Assembly (NCBI RefSeq): GCF_002954545.1
Contig: NZ_MSCH01000003.1
Location: 434,001-498,000, forward strand
Source: Psychrosphaera saromensis
GTDB lineage: Bacteria; Pseudomonadota; Gammaproteobacteria; Enterobacterales; Alteromonadaceae
DNA: 64,000 nt
Direction: 5' to 3'
The notes below the pieces were generated by a model. That model was not told the DNA's origin. It did no database searches and was given only the letters and a program-made list of their open reading frames with translations. The translations under genes were made by a program, and so were the position numbers. The stretch's first letter is position 1, and each line of letters starts with the position of its first letter. Below, in pieces: positions 1-64,000 of this stretch.

Positions 1-405
1 TGGCTGAACGTTAAAGCCTGCAATACTTTCTAACTTATCAGACGTACCACCAGTGTGGCCTAAACCACGGCCAGAGATCATAGGAACATAACCACCACAC
101 GCGCCAACAATAGCAGCCAGCATAAAGCTAACTTTGTCACCAACACCACCCGTTGAATGTTTATCAACGATAGGGCGGTCATAACCTTCCCAGCTTAAAA
201 CGTCGCCTGAGTGCATCATGGATGTGGTTAATGTTACTTTTTCTTCGGTGTTTAAGCTGTTTTGGAAAATAGCCATTGCCATCGCGCCCACTTGAGCATC
301 TGAAAACGAACCGTCGACTAAGCCATCAACAAAGCGCTGAATTTCTTGTTGCTTTAATACACCACCATCACGTTTTATTCTTATAATTTCTTGAGGTAAT
401 AACAT
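1..405 (-). CDS. deoA: thymidine phosphorylase, N-terminal part (cut by window edge)
   Basis: The first 135 residues of thymidine phosphorylase are present; the rest lies beyond the window start. The enzyme splits thymidine with phosphate into thymine and deoxyribose 1-phosphate in pyrimidine nucleoside catabolism. The N-terminus starts MLLPQEIIRIK and carries the family signature with PIVDKHSTGGVGDK and a GRGLGHTGGT loop, which bind phosphate and substrate. The start is well set: AAGGAC lies six bases before the ATG. The cdd stop codon is only 10 bases upstream, so both genes form one minus-strand operon. That operon would fall under the RutR-type operator in front of cdd. Confidence 0.95.
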   Translation of the reverse strand, partial: MLLPQEIIRIKRDGGVLKQQEIQRFVDGLVDGSFSDAQVGAMAMAIFQNSLNTEEKVTLTTSMMHSGDVLSWEGYDRPIVDKHSTGGVGDKVSFMLAAIVGACGGYVPMISGRGLGHTGGTSDKLESIAGFNVQP

Positions 406-415
406 GTACTTGTCC

Positions 416-835
416 TTAAACGTTAGATAATTGTTTTGGTGTAAAGGCATCCGGTAAAAGACCAGATACTGTCCATATTTTTTGTACATTTTTATGATTT
501 ACCGCAACCACAGGTGCATCGTTGGCAAAGAACTCAGAGATCACTTGTCTGCAAGCGCCACAAGGTGGTGTTAACTCATCTTGTTCTGTGTAAATCACGA
601 TAAGCTGAAATTCCTGCTCACCATTAATAACGGCATTACTAATACAGTTACGCTCAGCACAAACCGTTAAACCGTAAGACGCATTTTCAACGTTACAGCC
701 TTTAACAATATTACCGTTAGCAGTTAATGCCGCAGCACCAACATGGAAGTTGCTATAAGGTGCATAAGCCTTGTTGTATGCGTCTTTGGCAGCATCTACA
801 AGTTCTTGAGTAAGTAGCTCTTTTAAGTCAGTCAT
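416..835 (-). CDS. cdd: cytidine deaminase, short homotetrameric type
   Basis: Deaminates cytidine and deoxycytidine to uridine and deoxyuridine, the first step that feeds pyrimidine nucleosides into deoA. At about 139 residues it is the short single-domain form. Visible motifs are NVENAS for ribose binding, the zinc and proton-shuttle motif CAERN, and PCGACRQ, which gives the other two zinc cysteines. An upstream ATG at 865 would add 10 residues, rich in Asn and Asp. The start at 835 is preferred because the predicted promoter (-10 at 866-871) would begin transcription near 859, inside or after the longer start. Neither start has a good ribosome binding site, so this choice is tentative. First gene of the cdd-deoA operon. 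Confidence 0.93.
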   Translation of the reverse strand: MTDLKELLTQELVDAAKDAYNKAYAPYSNFHVGAAALTANGNIVKGCNVENASYGLTVCAERNCISNAVINGEQEFQLIVIYTEQDELTPPCGACRQVISEFFANDAPVVAVNHKNVQKIWTVSGLLPDAFTPKQLSNV

Positions 836-865
836 AATAGTTTCATTGTTATTATCGTCATTCAT

Positions 866-893
866 ACAATAGCATTGTTGACCATTTGGTCAA
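866..893 (-). promoter_or_regulatory. predicted cdd promoter overlapped by a RutR operator
   Basis: Positions 878-893 read TTGACCATTTGGTCAA, a perfect inverted repeat with 7-base arms and a 2-base centre. It matches 14 of 14 fixed positions of the RutR consensus TTGACCAnnTGGTCAA as known from E. coli. On the minus strand the same bases supply a -35 box (TTGACC, 888-893). A -10-like TATTGT follows 16 bases later (866-871). A repressor bound here would block RNA polymerase. The likely binder is the RutR-like protein encoded at 4821-5450. Confidence 0.8.
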
Positions 894-932
894 GTAATAA
901 CTATTGTGTGTTAATCACTTTATTTTGCTCAT

Positions 933-962
933 AAAAAAACCGCACTAAATAGTGCGGTTTTT
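933..962 (-). terminator. rho-independent terminator of the TonB receptor gene
   Basis: An 8-bp stem, ACCGCACT pairing with AGTGCGGT around a short AAAT loop, is flanked by A and T runs. It lies 25 bases after the receptor stop codon and has a T-tract on the minus strand. It separates receptor transcription from the cdd promoter downstream. Confidence 0.8.
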
Positions 963-986
963 AATTTAAGGCTTAATCAAATTCGA

Positions 987-3900
987 TTAGAATTTATATT
1001 TAATACCAATTTTAGCGCTCCAAGTAGACTCTCTGTCTTGGAACTCAACTGGTGAATCACCAGCTTCTACGCCATTACTTTCATAAACGTATTGGCCAGC
1101 ATCATTGATTGAGTAACCAAATATTGCGTCACTTGTTGAACCAAATGGGTTTTGATAAACACGCGCTGATTTAGCATCAATTAATGCTAATGCATTGTTG
1201 ATATCTATATAGAATATACCTTTATGACCATCTAAGAAGCCAGGTAACTCTTGTTCAAAGCGTAAATCCATTGTAGTTGTCCATGGACCACGGAATGAAT
1301 TTTTATCTAAATAACCACCGCTTGTTGAAGCACCAATAGTATTTAAATCAGCAATGATTTCTTCATAGCTTAAGCCATTAACAAAATCGACAGCTGGATC
1401 ATCAGCACCTGTTGGGATATAAGCTAACGCACTAGTTGTTAAATCTAGGTTACCAGATAACCCATCTTCATCATTAGTTCCAAGTAACCAGCTGTATGGT
1501 TTAGCTGATTTACGTTCCCAGAACATTGAGAAGTTAGAGTTATAACCAGAAACTAGTTCAGTATTATAAGAAAGACTAAATGTTAGTCGATGCTTAGTCT
1601 CAAATGCTGACGTTCCAATCTCAGGACTTTCAGGGTCAATTACAGGGTTATATTCATAAGCTGTATTTGTTGAAGTACCTGTAGCTGAAATACGATCTTG
1701 TACATCAGAGTGAGTGTATGAGAAGTTAGCATTAAAGCCACTTTCAAAACGTTTAGCAATTGAAAGTGATTCAATCAGTGTATGTCCACCTGAACTATTG
1801 CTCAGTAGAGTATCACGATTGCTTCTATTTTCATCCGTTCTAGTATAGATAGGACGACCTTCAACTGTGTATCCGTCGATACCTTTAGAAGTATCTAGGG
1901 TACGTGATAAATCAGACCAGATAAGATCAGTTTCAATATCCTTATACAACACCTCAGCACTAACATACCAGTCTTCACCTAGACCGATGCTAGATAAATC
2001 GGCTGTATAATCAGCAGCAATGCTGTACTGCCAAGTTGTAGGTATATCAAATCCAGGAGCAATAGCATCTATATTAGTATTAGAACCACCAAGTTCACTC
2101 GCCGCAACTGCATCTTGTGCAATTTGAGGAATAGAGCTTGGATCTGCACTATCTAAGATTGCTGAATCAGAATATGTGTCATATGAAGCTATACGAGAAC
2201 CATCGTTGGTAAATGCATTTGAAATAAATACATTAGGGCGTCCACCACTAAAGCGACCAGCACCACCACGAACCACTAGGTCGTCAGCAACATCCCAAGT
2301 GAAACCTACACGAGGCAAGAATAATGAAGCACCATCTAGATTTTCGGTATTATCAAATCCGTAACGGTCAACAAAACCAGAATTTAAATTTGGAGTATCG
2401 TCGTTAAATGTACGCTCGTAACGAATACCGTATGTCAGATTAAACTCATCTGTCATATCCCAGCTATCTTCAACATACAATGTGTTTGTACCAAGTGAGA
2501 ATTCAGCTGCTGCATCATCACGATTTAAAGTTGGATTGTTTTGATATTCAAAGCCATAAGCTTCACCAGCTTCAAATTCATCAATACTACCGAAATACCA
2601 TGAACCTAAGTAGTGTTGCATAAAGATGTTAAATACATCTACTTTCTCATATTCCCAACCAAATGAAATCGCATGATCATCCAATAAGTATTCACCGCCT
2701 AGGCGCATTTGGAATGTTTCATTAGTAAGCTCATTGGCATGACGGCTATCATCAGAACCAAGCATAACTTTTGCTGGGTATTTGTCATCGGTTAAGCTAA
2801 TTTTTACTTCACCAAAATCATAACCACCTAATGATACTTGTCCGTTAACACTTTCTTTGTATGAAATTTTAGCTTCTGTTGAGAAGTTATCAGACCAAAA
2901 TGAGTACAACTGAGCTACATAAGTGTCATATTCGTTTGAACGGTTATACCAGTGAGAAGACAGGTATAATTCGTTTGAATAACCAGCGCCCATATTACCA
3001 GCACTATTACTAAAGCCGTGTGAGTAAGCAAATGAAGCACGGTGATCGTCGTTTATATTCCAATCAAGTTTTAATGAATATTTTTCATCTTCAAGAGGAA
3101 TTGAATCATCCCAGCTACCAGCATCATAGCCATACTTATCTTTAGCTATGCTTATAATTCTATCTACTTGAGCTTGACTAATGTCATTAGCACCAACAGC
3201 GGCATTTGAATCTTCAGGGCCTTTTGTTGGTGAACTAGGAGATTCGAATGTTTCGTAAGCCGCAAAGAAAAACAACTTATCTTTAATAATTGGACCGCCA
3301 AGCGTTGCACCCCAAGTTTTTTCATCGAAACTTAAATCAATATCTTCGCCTGTTTCTGGATTTTCTGGAGTACCAGCCCATGAGTCTTGAGCTTGTTCAG
3401 CAAAGATACTACCGTGAAATTCATTAGTACCAGATTTAGTTACTACGCTTACTTTACCACCAGAAAAACCACCTTCTTTGGCAGTAAATGGAGCAATAGC
3501 TACACTAATTTGGTCAATTGAATCAAAAGAAATAGGAGAACGTTCTGTAGGGTAGCCGTTAGTTGCTAAACCAAAATCATCGTTAAGGTTTACACCATCA
3601 ACAGCTAAGCTATTATATCTAGGGTTACTACCTGCTAATGATAGAGACTGTCCGTCATTACTTACTACAGCCATAGGGTTTTGTTTTACAATATCTTTTA
3701 AGTCACGGTTAAATGCTGCAGATTTTGTAAGAGCGTCGCCACTAAATGTACTTGATGAACCTTTTGACGGGTCAAAGAAAACAGAAGAACCGTTTACCGC
3801 TATTCTTTCCATATCTATATTATCTAATGTTTCAGTAAGACGGAAAGTGTCACCTAAAGTAATATAAATCCCTTCAAGTTTTTTATCTGAATATGCATCT

Positions 3901-4160
3901 GAGTCAATAGTAACCGTATATGGTCCACCAACACGAAGACCATTAGCGATGAACGCACCCGATTCATTTACTTTTAACGTTTTACTCGTTCCTGATGGTT
4001 CATGAACAATAGTAATAGTTGCATCTGTTACAACATTTCCACTTACAGATAAAACACTTCCGCGAATAGAAGATGATGTATCTGCAGCCATAGCAGCTGT
4101 TGATAAACCTAGAGCTAAAACAACTGCTCCGGCGATGTGTGAAAGACGATGAGTTTTCAT
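987..4160 (-). CDS. Oar-like TonB-dependent outer membrane receptor
   Basis: A 1057-residue outer membrane receptor. It has a cleavable signal peptide (about 1-25, ending AAMA), then a carboxypeptidase-regulatory-like beta domain (about 30-115). A plug domain follows (about 140-245, with LAVDGVNLNDDFG and GGFSGGKVSVVTKSG), then a long beta barrel ending in KYKF with a terminal Phe. This layout is that of the Oar family. Substrate cannot be read from sequence. The gene is divergent from a RutR-like regulator that is followed by a secreted nuclease/phosphatase-type protein and an alkaline phosphatase, and RutR-like sites lie in the shared region. I therefore infer uptake of nucleosides, nucleotides or oligonucleotides; phosphate-rich organics are the alternative. 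Confidence 0.9.
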   Translation of the reverse strand: MKTHRLSHIAGAVVLALGLSTAAMAADTSSSIRGSVLSVSGNVVTDATITIVHEPSGTSKTLKVNESGAFIANGLRVGGPYTVTIDSDAYSDKKLEGIYITLGDTFRLTETLDNIDMERIAVNGSSVFFDPSKGSSSTFSGDALTKSAAFNRDLKDIVKQNPMAVVSNDGQSLSLAGSNPRYNSLAVDGVNLNDDFGLATNGYPTERSPISFDSIDQISVAIAPFTAKEGGFSGGKVSVVTKSGTNEFHGSIFAEQAQDSWAGTPENPETGEDIDLSFDEKTWGATLGGPIIKDKLFFFAAYETFESPSSPTKGPEDSNAAVGANDISQAQVDRIISIAKDKYGYDAGSWDDSIPLEDEKYSLKLDWNINDDHRASFAYSHGFSNSAGNMGAGYSNELYLSSHWYNRSNEYDTYVAQLYSFWSDNFSTEAKISYKESVNGQVSLGGYDFGEVKISLTDDKYPAKVMLGSDDSRHANELTNETFQMRLGGEYLLDDHAISFGWEYEKVDVFNIFMQHYLGSWYFGSIDEFEAGEAYGFEYQNNPTLNRDDAAAEFSLGTNTLYVEDSWDMTDEFNLTYGIRYERTFNDDTPNLNSGFVDRYGFDNTENLDGASLFLPRVGFTWDVADDLVVRGGAGRFSGGRPNVFISNAFTNDGSRIASYDTYSDSAILDSADPSSIPQIAQDAVAASELGGSNTNIDAIAPGFDIPTTWQYSIAADYTADLSSIGLGEDWYVSAEVLYKDIETDLIWSDLSRTLDTSKGIDGYTVEGRPIYTRTDENRSNRDTLLSNSSGGHTLIESLSIAKRFESGFNANFSYTHSDVQDRISATGTSTNTAYEYNPVIDPESPEIGTSAFETKHRLTFSLSYNTELVSGYNSNFSMFWERKSAKPYSWLLGTNDEDGLSGNLDLTTSALAYIPTGADDPAVDFVNGLSYEEIIADLNTIGASTSGGYLDKNSFRGPWTTTMDLRFEQELPGFLDGHKGIFYIDINNALALIDAKSARVYQNPFGSTSDAIFGYSINDAGQYVYESNGVEAGDSPVEFQDRESTWSAKIGIKYKF

Positions 4161-4511
4161 CTGATTTCCTTGGTTTAAGTTATTAATTCGGTAATGATTT
4201 ATTATTATTTAAAGCAAAGGATTAAAAACTTAACCATTTGCTCTGTTTTTCATTTCGAACGAAATTAGACCAGATTTTTATGTAAGTTTCATTACAATTA
4301 ATGAGTCTTTTTAGAAAAGATCAACATTTTAACTACAAAAATGGACAAATAAAGACAAGTTAAATAAATTTAACCTTTAAATTCAATAATTTAAAAAAGT
4401 TCAATAAATTTAAAAATATAGATGAATTATTTTTTCCCTTAGCAATTTTTTGTACAATTTACGGATGAAAAACAATCACCTCACAGGGGCGCGCAAACAC
4501 CAACTCAAAAC

Positions 4512-4527
4512 CTGACCATACAGTCAA
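4512..4527. promoter_or_regulatory. RutR-like operator, 11 of 14 consensus positions
   Basis: Reads CTGACCATACAGTCAA; the arms TGAC and GTCA are an exact inverted repeat. It departs from TTGACCAnnTGGTCAA at three positions. It lies immediately upstream of a TATAAT box on the plus strand and 352 bases from the TonB receptor start. Confidence 0.55.
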
Positions 4528-4726
4528 GTTTATAATATCCTATATAAACAACAAGTTACACTTTTGTTGAATTGGATAAATTTCAGCCATTGCTAATATT
4601 CAACAAAAAAAATGATTTGTTTTTCAGCTTTTCTTTAAAATGTAACTATTACCATTTATAGTAGCCGCCTAGTGCCAAAGTAAGTTTGTTTAGTTGTAAG
4701 GAACAACGGCAGCTAAATATAGAAAA

Positions 4727-4742
4727 CCAACTACTTGGTCAA
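4727..4742. promoter_or_regulatory. RutR-like half-operator upstream of rutR
   Basis: Reads CCAACTACTTGGTCAA. The right arm TGGTCAA is perfect (7/7) and the left arm is poor (3/7). It lies 79 bases before the rutR start, a sensible place for autoregulation. Weaker evidence than the other two sites. Confidence 0.4.
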
Positions 4743-4820
4743 TATTTATAAACATGGATTAAATTTCTTTCTATTAATGCATCATTTAATTAGAAGTCTT
4801 TAGCGTTTGGGTAATAACAC

Positions 4821-5450
4821 ATGACAACAAATCAGACTAAAAAAACCGGTAACATCCGTGTTCAAAGTCAACAGAAGATCCTTATTGCGGCAAGTACTGA
4901 ATTTGTTCTTCAAGGCTATAAAGGGGCGACAGTGCAATCTATTGCCGACAGAGCAGAATTACCTAAAGCTAACATCCTCTATTATTTCAAAAACAAAGAT
5001 AACATCTACCAAGCTGTACTTGAGCACACATTGGAAATGTGGGATCAAGGTATTGGCGATATTGACCCAGTAGATGGTCCTAAGGTAGCAATAGAAAAGT
5101 TTATTGATGCCAAAGTACGCTTGTCTTTCAATTACCCTGAATCTTCAAAAATATATGCAATGGAGATCATCCAAGGCGCACAACATCTAAAAGAATTCGC
5201 TCGCACCTATTTAAGACAGTGGGTACGTGAAAAGGCTAAGTTATTTCAACAGTGGATTGATAATGGCGAAATGTTGGATGTTGACCCGGTTCACTTAATC
5301 TTTCTTATTTGGTCTTCAACGCAGCATTACGCTGACTTTGAAACGCAAATATTAACCATAATGAATCGAGCTGATTACGAAGATGATGACGTAGAAACCG
5401 TTATCAAATTTTTAACCGACATGATTTTACGAGGCTGCGGGTTAAAATAA
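4821..5450 (+). CDS. rutR: RutR-like TetR-family regulator of pyrimidine use
   Basis: A 209-residue TetR-family repressor. The N-terminal helix-turn-helix spans about residues 18-64 (IADRAELPKANILYYF). The C-terminal ligand domain contains DPVHLIFLIWSSTQHYADF, nearly the same as the corresponding stretch of E. coli RutR as I remember it (DPQHLIFMIWASTQHYADF). E. coli RutR binds uracil and thymine, which release it from DNA. No rut (uracil degradation) operon is visible here; instead the gene heads a cluster of a secreted nuclease/phosphatase-like protein and an alkaline phosphatase. RutR-type sites lie upstream of it and of cdd-deoA. The next gene follows after 6 bases, so it is probably co-transcribed. 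Confidence 0.85.
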   Translation: MTTNQTKKTGNIRVQSQQKILIAASTEFVLQGYKGATVQSIADRAELPKANILYYFKNKDNIYQAVLEHTLEMWDQGIGDIDPVDGPKVAIEKFIDAKVRLSFNYPESSKIYAMEIIQGAQHLKEFARTYLRQWVREKAKLFQQWIDNGEMLDVDPVHLIFLIWSSTQHYADFETQILTIMNRADYEDDDVETVIKFLTDMILRGCGLK

Positions 5451-5456
5451 ACCATA

Positions 5457-6698
5457 ATGAAAAACTACCTATTAATAGCGATACTATTTATGCTGACCGC
5501 AACTGAATTAGATGCTAGTGAAATTAGAGTGGCGACATTTAATGTCAGTATGGAAGCGCTGAACTATGCAAAAAACTCTAAAGATAAAAAGTCCGACCTA
5601 TCAGGTCAAACTCTGGTTAATGCATTAGCCACAGGTCATCAACAAATTAAAAACATTGCTGAAATTATCCAACGGGTAAAACCAGACATCATTTTGTTGA
5701 ATGAATTCGACAATGGAACAAACAGCGATAACAGCATTAACAAAAGCAAAAACAAAGATCACGCCGCATTAGTAAGCTTTATCAAAGACTATTTAAACCA
5801 AGGTCAAAATGGCCAGGCTGGTATTGATTACAAATATTTCTACCAAGGGCCAGTAAACACCGGAGTTAATTCAAACTTAGACCTAGATAATAATGGTACT
5901 AAAGGCCAACTCCCTGCTGATGGTTATGGCTACGGTCATTTTTCTGGTCATTATGGCATGGCGTTATTATCTAAATACCCAATTGACCAAGCTAACATTC
6001 GTACTTTCCAGATGTTTAAATGGAAAGACATGCCTGGTGCACTTCGCCCTGTTACTCCAATAAATACCCCAACAGCAGACCCAAAAGCAGGTAAATCTTG
6101 GTACGACGACACTACATGGAATGAATTACGTTTATCCTCCAAGTCTCATTGGGATATTCCAGTTAACGTTAATGGTACCGAACTGCATATTTTGGCTAGC
6201 CACCCTACGCCACCAGTATTTGATGGTAAAGAAGATAGAAACGGCAAACGTAACCATGATGAAATTCGTTTATGGACGGATTATATAACGCCAGAAAAAT
6301 CTTCTTATATTTATGATGACCAAGGTAATAAAGGTGGACTTGCCAGCGATAAACCATTTGTATTATTGGGTGACTTAAATGCCTCTAATGTTGAAGGTAA
6401 TGCCATATATGCAGGCATAGGTGATTTATTAAATCATAAAAATGTACAAGATGTGATGCCACAAAGTAACGGCGCACAGAAACATAGCCCTAGTAATAAG
6501 TTTGGAAAAAATCACACGGCATTTTGGCGCATGAGAGCAGATTATGTTTTACCGTCAAAAAGCAGTATAAAAGTAAAAAGCAGTGGCGTATTTTGGCCCA
6601 CTAAACAAGAAGATACTTTCAGATTAATCAAAGATCGCAGTGCATCATCCGATCACAGATTAGTCTGGCTGGACTTACGTGTTGAGTCCGTGAACTAA
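5457..6698 (+). CDS. secreted endonuclease/exonuclease/phosphatase-family protein
   Basis: A 413-residue protein with a signal peptide (about 1-20) followed by an EEP fold, the DNase I / phosphodiesterase superfamily. Metal and catalytic motifs are in order: ATFNVS (about 26-31), LLNEFD with the metal-binding Glu (about 80-85), GHYGMALLSKYPI, LASHPTPP, GDLNAS (about 304) and SSDHRLVW with the catalytic Asp-His (about 397). It should hydrolyse phosphodiester or phosphomonoester bonds outside the cytoplasm; the exact substrate is not readable. It starts 6 bases after rutR and is followed 41 bases later by alkaline phosphatase, so extracellular nucleic acid or nucleotide breakdown is the natural inference. 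Confidence 0.85.
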   Translation: MKNYLLIAILFMLTATELDASEIRVATFNVSMEALNYAKNSKDKKSDLSGQTLVNALATGHQQIKNIAEIIQRVKPDIILLNEFDNGTNSDNSINKSKNKDHAALVSFIKDYLNQGQNGQAGIDYKYFYQGPVNTGVNSNLDLDNNGTKGQLPADGYGYGHFSGHYGMALLSKYPIDQANIRTFQMFKWKDMPGALRPVTPINTPTADPKAGKSWYDDTTWNELRLSSKSHWDIPVNVNGTELHILASHPTPPVFDGKEDRNGKRNHDEIRLWTDYITPEKSSYIYDDQGNKGGLASDKPFVLLGDLNASNVEGNAIYAGIGDLLNHKNVQDVMPQSNGAQKHSPSNKFGKNHTAFWRMRADYVLPSKSSIKVKSSGVFWPTKQEDTFRLIKDRSASSDHRLVWLDLRVESVN

Positions 6699-6739
6699 AT
6701 TAACCCTAATAATTCAGTGTATAAATATTGGAATATAAA

Positions 6740-8041
6740 ATGAAAAAAACAATTTTAATCGCATGTCTTGCTTTGCTTACAAACGCTTGCAGCAACGAAG
6801 GTACCAATGCTGCTCAAGCACCTAAAAATATAATTATGGTTGTAGCTGATGGAACAGGACCAGCTTATACCACGGCGTATCGTTATTATAATGATGACCC
6901 GACGACCCAAGCGATTGAAGAAACCGTATTCGACCGTCACTTAGTTGGTATGGCAAGTACTTACCCAGCTAGAGTGTCAGGTTATGTTACTGACTCTGCT
7001 GCAGCCGCTACTGCACTGTCGACTGGCGTTAAGTCATACAATGGCGCTATTGGTGTCGATGTTGATAAAAAGCCAGTTCAAACGGTTTTAGAATATGCAA
7101 AGCTATCAGGTAAAAAAACCGGCGTTGTTGTTACTTCACAAATTAACCACGCAACACCAGCTTCATACTTAGCCCATAACGAAAGTCGTAAAAACTACGA
7201 CGCAATTGCAAACAGCTATATAGATGAAGGGATTAAAGCTGACGTTTATCTTGGTGGTGGTTGGAGTTACTTTATCCGTGATGACCGTAACCTTGTCGAT
7301 GAATTTAAGACTGCAGGATTCCATTACGTTGATAGCTACGACCAATTAGCAAACGTACCTGATGATAAACCTCTTCTTGGTTTATTTGGCAACACAGGCT
7401 TACCTTGGTCTTTAGATGATACCAATCCACAGCGTTTATCTGTGATGACTAAAGCCGCTACTGATCAGTTAGAAAATAAAAAAGGTTTCTTCATGTTAGT
7501 TGAAGCGAGCCAAGTTGACTGGGCTGGGCATAGCAATGACATTGCAGCGGCTATGGGTGAAATGACAGACTTAGCGACTACAATGGAATACCTAGAGCAG
7601 TATGTAAAAGACCATCCTGATACACTAGTTGTAATGACGGCAGATCACAGCACAGGCGGTTTAACGGTTGCAGCAAATGGCAAATATGAATGGAACCCAG
7701 AGTACTTACGTACGATGACCCAATCACCTAGTGCTATTACTAAAACCTTACTAGATTCAGAAATTAACAAAAAGCTAGTTGAAGAGTTACTTCATTTTAC
7801 AATTACCGACGAAGAACTCGTATTTTTACAACAAGCTAAAGTTGAGAAATCATCTGACAAGCAAGTTTATAAAATAGTCAAAGCAATCATTGATCAACGC
7901 ACTAACACTGGCTGGACATCTGGCGGCCACACTGGAATTGATGTTCAAGTTTTTGCTATGGGTGCAGGTAGTGAAATGTTCAGAGGCAAAATCGACAACA
8001 CTGATATTGCCAAAAAAATCTTTAGTTTATTGGGTAAATAA
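6740..8041 (+). CDS. phoA: alkaline phosphatase lipoprotein
   Basis: A 433-residue alkaline phosphatase that removes phosphate from monoesters such as nucleotides. The N-terminus is a lipoprotein signal ending in the lipobox LTNAC, so it should be membrane-anchored, with the mature enzyme outside the cytoplasm. Seen motifs: VADGTGP (metal Asp), TDSAAAATA with the nucleophilic Ser near residue 85, DWAGHSND near 260, TADHSTGG near 300 and SGGHTG near 393. The ATG at 6740 is chosen over an in-frame TTG at 6728 because GGA lies just upstream and it begins a proper MKKT signal. Last gene of the rutR cluster; a terminator follows. The symbol is for the family, not strict orthology to E. coli PhoA. 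Confidence 0.88.
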   Translation: MKKTILIACLALLTNACSNEGTNAAQAPKNIIMVVADGTGPAYTTAYRYYNDDPTTQAIEETVFDRHLVGMASTYPARVSGYVTDSAAAATALSTGVKSYNGAIGVDVDKKPVQTVLEYAKLSGKKTGVVVTSQINHATPASYLAHNESRKNYDAIANSYIDEGIKADVYLGGGWSYFIRDDRNLVDEFKTAGFHYVDSYDQLANVPDDKPLLGLFGNTGLPWSLDDTNPQRLSVMTKAATDQLENKKGFFMLVEASQVDWAGHSNDIAAAMGEMTDLATTMEYLEQYVKDHPDTLVVMTADHSTGGLTVAANGKYEWNPEYLRTMTQSPSAITKTLLDSEINKKLVEELLHFTITDEELVFLQQAKVEKSSDKQVYKIVKAIIDQRTNTGWTSGGHTGIDVQVFAMGAGSEMFRGKIDNTDIAKKIFSLLGK

Positions 8042-8070
8042 ACGAGTAGTAAATATATTTTTTTACAATA

Positions 8071-8098
8071 AAAAGGGACGAATATTCGTCCCTTTTTT
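8071..8098. terminator. bidirectional terminator between phoA and the phytase-like gene
   Basis: Stem AAAAGGGACGAAT pairs with ATTCGTCCCTTTT, a near-perfect palindrome with A and T runs on both sides. It lies 30 bases after the phoA stop codon and could also serve the convergent gene that ends at 8174. Confidence 0.85.
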
Positions 8099-8173
8099 GT
8101 GCGTATTAATTATATGATCTGAATACAGTTAACCGCATCAATGAAATCTTGTTAATGAGCTTTTATAAAATTA

Positions 8174-9328
8174 TTAATTCAACCACTGCTTTGCTACCGG
8201 CATAGAAAATAACAAAGGTGACATAGCTTTAAACTTAGCTTCATTCGACGGGCAAATAACGTTTTTCATATAGTTACGTTTCCAAGGGTCGTTCACCATC
8301 CAAATGGTATCGCCGATAATACCTAGCCCTTCTAACGACGCATTGTCCATTTCATCCCAAACGTTACAAGACCCATCACTCACATTGGTTGGCGCTAAAA
8401 AGCCTAACTCGATTACTTTGGTCGGTTGTTGTTTGGCTAAGTCAATAATCCACAGCTTGCTGTCGTTTCTTGCCGCTGCGATTAGAAAGCCAGCTTTTCC
8501 ATTAACCGCAAGATAATCCATGCCATTTAACGGATGATTGCCAGAGTCAAATTTAGGCAATAATAATTCAGGATCAGCAACAGGCGCAAAGTCGTCTGTG
8601 CTCCAAAAGTCTTGTCCAATCTGAACCGAGAAAATACGAGCTTGTTTTTGTTGGTCTTTTTCTAACGCTAAATAAAGTTGATTGTTTTGGCCAAACGCTA
8701 ACCCTTCAATCCCGTCATTTGGAAAGTTACCTACGTTAAAATCAGCAGCAAATTGTAGCGGACGTACATTACTTATCTCTACCGTATTTTTATCTTTCAC
8801 CAGTAAACGCACTAATAAGCTTGGGTAGTTGGTGGAACCAGAATTAGTAAAACGTTGCATACACTCTTTTGATAAACCAATGCCGCGTGTTGCATCTTCC
8901 GTCACAATAATAATTTCACTATCGTTCGTTGGATTTACAGCAAGCGCTTCATAGTCAGGTTTGTCAGTTAAGTAATCAGCAAAACAGCCTTGCTGAACAG
9001 CGTCAGACATGGTTATTTGCATTATGGTAGGGTCTAAAACCGCTGAACTCGGGTCAATAACATGCAACTGTTTTTGCTGTGAACTATCAGCACTGGCATC
9101 AGAAATAGATAACAACTTGCCACGCCAATGTTTTAGCCCTGAGGTTTGTGGGTCTAACATCGCCTGACCATTTGTTTCTGTTATCCACTTACCTTGCAAC
9201 ATTATCTTACTATTAAGCGCTGCATTATCATCAGAGCTGCTAGTCTCATTAGTGCTTACCGTTATTATTAAAGCAGATATCGCCACAGCAATAATAAGTA
9301 GCCATGAGTTGCGTTGCATATATTTCAT
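8174..9328 (-). CDS. esterase-like activity of phytase family protein
   Basis: A 384-residue protein with an N-terminal hydrophobic signal or anchor (about 8-25) and a beta-propeller-like body. The segment DGIEGLAFGQNNQLYLALEKD and the late ASLEGLGI repeat match the phytase-like esterase family. Members are often found beside phosphatases and are thought to act on organic phosphate or ester compounds, but activity is poorly proven. It converges on the alkaline phosphatase gene and so plausibly belongs to the same scavenging function. I found no RutR-like site in front of it, so co-regulation is not supported. Confidence 0.75.
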   Translation of the reverse strand: MKYMQRNSWLLIIAVAISALIITVSTNETSSSDDNAALNSKIMLQGKWITETNGQAMLDPQTSGLKHWRGKLLSISDASADSSQQKQLHVIDPSSAVLDPTIMQITMSDAVQQGCFADYLTDKPDYEALAVNPTNDSEIIIVTEDATRGIGLSKECMQRFTNSGSTNYPSLLVRLLVKDKNTVEISNVRPLQFAADFNVGNFPNDGIEGLAFGQNNQLYLALEKDQQKQARIFSVQIGQDFWSTDDFAPVADPELLLPKFDSGNHPLNGMDYLAVNGKAGFLIAAARNDSKLWIIDLAKQQPTKVIELGFLAPTNVSDGSCNVWDEMDNASLEGLGIIGDTIWMVNDPWKRNYMKNVICPSNEAKFKAMSPLLFSMPVAKQWLN

Positions 9329-9604
9329 TATTATCTTTCCAGTTTTATGATCTTTAAAATTCTGTGATCTTTTTACGAGTGTTTAACATTTAGTTGATTA
9401 GTCATTTGCGACATATCTGATTAAAGGCTGATTATATTACACACTAGCAACTAATTCTGATATTGAATTCAAATAATAACCTGCGCAATAAAAAATATTA
9501 GTCAATCTCCGCACTTTTTTTTGTTGTACTTTATTTGCTTAGTCCATTCTAATCGCCGCCTATTTTTAAACCTATTGATACATCTAAATTATCAAGGAAA
9601 AGCA

Positions 9605-11515
9605 TTGAATAAAAACACACTTGAGAACGTACGCGCTTGTTATAACGTACGTCATTGGAGCCAAGGGTATTTTGGTATAAACGACTCAGGCAACGTGTAT
9701 GTGGCACCAAAAGTGGAAAGCCCAGAACATACCGTAGACTTAAGTACGATAGCTAAAATGATCCAAGACAGAGGCTTAACTTTGCCTGCTCTTGTGCGTT
9801 TTCCTCAAATTATTCACCATCGTGTGCATAGTTTATGTGACGCGTTCAACAACGCCATAAAGTCATATGACTACCAAGAAAAGTACTTACTGGTTTACCC
9901 AATTAAAGTAAATCAACAGCGTGAAGTGGTGGACGAAATTCTTGCTAGCCAATATAACCAAGAAAACAAACAGCTTGGTTTAGAAGCAGGCAGTAAAGCT
10001 GAATTGTTAGCGGTATTAGCCTTGGCTCATAAAGCGTCGTCTGTAATTGTTTGTAATGGTTATAAAGATAAAGAATATGTTCGCTTAGCACTTATTGGTG
10101 AAAAGCTAGGTCATCAAGTTCATATCGTTTTGGAAAAAATGTCTGAACTAGAGATGATTTTATCGGAAGCTAAAAAACTTGGTGTTAAACCACGTTTAGG
10201 TATTCGCGTCCGTTTAGCATCACAAGGAAAAGGTAAGTGGCAAGCCAGTGGCGGTGAAAAATCTAAATTTGGTTTATCCGCATCACAAGTTTTGCACGTA
10301 GTTCAGGTATTAAAGAATATTAATATGTTGGATGCATTAGTCCTAGTGCACTTCCACTTAGGTTCGCAAATGGCCAACATCCGTGATGTTAGGCTAGGCG
10401 TAAGCGAAGCTGCGCGTTTTTATTGTGAATTACGTAAACTTGGTGCAGGTATTACATGCATGGACGTAGGTGGCGGCTTAGCCATTGATTACGATGGTAC
10501 TCGTAGCCAATCTCATAACTCAATGAACTACAGCTTAGCTGAGTACGCTAACAATATCGTTTACACCATAGGCGACACTTGTAAAACCTACAAAGAACCT
10601 ATGCCGATGATTATTTCTGAATCTGGCCGTGCTTTAACCGCACACCATGCAGTATTAATATCCAACGTTATTGGCGCAGAATCGTATCAGCCTGAAGTGT
10701 TACCAGAGCCAGAAGTGGTTGCACCTTTGTTATTAAAAAACATGTGGAATTCTTGGTTACAACTAAGCCAACGTAATGACGACAGAGCCTTAATTGAAAT
10801 TTATCACGACACTCAAAGTGACATTGCCGAAGTACATACTCAATTTGGTATGGGTTTATTAAACTTGCCACAACGCGCTTGGGCAGAACAAGTTAACTTA
10901 CGAGTATGTTACGAATTGCATCAATTAATGGATGCTAAAAACCGTTTCCACCGTCCAATTATCGACGGTTTAACTGAAAAATTAGCAGATAAGTTCTTTG
11001 TTAACTTTTCTTTATTTCAATCTTTGCCAGACTCATGGGGCATTGACCAAGTATTCCCAGTATTACCACTGACCAACTTGGAACGCTCACATGAAAAACG
11101 AGCGGTATTGTTAGACATCACTTGTGACTCAGACGGCACAATTGGTAGTTATGTTGACGGACAAGGCATAGAAACAACCTTGCCAGTTCCAGCCTGGAAA
11201 GAGGGTGAAGAGTACTTGCTAGGTTTCTTCTTAGTGGGCGCTTACCAGGAAATTTTAGGCGACATGCATAACTTATTTGGCGACACACACAGCGCCGTTA
11301 TTTTATTGGATGACGACGGTGAAGTTGACATCAAAGAAATAAACGAAGGTGACTCAGTTGCCGATATGCTGAGCTATGTACATTTAGATGTGGACGTATT
11401 TACCGAAGCTTATGAAGACTTAGTAAATACCAAATTACCGGAAGATCAACGCGCGCCTATTCTAGAAGAATTAGTCGCTGGATTACGTGGTTATACTTAT
11501 TTGGAAGATTTTTAG
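9605..11515 (+). CDS. speA: biosynthetic arginine decarboxylase
   Basis: Decarboxylates arginine to agmatine, the first step of putrescine synthesis through agmatine; PLP-dependent. Length 636 residues, as expected. YPIKVNQ carries the PLP lysine (near residue 100). [28 protein letters not shown] and [10 protein letters not shown] are all family hallmarks. The open frame extends upstream to 9521, but the true start is most likely TTG at 9605: AAGGAAA sits 4 to 10 bases before it and the upstream residues do not resemble the family. SpeB follows one base after the stop codon. Confidence 0.95.
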
Positions 11516-11516
11516 C

Positions 11517-12458
11517 ATGACGGCTCTTGTTAATAACCTATTTAACCAAGTAGATAATTCAATCTACTCAAATGCCATGACCTTTATGCGTCAGCCATTA
11601 AGCTTTGACCCGTTAATGTCAGATGCCGATGTTGTGGTATTAGGTTTACCTTTTGACATGGCAACATCTGGGCGCTCTGGCGCTCGTATGGGGCCAACCG
11701 CTATTCGTCAGGCGTCGGTTAATTTAGCGTGGGAAACAAGAAAATACCCTTGGACATTTTCTTTGTTTGAACACTTACGTGTTGTTGATGCTGGCGATTT
11801 AGTTTACGCCACAGGTGATGCCGTTGAGTTCACCCAAAAAGTAGAAGACGCAACCACGCAATTACTTAATGCCAACAAAACTATATTGGCCTTAGGTGGC
11901 GATCACTTTGTGACTCTGCCTTTGTTACGTGCGTACAAAAAGAAGTTTGGCAAAATGGCATTAATTCATTTTGACGCTCATACCGACACTTACAATAATG
12001 GCAGTCGATATGATCACGGCACTATGTTTTACCATGCACCAAACGAAGGTTTAATAGACAAAGAGCGTTCAATCCAAATTGGTATAAGAACCAATTACAA
12101 AAGCCAAAACCATGGCTTTAAAGTGATTGATGCCATGCAAGCCAATGACGACAGCGTTGAGCAAATAGTACAAACCATCAAACAAACGATTGGTGACTTG
12201 CCTGTTTATTTAACCTTTGACATTGACTGCCTAGACCCAGCGTTTGCACCAGGTACAGGCACGCCAGTTTGTGGTGGTTTATCTAGTGATAAAGTATTGA
12301 AGATACTACGAGCATTAGCGGGAATAAACTTAATTGGAATGGACGTAGTGGAAGTTGCTCCTGCTTATGACAGCGCAGAAATAACCGCACTTGCAGCGGC
12401 AACCATAGGCGTAGAGCTATTACATTTGTGGACTACAAAACACAAAAACCTGCTGTAA
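11517..12458 (+). CDS. speB: agmatinase
   Basis: Hydrolyses agmatine to putrescine and urea; a two-manganese ureohydrolase. Metal-binding motifs are [14 protein letters not shown] and [13 protein letters not shown]. Length 313 residues. The ATG at 11517 lies one base after the speA stop; its ribosome binding site (GGAAG) is inside the end of speA, so translation is probably coupled. The longer frame from 11487 overlaps speA and adds unrelated residues. A terminator hairpin overlaps the stop codon. Confidence 0.95.
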
Positions 12459-12469
12459 AGCAGGCTTTT
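12446..12469 (+). terminator. terminator of speAB overlapping the speB stop codon
   Basis: CCTGC pairs with GCAGG around TGTAAA, followed by CTTTTG. The speB stop TAA lies in the loop, so ribosomes finishing speB could affect folding of this short stem. Confidence 0.6.
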
Positions 12470-12513
12470 GTTACACACTTATGAGGTGATAAAAACATAT
12501 AAGCTGCGCTTAT

Positions 12514-12759
12514 TTATTGCCCCATAATTTTTAGTGCTAAATATGGCGCGATCATAAAAACTAATATTGCTATTTTATAGTTACTTAAAAAATTAAAATA
12601 TTGGGCGCTTAATTCACTCTCATCCACTCCAAATATTTTACTGTGAATATAAAATATAGGCTTTCGCAAAAATACTAAAAACATAGTCGCCAAGAAAAGG
12701 TAGCCAATATTGATCACTGACGCCCAGCCTAATAATTCTGTTAATTGTTCAATTGTCAT
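12514..12759 (-). CDS. small two-helix membrane protein, DUF6868-like
   Basis: About 81 residues with two hydrophobic segments (about 17-34 and 60-77) joined by a polar stretch, PIFYIHSKIFGVDESEL. The pattern (start TIEQL, GW.SVINIGYL, then NYKIAILVFMIAPYLAL) matches small proteins I know as DUF6868; function unknown. The ATG at 12759 fits better than 12768 because AAAGG is 10 bases upstream of it but only one base from the longer start. It follows rof on the same strand, with a tandem repeat filling the gap. Confidence 0.65.
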   Translation of the reverse strand: MTIEQLTELLGWASVINIGYLFLATMFLVFLRKPIFYIHSKIFGVDESELSAQYFNFLSNYKIAILVFMIAPYLALKIMGQ

Positions 12760-12771
12760 AATGCCCATACC

Positions 12772-12861
12772 TTTAAATTTAGTACCTTTTAATTTAGTAC
12801 CTTTTAACTTAGCGCTTTTAAACTTAGAGCTTTTAAATTTAGCACCTTTAAATTCAGCCGC
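12772..12861. repeat. imperfect tandem repeat, about six 15-base units
   Basis: Units read like TTTAAATTTAGTACC, TTTTAATTTAGTACC, TTTTAACTTAGCGC, TTTTAAACTTAGAGC, TTTTAAATTTAGCACC and TTTAAATTCAGCCGC. They fill the gap between the rof stop codon and the ribosome binding site of the downstream membrane protein gene. The unit centre is the variable part. Confidence 0.85.
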
Positions 12862-13107
12862 TTAAACAAAAGAGATTTGTTGAAAATGCGGATTCTCAAT
12901 ACCCACTTCTAACATGGCAATTCCAGCCAATGTTATTAATGTTTCACTGTCATCAACATCTACTTTGATACATTCTTTACGCTCGTCATTATATTGAGTA
13001 TCAAGCGCAATGCCCTCAATGACCGTACCAGTTTTTAATGTGATCTTAATCGGATATCGATACATACAAACTATTTCAACATAGTCATACTCATTACAAC
13101 TTATCAT
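12862..13107 (-). CDS. rof: Rof (YaeO)-like Rho-binding antiterminator
   Basis: An 81-residue protein that lines up with E. coli Rof/YaeO: start I.CNEYDYVE..C, a middle KTGTVIEGIALDTQ, the charged NDERKECIKVD and a C-terminal LAGIAMLEV. Rof binds the Rho hexamer and inhibits termination. The N-terminal Cys, Tyr-Asp and Glu pattern is the best evidence; overall identity looks modest. GCAGG precedes the ATG by nine bases. Co-oriented with the downstream small membrane protein gene. Confidence 0.7.
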   Translation of the reverse strand: MISCNEYDYVEIVCMYRYPIKITLKTGTVIEGIALDTQYNDERKECIKVDVDDSETLITLAGIAMLEVGIENPHFQQISFV

Positions 13108-13175
13108 TAATTTTTACCTGCTGGCATGGGACAACTGTAGGCCATCTTGTGAGTCATTTTATTGTAAGTCGCTTA

Positions 13176-13592
13176 TTATAAGCCTTCCATACACAAAGCG
13201 ATTTTCTCATTTGCATCTTCAACCAAGCTAACGACTTTCTCTGGTGTGATAGTTCCAGCCTCTATATCAGACTGCATCAGAGCTTCAACCTGCGCCGCAC
13301 TTTCAAATACATTAACACCTTGAGAGATAGTGCTTATTGATAAATTACGATAGCGCTCTGGATAATCAGCAATAGAATAATAAGAACAATCTGCCATTTG
13401 TTCCGTGGTAGTAGTAACAATAAGATTTAAGTCATTGAGAGATAAATCTGGCATTCTGTTCATTACATTTTTTCGCAGTAAAGGTGTCATCGACTTTATA
13501 TAGCTAGCAATATATAAATCTTTTGTTGTATTGGGTTCCGCTGACACAGCAAAGGCATAAATTGAAAATACGAATAACATTAGTTTTTGCAT
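13176..13592 (-). CDS. hypothetical secreted protein
   Basis: Not recognised. About 138 residues with a signal peptide (about 1-18, ending VSA). The mature part is acidic and helical, with two cysteines (in MADCSYY and IALCMEGL) that may form a disulfide. The ATG at 13592 is chosen because GGGAA lies six bases upstream; a TTG at 13610 would place those bases inside the frame. Probably periplasmic. Confidence 0.6.
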   Translation of the reverse strand: MQKLMLFVFSIYAFAVSAEPNTTKDLYIASYIKSMTPLLRKNVMNRMPDLSLNDLNLIVTTTTEQMADCSYYSIADYPERYRNLSISTISQGVNVFESAAQVEALMQSDIEAGTITPEKVVSLVEDANEKIALCMEGL

Positions 13593-13737
13593 GTAATTTC
13601 CCTGTGACAATAGCAGATTAGAATTGGCACAATTTAACTTAACTTATTTTAATCTAACGAAAAGATGAGATGGGAAATTCAGAAGAACGCCAATAGTTAA
13701 AGATTAATTATTGGCGCTTAGATCTTGCTGGGCTTTA

Positions 13738-13974
13738 TTAGTTACCTAATTGGTCCATAAGGCCTTTGGTCATATTCTCAACCACTTTCTGTTGTGCAAG
13801 TGCCGCATTTTTACACTCTTCTGTATTTGTATCCTTTCCTTCCATCATCAGTTTAGTACATTCTAAAGAGACCTCAGCTAATAACTCTTGGTCTTCTACC
13901 ATGTCATCAACGCTAGGTGTTCCACAAGCCGTTAACAATAATGCGAATGGTGCTATAAGTAACAATTTTTTCAT
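13738..13974 (-). CDS. small lipoprotein, EexN-like
   Basis: 78 residues with a lipoprotein signal and lipobox LTAC at Cys17. A compact helical region follows: SVDDMVEDQELLAEVSLEC, then CKNAALAQQ. The spacing (V..., two Cys, then N and A) recalls EexN-family lipoproteins, but that link is weak and no conjugation genes are nearby. GAGGAG lies seven bases before the ATG. Confidence 0.65.
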   Translation of the reverse strand: MKKLLLIAPFALLLTACGTPSVDDMVEDQELLAEVSLECTKLMMEGKDTNTEECKNAALAQQKVVENMTKGLMDQLGN

Positions 13975-14202
13975 TTTACAACTCCTCGTCCTACAAAATA
14001 CAGACGTTAAGCTCGGACAAATAAAAGCCTAACGACAAAAGAACTGACGATAAAATAGTTGATTTACATTAGTAAAAAAACGACTTAGTTCAATTTTTCC
14101 CTGTCACAGCAATAACTTATCAGCTACTGAAAAGATAAACAACGAGTTTTTAGTTTGGTCAAACTGGCACTTGTAAGAAGTATTTAGACACAGACAAATC
14201 CA

Positions 14203-14221
14203 ATTGAGAATCATTTGCATT
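14203..14221. promoter_or_regulatory. possible Fur box
   Basis: ATTGAGAATCATTTGCATT resembles the classic Fur core: TGAGAAT, one base, then ATTTGCA gives 5 of 7 mirrored positions. It lies 44 bases before the small membrane protein gene at 14265. A 14-base palindrome, AGTTTGGTCAAACT, lies at 14152-14165. Neither is confirmed. Confidence 0.4.
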
Positions 14222-14264
14222 TAATCGTTTATTAATTTACATTTAGCACTGGTGTTGCAAACAA

Positions 14265-14504
14265 ATGGATTTCTTATTTATGAATAAAATAAATATCATA
14301 CGAGTCATTACTCTTGTTTTAATAACTATGAGTAACCTAGCGATAGGTAGTGACAGTAGTATTGGAAGTGATAGAGGTATTGGGAATGGCAGTGCGTCAT
14401 ACGAATATGAGCACCTACTCACTTACCTAATATTTGATCTGGTTGTATTAGGCGTACTGTTTGTTATTTACCGAGTATTTTACAAGCTAAAAATGAAGAC
14501 TTAA
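14265..14504 (+). CDS. hypothetical small membrane protein with Gly/Ser-rich repeats
   Basis: Not recognised. 79 residues (74 if the in-frame ATG at 14280 is used, which has GGAT upstream). An N-terminal hydrophobic segment ends in NLAIGS and may be a signal peptide. A short Gly/Ser/Asp stretch with a repeated SIGSD/GIGN pattern follows, then a second membrane helix (LLTYLIFDLVVLGVLFVIY) and a basic tail. A possible Fur box lies upstream. It converges on the gene ending at 14508. Confidence 0.45.
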   Translation: MDFLFMNKINIIRVITLVLITMSNLAIGSDSSIGSDRGIGNGSASYEYEHLLTYLIFDLVVLGVLFVIYRVFYKLKMKT

Positions 14505-14507
14505 GTC

Positions 14508-14723
14508 TTACTTTGTACTTTTCTTTTTCAGCTTTTCTTTCTTCGCTTTTTTATGTAAATACTCCATAGGTAAAACGGACGACACAACCCAAATTGCAAT
14601 TGTTATAATCCCTTTATAAAAGTCATCTAATTGAACTAACGGCATGATAGTGCTTGTAGAGAGGATAGCCATTATAAAACAAGCTACACCAACCAATATC
14701 GGTATTATTACAGTCTGGAACAT
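14508..14723 (-). CDS. hypothetical small membrane protein, intact copy of a duplicated gene
   Basis: About 71 residues with two membrane helices and a strongly basic C-terminus (HKKAKKEKLKKKS). Function unknown. AAGGG lies five bases before the second ATG (14723), which I take as the start. The central segment VQLDDFYKGI and the DNA around it recur in a broken copy at 15498-15735, so this gene and its upstream region were duplicated. Confidence 0.55.
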   Translation of the reverse strand: MFQTVIIPILVGVACFIMAILSTSTIMPLVQLDDFYKGIITIAIWVVSSVLPMEYLHKKAKKEKLKKKSTK

Positions 14724-14880
14724 CATTACCCTTTATTTTAAATGCTGCTTTCAGCAAACAGTCTGCAGTATGGCAATGCAACCGAATGAAATCAACATCC
14801 CTAAAGAGATAGTCTGCCGAACTCAGTGATTAAAAATCAAATTAATTTTTCTCTGACCCGTTTTATTTCAAGTTTAATTT
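14595..14880. repeat. copy A of a locally duplicated segment
   Basis: Shares long stretches with 15498-15735. One is CCCTTTATAAAAGTCATCTA; the other, around 14791-14817, begins AATCAACATCCCTAAAGAGA. Copy A includes the 5' half of the 71-residue gene and about 150 bases upstream of it. Confidence 0.85.
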
Positions 14881-14941
14881 AAGTAACTCATCCTTGCAGT
14901 TTCCTCACTAACCTAGTTTCGAATTAAAGTAGGTAGGCACG

Positions 14942-15442
14942 TTATATTTTTTTAACAACTTGAATATACATTACACTTTCATTTGCATCTAAAGTCTCAA
15001 CTTCAAAGCTATTTTTACTTTTCAATAAAAAATTTAAACGATATGACGATGATGTATTACTAGGATTAGACAAATATAAACTACATGATTTTGTATCAAT
15101 AACACCAGAAAGGTAAGTTGGACGCTCTGGTTGCCTATCATTTACAGTTTGTAAATATAATGTATTACCATTAGGTATCCATCCAAATAAACTTAATCCT
15201 CTTTCTACGCCTTCTACTTCATATTGAAAAGTAACTAAATTCCTCAGACTCCGCTCACCTTTTGCATTGCCTGATGACATAACTTTTCCTGCAACAAGTT
15301 GATTAAAAGTAAAAGAACCGGTCAATAGTTCAAAAAACTCCACTACTGCACGCTCTTTTTTTGAATTCAACCAGCAACTACCAAAAGCATGGTTTGATAC
15401 GAACAGAGCAACTAACAAAGACATTTTTATTAATACTTTCAT
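14942..15442 (-). CDS. hypothetical secreted protein
   Basis: Not recognised. 166 residues with a signal peptide (about 1-21, ending AFG). The mature part is beta-rich with cysteines at SCW near the N-terminus and KSCSLYL near residue 125, possibly a disulfide. The sequence includes GEWS-like turns only by chance; no known domain was identified. It lies between the two copies of a local duplication, which suggests an insertion or rearrangement here. Confidence 0.55.
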   Translation of the reverse strand: MKVLIKMSLLVALFVSNHAFGSCWLNSKKERAVVEFFELLTGSFTFNQLVAGKVMSSGNAKGERSLRNLVTFQYEVEGVERGLSLFGWIPNGNTLYLQTVNDRQPERPTYLSGVIDTKSCSLYLSNPSNTSSSYRLNFLLKSKNSFEVETLDANESVMYIQVVKKI

Positions 15443-15497
15443 TATTATCCTATATGGTGAACTACCATAAGCGTCTCATTGAAGTGGGTGGCACTTT

Positions 15498-15735
15498 TAT
15501 TTGTTATCCCTTTATAAAAGTCATCTAATTGAACTAACAGCATGATAGTACAGCCATTATAAAACAAGCTAAACCCACCTATATCGGCATTATTACACTT
15601 TAATTTTTTAACGCTTCTTTAAGTAAACGGCGTCCAGTATGACAATGCAACCTAATGAAATCAACATCCCTAAAGAGATAGTCTGCCAACCCCAACAGTT
15701 AAAACATTTAATTTTTCCCTGATCCGTTTTATTTT
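15498..15735 (-). pseudogene. decayed copy B of the duplicated small membrane gene region
   Basis: The minus strand still encodes VQLDDFYKGIT, matching VQLDDFYKGII of the gene at 14508-14723. The N-terminal half is disrupted and the C-terminus is replaced. The upstream part encodes QTISLGMLISLGCIVILDAV without a stop until KKR; in copy A the same frame has stops. Both copies are flanked by AAAACGGRTCAG-like sequence. Confidence 0.7.
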
Positions 15736-16163
15736 TATAAGCACTGTTGCACGTTGGCTTCAATATACTTAACGATAGACGGCACATTATAGTTTTTTAA
15801 ATAATTAACTCCGCACTTTTCAAGACATTGGTACGTAATTGATACAGCAGCATCACCACCAGAATGAATAGTTTCGTGAAAACCAAGAATAACCATCTGC
15901 TTTTTCTTATTAGTTTTATCAAAATCAGTTCTTGTTATGAAAATTGGATTTTCATTAAGGCTATATTCAACGATCGTTGATACTGGAACCCATTTTTTAT
16001 CAATCACTGATGGGTAATTTAAACCAACGTATTCCTCACCGGGGCGGTCTAGAGTGAACCCCAAGCAAAAGGCTTTTTCAGGAGTTAATTGGATATTTGT
16101 AGAAGTTACGCTAGCCAAGCTAGGGTAACTTAATAAAGATAACAAAATGAGAATATCGCGCAT
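15735..16163 (-). CDS. hypothetical secreted protein with four cysteines
   Basis: Not recognised. 142 residues; signal peptide about 1-17 (ending SLA). Four cysteines in the mature part (AFCLGF, YQCLEKCGV and the C-terminal QQCL) suggest disulfides in the periplasm. No catalytic motif seen. Its start is preceded by CAGGGGAA, a good ribosome binding site. The attC-like inverted repeat lies just upstream, between this gene and the next minus-strand gene. Confidence 0.55.
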   Translation of the reverse strand: MRDILILLSLLSYPSLASVTSTNIQLTPEKAFCLGFTLDRPGEEYVGLNYPSVIDKKWVPVSTIVEYSLNENPIFITRTDFDKTNKKKQMVILGFHETIHSGGDAAVSITYQCLEKCGVNYLKNYNVPSIVKYIEANVQQCL

Positions 16164-16180
16164 GAACTTCCCCTGTGCTT

Positions 16181-16276
16181 ATAACGCTGCCTAGCACGCA
16201 ATGTGTTGGCGTGGATTTTTGAGTTGTTTGCAAAAACTATGACAACTTAACATTGTCGGAGTCTAGGCGCTTCTTA
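16181..16276 (-). repeat. attC-like long imperfect inverted repeat
   Basis: Nested stems across 96 bases: GCCTAG (16189-16194) with CTAGGC (16263-16268), CAATGT (16199-16204) with ACATTG (16250-16255), and AGTTGT (16222-16227) with ACAACT (16242-16247). Read on the minus strand it begins at the stop of the 249-residue gene and ends in GCGTTAT. Position, length and the terminal GCGTTAT recall integron attC sites. No integron integrase is in the window, so it may be a relic or another folded element. Confidence 0.5.
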
Positions 16277-17023
16277 TATCCGTTCATTTAAGTCGGATCT
16301 TTTCATTTTATTCATTAAATATGGTGCAAGATTATCTGTTACATTTTTTAGCATATCAAGTTGCCATTCTTGACAATAAGGTGAAATCCAGACTTCATTT
16401 ATCATCGATTGTAAATCTGAATCGAAACTAATAACTTTTGGCAAAGAATTGGGGTCGATTTGAACTGGAGGATTAGCCGCTGAAAGCTCAGCTTCAGGTA
16501 AATGCATCAAAGATTCGTTAACCGAAAAACGTACCTCCGATTCAGAAGAATAAGCCAATGCTTTTGAATTTAATAATTTTATATTATTTTGAAGTTCTTC
16601 GGCGTTTTCAAAAGTATCACGATAAATAACTTCGTTACAATTTACCCCATAGTCTCCCCAAGCGATATGCTCTCGAACCTGGCCGACAGTTGATTTTATT
16701 GCGACACCAAGCCTTGATTCTCCAAGATAAGAGAACCACAAAGACCTACATTCATGTTCTTTACCTGTCCAACAGCTAATGTACTGTGATTTTCTCAGTA
16801 GATTTATAAAGTGAGATGCACTTTCTAGTATATTCTCTCTACCATCTAAACTACCATTCTGCTCTAAACGCTTAAGCATTAATGATATCTCTAGCTGATC
16901 AGCGGCAATACCGACTTGTGTAAATTTTATAGTTTTTGTTAATAACAAGTCTAAATATTTATCTAAGCTTAAATAGCGCCATATTACTTTTTCATTCGGT
17001 GGTCGGGGCGGATTACCAAGCAT
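16274..17023 (-). CDS. DUF2971-like protein
   Basis: 249 residues, cytoplasmic. The N-terminal WRYLSLDKYLDLLLTKTIKFT and the later YISCWTGKEHECRSLWFSYL followed by LGVAIKST match the layout of DUF2971 proteins: a start on strand-forming aromatic residues, then SCW/F, W.Y and G.a. Function is unknown; such proteins are frequent in mobile and defence-related regions. Its stop abuts an attC-like inverted repeat, consistent with a gene cassette. TTTGAGGA... type ribosome binding bases are not optimal. Confidence 0.6.
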   Translation of the reverse strand: MLGNPPRPPNEKVIWRYLSLDKYLDLLLTKTIKFTQVGIAADQLEISLMLKRLEQNGSLDGRENILESASHFINLLRKSQYISCWTGKEHECRSLWFSYLGESRLGVAIKSTVGQVREHIAWGDYGVNCNEVIYRDTFENAEELQNNIKLLNSKALAYSSESEVRFSVNESLMHLPEAELSAANPPVQIDPNSLPKVISFDSDLQSMINEVWISPYCQEWQLDMLKNVTDNLAPYLMNKMKRSDLNERI

Positions 17024-17558
17024 AAAGATTACCTTTGAGGATATAAAAATTTAATATCGCCCCAATGGGTCGTTTTCCTACCGACGATTGGGTTATTTTT
17101 ATTCTATTATTATTTTTAGCACATAGATTAACCTATTACTATCTATAGATTTTCAACTGAATAAATCAGCTAACCAAGCACCTAACGCTCTTAGTTCTTG
17201 CTCTGCTTTACCTCTCTATGCAAATATTTCTGTTATAAAAATAAATTTATAACAGGAAACGTTAATAGTTCAGGTTACTTTGCTCCCGATTTAAAATATC
17301 TGTATTTAATATAACTTTTCTCAAATCGGTTGGGCATGGATGCCCATTGAGGAAAGGTTTTCAGGGACGAAAGTTTTTCCGTATTTGACGAGTAAAGTTA
17401 GTATTTAATACAAATAGATGTTTTGGTACGGGCGGCCTTTTTGGGTTACGTTTTTGGGCTGTTGCAAAAAGGTCACTCGCCGAGGGGCGAAATAAGATCT
17501 ATCAACAAGCAAGATCTGACAGTAAAAACGAATAAACCCAGCCGAAGGCAATAAAAAT
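17024..17558. other. 535-base region without a gene, containing a likely dispersed non-coding element
   Basis: The part from about 17325 to 17555 (GGGCATGGATGCCCATTGAG, later AGTAAAGTTAGTATTTAATA and GAATAAACCCAGCCGAAGGC) is familiar to me as a sequence that recurs in intergenic regions of Alteromonadales genomes, sometimes mis-called as small proteins. It has a short hairpin, GGGCATGGATGCCC. Short frames here have no start with a ribosome binding site. The rest looks like ordinary promoter DNA. Confidence 0.45.
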
Positions 17559-18278
17559 CTAACTAGCCTGCGGCCTTTTCCCCAACTTACGTTGTAACGT
17601 CCTGCGGTGCATACCTAACTGGCGAGCGGTTTCGGAAATGTTGCCCTGGTTTATTTTTAATACTTGCTGGATATGTTCCCATTCCATACGGGCTGGTGAC
17701 ATACTTGTTGCGAGTGTGTCATGTTTTGTTGATGTGCCTTTTAACTTACCTTCTGCCCCTGCACCTGAGTTGCCATCAGCTCTACCGCTCGCTCTAGCAC
17801 TTGCCCTAATGTTTGTTCCACCATTTAGCGCCGCCAATAAACTTGCGCCATCAATGGGTTTGGATAAGTAGTCGTCTGCTCCAGATTTTATTGACTCAAC
17901 CGCTGTAGCAATACTAGCGTAACCCGTTAACAGAATAATACGGCTGCTAGGTAACAACTGTCTTAATTGCGGTAAAATATGGATGCCGTTGTCGTCACCC
18001 ACTTTCATGTCTAACAATACATAACCTGGTGTGATTTTAGTGGCGAGTTCAAGCCCTGTTTGTGTGGAATGCGCAATATCTACTTGGTATTCATGGCGCT
18101 CTAAACGGCGAGCTAAAATAGCGGCAAAACTTTCGTCATCTTCAATGATCAGTAAACGGTTATGTTTTTCTTCAGGAGATTGCTCAGCACTTTTTTTATG
18201 ACTTTCTACAGCACTCGGTTCATGACCTTCTTCATAGCTTTCTTTATAATCTTCTGTATAGCTTGACTCGTTAGTCAT
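17559..18278 (-). CDS. regA: RegA/PrrA-family response regulator
   Basis: 239 residues. It has a receiver domain at about 41-155 with acidic residues IIEDDES, phospho-acceptor Asp90 in LLDMKVGD, Thr in LLTGYAS and Lys in LSKP. A flexible Gly/Ala/Ser linker (about 158-180) follows. A Fis-type helix-turn-helix lies at the C-terminus (about 195-235) with ARQLGMHRRTLQRKL, the strongly conserved RegA signature. It has an extra acidic N-terminal tail of about 40 residues and a longer linker than usual. RegA controls respiration and redox-linked genes in response to RegB. Overlaps regB by 8 bases, so translation is coupled. Confidence 0.88.
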   Translation of the reverse strand: MTNESSYTEDYKESYEEGHEPSAVESHKKSAEQSPEEKHNRLLIIEDDESFAAILARRLERHEYQVDIAHSTQTGLELATKITPGYVLLDMKVGDDNGIHILPQLRQLLPSSRIILLTGYASIATAVESIKSGADDYLSKPIDGASLLAALNGGTNIRASARASGRADGNSGAGAEGKLKGTSTKHDTLATSMSPARMEWEHIQQVLKINQGNISETARQLGMHRRTLQRKLGKRPQAS

Positions 18279-19626
18279 TTACGTCACCCTCTACTCGAAC
18301 CTGCTGCTGTTCTTGCTTCTGCTCTTGAGCAGATGTCTGAACAATAACAGGCAAAGTGACTTCTGCAACCGCGCCACCTAACTCGTGGTTATACAGCTTT
18401 AATTTTCCGCCTAATTTATTCAACGTTACATGGGATAAAAATACCCCCATCCCTAAGCCATGTTTACTATCCACCAGCTCACTACCGAGCTGCAGTAAAG
18501 TATCGTTAGCAAAGCCAGGGCCGTGATCTCGGATAGAGATAACCAATTCACTATTATCCAATTCACTATTTTCCAACCGTGGAGTAATTAGGATCTCTAC
18601 GGTGTCAGTATGCTCGTCTGCAGTTTCGCTGTTATCCGCTAGGTTATTTGTGTTATTCACACTGCTAGCAACAGCTGCATTTTGAATAAGGTTTAACAAC
18701 GCTGGGATTAATATAGGTTCTACAACTAGGAATAAATGTGCAATTGGGGACACTCGCCAATCTACTTTGGCGCTAGGGAAGCTCAGTTGCACTTCGTCTT
18801 GTAAGTCACTTATTAAATCTTGTACTGGCAGAGTTTGTTTTGAACTAGTTTTAACTTGTTCTGCCATGGCTCTAAAGTCGTCCAAATGACGACGACAGGT
18901 TGTTAACTGCTCATCTAATTGCTTGATAAGCATAGCGTCGTAAGACTGAATTTCTTGCAGCTCTTCTGACACTAAATGCGCGGTAGCCAAAGGCGTTGCT
19001 AATCTGTGAGCAAATTGTGCAGCAGCAGCGCCTAAAGACAACAATTGCTCTTGGCGTAATTGTTCTTCTCTTTGTTTGCTGGCTAACTGCTCTTGCTTAT
19101 TCATCGCTTTAATTAAAGAGGCAACCACCAAAACCACCACGGCAGCGGATAATAAAAAGTTAAACCACATGCCCAACAAGTGCTGTTCCATGTTCATGTG
19201 GTGTAGGTCGTGTGGGCTTAATGAGGTTAATAAAGCGAAATAAGCACTTATGGCCAACATAGTCACAGTTAGTAATAAATGTTTAGGTAAGGTTACCGCT
19301 GCAATTGCGATAGGCAGTAATAACAGAGAAACAAATGGATTAGACGCGCCACCACTAAAATATAACAGAGCTGTTAAAAATAGAATATCCATCACCACTT
19401 GCATAAAGTAGGCATTGGAACTGACGTTTCTATTGGTTTGATATATATACATAAACATCACGTTTAATGATGTTTCCAGTGCAACAATAGCGTATAAATT
19501 GAAAAAGGGCAGTGACGACTCAGCCCAATATTGCGACAACAAAATAGCAATCATCTGCAACGCGATAAAAGAAAATCGCGCTGTAATTAATGGCCTAATA
19601 TGTTGACTACTTTTTATGGTTTGCAT
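18271..19626 (-). CDS. regB: RegB/PrrB-family redox sensor histidine kinase
   Basis: 451 residues: about six membrane helices (1-175), then a kinase core. The quinone-binding signature GGASNPF is at 92-98. The H-box AHRLATPLATAH has the phospho-acceptor His207, and the redox-type cysteine sits in TCRRHLDDF (Cys244). ATP-binding motifs are NLIQNAA, DHGPGF and GLGMG. These three landmarks together are specific for RegB. It senses quinone or oxygen status and phosphorylates RegA. The Cys and quinone motif are intact, so redox sensing should work. The MbnP/MbnH operon lies directly upstream on the same strand. Confidence 0.88.
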   Translation of the reverse strand: MQTIKSSQHIRPLITARFSFIALQMIAILLSQYWAESSLPFFNLYAIVALETSLNVMFMYIYQTNRNVSSNAYFMQVVMDILFLTALLYFSGGASNPFVSLLLLPIAIAAVTLPKHLLLTVTMLAISAYFALLTSLSPHDLHHMNMEQHLLGMWFNFLLSAAVVVLVVASLIKAMNKQEQLASKQREEQLRQEQLLSLGAAAAQFAHRLATPLATAHLVSEELQEIQSYDAMLIKQLDEQLTTCRRHLDDFRAMAEQVKTSSKQTLPVQDLISDLQDEVQLSFPSAKVDWRVSPIAHLFLVVEPILIPALLNLIQNAAVASSVNNTNNLADNSETADEHTDTVEILITPRLENSELDNSELVISIRDHGPGFANDTLLQLGSELVDSKHGLGMGVFLSHVTLNKLGGKLKLYNHELGGAVAEVTLPVIVQTSAQEQKQEQQQVRVEGDVND

Positions 19627-19771
19627 TTAAACACGCTTGTTATTGGATAATTCAGAGTGGCTGTTTCTACTTCGTACTGATCTTGTTATTGCTCTTGTTA
19701 ATGCTCCTATTACTAATAGAGCTAGAGCTTATTTATAATAGCTAAATCAGTTAACCATTTACCAGCCTGTT

Positions 19772-20998
19772 TTATAGCAGTTTATGCTGCCAAATCAAAC
19801 CTAAAGACCAGTATTGTTGAGTTTCGTTTTCACCTTGCGTGTAGGCTTGTGTTTTGTCACTGACCGACTCAATCCGTAAAGTGAAATTAGAATTCCACTG
19901 CCAATGATAACCCAATATTAAGCGTTGCGGTTCCAATCCGTCGTTATACAAACCTTGCGACTCAATCAATGTGGTACTGGCGTCGGTGAATTTATTATTA
20001 ATGGCTAAATGCTCTTGTTGCACAAAGAACTTATGCGCTTGAATATTCACGCCAAGCATTAAGCGGTAACCGTCTAATGTTTGGTCTATGCCTGCACTTT
20101 GGGTTGTGTCGGCAATTTGGCCGTCGAGCTGACTATGTATCCACTCCCACTGGGCTAACCATAAAAAGTTGTCGTTAACTTGATGTGATAACAATAAGTA
20201 ACTTCCCGCCATAGCCACGTCACCAGTAAAACTCACATCTGGTGCGGTAATGGTTGTGGCTGAATGACTATGCCCGCTGTCATAACGACCATCAATACGT
20301 TGCTCAGCATTACCTTTGGAATACCAAGTGGCAAAGTCGGTTTTAATACCGTAAATAAAACCATGATAACGAGCAAAACCAGCAAAGTTCCCTTTGCCGC
20401 TTTTTGTACTTGTAGTTGAAGTGGTTGGCCAACTGTCACCGTTCCAAGCTTCTACGCCTAATTCTAACTCTTGCCAGTACCAGTTTGCTTTTATACCTGT
20501 GTCTTTGTGATGGCCACCAAAAAACACTTCTGCCAATAATGGCTTGGTAGTAAATTCATCTTGAGAGGCATGGTAGTTCGCGGTTGGTGTTACTTCTGTT
20601 GCGGTTTGGCCAACATCAATTTTTAATATGCTGTTATCAAATACAAAGTACTTACCTAACCAATAATTTTCTAGCTCTAGTTCACCTTCACCTAAATGTT
20701 GGTGATAACCAAGTTTACTGCCTAAGTAATAACTGTTGTCCAAGTTAAGGCGACCAAACAACTGCAAGTCATTAATAGCGGCACCTGAATATTGTGGTGT
20801 GGCTTCACCGCCAAGCATTACCCCAGGAATTAACCAAGCCTCGTCATCTGCAACAATAGATTTGTTTTGTACGGCTATGGCGCTTTTTATTAATAACTGC
20901 GATGGCATATTAATAGAACTAGGTTCATGTGCGTTTGCCAAAAAAGTGGAAACACCACTAGCAAGAACGGCCATAATTAATAGAGGTTGTTTTAACAT
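19772..20998 (-). CDS. outer membrane beta-barrel protein of the mbnPH operon
   Basis: 408 residues with a signal peptide (about 1-23, ending ANA) and alternating beta strands typical of a barrel, ending in LIWQHKLL. Not assigned to a named family. His-rich loops (HQHLGEG, GGHHKDTG, DSGHSHS) suggest metal contact. The ATG at 20998 lies 4 bases after the mbnH stop codon, so the genes are co-translated. The longer frame begins at a TTG inside mbnH and is unlikely. By context it may pass copper or a small metal complex across the outer membrane; this is inference. Confidence 0.7.
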   Translation of the reverse strand: MLKQPLLIMAVLASGVSTFLANAHEPSSINMPSQLLIKSAIAVQNKSIVADDEAWLIPGVMLGGEATPQYSGAAINDLQLFGRLNLDNSYYLGSKLGYHQHLGEGELELENYWLGKYFVFDNSILKIDVGQTATEVTPTANYHASQDEFTTKPLLAEVFFGGHHKDTGIKANWYWQELELGVEAWNGDSWPTTSTTSTKSGKGNFAGFARYHGFIYGIKTDFATWYSKGNAEQRIDGRYDSGHSHSATTITAPDVSFTGDVAMAGSYLLLSHQVNDNFLWLAQWEWIHSQLDGQIADTTQSAGIDQTLDGYRLMLGVNIQAHKFFVQQEHLAINNKFTDASTTLIESQGLYNDGLEPQRLILGYHWQWNSNFTLRIESVSDKTQAYTQGENETQQYWSLGLIWQHKLL

Positions 20999-21002
20999 AA
21001 AA

Positions 21003-22190
21003 TTATTCTTCAAATGGGTTTGAAAATTTTGGTGAAGTTATAAATTCTTCATCGGTGAGTGACTCTAAAAATGCAATAACCGCCTCTATTTCTTCATCGG
21101 TGGCATCAAAGCCTAAGATCAACGCCGATTTTAACGGACTGTTTTTACCGTCACCGGCATTAACACCCGACTCTGTCAGGCTGCCGCCACGAGCATAATG
21201 CTCAATCACTTCACGCAATGTAGCTATGCTGCCGTCGTGCATATACGGAGCAGTTAATTCGATATTACGTAGACTCTGTGGACGGAATAATCCTTTGTCT
21301 GCGGGGTCAAGCGATGCATCATAAAGACCTTGGTCTTCTTCTGGATAGCTACCGTCACCACCTACGTTATATAAACCATTGTTAAAAAATGGGAATTCGG
21401 TGGCGTCGCTTGCGGTGTTTGCATCACGATAAGACGATGAAAAGTTGATCCCTGAATGGCAATGAAAACACTCAAACTTCTCGCCGTTAAATAGCTGATA
21501 ACCTGCGATCTGTTGTTCGGTTAATGCGGTTTTATCGCCCGCTAAATATTGATCGTAAGGACTGGATGCGCTGATCATACTTCTAACAAAACTTGCCAAA
21601 GAAAATATGATCTTGTTCATGCTGATAGTGTCATCTTCATCAGGGAAAGCCGCGGCGAACAAAGCCAGGTATTCTTCATCTTGCTCAAAACGTAATAACA
21701 CTTCATTTAACTTAGCATCCGTAACCCCAAGTTCTATTGGGTTGTCCGCTCTAATTGGTACATTAAGCTGATCTTCAAGTTCTAAAAAGCTGTTGTTACT
21801 CCAGGTAAACGTTGTGTGATAAATAACGTTAGCTAACCCTTGGCTGTTTCTTACTAACTGATGTCCTGTAGAGCCAAGCGGTTGAGCTACGCCGTCGGAG
21901 AATGCCAAAGACTGATCATGACAAGACGAACAAGACTGCGCTTGATTGGCCGATAGCTTTTCATCGTAAAACAAAAAACGCCCTAGCTGAATTTTGGCAT
22001 TGGTTAATGGATTAAAATCTGGAACGGCAGGTGTTGGCATGTGATCGGGAAGTTCTAAAATTTCCCTTACGGAGGCACTTTCATCGCTGGTTTGGATCTC
22101 TGTGCTGGACTCTTGTTCACAAGCCGACAACAGAAAGAATATGCTGCTTAGCACTGTCATTTGAAAAACTGTTATTCGAACAGCTGTCAT
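21003..22190 (-). CDS. mbnH: MbnH-like di-heme enzyme, lipoprotein
   Basis: About 395 residues, a relative of bacterial di-heme cytochrome c peroxidase. Two heme c sites: CSSCH (about 87-91) and CFHCH (about 241-245). The N-terminus carries a lipobox LLSAC. Typical segments are IQLGRFLFYDEKLSANQ, RNSQGLANV and the late APYMHDGS. In the MbnP/MbnH pairs studied in other bacteria, MbnH uses a high-valent di-heme state to oxidise a tryptophan of MbnP to kynurenine. The adjacent gene upstream encodes MbnP. The start is uncertain: ATG 22190 is preferred over a TTG at 22223; ATG 22160 is also possible. Confidence 0.88.
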   Translation of the reverse strand: MTAVRITVFQMTVLSSIFFLLSACEQESSTEIQTSDESASVREILELPDHMPTPAVPDFNPLTNAKIQLGRFLFYDEKLSANQAQSCSSCHDQSLAFSDGVAQPLGSTGHQLVRNSQGLANVIYHTTFTWSNNSFLELEDQLNVPIRADNPIELGVTDAKLNEVLLRFEQDEEYLALFAAAFPDEDDTISMNKIIFSLASFVRSMISASSPYDQYLAGDKTALTEQQIAGYQLFNGEKFECFHCHSGINFSSSYRDANTASDATEFPFFNNGLYNVGGDGSYPEEDQGLYDASLDPADKGLFRPQSLRNIELTAPYMHDGSIATLREVIEHYARGGSLTESGVNAGDGKNSPLKSALILGFDATDEEIEAVIAFLESLTDEEFITSPKFSNPFEE

Positions 22191-22284
22191 ACGAATAGAA
22201 ACCAAATTAACTATATATTTCAAAATTTAATAACTCTATTGTCATCAATTAAAACTAATAAAAAGGAATAAAAAAGAAAACGAC

Positions 22285-22304
22285 AAAAAGGGCCGAAGCC
22301 CTTT
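22285..22304 (-). terminator. UUCG-type hairpin between mbnP and mbnH
   Basis: On the minus strand AAAGGGC pairs with GCCCTTT around a TTCG tetraloop, followed by a short T run. It looks like a rho-independent terminator or attenuator placed inside the mbnP-mbnH operon, so mbnP may be made in excess of mbnH. Confidence 0.75.
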
Positions 22305-22323
22305 AATACGTCTACATTAACGC

Positions 22324-23262
22324 TTATTGAAAAGTAACAACCTTATTGTCACTAGCGACAGCCGTTCCATCGTCAGTATCTAAACCTAAGTTACTAAAGA
22401 TAGGGGCACAGTTTGGCTGCATGGTAGGACTTTGAGAATGACAATTAGCGCTTAATTGTTCGGTTGCTTCGTCATCGTCACTTATTGATGAAAATGTCAC
22501 ATCGGTTAATAGTTGGTCGATGTCTATTACTACGGTATTGATGCTTGGATCAAAGTCCGTTAATTCAACTTGTGGGGTATTTACAAAGTCACAACTGTCT
22601 TTATCTTCTAGTGCTAACAAGCCATCAGTGCTACCACAACCTTTGCTGCCAATATGTAAAAAGCCGCCGCCGGTTAAAGCACTGGTGTTTTCAATAATAA
22701 AGTTCATTAAAAAATGACGGTAGCCAGATGCCCAAGGCCAGTTCATTTCGTTTAACGGTGACGGTGCATCTTCGGCAGAGCTTGTTGCGATAACGTCTTT
22801 CATTACGGCTTGTGGTACGCCAATATCAAAAGTTACTTTGCTCACGCCTGTATCTAGCATGCTCCCAGTTAATATAGCGTTGGTTCTTTCTGTGCCAGAG
22901 CTGATGCAAGTACCTGAGGTGTTGCTAGTTAAGTCAATTAAACCAACAAAGCCTTCTTCATGATTTAATTGAAAGTCACTATCATCTAATGTCATCTCAA
23001 TTTCTTCGCCGTACTGGTCGTAAAACGCTAGATTGCTGACGTAAAATCTTAAGTCATTTACCCCAACAGAATATTCTTCGTCGGCACCAAACCCACTTAT
23101 CGTATTGTCACAAGTTACTTCTTCTACGCCGCTCATGGCTTTGAAGTTTAAAGTAAATTCAGTCATGGACGTTTCATTTTCTGAGTCACTACTACAAGCA
23201 CTCAACATAAATACGGTGGCTAATGACACTAAAGTCGATTTGGTTTTAAAAGCTAGATTCAT
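22324..23262 (-). CDS. mbnP: MbnP-family copper-binding lipoprotein
   Basis: 312 residues; lipobox LSAC at Cys23. Matches the 'metallo-mystery pair' four-Cys family: FYVSNLAFYD, the WPWASGYRHF motif (Trp175, Trp177), LHIGSKGC and cysteines near 51, 119, 209, 224, 274 and 285. MbnP is periplasmic or surface-anchored and binds copper after its partner MbnH converts a Trp to kynurenine. The Trp-rich motif is the likely modification site, but which Trp is modified cannot be told here. First gene of the operon; mbnH follows after a hairpin. Confidence 0.85.
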   Translation of the reverse strand: MNLAFKTKSTLVSLATVFMLSACSSDSENETSMTEFTLNFKAMSGVEEVTCDNTISGFGADEEYSVGVNDLRFYVSNLAFYDQYGEEIEMTLDDSDFQLNHEEGFVGLIDLTSNTSGTCISSGTERTNAILTGSMLDTGVSKVTFDIGVPQAVMKDVIATSSAEDAPSPLNEMNWPWASGYRHFLMNFIIENTSALTGGGFLHIGSKGCGSTDGLLALEDKDSCDFVNTPQVELTDFDPSINTVVIDIDQLLTDVTFSSISDDDEATEQLSANCHSQSPTMQPNCAPIFSNLGLDTDDGTAVASDNKVVTFQ

Positions 23263-23437
23263 AATATTCTCTCATTGTTTTTCTGAACTAAAAGGCGTTA
23301 CTTTTATTCATCCAGATTAATGACTGTATTATGATTTTTATCTAACGAGGACTCAATGCGACAAATTGTCGCACCTAGCCAATTTAAATGGGGATTATGG
23401 TTATTGAGGCTTAGCGAGAAACGCTATGCTTTTACAC

Positions 23438-23833
23438 TTATTCTTTATCTAAAGAGTCCACCACAATCGCACCCATAGATGCTGGCATAGTGATGACAAC
23501 AATCCGATTTAACGAGGTCATAGGATCCCCCCAAAGTGGTAACTTATCCAAACAGAATAAGACTAATGCAACAACAAGAGCTGTGATTAAGTACGCAATC
23601 ACAATTCTAAATACAAACGCACCTTTGCGAGATGCGATGTCCTTTTGAAAAACACTCTGATAAGTGAATAAGCCTAGGAATAAAACCGACAAAGCAAATA
23701 ACATAAACAGGTTTGCCAAAGGTAAGGTTTCACCTAATTTCCATGCTTCTTCTGAAAATGAAATCGGCACAGCTAAGGCAAATGCACCAACAAATACTTG
23801 GCTTGCGTCTTCTACATTAAAACTATATTTCAT
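23438..23833 (-). CDS. DUF2391-like integral membrane protein
   Basis: 131 residues with about four membrane helices. The N-terminal VGAFALAVPISFSEEAWKLGETLPL fits the DUF2391 family of small integral membrane proteins of unknown role. The C-terminal ITMPASMGAIVVDSLDKE is also family-like. A TTTTC microsatellite lies just upstream of its start. Downstream of the cyclase gene on the same strand, 61 bases apart, so possibly co-transcribed. Confidence 0.6.
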   Translation of the reverse strand: MKYSFNVEDASQVFVGAFALAVPISFSEEAWKLGETLPLANLFMLFALSVLFLGLFTYQSVFQKDIASRKGAFVFRIVIAYLITALVVALVLFCLDKLPLWGDPMTSLNRIVVITMPASMGAIVVDSLDKE

Positions 23834-23860
23834 TAAATGGATACCATTTCTGTTAAAGGT

Positions 23861-23883
23861 TTTTCTTTTCTTTTCTTTTCTTT
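23861..23883. repeat. TTTTC microsatellite
   Basis: About four tandem TTTTC units between the cyclase stop and the DUF2391 start. On the minus strand it is a GAAAA tract 28 bases before the DUF2391 start codon, so copy number changes could alter its leader. Confidence 0.75.
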
Positions 23884-23894
23884 AGCACTGACTG

Positions 23895-26123
23895 TTATTT
23901 TGAAGTATGGGTAAACGAACCATCCCAGTCAGGGTCTAATTCGATATCTCTGAGCTGTTCTATTCGCTCAATATATATTTGGTATATTTTCTTGTTTGGA
24001 TATTGAGTTAACAAGTTTTTATATGCAGTGTCAGCTTGCTGCCATTGTTGATCCAAATACCAATTGTAAGCCAGCTCTAACTCCGCTAATTCTTGTTCTA
24101 ATTCAGCGGTACTTTGTGTGATTTGGCACACTGGTTCAAAAATGGCAACGGCTTCATCTTTACCTTTCACTTTTACTTTATCGACCGGCCTGAATAAAAT
24201 GTTGGGACATTGCGCTTTGGTGAACTCACTGACCAAAAATTCTAGGCCATAAAATTTGGTTAAGCTTTCCAGACGAGAGCCTAAATTTACCGCATCGCCA
24301 AGTACTGTATAAGCTCGGCGGTATTCCGATCCCATATCCCCCACGTTCATGTCGCCAGTATTAATACCAATACCAACATAAATGGCGGGCCAATCTTTTT
24401 CTAGAAATTGCTCACGTAATTCAGCGGTGATTTTTAACATATCAAAACCACCAATAACGGCATGTTCTGCATGATTGGGATCGTTTAACGGTGCGCCCCA
24501 AAATGCCATAACCATGTCACCAACGTACTTGTCGATTGTGCCTTGGTGTTCAAAAATACTTTTGGTTATTGGCGAGAAATATTCGTTTAATAAGTCTTTT
24601 AAATCGTTGGCCGACAGTTTTTCTGAAATGCTGGTAAAGCTGCGAATATCAGAAAACAGCACTGACATTTCCTTACGTTCACCTTCTAACGATACGCCAT
24701 TTGGATCACTAAGCATTTTGTCGATGTGCGCCGGTGGTACATATTGGTCGAACATAGATTTAATTTGTTGTCGGTTACTGTTTTCCGCAAAAAATCCGCG
24801 CGCTAAATTAAAACCACTAATTAAAATCACCAAGCCTAAGGGTTGAGTAACGGGCAACGAAATATGCTGTTGCCACATAAATAAATTAAATCCAACCACA
24901 AAGACAAAAGACACACCACCCACTAACGCCATACGAGATGGCCCTAATAAAGGCAATACAATTGACAACAAAAGACCTAACAACAATATTTGTACTAATA
25001 AAGCACCTTCCCACCAATCTGGTCGGTAAGAAAACAATTCAGGCTGTAGTATTCCCTCAAATACATTGGCATGAACTTCCACACCTGGGTATTGCAGGCC
25101 AACTGAAGTCGCACGTAAATCGGCTAAGCCAACGGCGGAGGTTCCTATGAAAGCGACACCGCCTTCAAGTAATTCTAAACCTATATCACCATTTAAAATG
25201 TCGGCGGCAGAATAGTATGGGAACGACTTTTGACCACCACGAAATGGCACTAACACTCGGCCATATTCGTCAGTCGGTATTCGGTTATTAGCAAATTTAA
25301 CCGCGGTTATATTATAAATGTCGTTGGCTGGTAATTTGGTTGTTTCCAGGTCGATTTTATCCGCCAAGTTAAATAAGCGAGCTGCCTCTAATGCTAACGA
25401 TGGATAAAACTGATCTTTATGTTTAATGACTAACGCTGCGCGCCTTATAAAACCGTCTGGGTCGGGGGCTGAATTAAAGAAGCCTTGTCCGTAGACTGCC
25501 TCTTGTAATACATCGACATTGGCCAGCTGCCCTGAAAACTCTATCCCTCTGACTTTTTCTACTGCGGCTGATTTATCTAGCAACTCAATGGTAGAGTTTT
25601 TTAATTTACCGACATCTACATCAGCTTCTTGTTGGAATAACACACCTAACACTATGTCAGTATCGCCAAGTACTTGTGCGAATTGTTTATCCGCATCAAG
25701 CTCATCTCTTAATTGAATTAATTGCTCTGACGATAAACCCGCTAGTTTTTTACCTAACTCGGTATTAAACACAGTATCTAGTGGATTTATCTCCGGCTCA
25801 GTGAAGGTAATATCAAAAGCAATAACGACAACACCAGCGTCCACTAGGTTTGTAACTAATTGCTTTACCGTATGACGGCTCCAGGGAAATCGGCCATATT
25901 GTTTTAACGCTTTTTCATCAATATCGACAATAAATATATTGTGATCAGATTTACGCACCGTCTCAGGTAATGTGGCATTTAAGCGGGCATCGTAAATAAT
26001 CCCTTCAACTCTATCTATTGCCGTTCTTAAAACTGGAATTTTTGAGTCGACTAAAGCAACAAAGAATAGTGTGATTACTAGGCCAATAACAATTGTATTA
26101 AGATGTTTTTTTATTTTGTTCAT
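23895..26123 (-). CDS. CHASE2-domain adenylate/guanylate cyclase
   Basis: 742 residues: N-terminal membrane helix (about 10-28), an extracytoplasmic CHASE2 sensor (about 30-325), three membrane helices (about 345-430), then a class III cyclase domain (about 475-650). Catalytic signs: SVLFSDIRSFT with a metal Asp, DKYVGDMVMAFWG with the second metal Asp, and GDMGSEYRRAYTVLGDAVNLGSRL with the transition-state Asn/Arg. A C-terminal helical tail resembles a TPR. Substrate choice (ATP or GTP) is not certain; ATP is usual for this architecture. ATG 26123 is preferred over 26138 because GGAA lies upstream of it. Confidence 0.88.
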   Translation of the reverse strand: MNKIKKHLNTIVIGLVITLFFVALVDSKIPVLRTAIDRVEGIIYDARLNATLPETVRKSDHNIFIVDIDEKALKQYGRFPWSRHTVKQLVTNLVDAGVVVIAFDITFTEPEINPLDTVFNTELGKKLAGLSSEQLIQLRDELDADKQFAQVLGDTDIVLGVLFQQEADVDVGKLKNSTIELLDKSAAVEKVRGIEFSGQLANVDVLQEAVYGQGFFNSAPDPDGFIRRAALVIKHKDQFYPSLALEAARLFNLADKIDLETTKLPANDIYNITAVKFANNRIPTDEYGRVLVPFRGGQKSFPYYSAADILNGDIGLELLEGGVAFIGTSAVGLADLRATSVGLQYPGVEVHANVFEGILQPELFSYRPDWWEGALLVQILLLGLLLSIVLPLLGPSRMALVGGVSFVFVVGFNLFMWQQHISLPVTQPLGLVILISGFNLARGFFAENSNRQQIKSMFDQYVPPAHIDKMLSDPNGVSLEGERKEMSVLFSDIRSFTSISEKLSANDLKDLLNEYFSPITKSIFEHQGTIDKYVGDMVMAFWGAPLNDPNHAEHAVIGGFDMLKITAELREQFLEKDWPAIYVGIGINTGDMNVGDMGSEYRRAYTVLGDAVNLGSRLESLTKFYGLEFLVSEFTKAQCPNILFRPVDKVKVKGKDEAVAIFEPVCQITQSTAELEQELAELELAYNWYLDQQWQQADTAYKNLLTQYPNKKIYQIYIERIEQLRDIELDPDWDGSFTHTSK

Positions 26124-26346
26124 GTAACGATTCCGCATCGTTATATTCGTGCCCTTACTATAATTGGCTCAAAACCATTTGCACAGCCTTAATCCGTAAC
26201 AAGTAGGATGTAATTAGATATAAAGCATTGATTGGATAAGAAACTGCTACGATTAATGAATATTGGGGTATTATAACGAAAGAAATATATTCACTTGTTT
26301 TAGTAGAGGAATAAACATTAATACTAATTTTAATAACAACAGCTCT

Positions 26347-27306
26347 ATGCCTGACGTAATACACAAAATTATTCACAGATTAACTGTCGCTTATTTGATC
26401 GGCATAGTCCCATTTGGCATTTTAAATTTTATTAACGGTGACATCTTAATTGGTCTTCTTATCGCCGTCATTTGCTGCAACTTAGTATATATAGATGCAA
26501 GTATGCATCGTAAAAAAACATACAACAGCACTATCGCCTTTGGCGTATTAATGCCAATTGTCTATTTTCTTTTATATCAGCTAGTGGTTGATAAAGGCAT
26601 CATAGGAATTTTGTGGTGTTTTCCTACCATATTGATTGTCAATTTCATTATGCCGCAACGGCAAGCCGTGATTGCCAACATATTAACATTGGGAATTCTC
26701 ACGCCTGCAATTTTAACTCAGTTTGATATGGCTGTGGTTATCAGAATGTATGCCAGTTTAATTATTGTTGCGGCCTTAGCCAATTTGTTTGTAAATATCA
26801 TTACCGAGCAACATTTAAAATTAAGCGAACTGGCAGTAAAAGATCCGTTAACCGGTTTGTTAAACCGCTTAACTCTGGAAGACAATATTACACTTGCGAT
26901 TCAGCAACATAATAGAACATTAAATCCCATGACATTGGTCAGCATAGACATAGATCACTTTAAATTAATCAACGATAAATATGGTCATGACGCTGGTGAT
27001 CAGGTCATTATTGAAATTGCGACTTTGTTAAAACAACGCTGTCGCAGTGTTGATCAAGTTTATCGCTTAGGTGGTGAAGAGTTTTTAGTGGTTTTATTAA
27101 ATACCGACTTAAAAAATGCTCAAAGCTTTTCAACTTCTGTCCAGGAGAAATTAACCGAGATTAATTTTGAGCATGGACTTACTCCAACCTTGAGTATTGG
27201 CTTAGCCGAAATAGAAAAAGACAAAACATGGAACGAATGCTTAAAACAAGCTGATGACAATCTATATCTAGCGAAAAATAATGGACGTAATACCATTATT
27301 GGTTAA
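26347..27306 (+). CDS. membrane diguanylate cyclase (GGDEF)
   Basis: About 319 residues: five to six membrane helices (1-160) and a C-terminal GGDEF domain (about 175-315). The domain carries DPLTGLLNR, the metal motif SIDIDHFKLIND, and the active-site loop GGEEF. The active GGEEF variant implies synthesis of cyclic di-GMP. An inhibitory RxxD site is not obvious. The frame is open back to TTG at 26263, but the first ATG at 26347 starts just before the first helix; no start has a strong ribosome binding site. Confidence 0.85.
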   Translation: MPDVIHKIIHRLTVAYLIGIVPFGILNFINGDILIGLLIAVICCNLVYIDASMHRKKTYNSTIAFGVLMPIVYFLLYQLVVDKGIIGILWCFPTILIVNFIMPQRQAVIANILTLGILTPAILTQFDMAVVIRMYASLIIVAALANLFVNIITEQHLKLSELAVKDPLTGLLNRLTLEDNITLAIQQHNRTLNPMTLVSIDIDHFKLINDKYGHDAGDQVIIEIATLLKQRCRSVDQVYRLGGEEFLVVLLNTDLKNAQSFSTSVQEKLTEINFEHGLTPTLSIGLAEIEKDKTWNECLKQADDNLYLAKNNGRNTIIG

Positions 27307-27349
27307 TTCATCCACAGCTTCCCACCATTAGCCATCTAAAGTCGAGCAA

Positions 27350-27367
27350 GGCCTATTTAAATAGGCC
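27350..27367. terminator. possible terminator of the GGDEF gene
   Basis: A perfect 18-base palindrome, GGCCTATTTAAATAGGCC, 44 bases after the GGDEF stop, followed by ATTTCATCATTATTT. The T-tract is weak, so it could also be a binding site. Confidence 0.5.
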
Positions 27368-27574
27368 ATTTCATCATTATTTATTAAAAACTTCATATTC
27401 TTAATAAATACCAAATTAGTACATAGTTTAATAAATCCGCACCAAGTTAGGTCAAAGAAAATACGCCTAGTAAAATTAAGCATTGATATTCAGCGAGTTA
27501 CAAGTTGGAATATATATTGATATGTATAGAGATATAGAAACCTAAACAATCAATGGATTTGAAACTTAACACTT

Positions 27575-28729
27575 ATGCTAAATACATTTGTTTGGCCCAC
27601 GCGCCAGTTAGTTAAATATATAGGCTTCAAAGCTTATGTGGCGATATTAGTACTCTTTATCTTTACCCAAGTTGTGTTAGCCGTCTTTTTAATAACTGAC
27701 TCAAATACAGCTTCAACTCTTTTGCTGATCAATGCCTGTTTGGTTTGTTATTTTAGTTTGTCACTCATTGTTATTTTCTCCCGCGAAATCGTCACTTTCA
27801 AAACTGCATTAGATAGCTTAGACCCAGAATCCTTTGATTACCGTAGCTTAAAATTACACAGCTTACTGCCAGTTGAATCTATTGAACAATTTATGAATAC
27901 TTACCGTGAGTTAAATAGGGTGAATAATAAACACCACGAAAAACTCCACGAAGTAGATTATTCAGCATCGCAAGTTATCGAAAAAGCCCATGCGGTATCC
28001 GTCAATGTACAAAAGCAATCTGATGCTACAACTTCTACAGCGGCAGCCATTAATCAGATGAGCCAATCCTTTGTTGAAGTTAATAATAGGATCGCCGATG
28101 TTCATACCTCATCTAAAAATGCCAACCAAGACGCTAAAAACGGCAGAAGTACAATCACGGACTTAAGATCATCACTAAATATTGTGCTAAACGAAGCCAA
28201 AAATACCCAGCAAGATATTCAACAATTAGAACAACTGGTGAAAATAGTCACAACTTCATCTGAGTCAATACAAGCAATAGCCGATCAAACTAACTTATTA
28301 GCATTAAATGCATCAATTGAAGCCGCTAGAGCTGGTGAAACAGGCAGAGGTTTTGCAGTTGTTGCCGAAGAGGTTAGAGCCTTGGCACATAGTTCACGAG
28401 AGGCGGCTGATAGTATTAGTTCTAATATCAATGCAGCCTTAACTCAAAGTCACAAAATAGCTGAAAACATGGCAAACGTTGTTGAGCAAACTTCACATTG
28501 TCAGTCACAATCAACTCTGGTTGACGATGCGTTAATTGAGATCACATCAGCAACTATGTTGGTACAACAAAAAATGGAAAATGTATCAGCAACAGCGGAA
28601 CAACAAAGCGCTGCAACATTGGAAATATCGCAACATATTGAGCTCGTTGTGCAAGGGGCTAGAGACAATGCTGAAATAGTAAAGCAAACAGAAATTGTCG
28701 CCGGTCACTTAAAAATGTTAACTCAATAG
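27575..28729 (+). CDS. methyl-accepting chemotaxis-type signalling protein without a sensor domain
   Basis: 384 residues. Two membrane helices (about 17-37 and 50-70) are separated by only a short loop, then comes a linker and a full MCP signalling hairpin. The tip reads [36 protein letters not shown]. No periplasmic sensor is present, so the signal must come from a partner or from the membrane. The next gene, 22 bases on, encodes a NIT-like protein, a good candidate for that partner. Confidence 0.85.
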
Positions 28730-28751
28730 AGTCAGAAGGAATTAAATTAAC

Positions 28752-29585
28752 ATGTATATATATATTCTATTTGTTGTCATATTGACGTTAAGCGCGCTGC
28801 TCATTCATTCGTACAAAGTAAAAAAGACCAAAGCCCAACAGTTAGATGGTTTATCTAATATTATAAATATAAAGTCACTGATAAGTTTAGTGCAAAAACA
28901 TCGAGGTTTGAGTGCCGCAAAGCTAAATGGGGACTTAAAACAGAAAGCGGAATTAAGTGATATTGAAAGGAAAATTAACAAAATCAGTAATGATTTATCC
29001 AATAAAAAAGTCGCAACTTCATGTCGTTGGATATCATTTCAAGATCACTGGAGTCGCTTAACCAAACAAAATATAGACACCGACCCGCAAAATAATTTTA
29101 AACAACATACACAGATGATTTCAAATCTACTTTATCTATTAGAGGATGAAGCCGAAAATAGTCATTTAAATTCATTATCACTAACGGCTATGCCTAACAT
29201 AGGTTATGTTTGGCGAGAGCTTGTTGCTTCCACTGAAACTATAGGACAATCAAGAGCGATTGGTGTTGGAGTTGCTACGGTGGGAAATTGTAGCAGTGTC
29301 GATAAAATTCGTTTATCTTTTTTGGAGCAGCATATTAAGCTAACAAGCAAAGATATACTGTCTAAATTATCATTTTTAGATAGTTTCAGCGGCCAGCATA
29401 AAACCTTATTAACCACAGCTCAGACAAAAATGACTGAACTAACTAACATCATAGAATTTGAGTTGATTCAAACATCATCAATTACTATTACCGCGAATGA
29501 TTATTTTACGTTAGCAACCGATAGTATTAGTGCTATTGATGATATTTTTAACAACCAGTTAGAACAAATAAAAATTACACTATGA
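28752..29585 (+). CDS. membrane-anchored NIT-like (nitrate/nitrite sensing) protein
   Basis: 277 residues: one N-terminal membrane helix (about 2-20), a basic flank (KVKKTKAQQ) and a helical domain. The QKHRGLSAAKLNGD and ETIGQSRAIGVGVA stretches resemble the NIT domain (LQ.ERG.S and E.iG..Ra.g). By the positive-inside rule the domain faces the cytoplasm. No output domain. GAAGGA precedes the ATG. Next to a sensorless MCP, it may act as that receptor's sensor; this is inference and the domain call is moderate. Confidence 0.6.
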   Translation: MYIYILFVVILTLSALLIHSYKVKKTKAQQLDGLSNIINIKSLISLVQKHRGLSAAKLNGDLKQKAELSDIERKINKISNDLSNKKVATSCRWISFQDHWSRLTKQNIDTDPQNNFKQHTQMISNLLYLLEDEAENSHLNSLSLTAMPNIGYVWRELVASTETIGQSRAIGVGVATVGNCSSVDKIRLSFLEQHIKLTSKDILSKLSFLDSFSGQHKTLLTTAQTKMTELTNIIEFELIQTSSITITANDYFTLATDSISAIDDIFNNQLEQIKITL

Positions 29586-29818
29586 ATGTGAAAGACTTCA
29601 ACTATCCTTCCTAATATTTCACTTGGTTATTAACCGTATAAACGTTATTTTTAATAGTGCACTGTATTTGCACATTGGCTTAATATGATCACCCTTAGGT
29701 TTTAATTTATTTAGCCAGAAACATTCAAATTACCACTCTATTCATCGAATGTATCTGTGTAAATCATGTTCCTGTATAACCATGGCAGGTTACGTTAAAT
29801 AAGGATTTTGTCCCCACA

Positions 29819-31303
29819 ATGAAAATTCAAAATAAGCTGTTTTTAGTATTATTTGGCTTTAGCTTTTTATTAGTCACTATTTTAGTGTTACTTATGCAAT
29901 GGAGCCTAGGTAAAGGCATGATTAATTATGTTAATACTAAAGAAGTGCAAATTTTACAGCCGTTAGCCGTCCAATTAGCTGAAGAATATAAAGAAGATAA
30001 CAGTTGGCTTTCTATGGACGGCCAGAATGATAAATTCCGACATTTGATCACTAATCAATTAAAAGGCAGTGAATTTATTGACGAGAGTCGACTTCCTCCG
30101 CAACCACGAAGAGGTATGCGCCCCCCGCAAAATGATGCAGATTCAAAATACTTTAGAAAAGCAAGAAACGACGGACCTCCGGGTAGAAGATTTCGTCCAC
30201 CTCAGCAAGAGAATGAAGCCTATTATGCGTTATTAGACCAGACAGAAAATGTTGTGGCTGGCATGTACCTTGATGATTTGGATTATACTAAAACAGCAAT
30301 AGAGCTTAATGGCGTTACCATTGGTTTTTTAGCTATCTCTAAACGAAATAGACTTACTAATGGTTATGAAATTGATTTCATCGAACAACAACAAAATTAT
30401 CTGTGGGTAATCGCTTTGATGGCTATGAGTCTTGTGACTTTAGTCACTTTACCATTAGCAAGAAACTTAGTTGAACCAATAAAGCTTATTAGCCGAAGTA
30501 TGCACCAACTGACACAAGGTAATTATAAACAATCTGTACAATTAACTCGTCGAGATGAACTTGGTCAAATGGCAAGAGACTACAATGAATTAGCTCTGAC
30601 ATTAGCGGAAAATGATACTGCCAGAAAGCGTTGGTTGGCAAATATTTCTCATGAACTGCGTACGCCGGTGGCAATACTGCGTGGTGAATTAGAAGCCATG
30701 TTAGATAACGTAAGACCATTATCGAAAGATAATATTTCGTCCGCTAACGATGAAGTAAAACACTTACAGCGCCTTATTGATGACTTAAATTTACTTACTA
30801 GTGCCGATGTTGGCGGAATGCGCTACCGTAAACAAGATGAAGAGCTAACTCACTTAATCTTAAATGAAGAACAGAAATATCAAAGCTATTTAGCAACGGC
30901 TGGTATTAAGTTAAATCTTAATATTACCGACCAAGAAATTGATGTGTACATTGATAAAACCAGACTTTATCAACTGTTTGAAAACGTTATCAATAACTGT
31001 ATTAAATACTCTTACGCCACAGAGTTAACCATCTCATTGTCGGTTGAACATATTGGTGACAAACAATTTGCCGTTTTAACATTCGAAGACAATGGCATTG
31101 GCGTAGAAGAGGTACATTTAGCACACCTGTTTGAGCACTTGTATCGAGTTGAGGAATCACGTAACAGAAAAACAGGTGGAGCCGGATTAGGCTTAGCTAT
31201 TTGCCGCCTTATTGTTATTGCTCATCAAGGCGAAGTAACCGCGCAACATTCTAAAAATGGTGGTTTATCCATAGTGATTAAACTGCCAATAGTTATAAGT
31301 TAA
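29819..31303 (+). CDS. BaeS-like sensor histidine kinase
   Basis: 494 residues: membrane helix (about 8-28), a periplasmic domain with a Pro/Arg-rich insert (about 92-140), a second helix (about 195-215), HAMP, then HisKA and HATPase. The H-box is NISHELRTPVAIL with the phospho-His. ATP-lid motifs are NVINNCIKYS, FEDNGIGV and GGAGLGLAICR. The Pro/Arg-rich insert (RRGMRPPQ, RRFRPPQQ) is unusual and recurs in the EF-hand protein downstream. Operon order is kinase, regulator, then after 130 bases the EF-hand gene. Confidence 0.85.
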   Translation: MKIQNKLFLVLFGFSFLLVTILVLLMQWSLGKGMINYVNTKEVQILQPLAVQLAEEYKEDNSWLSMDGQNDKFRHLITNQLKGSEFIDESRLPPQPRRGMRPPQNDADSKYFRKARNDGPPGRRFRPPQQENEAYYALLDQTENVVAGMYLDDLDYTKTAIELNGVTIGFLAISKRNRLTNGYEIDFIEQQQNYLWVIALMAMSLVTLVTLPLARNLVEPIKLISRSMHQLTQGNYKQSVQLTRRDELGQMARDYNELALTLAENDTARKRWLANISHELRTPVAILRGELEAMLDNVRPLSKDNISSANDEVKHLQRLIDDLNLLTSADVGGMRYRKQDEELTHLILNEEQKYQSYLATAGIKLNLNITDQEIDVYIDKTRLYQLFENVINNCIKYSYATELTISLSVEHIGDKQFAVLTFEDNGIGVEEVHLAHLFEHLYRVEESRNRKTGGAGLGLAICRLIVIAHQGEVTAQHSKNGGLSIVIKLPIVIS

Positions 31304-31318
31304 TAAGAGAGTATATAT

Positions 31319-31984
31319 ATGTTGAATCCGATATTAATCGTAGAAGATGAGATAAAACTCGCTAGCTTATTGTCTGATTATTTTTTACAGGCAGAGTACA
31401 CCACTCACCAAATTCATGATGGGAGTGTCGTGATTGACTGGGTGAAAGAACATCAACCTAGCGCTATTTTACTGGATATCATGTTGCCAGGAAAAAATGG
31501 CATTGATATTTGTAAAGAAATACGTCAATTCTCTAATGTACCTATCTTAATGATCACCGCTAAGGTAGACGAAATAGATCGACTAATCGGCTTAGAACTT
31601 GGCGCTGACGACTACATCTGTAAACCTTTTAGTCCTCGTGAAGTGGTTGCTAGGGTTAAAGCTGTGCTAAGAAGAACAGTCACGATAGAGCAAAACTCGG
31701 AACTACTTGAGCTAGACGAACATAGATTAAGTGTTGGATTTCATGGCAAGGAAGTATCGTTAACGTCGGTAGAATTTCAGCTGCTAAAACCTTTAGCTAA
31801 TAAACCTGAACGTATTTTTACTCGTGAGCAGTTAATGCAAAACATGTATACCGATCACCGTATCGTTAATAACAGAACAATCGATAGTCATATCAAAAAG
31901 CTACGTAAAAAATTGGCCGATATCAGTGACGGTAAAGATTGGATTCATTCCGTTTATGGTACTGGATATCGTTTAGTTTTATAA
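31319..31984 (+). CDS. BaeR/OmpR-family response regulator
   Basis: 221 residues: receiver domain (about 1-115) with EDE, phospho-Asp in LLDIMLPG, Thr in MITAK and Lys in CKPF. The OmpR-type winged helix (about 125-220) ends in SVYGTGYRL. Starts 15 bases after the kinase gene. It most likely responds to that kinase and may control the EF-hand genes downstream. Confidence 0.88.
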   Translation: MLNPILIVEDEIKLASLLSDYFLQAEYTTHQIHDGSVVIDWVKEHQPSAILLDIMLPGKNGIDICKEIRQFSNVPILMITAKVDEIDRLIGLELGADDYICKPFSPREVVARVKAVLRRTVTIEQNSELLELDEHRLSVGFHGKEVSLTSVEFQLLKPLANKPERIFTREQLMQNMYTDHRIVNNRTIDSHIKKLRKKLADISDGKDWIHSVYGTGYRLVL

Positions 31985-32116
31985 AAGCTCGATTAATTTT
32001 ATAAAAGTCCCCTTACTTACGTACTTCCTCAATTCTTGCACAATGTTTGCAACTTCTGTCGTTATTTTATAATTAATGCAATTGGCATAAGTCATTAATA
32101 ACGATAGGAGCATTAC

Positions 32117-32398
32117 ATGCATATTTATTCAAAAATGCTACTGGCTTTAGTATTCAGTGCGACTACTTTAGTTCAAGCAGCTCAAACAGAACACGAACGT
32201 AAACCTCGCCCTGTATTTTCCGATATAGACACCAACTCAGATGGTGAAATTAATTTTGAAGAGTTCTCTATTCTAAAATTACCACACGGCGAGCATGAAG
32301 AAGTATTTGTCAGTATAGATGTCGACAACAACGGAGTGATTAGCAGCGAAGAGTTTGAAAATCACAAACCACCACGTCCTAAAAGAAAAGAGAGGTAG
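32117..32398 (+). CDS. secreted EF-hand protein
   Basis: 93 residues: signal peptide (about 1-21, ending VQA) and two EF-hand loops, DIDTNSDGEINFEEF and DVDNNGVISSEEF. Both have the Asp/Asn and Glu ligands in place. It ends in a Pro/Arg-rich tail (KPPRPKRKER). Likely binds calcium in the periplasm. Placed after a BaeSR-like pair whose kinase has a similar Pro/Arg motif, it may be a target or an accessory of that system. Confidence 0.8.
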   Translation: MHIYSKMLLALVFSATTLVQAAQTEHERKPRPVFSDIDTNSDGEINFEEFSILKLPHGEHEEVFVSIDVDNNGVISSEEFENHKPPRPKRKER

Positions 32399-32400
32399 TA

Positions 32401-32880
32401 ATGATTAATTCTGTAAGCTCTGGCATGTCGATGCCTGGAATGCAGTCATCTAGTTCAGGTCAGCAAAAGCTAACAACTGAACAACAAACGTTAATGTCTG
32501 AAACATTATCGCAATTTGATCCTGACAATTTAACCGAAGCTGATGCGCTATCGATTGTTGAAACGTTTTCAGAAGCTGGCATTCAGCCAAATGGTGAATT
32601 TGCAGATGCAGTGGCAGAATTGGGATACGATGCAAAAGAGATCGGTGATTTAGCTCAAGTATCGGAAGAAGGTCAAAGACCACCTCCGCCTCCACCGCCA
32701 CAACAAAGCAGTGAAGAGATCACATCTTTGGTTGATTACCTTTCTGAATTAGTAGAAGAAACCTTAGCTACTAGCGGTTCTGAAAAACTAACAGATGAAG
32801 ATAAAGAGTCTATTTTAGCTCAGGTTTTTGAAGAATTTAATATTGAAGATCAGAGCTCTATCATTAACACTAGTGTTTAA
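32401..32880 (+). CDS. hypothetical protein with polyproline tract
   Basis: 159 residues, no signal peptide. Ser/Gln/Met-rich N-terminus, helical middle (LSQFDPDNLTEADALSIVETF), a run of prolines near residue 95 and an acidic C-terminus. The D-P-D-N-L-TEADA segment looks like a degenerate EF-hand. It begins 2 bases after the EF-hand gene, so it is translationally coupled. Function unknown. The proline run would depend on EF-P for translation. Confidence 0.65.
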   Translation: MINSVSSGMSMPGMQSSSSGQQKLTTEQQTLMSETLSQFDPDNLTEADALSIVETFSEAGIQPNGEFADAVAELGYDAKEIGDLAQVSEEGQRPPPPPPPQQSSEEITSLVDYLSELVEETLATSGSEKLTDEDKESILAQVFEEFNIEDQSSIINTSV

Positions 32881-32905
32881 TGTTAGATAAAATTATTTTT
32901 TGCAG

Positions 32906-32937
32906 AAGCCATTTTTAATATTAAAAATGGCTTTTTT
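32906..32937 (+). terminator. terminator after the BaeSR/EF-hand operon
   Basis: AAGCCATTTTTAA pairs with TTAAAAATGGCTT, followed by TTTTT. A long stem with a T-tract, 25 bases after the last stop codon. Confidence 0.85.
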
Positions 32938-33190
32938 ATTTTTGCGGTCAAAAAACACTCAAGCTAGATGCGAATGCGTTTTGGTTACTAAAAAAGTTAC
33001 TTTTGTGAATCAGCACCTGCTAATCAGAAAGATTTACATAACATTATAATTTTATTAAAGAATATAATTTCGATTAGCATTAATGCCCCTATCCCCTGAT
33101 TTACGTCACTTTAACTCCACATAAAAAATATTGTTATCCTTTTCATAGAGTCGTATATTTCAGTTACTTATTAACTAACTTAGGTAGTAT
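32938..33190. other. promoter region of the GAF gene, no gene seen
   Basis: With the terminator before it, this makes a 310-base gap. AT-rich, no frame with a ribosome binding site, no marked repeat. Presumably holds the GAF gene promoter. Confidence 0.4.
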
Positions 33191-33658
33191 ATGGCTGAAG
33201 TAAATTTCCATGATGTATTAAGCAAGCAACTAAACGTTGTTCGAAAAAAGCTAAATATGGAAACCGCTATTGTTAGTTATATAAACGACAATACATACAC
33301 GTTAATTGCTGTTGATAGTCATTTGGAAGGCGTATTTAAAGCTGGGATGGCTTTTCCGCTTGAAGATACATATTGCCGAGACGTTTATCAATTTAATCAA
33401 GTAATGCGTTACTACAATGTTGGTTCTATGGACTCAATGTTGCAGCACCCTGCCTATTTATCAGTTCAATTAGAAAGTTATCTTGCCGCCCCAATCAATG
33501 ATGATAAAGGTCAGGTTGTAGGTACAGTGAACTTCACGTCGTTAATGGCTAAACGCCAACAGTTTGAAGATAAAGAAGTTGAATTAGCAACGGATTTAGC
33601 GGCCTTCATTGGTAAGAATATTGAACAATATAAATTATTAATTCCTAGTGAGTCATAA
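33191..33658 (+). CDS. single-domain GAF protein
   Basis: 155 residues, one GAF domain. Typical segments: an N-terminal helix, FPLEDTYCRDVYQF, the SYLAAPINDDKGQVVGTVNF core and a C-terminal helix (FEDKEVELATDLAAFIGKNIE). GAF domains bind small ligands or chromophores and normally sit in larger signalling proteins; here there is no output domain. Two Cys (TYC and no other near the pocket) give no clear tetrapyrrole site. Ligand unknown. Confidence 0.75.
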   Translation: MAEVNFHDVLSKQLNVVRKKLNMETAIVSYINDNTYTLIAVDSHLEGVFKAGMAFPLEDTYCRDVYQFNQVMRYYNVGSMDSMLQHPAYLSVQLESYLAAPINDDKGQVVGTVNFTSLMAKRQQFEDKEVELATDLAAFIGKNIEQYKLLIPSES

Positions 33659-33682
33659 TTTCAATTCACTAACAAAAGTAAA

Positions 33683-34336
33683 TTACACTTGGTAGTAGCT
33701 TAAAAACATGCCTACGGTCATCTCGACCAAGTGTTGTTTTTCGCCTACCGAAAGAGGAGCAGTTTGACGTAAAAGTTGTGGCCAAAATACCTGAGCTTTT
33801 AACAAGTTAGTAATTTGATCATGAGCAAAATCTATATCTAACGGTTTTAACTTTCCGTCAGCCATTGCCAACTTCAACCAACGTTTAAGTAACGTTTCTT
33901 GTTCAAACATTTTAGCCATTTTACTTTGCAGAGGTTCTGGAGCAAATAAGAAATGAGCCATAGCGATTCGAATTAATTCCATCATTTCTGTGTCGGCCAT
34001 TAATTCAACTTCGTCCGTTAATAACAAAGTTAACTGCGACTTTATATCTTGTTCAGCACTGTATACAACGTCATGAACGGCAGTGCGTTTTTCCCAGCCA
34101 GCCAAAATAATTTCAGCAACTAACACTTCTTTACTTTCAAAATGATTGTAGACCGTACGCTTGGAGACCTGAGCTAGTTCTGCAATTTTATCCATGCTTG
34201 AGTCCGCCACACCGTATTGTTGGAATGCAGCTAACGCACCAGCGATAATAGCTTCGCGCTTTAACTCGCTACGTGTCTTCTTCACTTGTGTAATAGTTTC
34301 TGTACTTGATTGCTCTGTCATCGATTGCTCGGTCAT
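33683..34336 (-). CDS. TetR-family regulator
   Basis: 217 residues. Helix-turn-helix at about 28-75 (MDKIAELAQVSKRTVYNHFESKE), C-terminal ligand domain of the AcrR type. The first codons are a 15-base tandem duplication encoding MTEQS twice. Divergent from the metallo-hydrolase gene with a 107-base shared region that holds two palindromes. It most likely represses that gene and itself; the inducer is unknown. Confidence 0.8.
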   Translation of the reverse strand: MTEQSMTEQSSTETITQVKKTRSELKREAIIAGALAAFQQYGVADSSMDKIAELAQVSKRTVYNHFESKEVLVAEIILAGWEKRTAVHDVVYSAEQDIKSQLTLLLTDEVELMADTEMMELIRIAMAHFLFAPEPLQSKMAKMFEQETLLKRWLKLAMADGKLKPLDIDFAHDQITNLLKAQVFWPQLLRQTAPLSVGEKQHLVEMTVGMFLSYYQV

Positions 34337-34370
34337 GGATACGTCTCAAAATAACTGAACCAACATTTTT

Positions 34371-34423
34371 ACACTGATCAGTTTACTTTTCAATTTATTA
34401 ATTTAAACTGCACCGTGTAGTTT
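34371..34423. promoter_or_regulatory. two palindromes in the TetR / hydrolase divergent promoter
   Basis: ACTGATCAGT (34373-34382) is a perfect 10-base palindrome. AAACTGCACCGTGTAGTTT (34405-34423) is a 19-base inverted repeat with 8 of 9 pairs matched. Each is followed by GTTTACTTTT or similar. These are the best candidates for operators of the adjacent TetR protein. Confidence 0.55.
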
Positions 34424-34443
34424 ACTTTTTTTGTTGATCAATA

Positions 34444-35517
34444 ATGTTAAAAATCTCAATCTTAATAGGGTTAATACTTATGACTTCTAGCTGCGTAAAA
34501 AACTTTGACGACAACAAGCAACCAAAGAAATTTACCAATACAGAGATAGAACATAAGACTAGCTTTAGTGACTTTTATGCCATGCTCAAAGCTTATTGGA
34601 ATGACAAACGTACACTAGCTACACCATCTTTTGATATTCCCGTTCAGCCATTAACTGCCGCTCAATTAGCACAAGATAAATTTGATGCCGTATATAGACT
34701 TGGCCACTCTACTATTTTATTACGCATAGACCACGAGTTTATATTAATTGATCCTGTATTTAGCGACCGTGCCTCACCAGTGCAATGGTTTGGACCAAAA
34801 CGTTTTCATCAAGCTCCTATATCCATTGCTGATTTACCAAATATTAAAGCGGTGATCATCAGCCACGACCACTATGATCATTTAGATAAAGATGCCATTA
34901 AACTCTTGGACCAAAAAGTTGAATACTTCATTACACCATTAAAAGTAGGACAACATTTACGTGACTGGGGAATTGATGACGCTAAAATCACTGAGCTCGC
35001 CTGGTGGCAAACTACTGAAATTGATACGTTAAAATTTACCGCAACGCCAGCTCAACACTTTTCGGGTCGAGGATTATTCGACAAAGATGAAACTTTATGG
35101 GCAAGTTGGGTTATTGAAGGATGGGAGTCTAAAATCTATTTTAGCGGAGACTCAGGTTATTTTGGTGGCTTTAAAGAAATTGGCGAGCGTTTAGGGCCAT
35201 TTGATTTAACCTTGATTGAAACGGGGGCTTATAATGAATTATGGCCGGACATCCACATGTTTCCTGAGCAAAGTTTACAAGCTCATATAGACCTAAAGGG
35301 ACTTGCTATGATGCCAATTCATAATGGAACTTTCGACTTATCTTTGCATAATTGGTACGAACCATTTGAACGTATTACCCAGTTAGCTGCTGACAGTTAC
35401 GTCACTTTATTAACGCCACAATTTGGTGAGGCAGTTAATATACAAGTTCCTAAGCTACTGCAGAAAGTACCAGTGACCGTAAATTGGTGGCAAGAGACTG
35501 GACAGATAGAAAAATAA
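34444..35517 (+). CDS. MBL-fold metal-dependent hydrolase, lipoprotein
   Basis: 357 residues; lipobox TSSC near residue 17. Metallo-beta-lactamase fold of the RomA/UlaG/NAPE-PLD-like group: GHSTILLRIDHEFILIDPVFSDRASP, the zinc motif SHDHYDHLD, FSGDSGY and the late HNGTFDL. Substrate unknown; relatives act on phosphodiesters or lactones. Divergent from a TetR gene. Part of its 3' end was copied and damaged in the tandem duplication downstream (scar at 37427-37525). Confidence 0.8.
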   Translation: MLKISILIGLILMTSSCVKNFDDNKQPKKFTNTEIEHKTSFSDFYAMLKAYWNDKRTLATPSFDIPVQPLTAAQLAQDKFDAVYRLGHSTILLRIDHEFILIDPVFSDRASPVQWFGPKRFHQAPISIADLPNIKAVIISHDHYDHLDKDAIKLLDQKVEYFITPLKVGQHLRDWGIDDAKITELAWWQTTEIDTLKFTATPAQHFSGRGLFDKDETLWASWVIEGWESKIYFSGDSGYFGGFKEIGERLGPFDLTLIETGAYNELWPDIHMFPEQSLQAHIDLKGLAMMPIHNGTFDLSLHNWYEPFERITQLAADSYVTLLTPQFGEAVNIQVPKLLQKVPVTVNWWQETGQIEK

Positions 35518-35519
35518 TA

Positions 35520-37286
35520 TTAGCTCAGTTTAAGCGCATCATATTGCATATAAACATCTAGCGCTTTAGATTTTGCGGTAACCCTAGCCGCACCATCTAG
35601 TTCCTCTTTTTCTATTGTCTCTTTTTTAGTTTCAATGGTGCCTATGTACATATTAGACAATATATCTTCTATCAATTTTAATTCACTGAGTTCAACAATA
35701 GACTCTTCTGTGACTAAGGTTTTTACCCTTCCATCGGAGTAAATCCGCGTATCTTCAATTCGATTATCCAAAGTATGATTTGATGTAAGACTCAATGCGT
35801 CACTTGAACTATCCCACGTGATTTTATTTTCTAACTCTTCCTTACGACTTGTAATAACTATATCTTTATCCACACTTGCCAAACTAGATGGAGTAGAGGC
35901 TCGGGAATCAAGTGAGAAATTCTTTTTTTGCGAATATTCGTAGAGATTCTCAAGTTCTTTACTTTCCGTTACTTGAGACATATTTACTCTTGTACTGACT
36001 ACATCATCAAGGGTCTTAAAGTCAGCTATGTTAAGTGAATATGAATAATCCATAAGTGATGAGATTTTACTAGTGAATTGGTTCGCTCCTACCCGTTTAC
36101 CTATTGTTGGTATAACAAACTTGTCTATATCATGTTGGCTTTTTTGCGTATTTACATCAAACAATGAAGTAAACGACTCTACAATAAATTCATTTAATAC
36201 CTCTTTACCTCTATTTCTAAAACCAAACTCATCAAGTAAATCTCTCATTTCCAAAGCGTAACGACTTAGCTCCTCATCATCTTTTTCGCCAAGTAAGGAT
36301 GTGGTTAAACTGAAACCAAAATTCTGAGAACTACCCATTGTGTTATAGTTCATTGCTACTGACAAAGTCTGTTCTTGAGTTTCTTGATTTACTTCATATG
36401 CAAAACTGCTTTTATCGATAAATTTATTGGTATCAATTGAAAAGCCTTTTAATAAGCTCATATCAAAACTTTCAGCAATATTGATATTATCCAATCCCGA
36501 TACGCTTTGATCATTTGAAAGCACTTGCCCTATATACTCAGAAGTCCCTGCAAACAACTGATTTAAGGCTTCATGTTCTTCCTCAGATAATTTACCATCT
36601 ACTTGATATGATAAACCATTAAAACCCTCTTCATTGCCATAAGAAGAATTTCTTTGGTAAGTAACTGTGATGGTATCGCCTTCTTGGGTTTCTACTTCGA
36701 AAGTCACCCCCATAAATCCAGCACCCGGCAAATCAAATAATGAACTGCCTTGGGCAAATTTATTTTCTGCGCTCGCTGCAGGTAATTTATTTGTGAGATT
36801 GTTTTCTATATAACTTTGACTGGCGACTAAATACGATTCTGTATCGTTATCAAGTTGGCCTAAACGGCTGAAGATATCGGCAATATTTAGATGAGCAGCT
36901 TCCGAATATTGAAGGGCGTGTTGCACCTTATTAAATAAGTCCTCAGTATCTTTGTTTGACTTTAGCTGCTCTATATTCCCATCCACATTATTTACATACT
37001 GCTGCTGAATATAGAACGGCTCATCTGGAATTGGAGGTTTAGTCTCTTTGTAGGAACTTATAGTAAAATTGCTCTTACCTCCAGCATCTAACAACAGTTG
37101 ATCGGCAAGTAATTGCTCTACATTCGGTTTGGACAAAACAACATGGCTGGAGTCTAATTCTTTAGACTTTGTAACATTTTCCAGGCTACCAGAAGCGCTC
37201 GTTAAATCACCTTTGGTCAAATTTTTGTTATCCACCGTTTTATTATCAACAGTGCTATTTACTGATGTAGGTTTCAACAATTCCAT
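35520..37286 (-). CDS. hypothetical protein, tandem duplicate 1
   Basis: Not recognised. 588 residues, no signal peptide or membrane segment, acidic and Ser/Thr/Asn-rich, with few cysteines. A central segment (GDTITVTYQR, FNGLSYQVDGKLSEEE) looks beta-structured; the C-terminal part is helical (KKETIEKEELDGAARV). The start at 37286 is preferred because AGGTG lies seven bases upstream; a second ATG is at 37292. Strongly similar to the gene at 37535-39295. It ends 3 bases after the convergent hydrolase gene. Confidence 0.7.
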   Translation of the reverse strand: MELLKPTSVNSTVDNKTVDNKNLTKGDLTSASGSLENVTKSKELDSSHVVLSKPNVEQLLADQLLLDAGGKSNFTISSYKETKPPIPDEPFYIQQQYVNNVDGNIEQLKSNKDTEDLFNKVQHALQYSEAAHLNIADIFSRLGQLDNDTESYLVASQSYIENNLTNKLPAASAENKFAQGSSLFDLPGAGFMGVTFEVETQEGDTITVTYQRNSSYGNEEGFNGLSYQVDGKLSEEEHEALNQLFAGTSEYIGQVLSNDQSVSGLDNINIAESFDMSLLKGFSIDTNKFIDKSSFAYEVNQETQEQTLSVAMNYNTMGSSQNFGFSLTTSLLGEKDDEELSRYALEMRDLLDEFGFRNRGKEVLNEFIVESFTSLFDVNTQKSQHDIDKFVIPTIGKRVGANQFTSKISSLMDYSYSLNIADFKTLDDVVSTRVNMSQVTESKELENLYEYSQKKNFSLDSRASTPSSLASVDKDIVITSRKEELENKITWDSSSDALSLTSNHTLDNRIEDTRIYSDGRVKTLVTEESIVELSELKLIEDILSNMYIGTIETKKETIEKEELDGAARVTAKSKALDVYMQYDALKLS

Positions 37287-37426
37287 TTTCATTCACCTGA
37301 CTAAAAAATAATTTACAAAATTAAAGAGCCTTATCAATACATCGGCAAGTGTTGAATAAACTTTAAACCATAAATAAAATTAGAATAAATGCTATCTTGA
37401 TATAGAAAAGCGACTCGATTAAACCA

Positions 37427-37525
37427 AAGTAAAAATAGCGCAACATTTACGTGATTGGGGAATTAATGACGCGAAGATCACTAAACCTTCTTGGTGGCAG
37501 AGACTGTACAGGTAGTGAAATAATA
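37427..37525 (+). pseudogene. deleted remnant of the metallo-hydrolase 3' end at the duplication junction
   Basis: Bases 37437-37500 match the hydrolase gene around 34947-35010, and 37501-37525 match around 35494-35518. The 483 bases between are gone. The join lies at TGGTGGCA, which occurs twice in the intact gene (35002-35010 and 35485-35493), so the loss was by recombination between short direct repeats. Confidence 0.85.
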
Positions 37526-37534
37526 GTAGTTGTA

Positions 37535-39295
37535 TTACTTAAGTTTAAGCGCATCGTACTGCATGTAAACATCTAGTGCTTTAGATTTTGCAGTAACCCT
37601 AGCCGCACCATCTAGTTCCTCTTTTTCTATTGTCTCTTTTTTAGTTTCACGTGTGCTTGTGTACATATTGGTCAATATATCTTCTAGCAATTTTAATTCA
37701 CTGAGTTCAACAATAGCCTCTTCAGTGACTAACGTTTTTACCCTTCCATCAGAGTAAATACGCGTATCTTCAATTCGATTATCCAAATTATGTTTCGATA
37801 CCAAGCTTATTGTATTTTGTATGCCATCAACCTTAACTTTATTTTCTAATTTTTCTTTACGGTTTGTAATAACAATATCTCTACTGACATCTTCTGCATT
37901 GGATGGTGTTGATATATATGAGTATAGTGAAAAGTTTTTTTGTTGAGTAAATTCATATAACTTTCCAATTGATGTGCTTTCCGTTTTTTGTGACATTTTA
38001 ATTCTTGCACTTACTTCATCTGGACGATCTTTATTTTCCGCCAGATTAAGTGAGAAGTTATAGTCCATCAGGGATGTTATTTTACTAGTAAATTGGTTAG
38101 CTCCAACCCGTTTGCCTATTGTGGGTATAACAAACTTGTCTATATCATGTTGGCTTTTTTGTGTATTAACATCAAACAATGAAGTAAATGAATCCACAAT
38201 AAACTCGTTTAATAACTCATGATCGCCCTTTCTAAAGCCAAACTCATCAAGTAAGTCTCTCATTTCCAGAGCATAGCGACTTACTTCATCTTCATCCTTA
38301 CTTCCAAGTAAAGATGTGGTTAAACTAAAATCAAAACTTTGAGCAGCGTCTCTACCTGAAACATTCATTTCTATCGATAAAGTTTGTTCTTGAGTTGCTT
38401 TATTTACCTCATATTTATAATGGCTTTGCTGCCCAAATAGTTTTGTGTCAATTGAAAAGCCTTTTAACAAGCTCATATCAAAGCTTTCAGCAATGTCTAT
38501 GCTGTCTAATCCACCTTCCTTTCGATCGCCAACTGACATTTGCCCAACATACTCGGCTGAACCAATAAATAGTTGATTTAACGCCTCTTGCTCTTCCTCT
38601 GACAATTCACCATCAACCTGATACGATAAGCCATTAAAACCTTCTTCGTAGCCATAAGACGTACTCCTTTGATATGTGACAGTGATGGTATCGCCTTCTT
38701 GGGTTTCTACTTCAAAAGTAACCCCCATAGATCCAGCTCCTGGCAAATCGAATAATGAACTGCCTTGTGCAAATTGATTTTCTGCGCTCGCGGCTGGTAA
38801 TTTATTTGTGAGGTTGTTTTCTATATAACTTTGGCTGGCAACTAAATACGATTCTGTATCGTTATCAAGTTGACCTAAGCTACTGAAGATATCAGCAATA
38901 TTTTTATGAACAGATTGAGAGTGAGTTAGAGCGTGTTGTACTGTATTAAATAACTCTGCAGTATCCTTACCGTCACTTATACGATCTATATTGCCATTTA
39001 CGTTATTTACATACTGCTGCTGAATATATAGCGGCTCTTTTTTGTCAACAGGTTCAGGCGCTACATAGCTCGAGATGGTGAATTGTTGTCCTTCGTTTAA
39101 AGGTAGTTGTTCTGCAAGTAGCTTTTCTACATTAGGTCTGGACAAAGCAACATAGCTGGAGTCTAATTCTTTAGACTTTGTAACATTTTCCAGGCTACCA
39201 GAAGCGCTCGTTAAATCATCCTTGGTTAAACTGGTTTTATCACCTGCTTTATAATCAGCTGTGCTATTGACTGAGGTAGGTTTCAACAATTCCAT
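37535..39295 (-). CDS. hypothetical protein, tandem duplicate 2
   Basis: 586 residues, paralogue of the gene at 35520-37286, with the same architecture and no known domain. Both ends are almost identical to the paralogue at DNA level (for example the last 150 bases and the 5' leader), while the middle is clearly diverged. This suggests gene conversion at the ends or selection for change in the middle. Start at 39295 by the same ribosome binding site logic. Function unknown; a cytoplasmic or non-classically exported protein. Confidence 0.7.
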   Translation of the reverse strand: MELLKPTSVNSTADYKAGDKTSLTKDDLTSASGSLENVTKSKELDSSYVALSRPNVEKLLAEQLPLNEGQQFTISSYVAPEPVDKKEPLYIQQQYVNNVNGNIDRISDGKDTAELFNTVQHALTHSQSVHKNIADIFSSLGQLDNDTESYLVASQSYIENNLTNKLPAASAENQFAQGSSLFDLPGAGSMGVTFEVETQEGDTITVTYQRSTSYGYEEGFNGLSYQVDGELSEEEQEALNQLFIGSAEYVGQMSVGDRKEGGLDSIDIAESFDMSLLKGFSIDTKLFGQQSHYKYEVNKATQEQTLSIEMNVSGRDAAQSFDFSLTTSLLGSKDEDEVSRYALEMRDLLDEFGFRKGDHELLNEFIVDSFTSLFDVNTQKSQHDIDKFVIPTIGKRVGANQFTSKITSLMDYNFSLNLAENKDRPDEVSARIKMSQKTESTSIGKLYEFTQQKNFSLYSYISTPSNAEDVSRDIVITNRKEKLENKVKVDGIQNTISLVSKHNLDNRIEDTRIYSDGRVKTLVTEEAIVELSELKLLEDILTNMYTSTRETKKETIEKEELDGAARVTAKSKALDVYMQYDALKLK

Positions 39296-39509
39296 TTTCA
39301 TTCACCTGACTAAAAAATAATTTACAAAATTAAAGAGCCTTATCAATACATCGGCAAGTGTTGAATAAACTTTAGCCAATAAATATTTTTGATAGCCTAA
39401 GGGTTGTTTATATTTCATTTGGCAATATACATATGTAGATAGGTAAATAGATAAGCAACGGCTAAAATCAATATTGGTAAGCCATTAGTTACTGAGTAAA
39501 GAGGATAAT

Positions 39510-40481
39510 GTGTTTTTATTATTGTTGTTTGCCATTGTCGCTATTCTAGTTTCATTTATATGTTCAATTATGGAAGCGGTTTTATTGAGCATAACGCCTG
39601 CTTTTATTACTTCATATCCAAATAAGAAAATAGCGCAACGTATGACAATGTTAAATCAACATGTGGATAAACCATTGTCAGCAATTTTAACATTGAATAC
39701 AGTTGCTCATACTGCTGGAGCCGCAGGTGTTGGCGCACAAGCCTCCCATTTATACGGCGACTCATCCATTGGTATAGCCTCGGCTATTATGACCCTATTT
39801 GTGCTTGTTTTTTCTGAGATCATTCCAAAGACATTGGGAGCCAACTATTGGCGAGAATTTGCGCCTTTTGTTACCTCAGTATTAACCTACTTAGTCTGGT
39901 TGTTAAAACCTTTTGTTTGGATGTCAGAACTTATCACTAAGCTGTTCAAACGTACTCACGATGAAAGTCATTATATGCGTTCAGAAATAGAAGCTATGGC
40001 AAAGATAGGTTTGCAAACTGGGGCATTACAACAAGGTGAGTCGGACATCATCCAAAGCTTGCTGCACTTTAGAGAAATATCGTTACGTGAAATAATGACA
40101 CCACGTGCAAAGGTTTTCCGTTTGCACAAAGACACCACAGTTGAAGAGTACTGTAAATTACATGGCTCGGTTTCATACTCCCGAATTTTAGTATTTGATA
40201 AAAACCCAGATGACATTATTGGCTACGTGCTAAAAACCGACGTTATGCTGGCCAATAGTAGAGTGAAACCTAGCTATCGGATTTCTAAACTAGTTAAAGC
40301 GCTATTAACTGTGTCACAAACCTTATCTTTACCTGTGTTATTCAACAAGCTTTTAACACAACGAGCGCACATATCTTTAGTGGTTGATGAATATGGTGAG
40401 ATACAAGGGATAGTGACGTTAGAGGACGTAATAGAAGCTTTGCTGCAAGTCTCTATTGTGGATGAAAGAGACCTACAGTAA
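39510..40481 (+). CDS. CNNM/HlyC-CorC-family membrane protein (DUF21 + CBS)
   Basis: 323 residues: four membrane helices of a DUF21 domain (about 1-140), then two CBS motifs (about 190-315, with EIMTPRAKVF and VVDEYGEIQGIVTLEDVIEALL). It lacks the C-terminal CorC/HlyC domain found in longer members. Linked to magnesium or divalent cation transport in other bacteria. The start is GTG at 39510 with GAGGA upstream; an ATG two bases earlier is out of frame. Confidence 0.8.
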   Translation: MFLLLLFAIVAILVSFICSIMEAVLLSITPAFITSYPNKKIAQRMTMLNQHVDKPLSAILTLNTVAHTAGAAGVGAQASHLYGDSSIGIASAIMTLFVLVFSEIIPKTLGANYWREFAPFVTSVLTYLVWLLKPFVWMSELITKLFKRTHDESHYMRSEIEAMAKIGLQTGALQQGESDIIQSLLHFREISLREIMTPRAKVFRLHKDTTVEEYCKLHGSVSYSRILVFDKNPDDIIGYVLKTDVMLANSRVKPSYRISKLVKALLTVSQTLSLPVLFNKLLTQRAHISLVVDEYGEIQGIVTLEDVIEALLQVSIVDERDLQ

Positions 40482-40553
40482 AAGACGGTGAAAATAACAA
40501 AACAAGTTCAAGCCTAAAACTGGCTGATTTGTGTATTGTGCAGCTATTGCTGG

Positions 40554-40606
40554 TTAAATTTCACCTATTAAATTTCGCCTATTAAATTTCGCCTATTAAA
40601 TTTTTC
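40554..40606. repeat. 14-base tandem repeat, 3.8 units
   Basis: Units TTAAATTTCACCTA, TTAAATTTCGCCTA, TTAAATTTCGCCTA and a partial TTAAATTTTTCC. The core TTAAATTT resembles the unit of the repeat at 12772-12861. Confidence 0.85.
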
Positions 40607-40608
40607 CA

Positions 40609-40640
40609 TAAAAAAAGCTGAACTACTTATTAGCTCAGCT
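40609..40640 (-). terminator. terminator of the nitroreductase gene
   Basis: AGCTGA pairs with TCAGCT, followed on the minus strand by a run of seven T. It lies about 60 bases after the nitroreductase stop codon. Confidence 0.7.
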
Positions 40641-40699
40641 CTTCATATCTTTTGTTGCTATAGAATTTTACTACTTAGCGACTTTTAAGTAAGTCGACT

Positions 40700-41338
40700 T
40701 TATTCAACGGTAGTAATAAAGTCTTCCGTTGAACGGCGTACTTTTTCTAGGTTAACTAACCAGTCACCTTCCGCTTCACGATAACCCAAAGGTAACAAGA
40801 TAACCGATTTTAACCCGCGTTCTTTAAGACCTAGAATTGCATCCACTTCGTCAGGAACAAAACCTTCCATTGGCGTACTATCTACTTTCTGTTCAGCAGC
40901 AGCAATAAGTGCAGTACCCAAACCAATATAAGCTTGGCGAGCAGCATGTTCAAAGTTTGTTTGAGCATCACGTTGTGGGTAAGTATTTAGTAACATTTGG
41001 CGGTAGTTTTCCCAACCTTCATTAGTACCACCACGTTTCTCGTTAACTAAATCGAACATAGTGTTAATGCGTTCAGCTGTGTAATTGTCCCACGCAGCAA
41101 AAACTAATAAATGAGAACCGTCGGTAATTTGTGCTTGGTTCCAAGCATGTGGCACGATTTGTTTGCGTACTTCAGGATTCGTTACAACAAAAACTTCATA
41201 AGGCTGTAAACCACTAGAACTAGCGCTTAATCTAATTGACTCTAATATGTAATCAACTTTCTCTTGGCTAACCGGTTTAGTTGCGTCCATTTTTTTTGCA
41301 GCGTAACGCCATTGTAGATCTTTTAGTAATTCAGTCAT
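40700..41338 (-). CDS. NfsB-like NAD(P)H-dependent nitroreductase
   Basis: 212 residues, FMN-binding oxidoreductase of the nitroreductase family. Landmarks: WRYAAKKMD at the N-terminus, the SASSSGLQPYEVFVV segment that lines the FMN site, and KSVILLPLGYREAEGDW near the end. Reduces nitro compounds or quinones with NAD(P)H; native substrate unknown. Transcribed alone, with its own terminator. Confidence 0.85.
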   Translation of the reverse strand: MTELLKDLQWRYAAKKMDATKPVSQEKVDYILESIRLSASSSGLQPYEVFVVTNPEVRKQIVPHAWNQAQITDGSHLLVFAAWDNYTAERINTMFDLVNEKRGGTNEGWENYRQMLLNTYPQRDAQTNFEHAARQAYIGLGTALIAAAEQKVDSTPMEGFVPDEVDAILGLKERGLKSVILLPLGYREAEGDWLVNLEKVRRSTEDFITTVE

Positions 41339-41485
41339 ATATCTCTCAGTTAAAGTAAAACAAACAATAAAGTTTAGCCTTATATGGTATTCCCACCTTA
41401 AAAAAACAAGTGGTTAAAAGCAAACTCTATAAATGAGTGTTCTGATCAGCGCTAATTTCTTAGCGCTAGATTTAAATAAACCCAT

Positions 41486-41881
41486 TTACCTTAATGGGTT
41501 TTTATTTACATTAACAATTTCAACGGATTGTTGCACACCTTGAATTTTCCACTCAATACTTTGTCCTTTGCTCAGACCTATTATTGCAGAACCAATTGGT
41601 GCGAATATTGAAATACTATCGTCGTATTTATCCATACAACTAGGTAGGCATAAGGTTTTAGTGAAGGTTCGGCCTGAGCCTGAAACTTTAAAGGTAACTT
41701 GACTATCAATTGTCACAACATTACTTGGTATCGATTTTACGCTAACGATGGTTGCCCGAGCGAGTTCATCTTCCAAGGCTTTAATTGATTCATCAGGCTG
41801 TTTGATACGAGCTATTTGAAACTCTAATTCTGCTAAGTCGGCAGTGGATATAATTATTTCTGGTTGTTTTTTCATGATCAA
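41486..41881 (-). CDS. rnk: Rnk-like nucleoside diphosphate kinase regulator
   Basis: 131 residues. Aligns with E. coli Rnk along its length: PEIIIST..LAELE, DELARATIVSVKSIPSNVVTIDSQV, and the GreA/B-type C-terminal core SIFAPIGSAIIGLSKGQSIEWKI. Rnk binds RNA polymerase near the secondary channel without cleaving RNA. An acidic coiled-coil tip as in GreA is absent. A second, shorter protein of the same fold is encoded just upstream on the same strand. Confidence 0.85.
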   Translation of the reverse strand: MIMKKQPEIIISTADLAELEFQIARIKQPDESIKALEDELARATIVSVKSIPSNVVTIDSQVTFKVSGSGRTFTKTLCLPSCMDKYDDSISIFAPIGSAIIGLSKGQSIEWKIQGVQQSVEIVNVNKNPLR

Positions 41882-42001
41882 CTTTCTTCTATTAGGTTAA
41901 ATAAAATTGGCTCAGTTGAACCACATAAATTGAAGGTTTTGTATATGAATTTACTTTTTATATTTGTCATTTCATTCCTATTGTTTTTGTTGTTTGTTTT
42001 A

Positions 42002-42304
42002 CTAATGACTGTTGTTAATACTAATTACTTGCCACTTAGCAACGCCTGCTGAGGTTTTTATTTTTGCTACTTCACCAAATCGCAACCCTAACAATTCACA
42101 ACCTAACACTGAGGTATATGAGACGGTTTCAATTAAAGGTATGTTTTTTTCACCCTCAACAATGTGTAAATCAAACTGTTCTTTGGTAGATAAGTTCTTT
42201 AATCCAACAGTACTACCAACCCTAGTGCGATTTTCTAAACGCGATACCTGACTATTACTAAACTCTAATCTGTCGAGTAAAGAGCACAAGGTTATTGGAT
42301 TCAT
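42002..42304 (-). CDS. small GreA/Rnk C-terminal-domain protein
   Basis: About 100 residues. Contains RVGSTVGLKN, then ETVSYTSVLGCELLGLRFGEVAKIKTSAGVAKWQVISI, which follows the Gre/Rnk C-terminal pattern (strand, P/S-x-x-A-L-L-G, G, strand). The N-terminal coiled coil is missing. The ATG at 42304 has AGGAT upstream; the longer frame to 42388 does not. It may bind RNA polymerase like Rnk. Weakly supported. Confidence 0.55.
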   Translation of the reverse strand: MNPITLCSLLDRLEFSNSQVSRLENRTRVGSTVGLKNLSTKEQFDLHIVEGEKNIPLIETVSYTSVLGCELLGLRFGEVAKIKTSAGVAKWQVISINNSH

Positions 42305-42824
42305 TAATATCCTATAACTAGAGTTATAGAACCGCGGGTTTGATGGGCAAATTAAGGCTTTGCAAAACCTATAGATGTGTATAAGCACGGTGAATTCTCC
42401 AACCGGACTGATTTATTAATAAATTATAAGTATGAGAAACAGCCGAACGTATTCGCTACGCTCGGCTTAAATTGGGAAGGTGAGTAAATTACTCTTAAAG
42501 ATGCTGACGTTGTATTTTCTGTACATTTTTTCCTCTAATTCTTAGTTCGATAATACCTCCAGATAAAATAAAAACAAGTCCTTAGTGACTTGCCATAAAC
42601 TTAACAAAATCATTACGATTTTTGTCTATCAGCAGCTGATAAAGATGGCGCAGATTTTATGATAATTGGAAAGATTTAGGCGGTTTTGTAAATCAAAGGC
42701 GTTAGTGATTTCCAACGAGCTTGTCGTAGTTTTATGGGGAACTAAAGACTTATACAAAGAACCTTGTATAGGTCTTTACCAATTAAAGCGTCACTCGACA
42801 AGCTACTATTAAAGCTCTCGCATG
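42305..42824. other. 520-base gap with structured repeats
   Basis: No gene with a ribosome binding site. Contains a GC-rich hairpin near 42435-42467 (GCCGA with TCGGC) and the nested inverted repeat listed separately. The rest is AT-rich. Confidence 0.5.
42718..42804. repeat. nested inverted repeat (double hairpin)
   Basis: The outer arms are AGCTTGTCG (42718-42726) and CGACAAGCT (42796-42804). Inside is a second hairpin, AAAGACTTATACAA (42744-42757) with TTGTATAGGTCTTT (42764-42777). It lies just after the stop of the DUF4105 gene. It may be a terminator-like RNA structure or a small mobile repeat. Confidence 0.7.
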
Positions 42825-44699
42825 CTAAAAATAATAATATAAGGTTAGCTTTACTTGAGTATCTTCAGAGTGCCATTTTCTATAATTAATACTGCTCCTT
42901 AATGCGAGATTAGTATTTAGTGAAAGGTTCCAGGATAAATCGACTTGGCTATAGTACTGATTACCAGTGTTAATCAGTTGCATAACATTCCCGGTTAATC
43001 CGAGTTTATTATTGTTATTTACTTGCCAAATTGTACCAAACTCAATACCAGCCCCAACGTCTAATTTATCAGTAATATCTCCATAATTTAGGGCAACTGA
43101 ACCTAGTACAAAACTATGTAAATTATTAGGGTCGCCAAATGATTTTCCAAATCCACCTTGAGTAAAATATCGATTTTTTTCTTTAACTGGATATTCACTC
43201 GCACTATCTTCATCGACACTAGGCTGATGATCGTAACCAAGTTTCATACTCCATGACCAGCTATCAAAGACGGCGTTATCAGGAGCAAGTGACATAGCAT
43301 CAACTAAATATAAGTGTTCAATTCGACTTTTATGATGCTCTGAAAAGCTTCCTTCTAAATCAAAAAAACTAATTTTTGCACCAGGAATATAACCATCCGA
43401 ACTATCAAGTAAGTCATGATAAGCCAAGCGGTAGGATAATTTTATTTGACGCGCTCCGTTCTTACTGTCAACAAACGTTACTCCTGCTCTAGATGAACTA
43501 TGCCCTTGCTCAGGTGAAATATCGGGCTTTTTAGGCTGGGTAAATGGAGTCGGTGTTTTCAGTTTACTGCGTTGGTATAGTAATTTATTTAATCGTGGTG
43601 CAATATTCTCACGCTGAAGACCTTGGTCGTTAAAATCAAAGTTTAACCATTCATATGCCATTTCTAAAATTGCAGCCTGGCGATCTATGCTATATGTCGA
43701 TTGTTCAAATGTTCCAGTGTCCATTAATTCATGGACCGACGTTAATTCTTGCTCTGATAACTGCTGTGAATAATGGTATAGACGAGTACCAAATGCTGGT
43801 CGATAGTTAGGTGCTTGCAGTAATTGATGTTCTCTTAGTACGGCAACAGTGTCCGACGGAATTGCTTGAAAAGAAAATGTGGATGTTAAATCAAGAGTCT
43901 CGTTTGCTAATTGTAATAAACCAAGTAGCTGATAAGAGCAGTTTTCATCGATAAAATAGTAATCAAATTTAGCTCGTTGCAATTCCCATAAATGCAGTAA
44001 TATGCGGTGAACTTCATCCTCTGATAGATTAAGTTTATACTCCCAAATATCACGAGACTCTATGTCATTATATTCACGAACTTTTCGATAATAAGGCATC
44101 ACAGTAAACGAGCCTGGATACATACCAACAAAACCTTTAAATGCATAAACCGCGGCATTGTCTGTTTCGTCAGGTTGCGCGGCAAAATTAACAGCAAAAG
44201 CAACTAGTTCTCTGTGCCTATTTTGATCTTTAGCATCAACACGCAATAGCGTATGACCAAACATGGATGAAGGGCTATTCATAAAGGCAGTTGGAAATAC
44301 TAGTGTAATACCTGCTGGGTTAAGTGTTTTTTGCCACATAGTTAGCTCTGGACAATTGAGCTCTGGCCAGTGGTTATCTGTATTGTTTTTTAGCCATGTA
44401 TAGCGAGCTGGAAATTCACACCTAAGCTTATCAGTTTTTTCTGCCGTAACATTTTTCCCGTTAAAAACATCCAATGTAGCCATTAGTTCCGCATAAGGGT
44501 CGGTTTTACCAGATTTTGCGAGAAAAAAACGTTTATCGTCAACTTCACTTTTAAAATCAGTTAATGTGGCAGATCTATAATGTATGAGTTTTAACCAGTA
44601 AGGTTTATCGGCTAAATCAGAGAAAGGAACAGAAGATGCGAACAGAGGCAGTGACAAACTAGCCATTAAAACAAGTACAGCTTTGCTTAATATTTTCAT
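42825..44699 (-). CDS. DUF4105 (Lnb-like) protein with C-terminal barrel
   Basis: 624 residues; signal peptide about 1-21 (ending LFA). The Lnb-like DUF4105 region (about 110-300) has PSSMFGHTLLRVD, the PGSFTVMPYYRKVREYND strand, ESRDIWEYKLNLSEDE and DENCSYQLLGLL. The conserved His, Tyr and Cys resemble a cysteine-peptidase-like fold. The C-terminal half (about 400-624) looks like an outer membrane barrel ending KLTLYYYF. Lnb in Gram-positives remodels lipoproteins; the role here is unknown. Paired with a DUF3015 gene directly upstream. Confidence 0.8.
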   Translation of the reverse strand: MKILSKAVLVLMASLSLPLFASSVPFSDLADKPYWLKLIHYRSATLTDFKSEVDDKRFFLAKSGKTDPYAELMATLDVFNGKNVTAEKTDKLRCEFPARYTWLKNNTDNHWPELNCPELTMWQKTLNPAGITLVFPTAFMNSPSSMFGHTLLRVDAKDQNRHRELVAFAVNFAAQPDETDNAAVYAFKGFVGMYPGSFTVMPYYRKVREYNDIESRDIWEYKLNLSEDEVHRILLHLWELQRAKFDYYFIDENCSYQLLGLLQLANETLDLTSTFSFQAIPSDTVAVLREHQLLQAPNYRPAFGTRLYHYSQQLSEQELTSVHELMDTGTFEQSTYSIDRQAAILEMAYEWLNFDFNDQGLQRENIAPRLNKLLYQRSKLKTPTPFTQPKKPDISPEQGHSSSRAGVTFVDSKNGARQIKLSYRLAYHDLLDSSDGYIPGAKISFFDLEGSFSEHHKSRIEHLYLVDAMSLAPDNAVFDSWSWSMKLGYDHQPSVDEDSASEYPVKEKNRYFTQGGFGKSFGDPNNLHSFVLGSVALNYGDITDKLDVGAGIEFGTIWQVNNNNKLGLTGNVMQLINTGNQYYSQVDLSWNLSLNTNLALRSSINYRKWHSEDTQVKLTLYYYF

Positions 44700-44712
44700 A
44701 ATGTATTATATA

Positions 44713-44733
44713 AAAAGCCCCAAAAGGGGCTTT
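44713..44733 (-). terminator. terminator/attenuator between the DUF3015 and DUF4105 genes
   Basis: On the minus strand AAAGCCCC pairs with GGGGCTTT with a TTTT loop, followed by TTATA. It sits inside the pair, so readthrough would set the level of the DUF4105 protein. Confidence 0.75.
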
Positions 44734-44782
44734 AGATGACTTCCTGAATGCAGTAATAAATGCAATTAGCTAAAATTACTAA

Positions 44783-45265
44783 TTAAGAAAGTTTATAGCT
44801 TGATAATGCTACGTCATTTGCAACTAAGCTGTTTAGATTTTCTAAAACAGTTTGTGATGTTACATTTTCAGAAGTAAAAACAGCTGAGAAGTTTGCTTGA
44901 GCTAAAGTAGCAAATGCCGCTTTGTCTTGATCAGCAATTCCCCAAACTTCAGCAAGAGTCGCTAAAGTTTCGCCTTCACCTTTTGACATATCACGAGCTA
45001 GTTGGTCAACATTACCATCAATGAAAAGTGAAACTGTTTCAGTAGAAGTTACAGTCCCATTACCATCACAACCTAAAGTACCGAAGCTGATACCAAAAGT
45101 TTGGTTACCAGAACTACCATTAGTTGTTGCACCTAAAATTTTAACCGCTTTACCATCTTTTCCAGCAAAAATCATAGAACCTAGACCACAACCAATATCT
45201 TGGTCTGCCATTGCTTGAGAAAGAGGTAAAAGAGAAAGTGCTGCTATAGCGATAATTTTTTTCAT
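44783..45265 (-). CDS. DUF3015 family periplasmic protein
   Basis: 160 residues; signal peptide about 1-20 (ending AMA), then the DUF3015 signature: GCGLGSMIF, the GTTNGSSGNQTFGIS stretch and LGCDG, followed by helices with DGNVDQLARDMSKGEGE. Two cysteines probably form a disulfide. Conserved partner of DUF4105 genes in gammaproteobacteria; function unknown. Confidence 0.85.
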   Translation of the reverse strand: MKKIIAIAALSLLPLSQAMADQDIGCGLGSMIFAGKDGKAVKILGATTNGSSGNQTFGISFGTLGCDGNGTVTSTETVSLFIDGNVDQLARDMSKGEGETLATLAEVWGIADQDKAAFATLAQANFSAVFTSENVTSQTVLENLNSLVANDVALSSYKLS

Positions 45266-45556
45266 ATTTATAAATCCTTTATATTATTAATTAGCCTTTA
45301 TGAGAAAGGCAATTTAATCTAGCACAATAAATTAAGTGGTAACAACCTTGTTATTTATCTCGATAAATATTGATTAAATCACGTACCTATAAATAATTAA
45401 TTTTAACTATGTTTACTTTCATTTGCCGTGATTTAGCATCTTTTGCTGACATAAAAAAACCACCAAACCATGCTTAATTCATTATGAATCGGACACGATT
45501 AGATGGTTCAATTAAATAACTATGCTGTAAATTTACACAAAGTTTAGCTGTAAAAC

Positions 45557-47389
45557 TTACTCAACCGTCACTGACTTAGCTAAGTTTCTAGGTTGGTCAA
45601 CGTCTGTGCCTTTAATGATAGCGACGTAGTAACTCAATAACTGTAGCGGTATTGTGTAAACAATTGGCGCTATGATTGGGTCAACATGTGGTACTTCCAT
45701 TACGCGCATAGTGTCGTCGCCTTTGAAGCGTGCATCTTTGTCTGCGAATACATATAAAATACCGCCACGGGCACGTACTTCTTCAACATTAGATTTAAGT
45801 TTTTCTAATAAATCATTGTTTGGTGCAACCACAATTATTGGCATTTCTGCATCAATTAACGCTAACGGACCGTGTTTTAACTCACCAGCTGCGTATGCTT
45901 CTGCGTGAATGTATGAAATTTCTTTTAGCTTTAACGCGCCTTCCATTGCAATTGGGTATTGCTCGCCACGGCCTAAGAATAAGCTATGTTGTTTATCGGC
46001 AAATTCTTCCGCTAGTTTTTCAATACCTTCCGCCATCGTTAGCGTTTCTTCTAACTTATTTGGCAAGGTAGCAAGGGCGGTTACAATTTCTTTTTGTAAC
46101 TCAGCAGTCATGCCTTTTTGTTTGCCTAACGCAACCGTTAGCATTAACAAGGCCACCAGCTGTGTAGTGAATGCTTTGGTTGAAGCAACACCAATTTCAG
46201 CACCCGCATTGGTCATAACCGCTAAGTCAGACTCACGTACTAATGATGAACCTGGTACGTTACACACACTTAAACTGGCTTTATAACCAATCTCTTTTGC
46301 TAAACGCAGTGCTGCTAAAGTATCAGCCGTTTCGCCAGATTGTGAAATCGTAACGATTAATGAGTTAGCTGGAACAAACGACTTTCTGTATCTAAATTCA
46401 GACGCTATCTCAATATTACAACTTACATTAGCAAGCGACTCTAACCAGTAACGTGCAACCATGCCCGAATGGTAAGACGTACCACAAGCAATAATTTGTA
46501 CATGGTCAATGCCCTGTAAAATTTCAGCGGCATTTTCACCTAAATATTCTTCAATAACGGTATCTGCATTAATACGATTTAATAATGTATTACGAACAGC
46601 AGCTGGTTGTTCATGAATTTCTTTCATCATGTAATGACGGTATTCACCTTTGTCACCTGCATCATGCGTTACCGTAGATTCATTAATTTCACGTTCAACT
46701 GCGTTACCGTCAGCATCAAAAATATTAATTTCATCACGAGTAATTTCAGCAACATCACCTTCTTCTAAAAAGATGAACTGACGCGTAACGGGTAATAATG
46801 CCAACTGATCAGAGGCAACAAAGTTTTCGCCGATACCAACGCCAATCACTAATGGGCTACCAGAGCGAGCCACCACAATACGGTCTGGGTTAGCTGGTTC
46901 CATCATTACCGTGCCGTAAGCACCGTCTAATTGCTTAACTGATTTTTGTACTGCCGCTAATAATGTGTCTGTGCTTTTACGGTTTTCATGTACTAAATGC
47001 GCAATAACTTCAGTGTCGGTTGCAGATAAAAACTCGTAACCTTTGGCTTGTAGCTCTGTGCGAAGTACTTCATGGTTTTCAATGATACCGTTATGAACTA
47101 AGGCTATGTCATTGTTAGACATATGTGGATGGGCGTTCTCTTTAGTAACACCACCATGTGTTGCCCAACGAGTATGAGCTATACCAACTGTGCCATTTAC
47201 TTTCGATTTAGCCACGGCTTCAGCAAGGTTTTTAACTTTACCTATTTCACGTTCACGTTTTAACGAGCCGTCACTTTCCATTAAGGCAACACCAGCAGAG
47301 TCGTATCCTCGGTATTCAAGACGCTTAAGGCCTTCTAACAATATATTTACTATATGACGTTCAGCTACGCCACCAACGATTCCACACAT
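45557..47389 (-). CDS. glmS: glutamine-fructose-6-phosphate aminotransferase
   Basis: Makes glucosamine 6-phosphate, the entry to peptidoglycan and LPS precursor synthesis. 610 residues: N-terminal glutaminase with the nucleophile Cys directly after Met (MCGIVGG), then two SIS sugar-isomerase domains (about 285-600), ending in LAKSVTVE. Start 47389 is required to expose the catalytic cysteine and has GGAG seven bases upstream; the TTG at 47401 is false. The DeoR-type regulator gene lies just upstream. Confidence 0.97.
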
Positions 47390-47478
47390 AATTTTCTCCA
47401 AAAATTTATTAAGTGTAAAAGCAGAACCTTGCCTGCTTTTTAATATTTTTATAAGCTCAGACTACTGCGCTTATATAA

Positions 47479-48240
47479 CTAATACGCTTTGATCACTAAA
47501 ACGTTTTGAGCGGTTATTAAGCGCTCACTTTCGGCATCGATATCTGCGTCTGTTACCAGCACATCAATATCCTGCCAACTCAATTCTAAGTTAGGTATTT
47601 TTCTATCTAGTTTTTCTGATTCTGCCAACACAATAACTTGTTGTGACACTTCTGCCATCACTCGACTTAGATTAGTCAATTCGTTAAAGGTTGTAGAGCC
47701 ACGGGTTACGTCTAAACCAGACGCGCCCAAAAATGCTTGGTCAAAGTTATAGGCTTTTAACATGTTCTCAGCTTGCTGACCTTGGAATGAATGCGATTGT
47801 GCATCCCAAGTTCCACCTGTCATTAACAAGGTAGGTTCATTTTCTAGTTCAAGAATATGATTAGCTACTTCCAGCGAGTTACTCATCACCACTAAGCCAC
47901 GCACATGTTGAGCGTGAGATAAAACAGCGGACGTTGTGCTGCCACTGTCTATAACAATGCGGTTATGATCTTTAATTAACTCAGCGGCTGCTTTAGCAAT
48001 GGCTTGCTTGCGTTTTGAAATCTCAGGACCTGCCAATTCTGACGAACCAGAAGGTAAGGCAATTGCGCCACCGTATTTACGTAATAACAGTCCGTTAGAT
48101 TCAAGCGCGGTTAAATCTTTACGGATAGTGACTTCCGATGTATTAAACATAGATTTTAACGAATCAACCGTCACTTCATGCTGTTCGTTGACTAATTCAA
48201 CGATTGAACGACGGCGAGACTGAGTATTTCGTTTTTGCAC
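47479..48240 (-). CDS. DeoR/GlpR-family regulator, likely of glmS
   Basis: 253 residues: N-terminal DeoR helix-turn-helix (about 6-60, with VTVDSLKSMFNTSEVTIRKDL) and a sugar-phosphate-binding DeoR C domain with DSGSTTSAV and SGLDVTRGST. The likely effector is a phosphosugar. Adjacent and upstream of glmS on the same strand, so amino-sugar control is inferred. The start GTG at 48240 has AAGGG eight bases upstream; GTG 48246 is only two bases from it. Confidence 0.82.
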   Translation of the reverse strand: MQKRNTQSRRRSIVELVNEQHEVTVDSLKSMFNTSEVTIRKDLTALESNGLLLRKYGGAIALPSGSSELAGPEISKRKQAIAKAAAELIKDHNRIVIDSGSTTSAVLSHAQHVRGLVVMSNSLEVANHILELENEPTLLMTGGTWDAQSHSFQGQQAENMLKAYNFDQAFLGASGLDVTRGSTTFNELTNLSRVMAEVSQQVIVLAESEKLDRKIPNLELSWQDIDVLVTDADIDAESERLITAQNVLVIKAY

Positions 48241-48474
48241 AAACACAACCCTTAACTTTCGATTCGAAAGATTATAGTTTCGTTTATATTTAAATCAAGG
48301 TTTTATTTAAATCAAAAGTTAACGTCCAACAAAAGTAATCGGAAAACTATTACGGTCAATTATGTAGCGAGATCAATCAGGGAAATACCAGTCGAGGGGA
48401 ATGAACTAATACTTTAAATTTAAACATTCAAATTTATCGCTGAATTATGCCCAAGCTAAAGTAAGGAAAATAAA

Positions 48475-48567
48475 ATGAATAAGACCGACACTACTTTATT
48501 AGGATTAGGCTTATTAATAGCAGTGGCTCTACAGGGTGGATTATTTTGTCTAAAATGGCGAGGCTAG
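48475..48567 (+). CDS. 30-residue single-helix membrane peptide
   Basis: MNKTDTTLLGLGLLIAVALQ, then GGLFCLKWRG and a stop. One membrane helix with a basic C-terminus. AAGGAAAA lies five to twelve bases before the ATG, a strong ribosome binding site. It is too short for usual gene callers. Function unknown; similar small single-helix peptides act on membrane complexes, which is only analogy. Confidence 0.6.
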   Translation: MNKTDTTLLGLGLLIAVALQGGLFCLKWRG

Positions 48568-48635
48568 TTAATTTTTTCCATGTTATTTTAATATTTAACC
48601 GCCTACACATTTATAAATATAGACGGATAAAATTA

Positions 48636-48659
48636 ACCCCGTGTCTACTTACACAGGGT
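48636..48659. terminator. possible terminator of yehS or the small peptide gene
   Basis: ACCCCGTGT pairs with ACACAGGGT around CTACTT, with one mismatch. No good T-tract on either strand, so only a candidate. Confidence 0.4.
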
Positions 48660-48673
48660 CACATCACACATCA

Positions 48674-48722
48674 AGCTTCTAGCTTCTAGCTTCTAGCTTC
48701 TAGCTTCTAGCTTACAGCTTTA
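48674..48722. repeat. AGCTTCT heptamer tandem repeat
   Basis: Five perfect AGCTTCT units (48674-48708) and two variants (AGCTTAC, AGCTTTA). It ends 17 bases before the yehS stop codon. Confidence 0.95.
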
Positions 48723-48738
48723 TTTCATTACGGCTTTT

Positions 48739-49239
48739 TTATTCAGCTTCTGGCTCTTCATTATTTTCAGTAGCGTCTACTTCACCACGTAATTTAATTT
48801 GTAAACCTTGTAGGAAGTTACGCATTACTTGGTCTTTACATTCACGGTAATGTTTATGCCCTGCTTTTCTGAAAAATGCACTTAACTCATGTTTGCTTAA
48901 GTTAAAGTTGGCAAGTTCTAAATATTCTAATAAGTCTTCAGCTTTTAAATTAAGAGCGATTTTTAATTTATTAAGCATGATGTTATTTGTTAGTTTTTGC
49001 TCTGGAGCAGGTTGTGCGCCTTCACGTTTACCGCGTTTTTCGTTGATTAACCCGTTTAAGAAAGAGGCCATCATAGGATCTTGTAAGCTTGCATAACGCG
49101 GGTCATCATCTTTTTTCAACCATGATGTTACTTGTTCTTGAGTTACTTTTTGATCTGCCGCTGCAAATGTTTTCATCATTGCAGAGTCACTAAAGTCAAA
49201 GCTGTAACGGATTCGACGTAAAATGTCATTGTTAGTCAT
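48739..49239 (-). CDS. yehS: YehS-like DUF1456 protein
   Basis: 166 residues with two copies of the DUF1456 module: NDILRRIRYSFDFSDSAMMKTF and, later, NIMLNKLKIALNLKAEDLLEYLELANF. Each is followed by a short acidic or basic segment. The second module starts near residue 86. Function unknown; a conserved cytoplasmic protein in gammaproteobacteria. Confidence 0.9.
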   Translation of the reverse strand: MTNNDILRRIRYSFDFSDSAMMKTFAAADQKVTQEQVTSWLKKDDDPRYASLQDPMMASFLNGLINEKRGKREGAQPAPEQKLTNNIMLNKLKIALNLKAEDLLEYLELANFNLSKHELSAFFRKAGHKHYRECKDQVMRNFLQGLQIKLRGEVDATENNEEPEAE

Positions 49240-49387
49240 GGTTGTTTCCTGATTTATAAATTCTGAATTTGGGTGCTTTGCTCATAAACTTGGTAAGAAA
49301 CCAGCAGCCCATTAAATTGTAGCAATGGCTGTATTGTACTTGTTGTGCGCGGTAATGTCAGACTATGAATACTTTTATTTACTCTAT

Positions 49388-49930
49388 TTAGCCTTCCGGC
49401 TCTTGAAGTGACTCTTCTTGTGGCGCTTTGTAGCTAATAACATTCACGTTATAACATACCTTTCCCGTTGGCGTTTGTACCCAAGCTTCTTCGTCTACTT
49501 GCTTGCCAATTAAGGCTCTTGCCATTGGTGCGTCTATGCTGATCCATTTTTTATATACGTCAATTTCATCTGGACCCACTATACGAATTTTAGTTAACTC
49601 GCCATCATCGTTCTCTAATTCTACCCAGGCACCAAAGAATACTTTACCTTCCTGCTCACTTGACGGGTAAATTACTTTTAAAATTTCTAAACGTTTTGTT
49701 AAAAAGCGTACTCGCCAATCTATTTCTCTAAGGCGCTTTTTACCATAAATGTATTCAGCGTTTTCGCTTCTGTCACCTTGAGCCGCGGCTTCAGATACTG
49801 ACTTAGTAATTAGAGGTCGCTCGTCCTTCCATAAGTATGTCAGTTCTTTTTCCAGCTTGTCGTAACCATCGCGTGTAATGTAGTTGGTTTTGGTTAACAG
49901 CTCAGGATCTGGCTTTCTGTAACGCCCCAT
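49388..49930 (-). CDS. greB: transcription elongation factor GreB
   Basis: 180 residues. N-terminal coiled coil with acidic tip (DRSENAEYIYGKKRLREIDWRV) and C-terminal FKBP-like domain (EIDVYKKWISIDAPMARALIGKQVDEE). The ENAEY-YGK-LREIDWRV pattern distinguishes GreB from GreA. It stimulates RNA cleavage by backtracked RNA polymerase. The C-terminus is extended by about 20 acidic residues. Divergent from tex. Confidence 0.93.
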   Translation of the reverse strand: MGRYRKPDPELLTKTNYITRDGYDKLEKELTYLWKDERPLITKSVSEAAAQGDRSENAEYIYGKKRLREIDWRVRFLTKRLEILKVIYPSSEQEGKVFFGAWVELENDDGELTKIRIVGPDEIDVYKKWISIDAPMARALIGKQVDEEAWVQTPTGKVCYNVNVISYKAPQEESLQEPEG

Positions 49931-50159
49931 TAATGCTTCTTATTTTTTGTGATTTCAGTTTATAGGTAGTATTTAAAACTAATAAAAGTAAATGTACAAA
50001 CTTGTTAGTAAAATTCAAGACGGTTTATTTTTCCATTGTTGTTTAAAACTCAGATTTAATCTCAATATATTGCTTTATTATTTTTGTTTTCATACCTATG
50101 ATGCTGCCTTAGCTTTTTGTCAGTTTATTGTGTTTCTATTTTCAAGGATCTTCAAACCT

Positions 50160-52535
50160 ATGTCTGTTGTTAGTCAAACAATCCCTCAGTTAATTGCTGA
50201 AGAAATTTTAGCACGTACCGAGCAAGTTATTGCTGCTATTACCTTATTAGATGAAGGTTCAACGGTGCCATTTATCGCTCGTTACCGTAAAGAAGTTACT
50301 GGCGGGTTAGATGATACCCAGTTACGTAATTTAGAAACTCGTCTTATTTATTTACGTGAATTAGAAGATCGTCGTCAGGTGATCTTAAAGTCGATTAAAG
50401 AACAAGAGAAACTGACTCCTGAATTAGAAAAAGCCATATTATCGGCTGACAATAAAACCCGTTTAGAAGATTTGTATTTACCTTACAAACCAAAACGTCG
50501 TACCAAAGGTGAAATTGCCAAAGAACAAGGTTTAGAGCCATTGGCAGATGCGTTATATGCTGATGCAAATTTAGACCCAGAACAACAAGCGCAAGCATTT
50601 GTTACCGGTGACGTTGCCGATACTAAGGCTGCATTAGATGGCGCTAAATACATCTTAATGGAACGTTTCTCTGAAGACGCTGAGTTGTTAACCAAAGTAC
50701 GTCGTTACTTAAAACAAAATGCTTACCTTGAAGCCAAGGTTATTGCCGGTAAAGAAAACGAAGGTGCAAAATTCCAAGACTATTTTGACCATTCTGAATT
50801 AGCCATTAAAACACCATCGCATCGAGCACTTGCTATGTTACGTGGCAGAAACGAAGGTATTTTACAGTTAGTGTTAAATGCCGATCCGGGTCAAGAAACG
50901 CCAATTAGAGAATCTCAAGTAGAAAACATTATTGCTACTCACTTTGGTTTGAACTTCAACCAAAAAGCTGGCGATAAATGGATGAAATCTGTTGTGCAGT
51001 GGACATGGAAAATCAAAGTATCTATGTCGATGGAAAACGAGTTGTTATCTGAAATTCGTGAAAACGCAGAACAAGAAGCGATTCGCGTATTTGCTAAAAA
51101 CTTAAACGACTTATTAATGGCCGCACCTGCTGGCGCAAAAGCGACACTAGCAATAGACCCAGGTTTTAGAACCGGTTGTAAAATTGCGGTTGTGGATCAC
51201 ACAGGTAAGTTCTTAGACAACGCCACAATTTATCCACACGAGCCTCAAAACCATTGGGATAAATCAATGCGTACTATTGAGTTGTTAGCACGTACTCATA
51301 AAGTGGAATTGATTGCCATTGGTAACGGAACGGCTTCGCGTGAATCAGACAAACTAGCGGCTGAAGTGATAAAAGCTTGTCCAGAATTAAAATTAAGCAA
51401 AGTCATGGTAAGTGAAGCCGGCGCTTCTATTTATTCTGCCAGTGAATTTGCATCAAAAGAGTTTCCAGATTTAGACGTATCTATCCGTGGTGCTGTTTCA
51501 ATCGCCAGAAGATTACAAGACCCACTTGCAGAGCTTGTGAAAATTGAACCTAAGTCTATCGGTGTTGGCCAGTATCAACATGATGTAAGCCAAAGTTCAT
51601 TATCAAAAAGCCTAGATGCGGTTGTAGAAGATTGTGTAAATGCCGTTGGTGTAGATTTAAATATGGCGTCTATTCCGCTGTTAAGCCGAGTGTCTGGTCT
51701 GAATAAAACCTTAGCCAACAACATCGTTAAATTCCGCGATGAAAATGGTAGTTTTAAAAATCGTAAAGACTTAAAAAATGTTGAGCGCTTGGGGCCAAAA
51801 GCCTTTGAACAATGTGCTGGATTCTTAAAAATTGCTAATGGCGACAATCCACTTGATTCATCTTCTGTACATCCTGAAGCGTATCCTGTTGTTACTGAAA
51901 TCATCAAACAAAGTGGTGTTGCGGTAAACGATGTTATTAGTAACTCTGAGTTTTTGTCTAAGATAAATGCCAACGATTACACTAATGATAAATTTGGTTT
52001 ACCTACGGTTGAAGACATTATTAAAGAGTTGGATAAACCAGGACGAGATCCTCGTCCAGAGTTTAAAACGGCAACCTTTAAAGATGGTGTGGAAGCGTTA
52101 AAAGATCTGAAAGAAAACATGATTTTAGAAGGTGTTATCACTAACGTAACTAACTTTGGTGCCTTTGTAGATGTTGGCGTTCACCAAGATGGCTTAGTGC
52201 ATATCTCATCAATGACGGACAAGTTTATTTCTGACCCATCTGAAATTGTAAAAGCCGGTGACATAGTAAAAGTTAAAGTGATGGAAGTAGATATCCCTCG
52301 TAAACGCATTAGCTTATCTATGCGTATGGATGAACAAGCTTCAGGTAAAACTGGAGGGGCTAAGCCTGGAGCAGCTAGGCCTGGCCAATCTAGATCGGTT
52401 AAAGGTGATCAGAAACCTCGTTCTAATAATGGCTCTAATAACACTAACCGTTCGTCTAATAACTCTAGCAATTCTTTGGGCGGCGGCGCTATGGGCAACG
52501 CCTTTGCTGATGCATTTAAAAATGCGAAGAAATAG
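50160..52535 (+). CDS. tex: Tex RNA-binding transcription accessory protein
   Basis: 791 residues: Tex N-terminal helical domain, a YqgF-like nuclease fold ([16 protein letters not shown]), helix-hairpin-helix repeats and a C-terminal S1 domain ([29 protein letters not shown]). A low-complexity tail rich in Asn, Ser and Gly follows. The ATG at 50160 matches the family start; the frame upstream to 49992 is Phe/Cys-rich and unrelated. Acts on structured nucleic acid and RNA during transcription and stress. Confidence 0.95.
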
Positions 52536-52562
52536 TAACTAGTTTCGAGTTTCGAGAAAAAC

Positions 52563-52602
52563 AAAAATGCCGACCTGCTTTTGAAGCTGAGTCGGCATTT
52601 TT
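52563..52602. terminator. bidirectional terminator between tex and ygiD
   Basis: AAAATGCCGAC pairs with GTCGGCATTTT across an 18-base loop. T-tracts exist on both strands, and the two genes converge here. Confidence 0.8.
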
Positions 52603-52624
52603 AGTCCTACACTTTTTTACTCAA

Positions 52625-53422
52625 TCACCACAAATACATGCTTGATTTTTTATTCAGTATATTCAATTCAAACGTTTGTAAACAGGCTCGTTGCGCAGCA
52701 CCATAACAAACATGCAATGGTAATAAATGCTCTTCTCTTGGCTGACAATATCTAGCCGCGGGTGCTTGTACCCAATCTGTGAGTAACTCTGTTCTTGTAC
52801 TTTCACTGATCGCTTTATCTGAGCAAGTTGCTAATAACCAGCGTTCAAAAGACACATTCATCGCTCTTGCTTCTTTAGTTTCTGGCGCAAAAAAAGCTTT
52901 CATATTATGAAATGAAAAACCAGATCCAATGATCAACAAGTTATCAACATCTAGCTGATTTATTGCTCGCCCCATTTTTATGTGCTCACTTGGATCTAAA
53001 GTATTTACCAAAGACAACTGAATACAGGGGATATCGGCTTCTGGAAACATTACTTTTAAAGGAACAAATACACCATGATCTAGCCCACGTTGAGGGTCCA
53101 ACTTTGATTTTATACCAGAACGCGTAAACGATGCATGCAGCTGCTCAGCCAATAAAGGCGCCCCCAAACACGGATAGGTAATGTCATATGCAGCTTGAGG
53201 AAAACCATAATAATCATAGATAAGATCTGGTGCAGCGTTTGATGTAATCGTTGGAATATCTTCTTCCCAATGGGCACTCACTACAATAATCGCCGACGGC
53301 TTTTGTAATTGCCCCGCTATACCTTTTAAACAATCTAACATTTCATCATGTGCAGGATCGCCCAGTAATGGCATTGGTCCACCACCATGTGACAAAAATA
53401 AAACTCTAGAATTATTTTTCAT
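52625..53422 (-). CDS. ygiD: YgiD-like class III extradiol ring-cleavage dioxygenase (DODA family)
   Basis: 265 residues. Features: LSHGGGP (metal His), SAHWEED (metal His), GLDHGVFVPLKVMFP and GSGFSFHNM. These match the DOPA 4,5-dioxygenase/YgiD family, which opens catechol rings. The start at 53422 has a ribosome binding site made of a run of nine G; the frame upstream reads through it. Neighbours azoR and the pirin gene suggest quinone or catechol handling. Confidence 0.85.
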   Translation of the reverse strand: MKNNSRVLFLSHGGGPMPLLGDPAHDEMLDCLKGIAGQLQKPSAIIVVSAHWEEDIPTITSNAAPDLIYDYYGFPQAAYDITYPCLGAPLLAEQLHASFTRSGIKSKLDPQRGLDHGVFVPLKVMFPEADIPCIQLSLVNTLDPSEHIKMGRAINQLDVDNLLIIGSGFSFHNMKAFFAPETKEARAMNVSFERWLLATCSDKAISESTRTELLTDWVQAPAARYCQPREEHLLPLHVCYGAAQRACLQTFELNILNKKSSMYLW

Positions 53423-53425
53423 ATT

Positions 53426-53434
53426 CCCCCCCCC
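53426..53434. repeat. homopolymer of nine C at the ygiD ribosome binding site
   Basis: Nine C on the plus strand form the G-run that serves as ribosome binding site of ygiD, three bases before the ATG. Such runs change length by slippage, which would shift spacing and strength. Confidence 0.8.
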
Positions 53435-53489
53435 TAAGCTAAACATCTATTAAGTACAAAGCCCTTGTTAGTTAACTGAGTTACCTGGC

Positions 53490-54116
53490 TTAGATTAACG
53501 ATTCTAATACAACATCCATTGCTTGTTTGGCTCCTAGGATATTTTCCTCTTTTGCCGGCATCGCTAATCCTTCCGCATAAATAAACTGTACGTCTGTAAT
53601 ACCAATAAATGCTAATACATCTTTAAGGTACTGAGTTTGGCTGTCTTTTGGTGTACCTTGGTACATACCACCACGGGCAGCAACAATAATGGCTTTTTTA
53701 CCTTCTAATAAACCAACAGGGCCTTGCTCTGTATATTTAAAAGTAATACCTGCTCTAGCAATACGGTCAATCCATGCTTTGAATGTCGAAGGAATACCAA
53801 AGTTATACATTGGCATACCTATCACTAGCGTATCTGTATTTTGTAACTCAGCCACTAAACTATCAGAAATATCGGCGAGTTGAGATTGCCCGTCAGTACG
53901 TTCATTTGCTGGAGTCATCCAAGCACCCATTTCAGCCTGAGTTAGATGTGGAAGTGCATCTTGTGATAAATCTCGGCTAACAAGATTCACCTGTGTTTTA
54001 GCTTTGCCTTTTAATCTAGTCACAAACTCATGTGACAATATATTTGAATTACCAAGTTTACCGTTTATTGATGAATTAACTAATAGAACATTATTTATTT
54101 CAGAAGCTGCGCTCAT
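53490..54116 (-). CDS. azoR: FMN-dependent NADH-azoreductase
   Basis: 208 residues, flavodoxin-like. FMN site: LLVNSSINGKLGNS at the N-terminus, GMPMYNFGIPSTFKAWIDRIARAG in the middle and AARGGMYQG later, all strong AzoR hallmarks. Reduces azo dyes and quinones with NADH; quinone reduction is the likely native role. Divergent from a LysR gene, 183 bases away, which may control it. Confidence 0.92.
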   Translation of the reverse strand: MSAASEINNVLLVNSSINGKLGNSNILSHEFVTRLKGKAKTQVNLVSRDLSQDALPHLTQAEMGAWMTPANERTDGQSQLADISDSLVAELQNTDTLVIGMPMYNFGIPSTFKAWIDRIARAGITFKYTEQGPVGLLEGKKAIIVAARGGMYQGTPKDSQTQYLKDVLAFIGITDVQFIYAEGLAMPAKEENILGAKQAMDVVLESLI

Positions 54117-54299
54117 TTTAAAATCCTTAATTTGTTTACCTTGGTAACTAGTATTATGTTATTTTTAACAGAATAAAATCGTTAAAATACGTACAAACCA
54201 TTCGTTAAAACAGAATGTATTTGAAATTAAATGTCGCTAAGATAAATATAACTAAAAGTACGGCATGTTAACCAAACCTATAAAACAAAGAGTAAAGCT

Positions 54300-55208
54300 G
54301 TGTTAAGAATTACATTAGAACAATGGCGAATGTTTAGAGCGGTTGTGGAGTTTGGCGGTTTTAATCAAGCGTCACAAGGCATACACAAGAGCCAATCAAG
54401 TATTCATAATGCCGTGGGGAAAATTGAAAACTCATTGGATGTGAAGCTTTTTAGCATTGAAGGTAGAAAAACCGTATTAACCGAGGCTGGAGCGTTAATC
54501 CTCAGGCGTGCTAATTTTCTACTTGATGAAGCTAGTAAAGTAGAAGCCATTGGTCATACGCTTGGGCAAGGTACTGAGAGTCGTCTTCGCATTGCTGTTG
54601 ACGAAATTTTTCCACAGTCTTTGTTATTTAAAGTTTTAGAAAACGTTTCTATTCAATATCCTCTATTACAAATTGAGTTAATTGAAACGGTATTAAATGG
54701 CTCCACTGAATTACTAGAAAGTACCAAGGTCGACATTGCTATTTCAGCCACGCCATTAAGTAATGGTCTGAGTGAAAGTCTTTGTCATATTGAATTTGTT
54801 GGTGTTGCCAGCCCAGATCATCCGCTACATAAACTAGACGCAGAGCTGACGTTAGAAGATTTAAAGAGTCACCGCCAGATTGTGGTACGAGATTCTGCCA
54901 TAGGGAATAAAAAGGACGAAGGTTGGTTAGGGGCAAATCAGCGCTGGACCGTTAGCCATATTAAAACCTCAATCGATATGATCTGTAAAGGTTTGGGCTT
55001 TGCCTGGTTACCTACAACCTCAATTGAACAACAACTAGAAACACAACAATTAAGACCACTTAGGCTTAACCGTAACAGCAAACGTTCTGGCCAATTATAT
55101 TTAGTGTTTAAAGATGTCGACCGCTTAGGCCCAGCGGCTAAGTGTTTTTTAGCTGAGTTACGTGAACAATGTTTATCTATTAACAAGCCTGATTTACAGA
55201 GTAACTAA
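54300..55208 (+). CDS. LysR-family regulator
   Basis: 302 residues: N-terminal winged helix (about 1-62, LEQWRMFRAVVEFGGFNQASQGIHKSQSSIHNAVGKIE) and a LysR substrate-binding domain. Start is GTG at 54300. Typically binds a site next to the divergent gene, here azoR, and could respond to a quinone or related compound. The downstream pirin and TauE genes are on the same strand. Confidence 0.85.
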   Translation: MLRITLEQWRMFRAVVEFGGFNQASQGIHKSQSSIHNAVGKIENSLDVKLFSIEGRKTVLTEAGALILRRANFLLDEASKVEAIGHTLGQGTESRLRIAVDEIFPQSLLFKVLENVSIQYPLLQIELIETVLNGSTELLESTKVDIAISATPLSNGLSESLCHIEFVGVASPDHPLHKLDAELTLEDLKSHRQIVVRDSAIGNKKDEGWLGANQRWTVSHIKTSIDMICKGLGFAWLPTTSIEQQLETQQLRPLRLNRNSKRSGQLYLVFKDVDRLGPAAKCFLAELREQCLSINKPDLQSN

Positions 55209-55315
55209 AACAAACATTCTTTAAAAACGAATGATTGAGACAATAATTGATAATTTTAATCTACTCATATGAATATTAAACTAGCTTCATTAAAACAGCG
55301 TATTGGGGTTTAGTT

Positions 55316-56005
55316 ATGAAATATATTAGAAGGTCAGAAGAAAGAGGCCAAGTCGATTTTGGTTGGTTGCAGAGTAAACATAGTTTTTCCTTTGGTGAGT
55401 ATCACGATCCAAAACACATGGGCGTGTCTGTATTAAGAGTGATAAACGACGACATGGTTATGCCAGCTCAAGGTTTTGGTACACACGGACATCGCGATAT
55501 GGAAATCATATCTTATGTGATTGAAGGTGCGCTGAAACATGAAGATAGCACAGGCAACAAATACACTGTCCCAGCTGGTGATGTGCAGCGTATGAGTGCA
55601 GGTAGTGGAGTTAAGCATTCTGAATTTAACGCCTCAACTACCGACCCAGTTAAGTTTTTACAAATCTGGATACAACCTAATGTAATGGGTATTGAACCAA
55701 GCTATGAACAGAAAAGTATCCTACAGCAAGGTCAGTTAACGCCGTTAGTCACGCCAAGCGGCTCAAGTGACACATTAAGTATTAATCAAAATGCCAGCAT
55801 ATCTCGTTTAGTTTTAATGAATGGGGAAGCTTTCACGTTAAATACCGAACAACAAACAGGATACTTACATATTGTAAAAGGTAGCCTACTGGTTGATGGA
55901 GAAGAGTTTAATGCTGGCGATGCCTTTGCGATTGACTCACAGCAACATTGTGAAGTAAAAGCTAACTCAGCTCTTGAAGCGCTTTGGTTTAACTTACCCA
56001 GTTAA
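55316..56005 (+). CDS. pirin family protein
   Basis: 229 residues, bicupin. HSFSFGEYHDPKHMGVSVLRVINDD, the metal motif GTHGHRDMEIISYVIEGALKHEDS and GSGVKHSEFN match bacterial pirins of the YhaK/YhhW type. Some have quercetinase activity. Metal ligands appear complete (two His in THGHRD, one His in VKHSE, Glu after it). Confidence 0.88.
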   Translation: MKYIRRSEERGQVDFGWLQSKHSFSFGEYHDPKHMGVSVLRVINDDMVMPAQGFGTHGHRDMEIISYVIEGALKHEDSTGNKYTVPAGDVQRMSAGSGVKHSEFNASTTDPVKFLQIWIQPNVMGIEPSYEQKSILQQGQLTPLVTPSGSSDTLSINQNASISRLVLMNGEAFTLNTEQQTGYLHIVKGSLLVDGEEFNAGDAFAIDSQQHCEVKANSALEALWFNLPS

Positions 56006-56047
56006 CACAACTTAAACTAGAGCAACTAAAACGTTAAAAGGATAAAC

Positions 56048-56791
56048 ATGGAAATATCGGCAGTTATTATTATCGCAATTGTTGTACTGCTTATTGGTAT
56101 TTCCAAATCCGCATTTGCTGGAGCATTAGGTGTATTTGCAGTGCCTTTGCTCATGTTAAAATTCAGCGCCGTTGAAGCAATTGCTTTAATGTTGCCTTTG
56201 CTAATAATAGCCGATGTAATAACAGTGAAAGGTTATTGGAAGAAGTGGGATACACCTTTATTAATGACGTTAATTCCAGGAGCTATTGTTGGGATCATTA
56301 CCGCTAACCTAATCATAGACCTTATTAACAACGACTATTTACAGTTTGTTATTGCCAGTATTTGTATTGTCTTTGCTATTAAAAACATCGTATTTAAACA
56401 TATAGAATTAAAGCTAATTAATAACAAACTTGGTGCTTACTGCATGTCAGCTTTGTCCGGTATTTCTAGCACTTTAGTTCATGCTGGCGGTCCGCCTTTA
56501 CTGATTTATTTTAGTGCTATTGGTTTAGCGCCATCAAAATTTGTTGCTACCGCCGCTATATTTTTTGCCATTATGAACTTAGTCAAACTAGTTGGTTTTA
56601 TTTCTTTGGGCTTAATAACCTCAGATCTAATATTGACTGCGCTTGCCTTTATTCCAATGGCATTTGTCGGCCATTGGATAGGTGTAAAGATCAACAATAA
56701 CCTAGACAAACAGCTATTTTTAAAAGTAATGAATTACTTACTGCTGGTGTTGGGATTTTGGTTAATTATAAAAGCGAATATAGATATTTAA
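56048..56791 (+). CDS. TauE/SafE-family membrane protein
   Basis: 247 residues, about seven to eight membrane helices. GISKSAFAGALGVFAVPLLML at the start and GISSTLVHAGGPPLLIYF in the middle match the duplicated TauE/SafE (sulfite/anion exporter-like) motif. Substrate unknown. Overlaps the end of the convergent gabD gene by 4 bases. Confidence 0.8.
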   Translation: MEISAVIIIAIVVLLIGISKSAFAGALGVFAVPLLMLKFSAVEAIALMLPLLIIADVITVKGYWKKWDTPLLMTLIPGAIVGIITANLIIDLINNDYLQFVIASICIVFAIKNIVFKHIELKLINNKLGAYCMSALSGISSTLVHAGGPPLLIYFSAIGLAPSKFVATAAIFFAIMNLVKLVGFISLGLITSDLILTALAFIPMAFVGHWIGVKINNNLDKQLFLKVMNYLLLVLGFWLIIKANIDI

Positions 56792-58266
56792 TCTAAACCG
56801 CCCATGCATAAATACTTAGTTTCTAAATAATCATCCAGTCCATATTTGGAACCTTCACGACCACTACCTGATTGTTTTACGCCACCAAAAGGCGCAGCTG
56901 CATTGGAGATTAAGCCTTCGTTTATGCCAACCATGCCGTATTCCAAACCTTCTGCGACTCGCCAAATCACACCGATGTCTCTGGCATAGAAATACGCGGC
57001 TAATCCGTATTCCGTATCGTTTGCCATATTGATAGCATCTTGCTCAGTTTCAAAACTAATAATAGGTGAAACTGGACCAAATATTTCGTTGGCAGCAATA
57101 GGCATGTCGTTAGTGACCTGGCTTAATATTGTCGGCTGGTAAAAGTTATTAGTAACGCCATCAACCACCTGAGCTTTAGCACCGCCTAGTTCCAGCTTTG
57201 CTCCTGCGTTAATTGAGTCTTGTACTAGCTTATTTACATTGTCCACAGCCGAACTTGAGATCATAGGGCCAATAAAAACACCATCCGTCAAACCATTGCC
57301 CGTTACTAACTTAGCGACTGCGGCGGTAAACTTTTCAGTAAATTCTCGTGCTATCCCCTGCTGAACCAAAATACGATTGGTACACACACAGGTTTGCCCT
57401 GCATTTCGGTATTTAGATAGCACAGCACCTTCAACGGCGGCATCAATATCAGCGTCGTTAAATACAATAAATGGGGCGTTACCACCGAGTTCCATCGATA
57501 CTTTTTTAACGCTTGTGGCACATTGAGCGATTAACGTTTTGCCAACAGCGGTTGAGCCAGTAAAGGTAAACTTAGCCACATCAGGATGCTGAGTAAGTAC
57601 CTTGCCTATGCCTTTGGCGTCTTCACCAATCACAATATTAAACACGCCTGCTGGAATACCCGCACGTTCTGCCAGCTCTGCCATAGCTAAAGCCGATAAA
57701 GGGGTTTGTGTGGCAGGACGACCGACAAATGTACAACCTGCGGCTAATGCAGCCGCGGCTTTACGAGCTATCATGGCGTTAGGGAAATTCCACGGCGTGA
57801 TTGATGCCACAACGCCAACGGGTTGCTTGATCACAATAATGCGTTTATCTGAGGATGGCGCAGGTATAGTATCGCCGTAAACGCGCTTTCCTTCCTCAGC
57901 AAACCATTCGATAAATGATGCGCCATAAGCAATTTCGCCTTTTGCTTCCGCTAATGGTTTACCTTGCTCAAGCGTTAAAATACGGCCTAGGTCATCTTGA
58001 TGTTGCATCATTAAGTTAAACCAGTTTCTTAATAACACCGCTCTTTCATTGGCCGACTTACTCGACCATCCTTTAAGTGCACCTTTGGCAGCTTTAACCG
58101 CTAATTCAGCGTCTGCAACTCCGGCATTTGATACCTTAATGAGGACTTCATTAGTCGCAGGGTTAACAACCGAGAACTCTGCATTATCAACCTTTCCTTT
58201 ATTTAGCCACTGCCCATTAATATACGAATGTTGCTTAAGCAATGATTTGTCGTTTAACTTATCCAT
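56788..58266 (-). CDS. gabD: NAD(P)-dependent succinate-semialdehyde dehydrogenase
   Basis: 492 residues, aldehyde dehydrogenase fold. Catalytic Glu in SMELGGNAPFIVF (about 262) and catalytic Cys in RNAGQTCVCTNRI (about 296). GabD-type features include ITPWNFPNAMIARK and EIFGPVSPI. Oxidises succinate semialdehyde to succinate. A GabT gene is not next to it, so the exact role (GABA, putrescine or other aldehydes) is open; the putrescine genes speAB are elsewhere in the window. Confidence 0.88.
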   Translation of the reverse strand: MDKLNDKSLLKQHSYINGQWLNKGKVDNAEFSVVNPATNEVLIKVSNAGVADAELAVKAAKGALKGWSSKSANERAVLLRNWFNLMMQHQDDLGRILTLEQGKPLAEAKGEIAYGASFIEWFAEEGKRVYGDTIPAPSSDKRIIVIKQPVGVVASITPWNFPNAMIARKAAAALAAGCTFVGRPATQTPLSALAMAELAERAGIPAGVFNIVIGEDAKGIGKVLTQHPDVAKFTFTGSTAVGKTLIAQCATSVKKVSMELGGNAPFIVFNDADIDAAVEGAVLSKYRNAGQTCVCTNRILVQQGIAREFTEKFTAAVAKLVTGNGLTDGVFIGPMISSSAVDNVNKLVQDSINAGAKLELGGAKAQVVDGVTNNFYQPTILSQVTNDMPIAANEIFGPVSPIISFETEQDAINMANDTEYGLAAYFYARDIGVIWRVAEGLEYGMVGINEGLISNAAAPFGGVKQSGSGREGSKYGLDDYLETKYLCMGGLD

Positions 58267-58371
58267 GGTGTCGCTCCAGAAAAGATGTGAATGTATGCGT
58301 GAACTAATAATATATAAGTGATGATTTTATTATTAAATTCAAGTGGTGTTTGTACGACTGATTAGATGTTG

Positions 58372-59289
58372 TTACTTTTTTGCCCTTGGGTGAGCACTGT
58401 CATAGACCTTAGCTAAGTGCTGGAAATCTAAATGGGTGTAAACTTGAGTGGTGGATAAATCGGCGTGGCCCAATAACTCTTGTACCGCACGCAAGTCACT
58501 GCTTGATTGTAATAAATGTGATGCAAACGAGTGGCGTAATTTATGTGGATGTAATGTGTTATTTAACCCTTGGCGTTTGGCCCAATAACTTAATCTTTGT
58601 TGCACTTGCCTAACACTGATCCTGTTGCCTAATTTACTAATAAACAGGGCGTCAGTTTCGGTTTTTAAAAACTCGCTTCTGCATTTTAACCACAGGTTTA
58701 TTGCTTCAATTGCCATTCGGCCAACTGGCACTAACCTTTGTTTACTGCCTTTACCTGTCACGCGTAATTCTGCGTTGGTTAAGTCTATATCTAAACGGTT
58801 GATAGAGGTTAATTCCGCTAAACGTAAGCCGCTAGAATAAAACAATTCCATTATCGCCTTGTCTCTAAACTCTATGGTTTGCTCTGGGGTAAATGACAGT
58901 AATTGAGCGACTTCATCCACTTCCATATTTTTAGGCAGTGGTTTGTCGGTTTTTGGTGTGGTTAATAACTCAGTAGGGTCGAGTCGGATGACATTTTTAT
59001 GCAGTAAGTATTTAAACAAACCTTTAACTGATGATAATTTTAACTGTAACGAACGGGGTTTTAATTTTGCTTCACGTAAACCTATTAGCCAACGTTTTAA
59101 GGCATTAGCATCCATTTTCGACCATGTATCACAGTTAGATTCAATGCAGAAATAGCATAAATGTAGGATGTTAGCTTGATAGGTTTTTAACGTTAATGTT
59201 GCATAGCCGCGCTCATATTTTAGATACGCTAAATATTGCATGATTTGCGGCTTAATCGACTCTGGTAAATGCTCAATATCGTTCAGCAT
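58372..59289 (-). CDS. xerC: tyrosine recombinase XerC
   Basis: 305 residues. N-terminal SAM-like core-binding domain and catalytic domain with the full set: Arg in SSGLRLAEL, Lys in TGKGSKQR, HKLRHSFASHLL, GHADLSTTQ and the nucleophile Tyr in VYTH. Resolves chromosome dimers at dif with XerD. It starts 12 bases after the upstream gene's stop (ATG 59289; TTG 59301 is less likely). Gene order dapF-DUF484-xerC is standard in gammaproteobacteria. Confidence 0.95.
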   Translation of the reverse strand: MLNDIEHLPESIKPQIMQYLAYLKYERGYATLTLKTYQANILHLCYFCIESNCDTWSKMDANALKRWLIGLREAKLKPRSLQLKLSSVKGLFKYLLHKNVIRLDPTELLTTPKTDKPLPKNMEVDEVAQLLSFTPEQTIEFRDKAIMELFYSSGLRLAELTSINRLDIDLTNAELRVTGKGSKQRLVPVGRMAIEAINLWLKCRSEFLKTETDALFISKLGNRISVRQVQQRLSYWAKRQGLNNTLHPHKLRHSFASHLLQSSSDLRAVQELLGHADLSTTQVYTHLDFQHLAKVYDSAHPRAKK

Positions 59290-59301
59290 TTTACAATACA
59301 A

Positions 59302-59958
59302 CTAACAGGTAATATGTACAGCGTGACGACTTAACAATCGACCTAATTGATCAATGAATAAGGTATCCATCTGTGGATTAAAATGGTGAATTGAGCTAGA
59401 AGCAATCGCTGCAATGCCAAAGATAGTTTCTTCATCGCCAACCATATAGTTTAATTCAACTAACGCGACCGACTGTGCAAAACCGTCAAATACCGCTTCC
59501 ATGATCTCTGGATACAAACGTCCCAAATAACTTGAATTGCCATCTAGTTTGGCTTGCAGATGAATGTAAGCTTCATCTTCTGGTTGTAATAATCTAAATT
59601 GCGCTAAAAATAGTTGTTCTTTACAGACATCATTAATGACTTTTTCTAACGTAGCGATAGAGTCACAACCGACCAATCCAAGGTACATATCACTAACAGA
59701 GCGGAAGATGACTTCATTTTGTCTGGCGTTAACCATCAAAGCGTTTAGCTCTTCTTCCATTTGCAGAATTTTTCCGCGTTGAATCTCCTGACGGCGCTCC
59801 AATAAAGAAGTGGTGCCGTGCGTTACGTGGGGAATACGTAACTGAGTCACTAGCTCAGGGTGATCAAGAAAAAAAGAAGGTGTCTGCTGTAGGTAGTCTT
59901 TGACTAACTCAGCATCCAGCTCAAGGTCTTCAAAATTAGGTGTCAGTAATTTGGTCAT
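59302..59958 (-). CDS. DUF484 family GAF-like protein
   Basis: 218 residues. The coiled-coil region at about 48-75 ([22 protein letters not shown]) and the GAF-like body ([44 protein letters not shown]) match DUF484. Overlaps dapF by 4 bases and precedes xerC, a classical arrangement. Role unknown. Confidence 0.92.
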
Positions 59959-60785
59959 ATATGCATCTGTCCATCAAATACGTATTCTGCAGGGCCTGTC
60001 ATTTTAACTGGAGAATTCTCATCATGCCAGCGAATATGTAATGTCCCACCTGGTAAATCAACTTGGACTTTACTGTCCAATAAATTTTGTAAACGGCCAA
60101 CAACAACTGCCGCACAAGCTCCGCTACCACAAGCTAAGGTTTCACCTGCGCCGCGTTCAAATACTCGTAATTTAATATGCTCACGATTAATAATTTGCAT
60201 AAAACCAATATTGGCTTTTTCTGGGAAACGTTCATGTTGCTCTAAACGCGCGCCTAGTTCTTCAACTGGCGCAGTTAGTACATCGTCAACCACAGTCACA
60301 CAATGCGGATTTCCCATAGAAACCACGCCACATATAACGTTGTCGTCATCCGCTTTTAATATATAGGTTTTTTCTTGCTGTTGAGCATTAAACGGCACTT
60401 TTTTAGGCTCTAAAATAGGGCGTCCCATGTTCACAGTTACTTGATTTTCACCTTCAAGATACAACACCATATTGCCAGATTTAGTGCTTACTTTAATCGC
60501 CGACTTATTGGTTAAACCTTGCAGTTGAACAAAACGGGCAAAACAGCGTGCGCCATTACCGCACTGAGAAACTTCACTGCCGTCTGCATTAAAAATTCTG
60601 TAGTGAAAGTCTAAGTCTGGATCATAAGGCGGTTCAACAACCAACAATTGATCAAAACCGATACCAAAGTTTCGGTTAGCCAATTGTTTAATTTGTTCTG
60701 GCGAGAAGTACACATTTTGTGTCACCCCATCAACCACCATGAAATCGTTACCCAACCCATGCATTTTTGTGAACTGTAACAACAT
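59955..60785 (-). CDS. dapF: diaminopimelate epimerase
   Basis: 276 residues. Catalytic cysteine pair in [13 protein letters not shown] (about 75) and [12 protein letters not shown] (about 217). Converts LL- to meso-diaminopimelate for lysine and peptidoglycan synthesis. 61 bases after lysA on the same strand; both enzymes act in sequence. Confidence 0.97.
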
Positions 60786-60846
60786 CTTTGTCGGTTTTCC
60801 TAAGTTTGCCCTAAATCTTCCCTAAACTTACATAGTGAAGGTAAAA

Positions 60847-62127
60847 TTAATCTTTTAATATAGACTCGCCAGCCCAAAGAGATTCAACTGTCTCTCTTTG
60901 TCTAACTAAATGCATAGTGTTGCCATCAACCATAATCTCAGCCGCTCTTACTCTTGAGTTATAATTTGAACTCATAGTAAAACCGTATGCACCGGCTGAA
61001 CGTACCGCTAAATAATCGCCCGCTTCAACTGACAGCTCTCTATTTTTTCCTAAAAAGTCACCGGTTTCACACACGGGCCCAACTACATCATAGCTCAAAG
61101 AATCACTGTCTCTTTGCTCCACTGGAACAATATCCTGCCAAGCAGAATATAATGCAGGTCTAATATTATCGTTCATTGCAGCATCAACAATGCAAAAGTG
61201 TTTATCTTCGTTTTGCTTTAAAAACTCAACCTTGGTCAACAAGATACCAGCATTCGCCATAATCGCTCTGCCTGGTTCAAATAAAATAGTTAAGTCTGGT
61301 CTGTGTTTTAATTTTTCCATTAAGACTTTCATGTACTCAGACGGATGCGGTGGCGTTTCATCTTTATAAGTAACGCCCAAACCGCCACCAAGATCTAGGT
61401 GACAGATTGTTACACCTGCTGCCGCTAACTGATCAATCAATTTGATTAATTTGTCCAGCGCATCTAAAAATGGAGAAAGGTCAGTTAATTGTGACCCTAT
61501 GTGACAATCAACACCTTGAACATTTAAATGCTCTTGCTGATTAGCCCATTTGAATAGTTCCACGGCATCGTCGATGTTAATGCCAAATTTATTTTCTTTT
61601 AAACCAGTAGAAATATAAGGGTGAGTACCCGCATCTACATTTGGGTTTACTCGCAACGAGATTGGTGCGATTTTATTCAATTCTTTTGCGACTGAATTTA
61701 TACGATATAACTCAGCTTCAGATTCAACATTAAAACATTTAATACCAATCTCAAGCGCGTATTCAATTTCAGCTTCAGTTTTACCAACGCCAGAAAAAAC
61801 AATTTTAGTTGGATCGCCACCAGCTTCTAATACTCGAGCTAATTCGCCACCAGATACAATATCAAAACCAGAACCAAGACGAGCCATCACGTTTAATACC
61901 GCTAAATTTGAGTTGGCTTTTACCGCATAACAAATTAAATGAGGATGTTCGCCGGCCGCATCATCAAATGCTTGCCAATGACGTTCAATGGTCGCACGAG
62001 AATAAACGTAAGTTGGTGTATTAAAAGCTTCAGCTATGTCTTTACATGCCACTTGCTCAGCAAATAAACTGCGATTCTGGTAACTAAAATAATCCAAGGC
62101 TCTTTCCTGTCTGGTAAATTTGGTCAA
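60847..62127 (-). CDS. lysA: diaminopimelate decarboxylase
   Basis: 426 residues, PLP-dependent fold III enzyme. PLP Lys in YAVKANSN, HIGSQL, LGGGLGV, FEPGRAIM and the C-terminal CETGDFLG. Makes lysine from meso-diaminopimelate, the product of the downstream dapF. Confidence 0.97.
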   Translation of the reverse strand: MTKFTRQERALDYFSYQNRSLFAEQVACKDIAEAFNTPTYVYSRATIERHWQAFDDAAGEHPHLICYAVKANSNLAVLNVMARLGSGFDIVSGGELARVLEAGGDPTKIVFSGVGKTEAEIEYALEIGIKCFNVESEAELYRINSVAKELNKIAPISLRVNPNVDAGTHPYISTGLKENKFGINIDDAVELFKWANQQEHLNVQGVDCHIGSQLTDLSPFLDALDKLIKLIDQLAAAGVTICHLDLGGGLGVTYKDETPPHPSEYMKVLMEKLKHRPDLTILFEPGRAIMANAGILLTKVEFLKQNEDKHFCIVDAAMNDNIRPALYSAWQDIVPVEQRDSDSLSYDVVGPVCETGDFLGKNRELSVEAGDYLAVRSAGAYGFTMSSNYNSRVRAAEIMVDGNTMHLVRQRETVESLWAGESILKD

Positions 62128-62186
62128 TCAAGGTTAATCGTTTTGCTACTATTTTGAGGTTGATATTGTCTTAATAGCTTTTAAAA

Positions 62187-62342
62187 TTACTTTTCAACAG
62201 ATTCTGTTGACTCAGCAACGGGTTTTTCTTTAGGTAAAGTTAAAGGTCCACGTTGGCCACACCCCATTAGTTGTAGGGTCACTAGCGTTAAAATCAGGAG
62301 GGTTAGCCCCCTTTTACATAACTTATTAGAAGAATAATGCAT
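62187..62342 (-). CDS. lptM: LptM (YifL)-like LPS-assembly lipoprotein
   Basis: 51 residues, missed by length-based calling. Hydrophobic signal and lipobox LMGC (Cys28), then GQRGPLTLPKEKP, which matches the YifL/LptM pattern CG..GPL..P. In E. coli LptM helps oxidise and assemble the LptD translocon. Same gene neighbourhood as in E. coli (cyaY-lptM-dapF). It lies 59 bases before lysA on the same strand, opposite to cyaY. Confidence 0.85.
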   Translation of the reverse strand: MHYSSNKLCKRGLTLLILTLVTLQLMGCGQRGPLTLPKEKPVAESTESVEK

Positions 62343-62413
62343 GTTTTTACTGAATCTATTAAATTTGCCGCCTATAATCGCACGGTATAACGTAATTGCA
62401 AGCAGGAACTACT

Positions 62414-62731
62414 ATGAACGACAGTGAATATCACAAATTAGCCGACGAATTCTTAAATAACTTACAAGACGCCATTGATGAAGTGGAATTTGACTTAGAT
62501 TATGAAAGTGCAGGCGGTTTAGTGGAAGTTATTTTTCCTAACGCCAGCAAGATCATTGTTAACAAACAAGCTCCTTTGCACCAAATCTGGGTAGCGACAA
62601 AAGCCAACGGTCACCATTTTGAATATATAGATGGAAAATGGATAGACAATCGTGGCGGCTCTGAACTTTGGGCATTGTTAAGTGAAGCGGCAACCAAACA
62701 AGCCGGTGAAAAAATTACCTTAGCAATTTAA
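62414..62731 (+). CDS. cyaY: frataxin-like iron-sulfur regulator CyaY
   Basis: 105 residues. Frataxin fold with acidic helix (YHKLADEFLNNLQDAIDEVE) and beta strands (GGLVEVIFPN, PLHQIWVATKANGHHFEY). Tunes the IscS cluster machinery and binds iron. The ATG at 62414 follows AGGA; the earlier TTG at 62396 adds residues outside the family. Divergent from lptM. Confidence 0.94.
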   Translation: MNDSEYHKLADEFLNNLQDAIDEVEFDLDYESAGGLVEVIFPNASKIIVNKQAPLHQIWVATKANGHHFEYIDGKWIDNRGGSELWALLSEAATKQAGEKITLAI

Positions 62732-62807
62732 GATAATTAATTTAGAACTTAAATAACGTTAAAACGACACCCGAACCAACATATAAATAAAATTAGGAAC
62801 TATTTAA

Positions 62808-63239
62808 ATGACCAAATATATAACTCACGCTTTATTTTCTTTACTACTTTTAGCTGTTAGTTCTGTCGCTTATAGCGCTGAGACTGTTACTGATAGCGAA
62901 ACCGTATTATCTGATAATATTCGCCGAGCTATTATTACTGACTCTATTGTAAAAAGAGAACCAGCATCTGATTTATCTAATACCAGTATCTCGACCGACG
63001 TCAGCAAAGTGTATTTGTTTACTGAAGTAATTGGTAAAGCGGGCACAATGATCACGCACAGATGGTTTTTAGATGGCAAATTAGAAGCAGAAGTTGTGCT
63101 AAAAATTGGTGGAAACCGTTGGAGAACTAACTCAAGTAAAACACTTGATCCAACTATGCACTTAGGCAGTTGGCAGGTTGAAGTTGTTGATGAAAAAAAT
63201 CACGCAATTGCTTTGGTTAATTTCAACTACGGCGAATAA
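62808..63239 (+). CDS. DUF2914 domain secreted protein
   Basis: 143 residues with signal peptide (about 1-23, ending YSA). The DUF2914 region has SKVYLFTEVIGKAGTMITHRWFLDGKLEAEVVLKIGGNRWRTNSSK and a final GSWQVEVVD. Small beta domain, probably periplasmic; function unknown. Between cyaY and hemC, the same strand. Confidence 0.8.
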   Translation: MTKYITHALFSLLLLAVSSVAYSAETVTDSETVLSDNIRRAIITDSIVKREPASDLSNTSISTDVSKVYLFTEVIGKAGTMITHRWFLDGKLEAEVVLKIGGNRWRTNSSKTLDPTMHLGSWQVEVVDEKNHAIALVNFNYGE

Positions 63240-63253
63240 GCCGCTAGTAACAA

Positions 63254-63281
63254 AAAGAGGACTAACGCTTTAGTCCTCTTT
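63254..63281. terminator. terminator after the DUF2914 gene
   Basis: AAAGAGGACTAA pairs with TTAGTCCTCTTT around a short CGCT loop, 14 bases after the stop codon. Confidence 0.85.
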
Positions 63282-63350
63282 AGCCTCAGTTTAATAACTG
63301 TTATTCTATCGTTATTAACGATATCCAATTATTAAGAATTAATTCAATTT

Positions 63351-64000
63351 ATGACAAGTTCAACTAAACCAGTGATCCGTATCGCAACTCGTGAAAGTGC
63401 TTTAGCAATGTGGCAGGCCTATTATGTTAAAAATAAACTTGAACTTGCTCACCCAGAATTAACCGTTGTATTAGTACCAATGACAACCAAAGGTGATCAA
63501 ATACTCGATACGCCTTTAGCGCTTATTGGTGGCAAAGCCTTATTTGTAAAAGAGTTGGAAGTGGCAATCTTAGAAGACCGAGCTGACATAGCGGTACATT
63601 CAATGAAAGATGTTCCGGTGGAGTTTCCAGAAGGCTTAATGTTACACACAATTTGCGAACGCGAAGACCCTCGTGATGCGTTTGTTTCTAATACCTATCA
63701 AGACTTTGCAAGCTTGCCAAATGGCGCAGTTGTTGGAACATCTAGCCTACGCCGTCAGTGTCAAATTAAAGCCTTGCGTCCAGACTTAGTAATAAAAGAC
63801 CTTAGAGGCAATGTAAATACTCGCTTACGTAAATTAGATGAAGGTCAATACGACGCTATTATTTTAGCCGCCGCAGGTCTTATCCGTTTAGAAATGCCTG
63901 AGCGTATTAAACAACACTTAGACACTGATATGTTATTGCCAGCCAACGGACAAGGTGCTGTCGGCATAGAATGCAGAACTAACGATCCGCTAATTCAAGG
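63351..64000 (+). CDS. hemC: hydroxymethylbilane synthase, N-terminal part (cut by window end)
   Basis: First 216 residues are in the window. Joins four porphobilinogen units into hydroxymethylbilane in heme synthesis. Family segments: [60 protein letters not shown] and [12 protein letters not shown]. The cysteine that carries the dipyrromethane cofactor lies beyond the window. ATG at 63351. Confidence 0.97.

Follow-up and report, generated by a model that had tools for sequence, protein, structure and literature searches.

A RutR-like regulator and its predicted nucleic-acid scavenging regulon in Psychrosphaera saromensis, with a receptor gene that appears to be exchanged repeatedly

In E. 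coli, RutR is the uracil-sensing repressor that regulates pyrimidine utilisation. The deo and cdd genes of this organism are controlled by the DeoR and CytR repressors, and neither a TonB receptor nor a secreted nuclease is known to us from the DeoR/CytR regulon. Marine bacteria can draw carbon, nitrogen and phosphorus from dissolved DNA and nucleotides; to our knowledge, the way in which pieces of DNA or nucleotides cross the outer membrane in bacteria without a Tsx channel is little described. Divergent receptor types at one locus are known from the pyoverdine receptors of Pseudomonas, which undergo type switching. In Alteromonadales, the HypR regulon is described as one in which a catabolic regulator reaches secreted depolymerases and a TonB-dependent transporter (PMC5343134). 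Replacement flexible genomic islands of aquatic bacteria occupy the same place with similar function and very different sequence, concern surface structures, and are proposed to be replaced by homologous recombination at conserved borders (PMC4033161).

The locus described here lies at one end of a 64-kb window (the whole stretch of P. saromensis DNA that was analysed), and its genes and sites are collected in Table 1. A first-pass annotation had proposed a RutR-type regulon for the scavenging of extracellular nucleotides; the gene set and the three sites on which it was built (14/14, 11/14 and 10/14) are all present. The start codon of deoA is near 408 and the gene continues leftward beyond the window, while the true start of cdd is perhaps the ATG near 835. 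The gene of the regulator, here called RutL, is separated by 6 bp from the EEP gene, which is followed after 41 bp by the phosphatase gene. The order cdd-receptor-RutL-EEP-phosphatase is maintained in many relatives.

Table 1. Features of the locus, in window coordinates
Feature	Coordinates	Strand	Basis
deoA, thymidine phosphorylase, first part	1..408	-	translation (L009:17101-18489), name from translation; orthologs adjoin cdd in relatives
cdd, cytidine deaminase	416..865	-	over NCBIfam cut-offs PRK05578 and TIGR01354
14/14 operator before cdd-deoA, overlapping a -35-like TTGACC	878..893		genome scan; conservation in related loci
Oar-like TonB-dependent receptor	987..4160	-	profile matches, type comparison, structure model
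10/14 site in receptor leader, at similar position in a subset of relatives	4230..4245		comparison with relatives
conserved promoter-like block of receptor, TGTAATGAAA...TCTGGTCTAAT	4253..4305	-	30/47 loci tested
11/14 operator between receptor and regulator	4512..4527		motif scan, conservation
10/14 operator before regulator	4727..4742		motif scan, conservation
RutL, RutR-like TetR_C_3 regulator	4821..5450	+	domain and NCBIfam scores, ortholog alignment
EEP-family (Exo_endo_phos) protein, signal-peptide-like start	5457..6698	+	Exo_endo_phos match
alkaline phosphatase, lipoprotein-like start (from reading the sequence)	6740..8041	+	domain match and solved relative
phytase-like protein	8174..9328	-	Pfam match just under curated cut-off (25.7 vs 27.6 bits)

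RutL and E. coli RutR belong to the same fold family, the C-terminal TetR_C_3 (YcdC-like) domain of RutL scoring 155.1 bits for a cut-off of 25, and they share the operator consensus TTGACCAnnTGGTCAA, which we take to be that of the E. coli protein. The residues of the RutR uracil pocket are W77, Y97, W167, Q171 and Q179 (PMC10891134). RutL keeps four of these five uracil-contacting residues as well as both HTH lysines; the exception is the Y97 position, which is Phe in the window protein and in 60 of the 66 ortholog rows with a letter there, and other than Tyr in 64 of them. Because RutL falls under the cut-offs of both curated RutR models (TIGR03613, 162.7 vs 368 bits; NF011584, 140.4 vs 230 bits), because no match to RutA was found in this genome (E 0.001) and because Y97 is usually replaced by Phe, RutL is, on sequence criteria, distinct from RutR proper. 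Its predicted targets are nucleoside catabolism and the receptor region, unlike the rut operon of E. coli RutR. With DeoR and CytR it has in common that the same catabolic genes are under repressors, although the regulator families are unrelated.

Throughout the 3.6-Mb genome, four sites lie within one mismatch of TTGACCAnnTGGTCAA, and the reversed-pattern control gives one. Three of these four are found at nucleoside genes within 9 kb, namely at cdd-deoA in the window and at deoD and deoB/udk just outside it; the 14/14 cdd site is exceptional. In the window, sites with at most three mismatches are not enriched (4 found vs 3.3 expected), and the two weak sites hence prove nothing alone. They gain weight solely because they are conserved in relatives: a site reaching 11/14 is present in 47 of 57 receptor-regulator intergenic regions, with 1.5 expected and 13 of 57 for the reversed-pattern control, and in some loci (L055, L068 and L072) the intergenic sites are 13/14. 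At 44 of 48 related loci the cdd site is found again with a match of 12/14 or better, so that the conservation on which the first-pass annotation had staked its proposal was observed both there and in the receptor/regulator region. As for the promoter-like block of the receptor, its 24-base pattern has one copy in the genome (at most three mismatches), and, of 148 genomes drawn from the order, 10 contain its 17-base core with at most one mismatch. The fourth genomic site (one mismatch) is located inside the gene upstream of pyrF and is unproven as an operator; G002 has the identical 16 bases, and for G001 there was none among the matches listed.

The sites also follow the presence of RutL. Among genomes with deoA, a 12/14 site near this gene was found in eight of ten with RutL, the other two being without it, and in none of seven without RutL; deoA itself is present in 10/10 RutL genomes vs 7/25 others. 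These comparisons bear on the main binder of the sites, which might be, instead of RutL, the paralogous TetR_C_3 regulator of a purine cluster 33 kb away, a member of the same family; the motif does adjoin, and precede, xanthine-dehydrogenase-linked family members in G016 and G031. This assignment is nevertheless very improbable, as the base-contacting K52 position is Arg in the paralog and Lys in RutL, and as its cluster contains no TTGACCAnnTGGTCAA site above 11/14. Moreover, G010, which has the purine-type paralog and no RutL, is without a 12/14 site near cdd-deoA, whereas G001, with RutL and without the paralog, has a 14/14 site there. The intergenic stretches searched for an operator of the paralog contained no perfect palindrome with arms of 7 or 8 bases.

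The best solved relative of the alkaline phosphatase is a cold-active alkaline phosphatase (3a52, E 1.3e-130); none was found by sequence for the EEP protein, which would be a nuclease or phosphodiesterase. Both enzymes are probably tied to RutL by the close spacing of their genes; the gaps preceding these genes hold no site of their own. The RutR-type regulon proposed at first is partly supported: it keeps its tie to cdd-deoA and to the receptor/regulator region, where sites are conserved and follow RutL; the site anticipated before the phosphatase gene is absent, and the exported enzymes would probably join the regulon through gene spacing. Among the relatives, both G001 and G002 have a 14/14 site before a gene for a secreted EEP protein, and sites of 12/14 or better precede 4 of the 12 Endonuclease_1 genes of RutL genomes, 7 of the 12 having no site upstream. 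Because sites precede true secreted nucleases in some relatives, nucleic-acid scavenging has a firmer basis than the first-pass annotation could have seen; the window genome has no Endonuclease_1 gene. Tsx and RutL do not anti-correlate: many RutL-free relatives are also without Tsx, and a Tsx match is present in some RutL genomes (G020, G019, G028 and G034).

The weakness of the window sites near the receptor (10-11/14) speaks against RutL control of this gene. Together with the site-free gaps before the EEP and phosphatase genes, it would suit an arrangement in which RutL runs nucleoside catabolism and itself, and in which the receptor, the EEP protein and the phosphatase form a neighbouring phosphorus-acquisition set mainly under other control; the enzymes would equally serve phosphate supply. 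We regard this arrangement as distinctly unlikely in view of the gene order kept in many relatives and of the conserved intergenic sites, 13/14 in the three loci named above. Control of the cluster by PhoB was rejected, Pho-boxes showing no clear enrichment in the window (8 found vs 5.1 expected), which also counts against a phosphorus set.

Taken together, the sites at cdd, deoD and udk, their conservation, their co-occurrence with RutL and the nuclease sites argue that RutL, as a RutR-like repressor, probably controls a nucleic-acid scavenging regulon in which distant homologs can take the place of the port while control stays intact. In the absence of effector, RutL would be bound to TTGACCAnnTGGTCAA sites in three promoters, those of cdd-deoA, deoD and deoB/udk-nupC-deoC-tdk-upp, and to the weaker ones that lie between the receptor gene and the rutL-EEP-phosphatase group. 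Accumulation of pyrimidine bases or close breakdown products would release RutL from DNA, and the cell would then make its outer-membrane port at the same time as the exported phosphoesterases and the enzymes of nucleoside catabolism; in some relatives, secreted nucleases would belong to the same regulon. The genes, the sites with their conservation, the joint occurrence of site and regulator and the exchange of receptor types are observed; repression and its direction, the effector, the ligand of the receptor and the activity of the EEP protein are inferred. HypR differs in that it concerns proline/hydroxyproline and collagen, with another regulator (PMC5343134).

The most surprising part of the results is the exchange of the receptor. 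The protein has PF13620 (CarboxypepD_reg), PF07715 plug (24.3 vs 23.9 bits), PF00593 and PF25183 domains. No solved relative was found by sequence; its structure model, with 22 barrel strands counted by eye, has TonB receptors as best solved folds. Judging from the regulon and the neighbouring genes alone, its ligands would be nucleosides or nucleotides. Behind a conserved signal peptide, one and the same slot is filled by ten receptor types that are less than 55% identical. In 22 locus pairs the regulators are at least 95% identical; in 11 of these the receptors are less than 50% identical, against 77% or more for six other genes. Of near-identical receptors in otherwise distinct strains, as a recent exchange would leave, there are only moderate cases, among them L069/L102, with 82% for the receptor and 63% for the regulator, and L076/L088 (86% vs 74%). 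Variation limited to the extracellular loops, which pure phage escape might be expected to give, was rejected: between types, identity is 34% in loops (the lowest), 40% in strands and 50% in the plug.

On this evidence the receptor gene appears to have been swapped repeatedly, like a coding-sequence cassette, while the switch stayed put; the exchangeable unit begins roughly where the signal peptide ends and runs as far as the stop codon. One locus (L068) carries two types in tandem, as would be seen if the types were ancient tandem duplicates sorted by differential loss without exchange between lineages. Such a history is unlikely, as the tree of flanking proteins requires a minimum of 21 changes of type, as the only other match to the receptor in this genome is partial and 31% identical, and as the drop in identity and its recovery coincide with the ends of the coding sequence. 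For exchange, we give an even chance to a specific form: the port would be a one-gene cassette, exchanged among ten or more old types by recombination at its 3' end and at the conserved promoter/signal-peptide end, under fixed RutL control. What binds the surface (phages, bacteriocins or a different nucleic-acid ligand) would thereby change with the pathway left as it is wired, and RutL would form a RutR subfamily of its own, its pocket retuned.

The receptor resembles the pyoverdine receptors in its divergent types at one locus, but the conserved block showed no genes for siderophore synthesis and would belong to a nutrient regulon instead. As in replacement islands, close relatives have at the same locus a gene of similar function and very divergent sequence; those islands are gene clusters, for example for flagellum glycosylation or polysaccharide (PMC4033161), whereas here a single receptor coding sequence is concerned and the signal peptide is kept. 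Neither the RutL regulon nor the receptor exchange was found in the literature searches on which this statement rests. The locus provides a regulator with its operators, as well as a candidate port and the enzymes that would partner it, all of which may be tested in cultured Colwellia and Psychrosphaera, and the exchange of the receptor raises, at the scale of one gene, the question whether selection at the surface can replace a nutrient port while regulation and pathway remain unchanged.

Directly left of the window edge lie deoD, deoB, udk-nupC-deoC-tdk-upp and deoA (names read from translations), all of which were among the synteny search queries. RutL, the RutR-like TetR_C_3 regulator, is separated by 6 bp from the gene of an exported Exo_endo_phos-family (EEP) protein, and this by 41 bp from an alkaline phosphatase gene; the three therefore probably form a single transcript. 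One scan of named genomes yielded 80 loci, of which the 65 with at least 43% identity (L044-L108) were studied and 15, more distant or matching the DNA-binding part only, were left out. cdd, receptor and RutL occur together in 48 of the 65, and EEP and phosphatase follow RutL in most loci reaching far enough (exceptions include L062, L063, L100, L101, L105 and L108). In the tree, the window groups most closely with L044 and L045, both Psychrosphaera records.

The RutR-type sites that the first-pass annotation had reported near the regulator, the receptor and cdd recur in most of these relatives. Scored as bases matched at the 14 defined consensus positions, the top-scoring site around the start of cdd reaches at least 12/14 in 44 of 48 loci (14/14 in 6, 13/14 in 29, 12/14 in 9), the rest having 11/14 (two), 9 (one) and 7 (one). 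The receptor/RutL intergenic regions, window included, hold a best site of at least 11/14 in 47 of 57 cases (1.5 expected) and of at least 12/14 in 18 (0.08 expected), these counts and those for cdd being non-independent because the loci share kinship. The reversed pattern reached these thresholds in 13 and 2 of the 57 regions; none of five permuted patterns reached 11/14 in more than 3 regions, or 12/14 in any.

With up to three mismatches, the 64-kb window contains 4 sites against 3.3 expected and the whole genome 254, fewer than the 339 of the reversed pattern, so weak sites alone carry no meaning. With at most one mismatch, the genome has four sites (one for the reversed control), and three of these fall in one 9-kb stretch (chance ~2e-5, all such stretches allowed for). 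In our reading of the sequence the cdd and deoD sites overlap a -35-like TTGACC, a place that would suit a repressor. The site near pyrF, which G002 has as well, might connect RutL with pyrimidine synthesis or might be a chance match.

Coordinates of the genes and sites discussed (window or genome positions; for nucleases, site position upstream of the gene)
Feature	Position	Site score	Remark
cdd	416-865		inside window
Site before cdd	878-893 (genome 434878)	14/14	
Oar-like TonB receptor	987-4160		divergent from RutL
Promoter-like block	4253-4305		
RutL	4821-5450		
Exported EEP-family protein	5457-6698		
Alkaline phosphatase	6740-8041		
Phytase-like protein			after alkaline phosphatase, opposite strand
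Site upstream of deoD	genome 426082	at most 1 mismatch	
Site between deoB and udk	genome 428681	at most 1 mismatch	
Site near pyrF	genome 2561824 (L171:5824)	13/14	inside gene, ~180 bp upstream of pyrF
G014 Endonuclease_1 gene	-107	14/14	1348 residues; Endonuclease_1, lamin-tail and EEP domains
G015 Endonuclease_1 gene	-75	at least 12/14	
G002 Endonuclease_1 gene	-101	at least 12/14	
G020 Endonuclease_1 gene	-215	at least 12/14	

The same genome encodes a second TetR_C_3 protein 33 kb away, in a cluster outside the window and not far from the nucleoside genes (G000:C6:396001-416000, L164). Its neighbours are, in our reading, urease, malate synthase G, and urate and allantoin genes, and xanthine dehydrogenase adjoins. 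The alignment places Arg in this paralog at the position of the base-contacting K52, where RutL has Lys, and a search of its purine cluster found no site above 11/14. When ten relatives with RutL were compared with 25 of the same family without it, deoA was found in 10/10 versus 7/25 (Fisher p 1e-4), and a site of at least 12/14 lay near deoA in 8/10 versus 0/7 (Fisher p 0.002). G010 carries an Arg-type paralog but not RutL, and its cdd-deoA genes show no site of that quality; in G001, where RutL is present and an Arg-type paralog absent, the site there scores 14/14. The motif is nonetheless a family trait that RutL shares, since other members adjoining xanthine dehydrogenase, in G016 and G031, have it too; where other TetR_C_3 regulators are transcribed divergently from xanthine dehydrogenase genes, sites score 14/14 (L165:8808) and 13/14 (L166:8593).

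PMC10891134 gives W77, W167, Q171 and Q179' as the uracil contacts of E. coli RutR, with Y97 acting via water. RutL keeps W74, W164, Q168 and Q176 and has F94 at the Y97 position, where 66 ortholog rows with a letter show 60 Phe, 4 Ile and 2 Tyr, and all ten other family members aligned show Tyr. Judged from these residues, uracil or thymine is a plausible effector, likely bound with altered affinity. No solved relative of the receptor was found by sequence; its model (mean pLDDT 82.7, built from 46 of 56 receptors) has the general look of a TonB receptor, a likeness that does not indicate the ligand. Tsx had no match in the window's genome or in those of its seven genus mates. PMC7546218 reports that adding DNA or dNTPs to seawater raised the transcription of genes including TonB transport systems and NupC.

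Endonuclease_1 genes number 12, in 5 of 11 RutL genomes (own genome included); a search of the window's genome found none. A site of at least 12/14 lies within ~215 bp upstream of four of these, seven have none in the stretch seen, and the twelfth (L187) has its start outside the stretch. A second RutL locus (L062:9995-19125, and L063) comprises receptor, transketolase, Endonuclease_1 and deoD, interspersed with sites; the 12/14 sites lie between receptor and transketolase and also before the Endonuclease_1 gene. Both G001 and G002 have a secreted EEP gene with a 14/14 site in front of it, in G001 directly before deoD. At that place, between the deoD site and deoD, the window's genome has only a short frame (L009:10082-10582), by appearance presumably a XapX-type membrane protein. 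As nucleases preceded by such sites occur in some relatives, there is good ground to think that the regulon there covers scavenging from the polymer onwards; for the window's genome, which lacks Endonuclease_1, we infer it.

The slot between cdd and RutL holds an Oar-like receptor, of varying type. Clustering at 55% identity divides the 56 receptors of 55 loci into 10 groups (23, 13, 6, 5, 2, 2, 2, 1, 1 and 1); the window's receptor falls in the group of 13, whereas L044, the closest relative, has one from the group of 23. Pairwise comparison excluded L068, which carries two receptors. In 11 of the 22 locus pairs whose regulators share 95% identity or more, receptors are under 50% identical, while cdd, deoA, EEP, phosphatase, tdk and nupC never fall under 77% in this class. 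Regulator versus receptor identities are 99% and 38% for L054/L056, 99% and 46% for L069/L098, 95% and 39% for window/L044, and 97% and 40% for L087/L094, which are strains and not metagenome bins. On a flanking-protein tree of 48 loci, receptor type needs at least 21 changes against a mean of 24.7 for shuffled labels (1 of 200 shuffles as low), so slight clustering by descent remains.

DNA identity between L054 and L056 is 85-100% in cdd and beyond, mostly 35-65% across the receptor's 3.1 kb, 90-95% at receptor start and promoter, 43-83% mid-intergenic and again above 85% in the regulator; for L069/L098 it remains 73-100% across the intergenic region. Signal peptides are 67% identical between types versus 71% within, other receptor parts 34-51% versus 60-74%. 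Of the 47 loci tested (of 55), 30 have a promoter-like block, with at most 5 mismatches in 19 positions, before receptors of types T1 to T8; the window's block is near-invariant in nine aligned relatives despite differing receptor coding sequences. The simplest reading is exchange by recombination at conserved ends. A contribution from duplication followed by loss is possible, because L068 (2379-9242) carries two receptors of different type in tandem in the slot. Selection at the surface is hypothesized as the cause.

Taken together, the observation is real and conserved, and a nucleic-acid scavenging regulon is its likely meaning. Such a regulon resembles, as a new variant, extended catabolic regulons described in related bacteria: the HypR regulon (PMC5343134) likewise extends to a TonB transporter and to secreted enzymes, namely collagenases. 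Less expected is the exchange of receptors, for which the nearest precedent found is the replacement genomic island described in PMC4033161.
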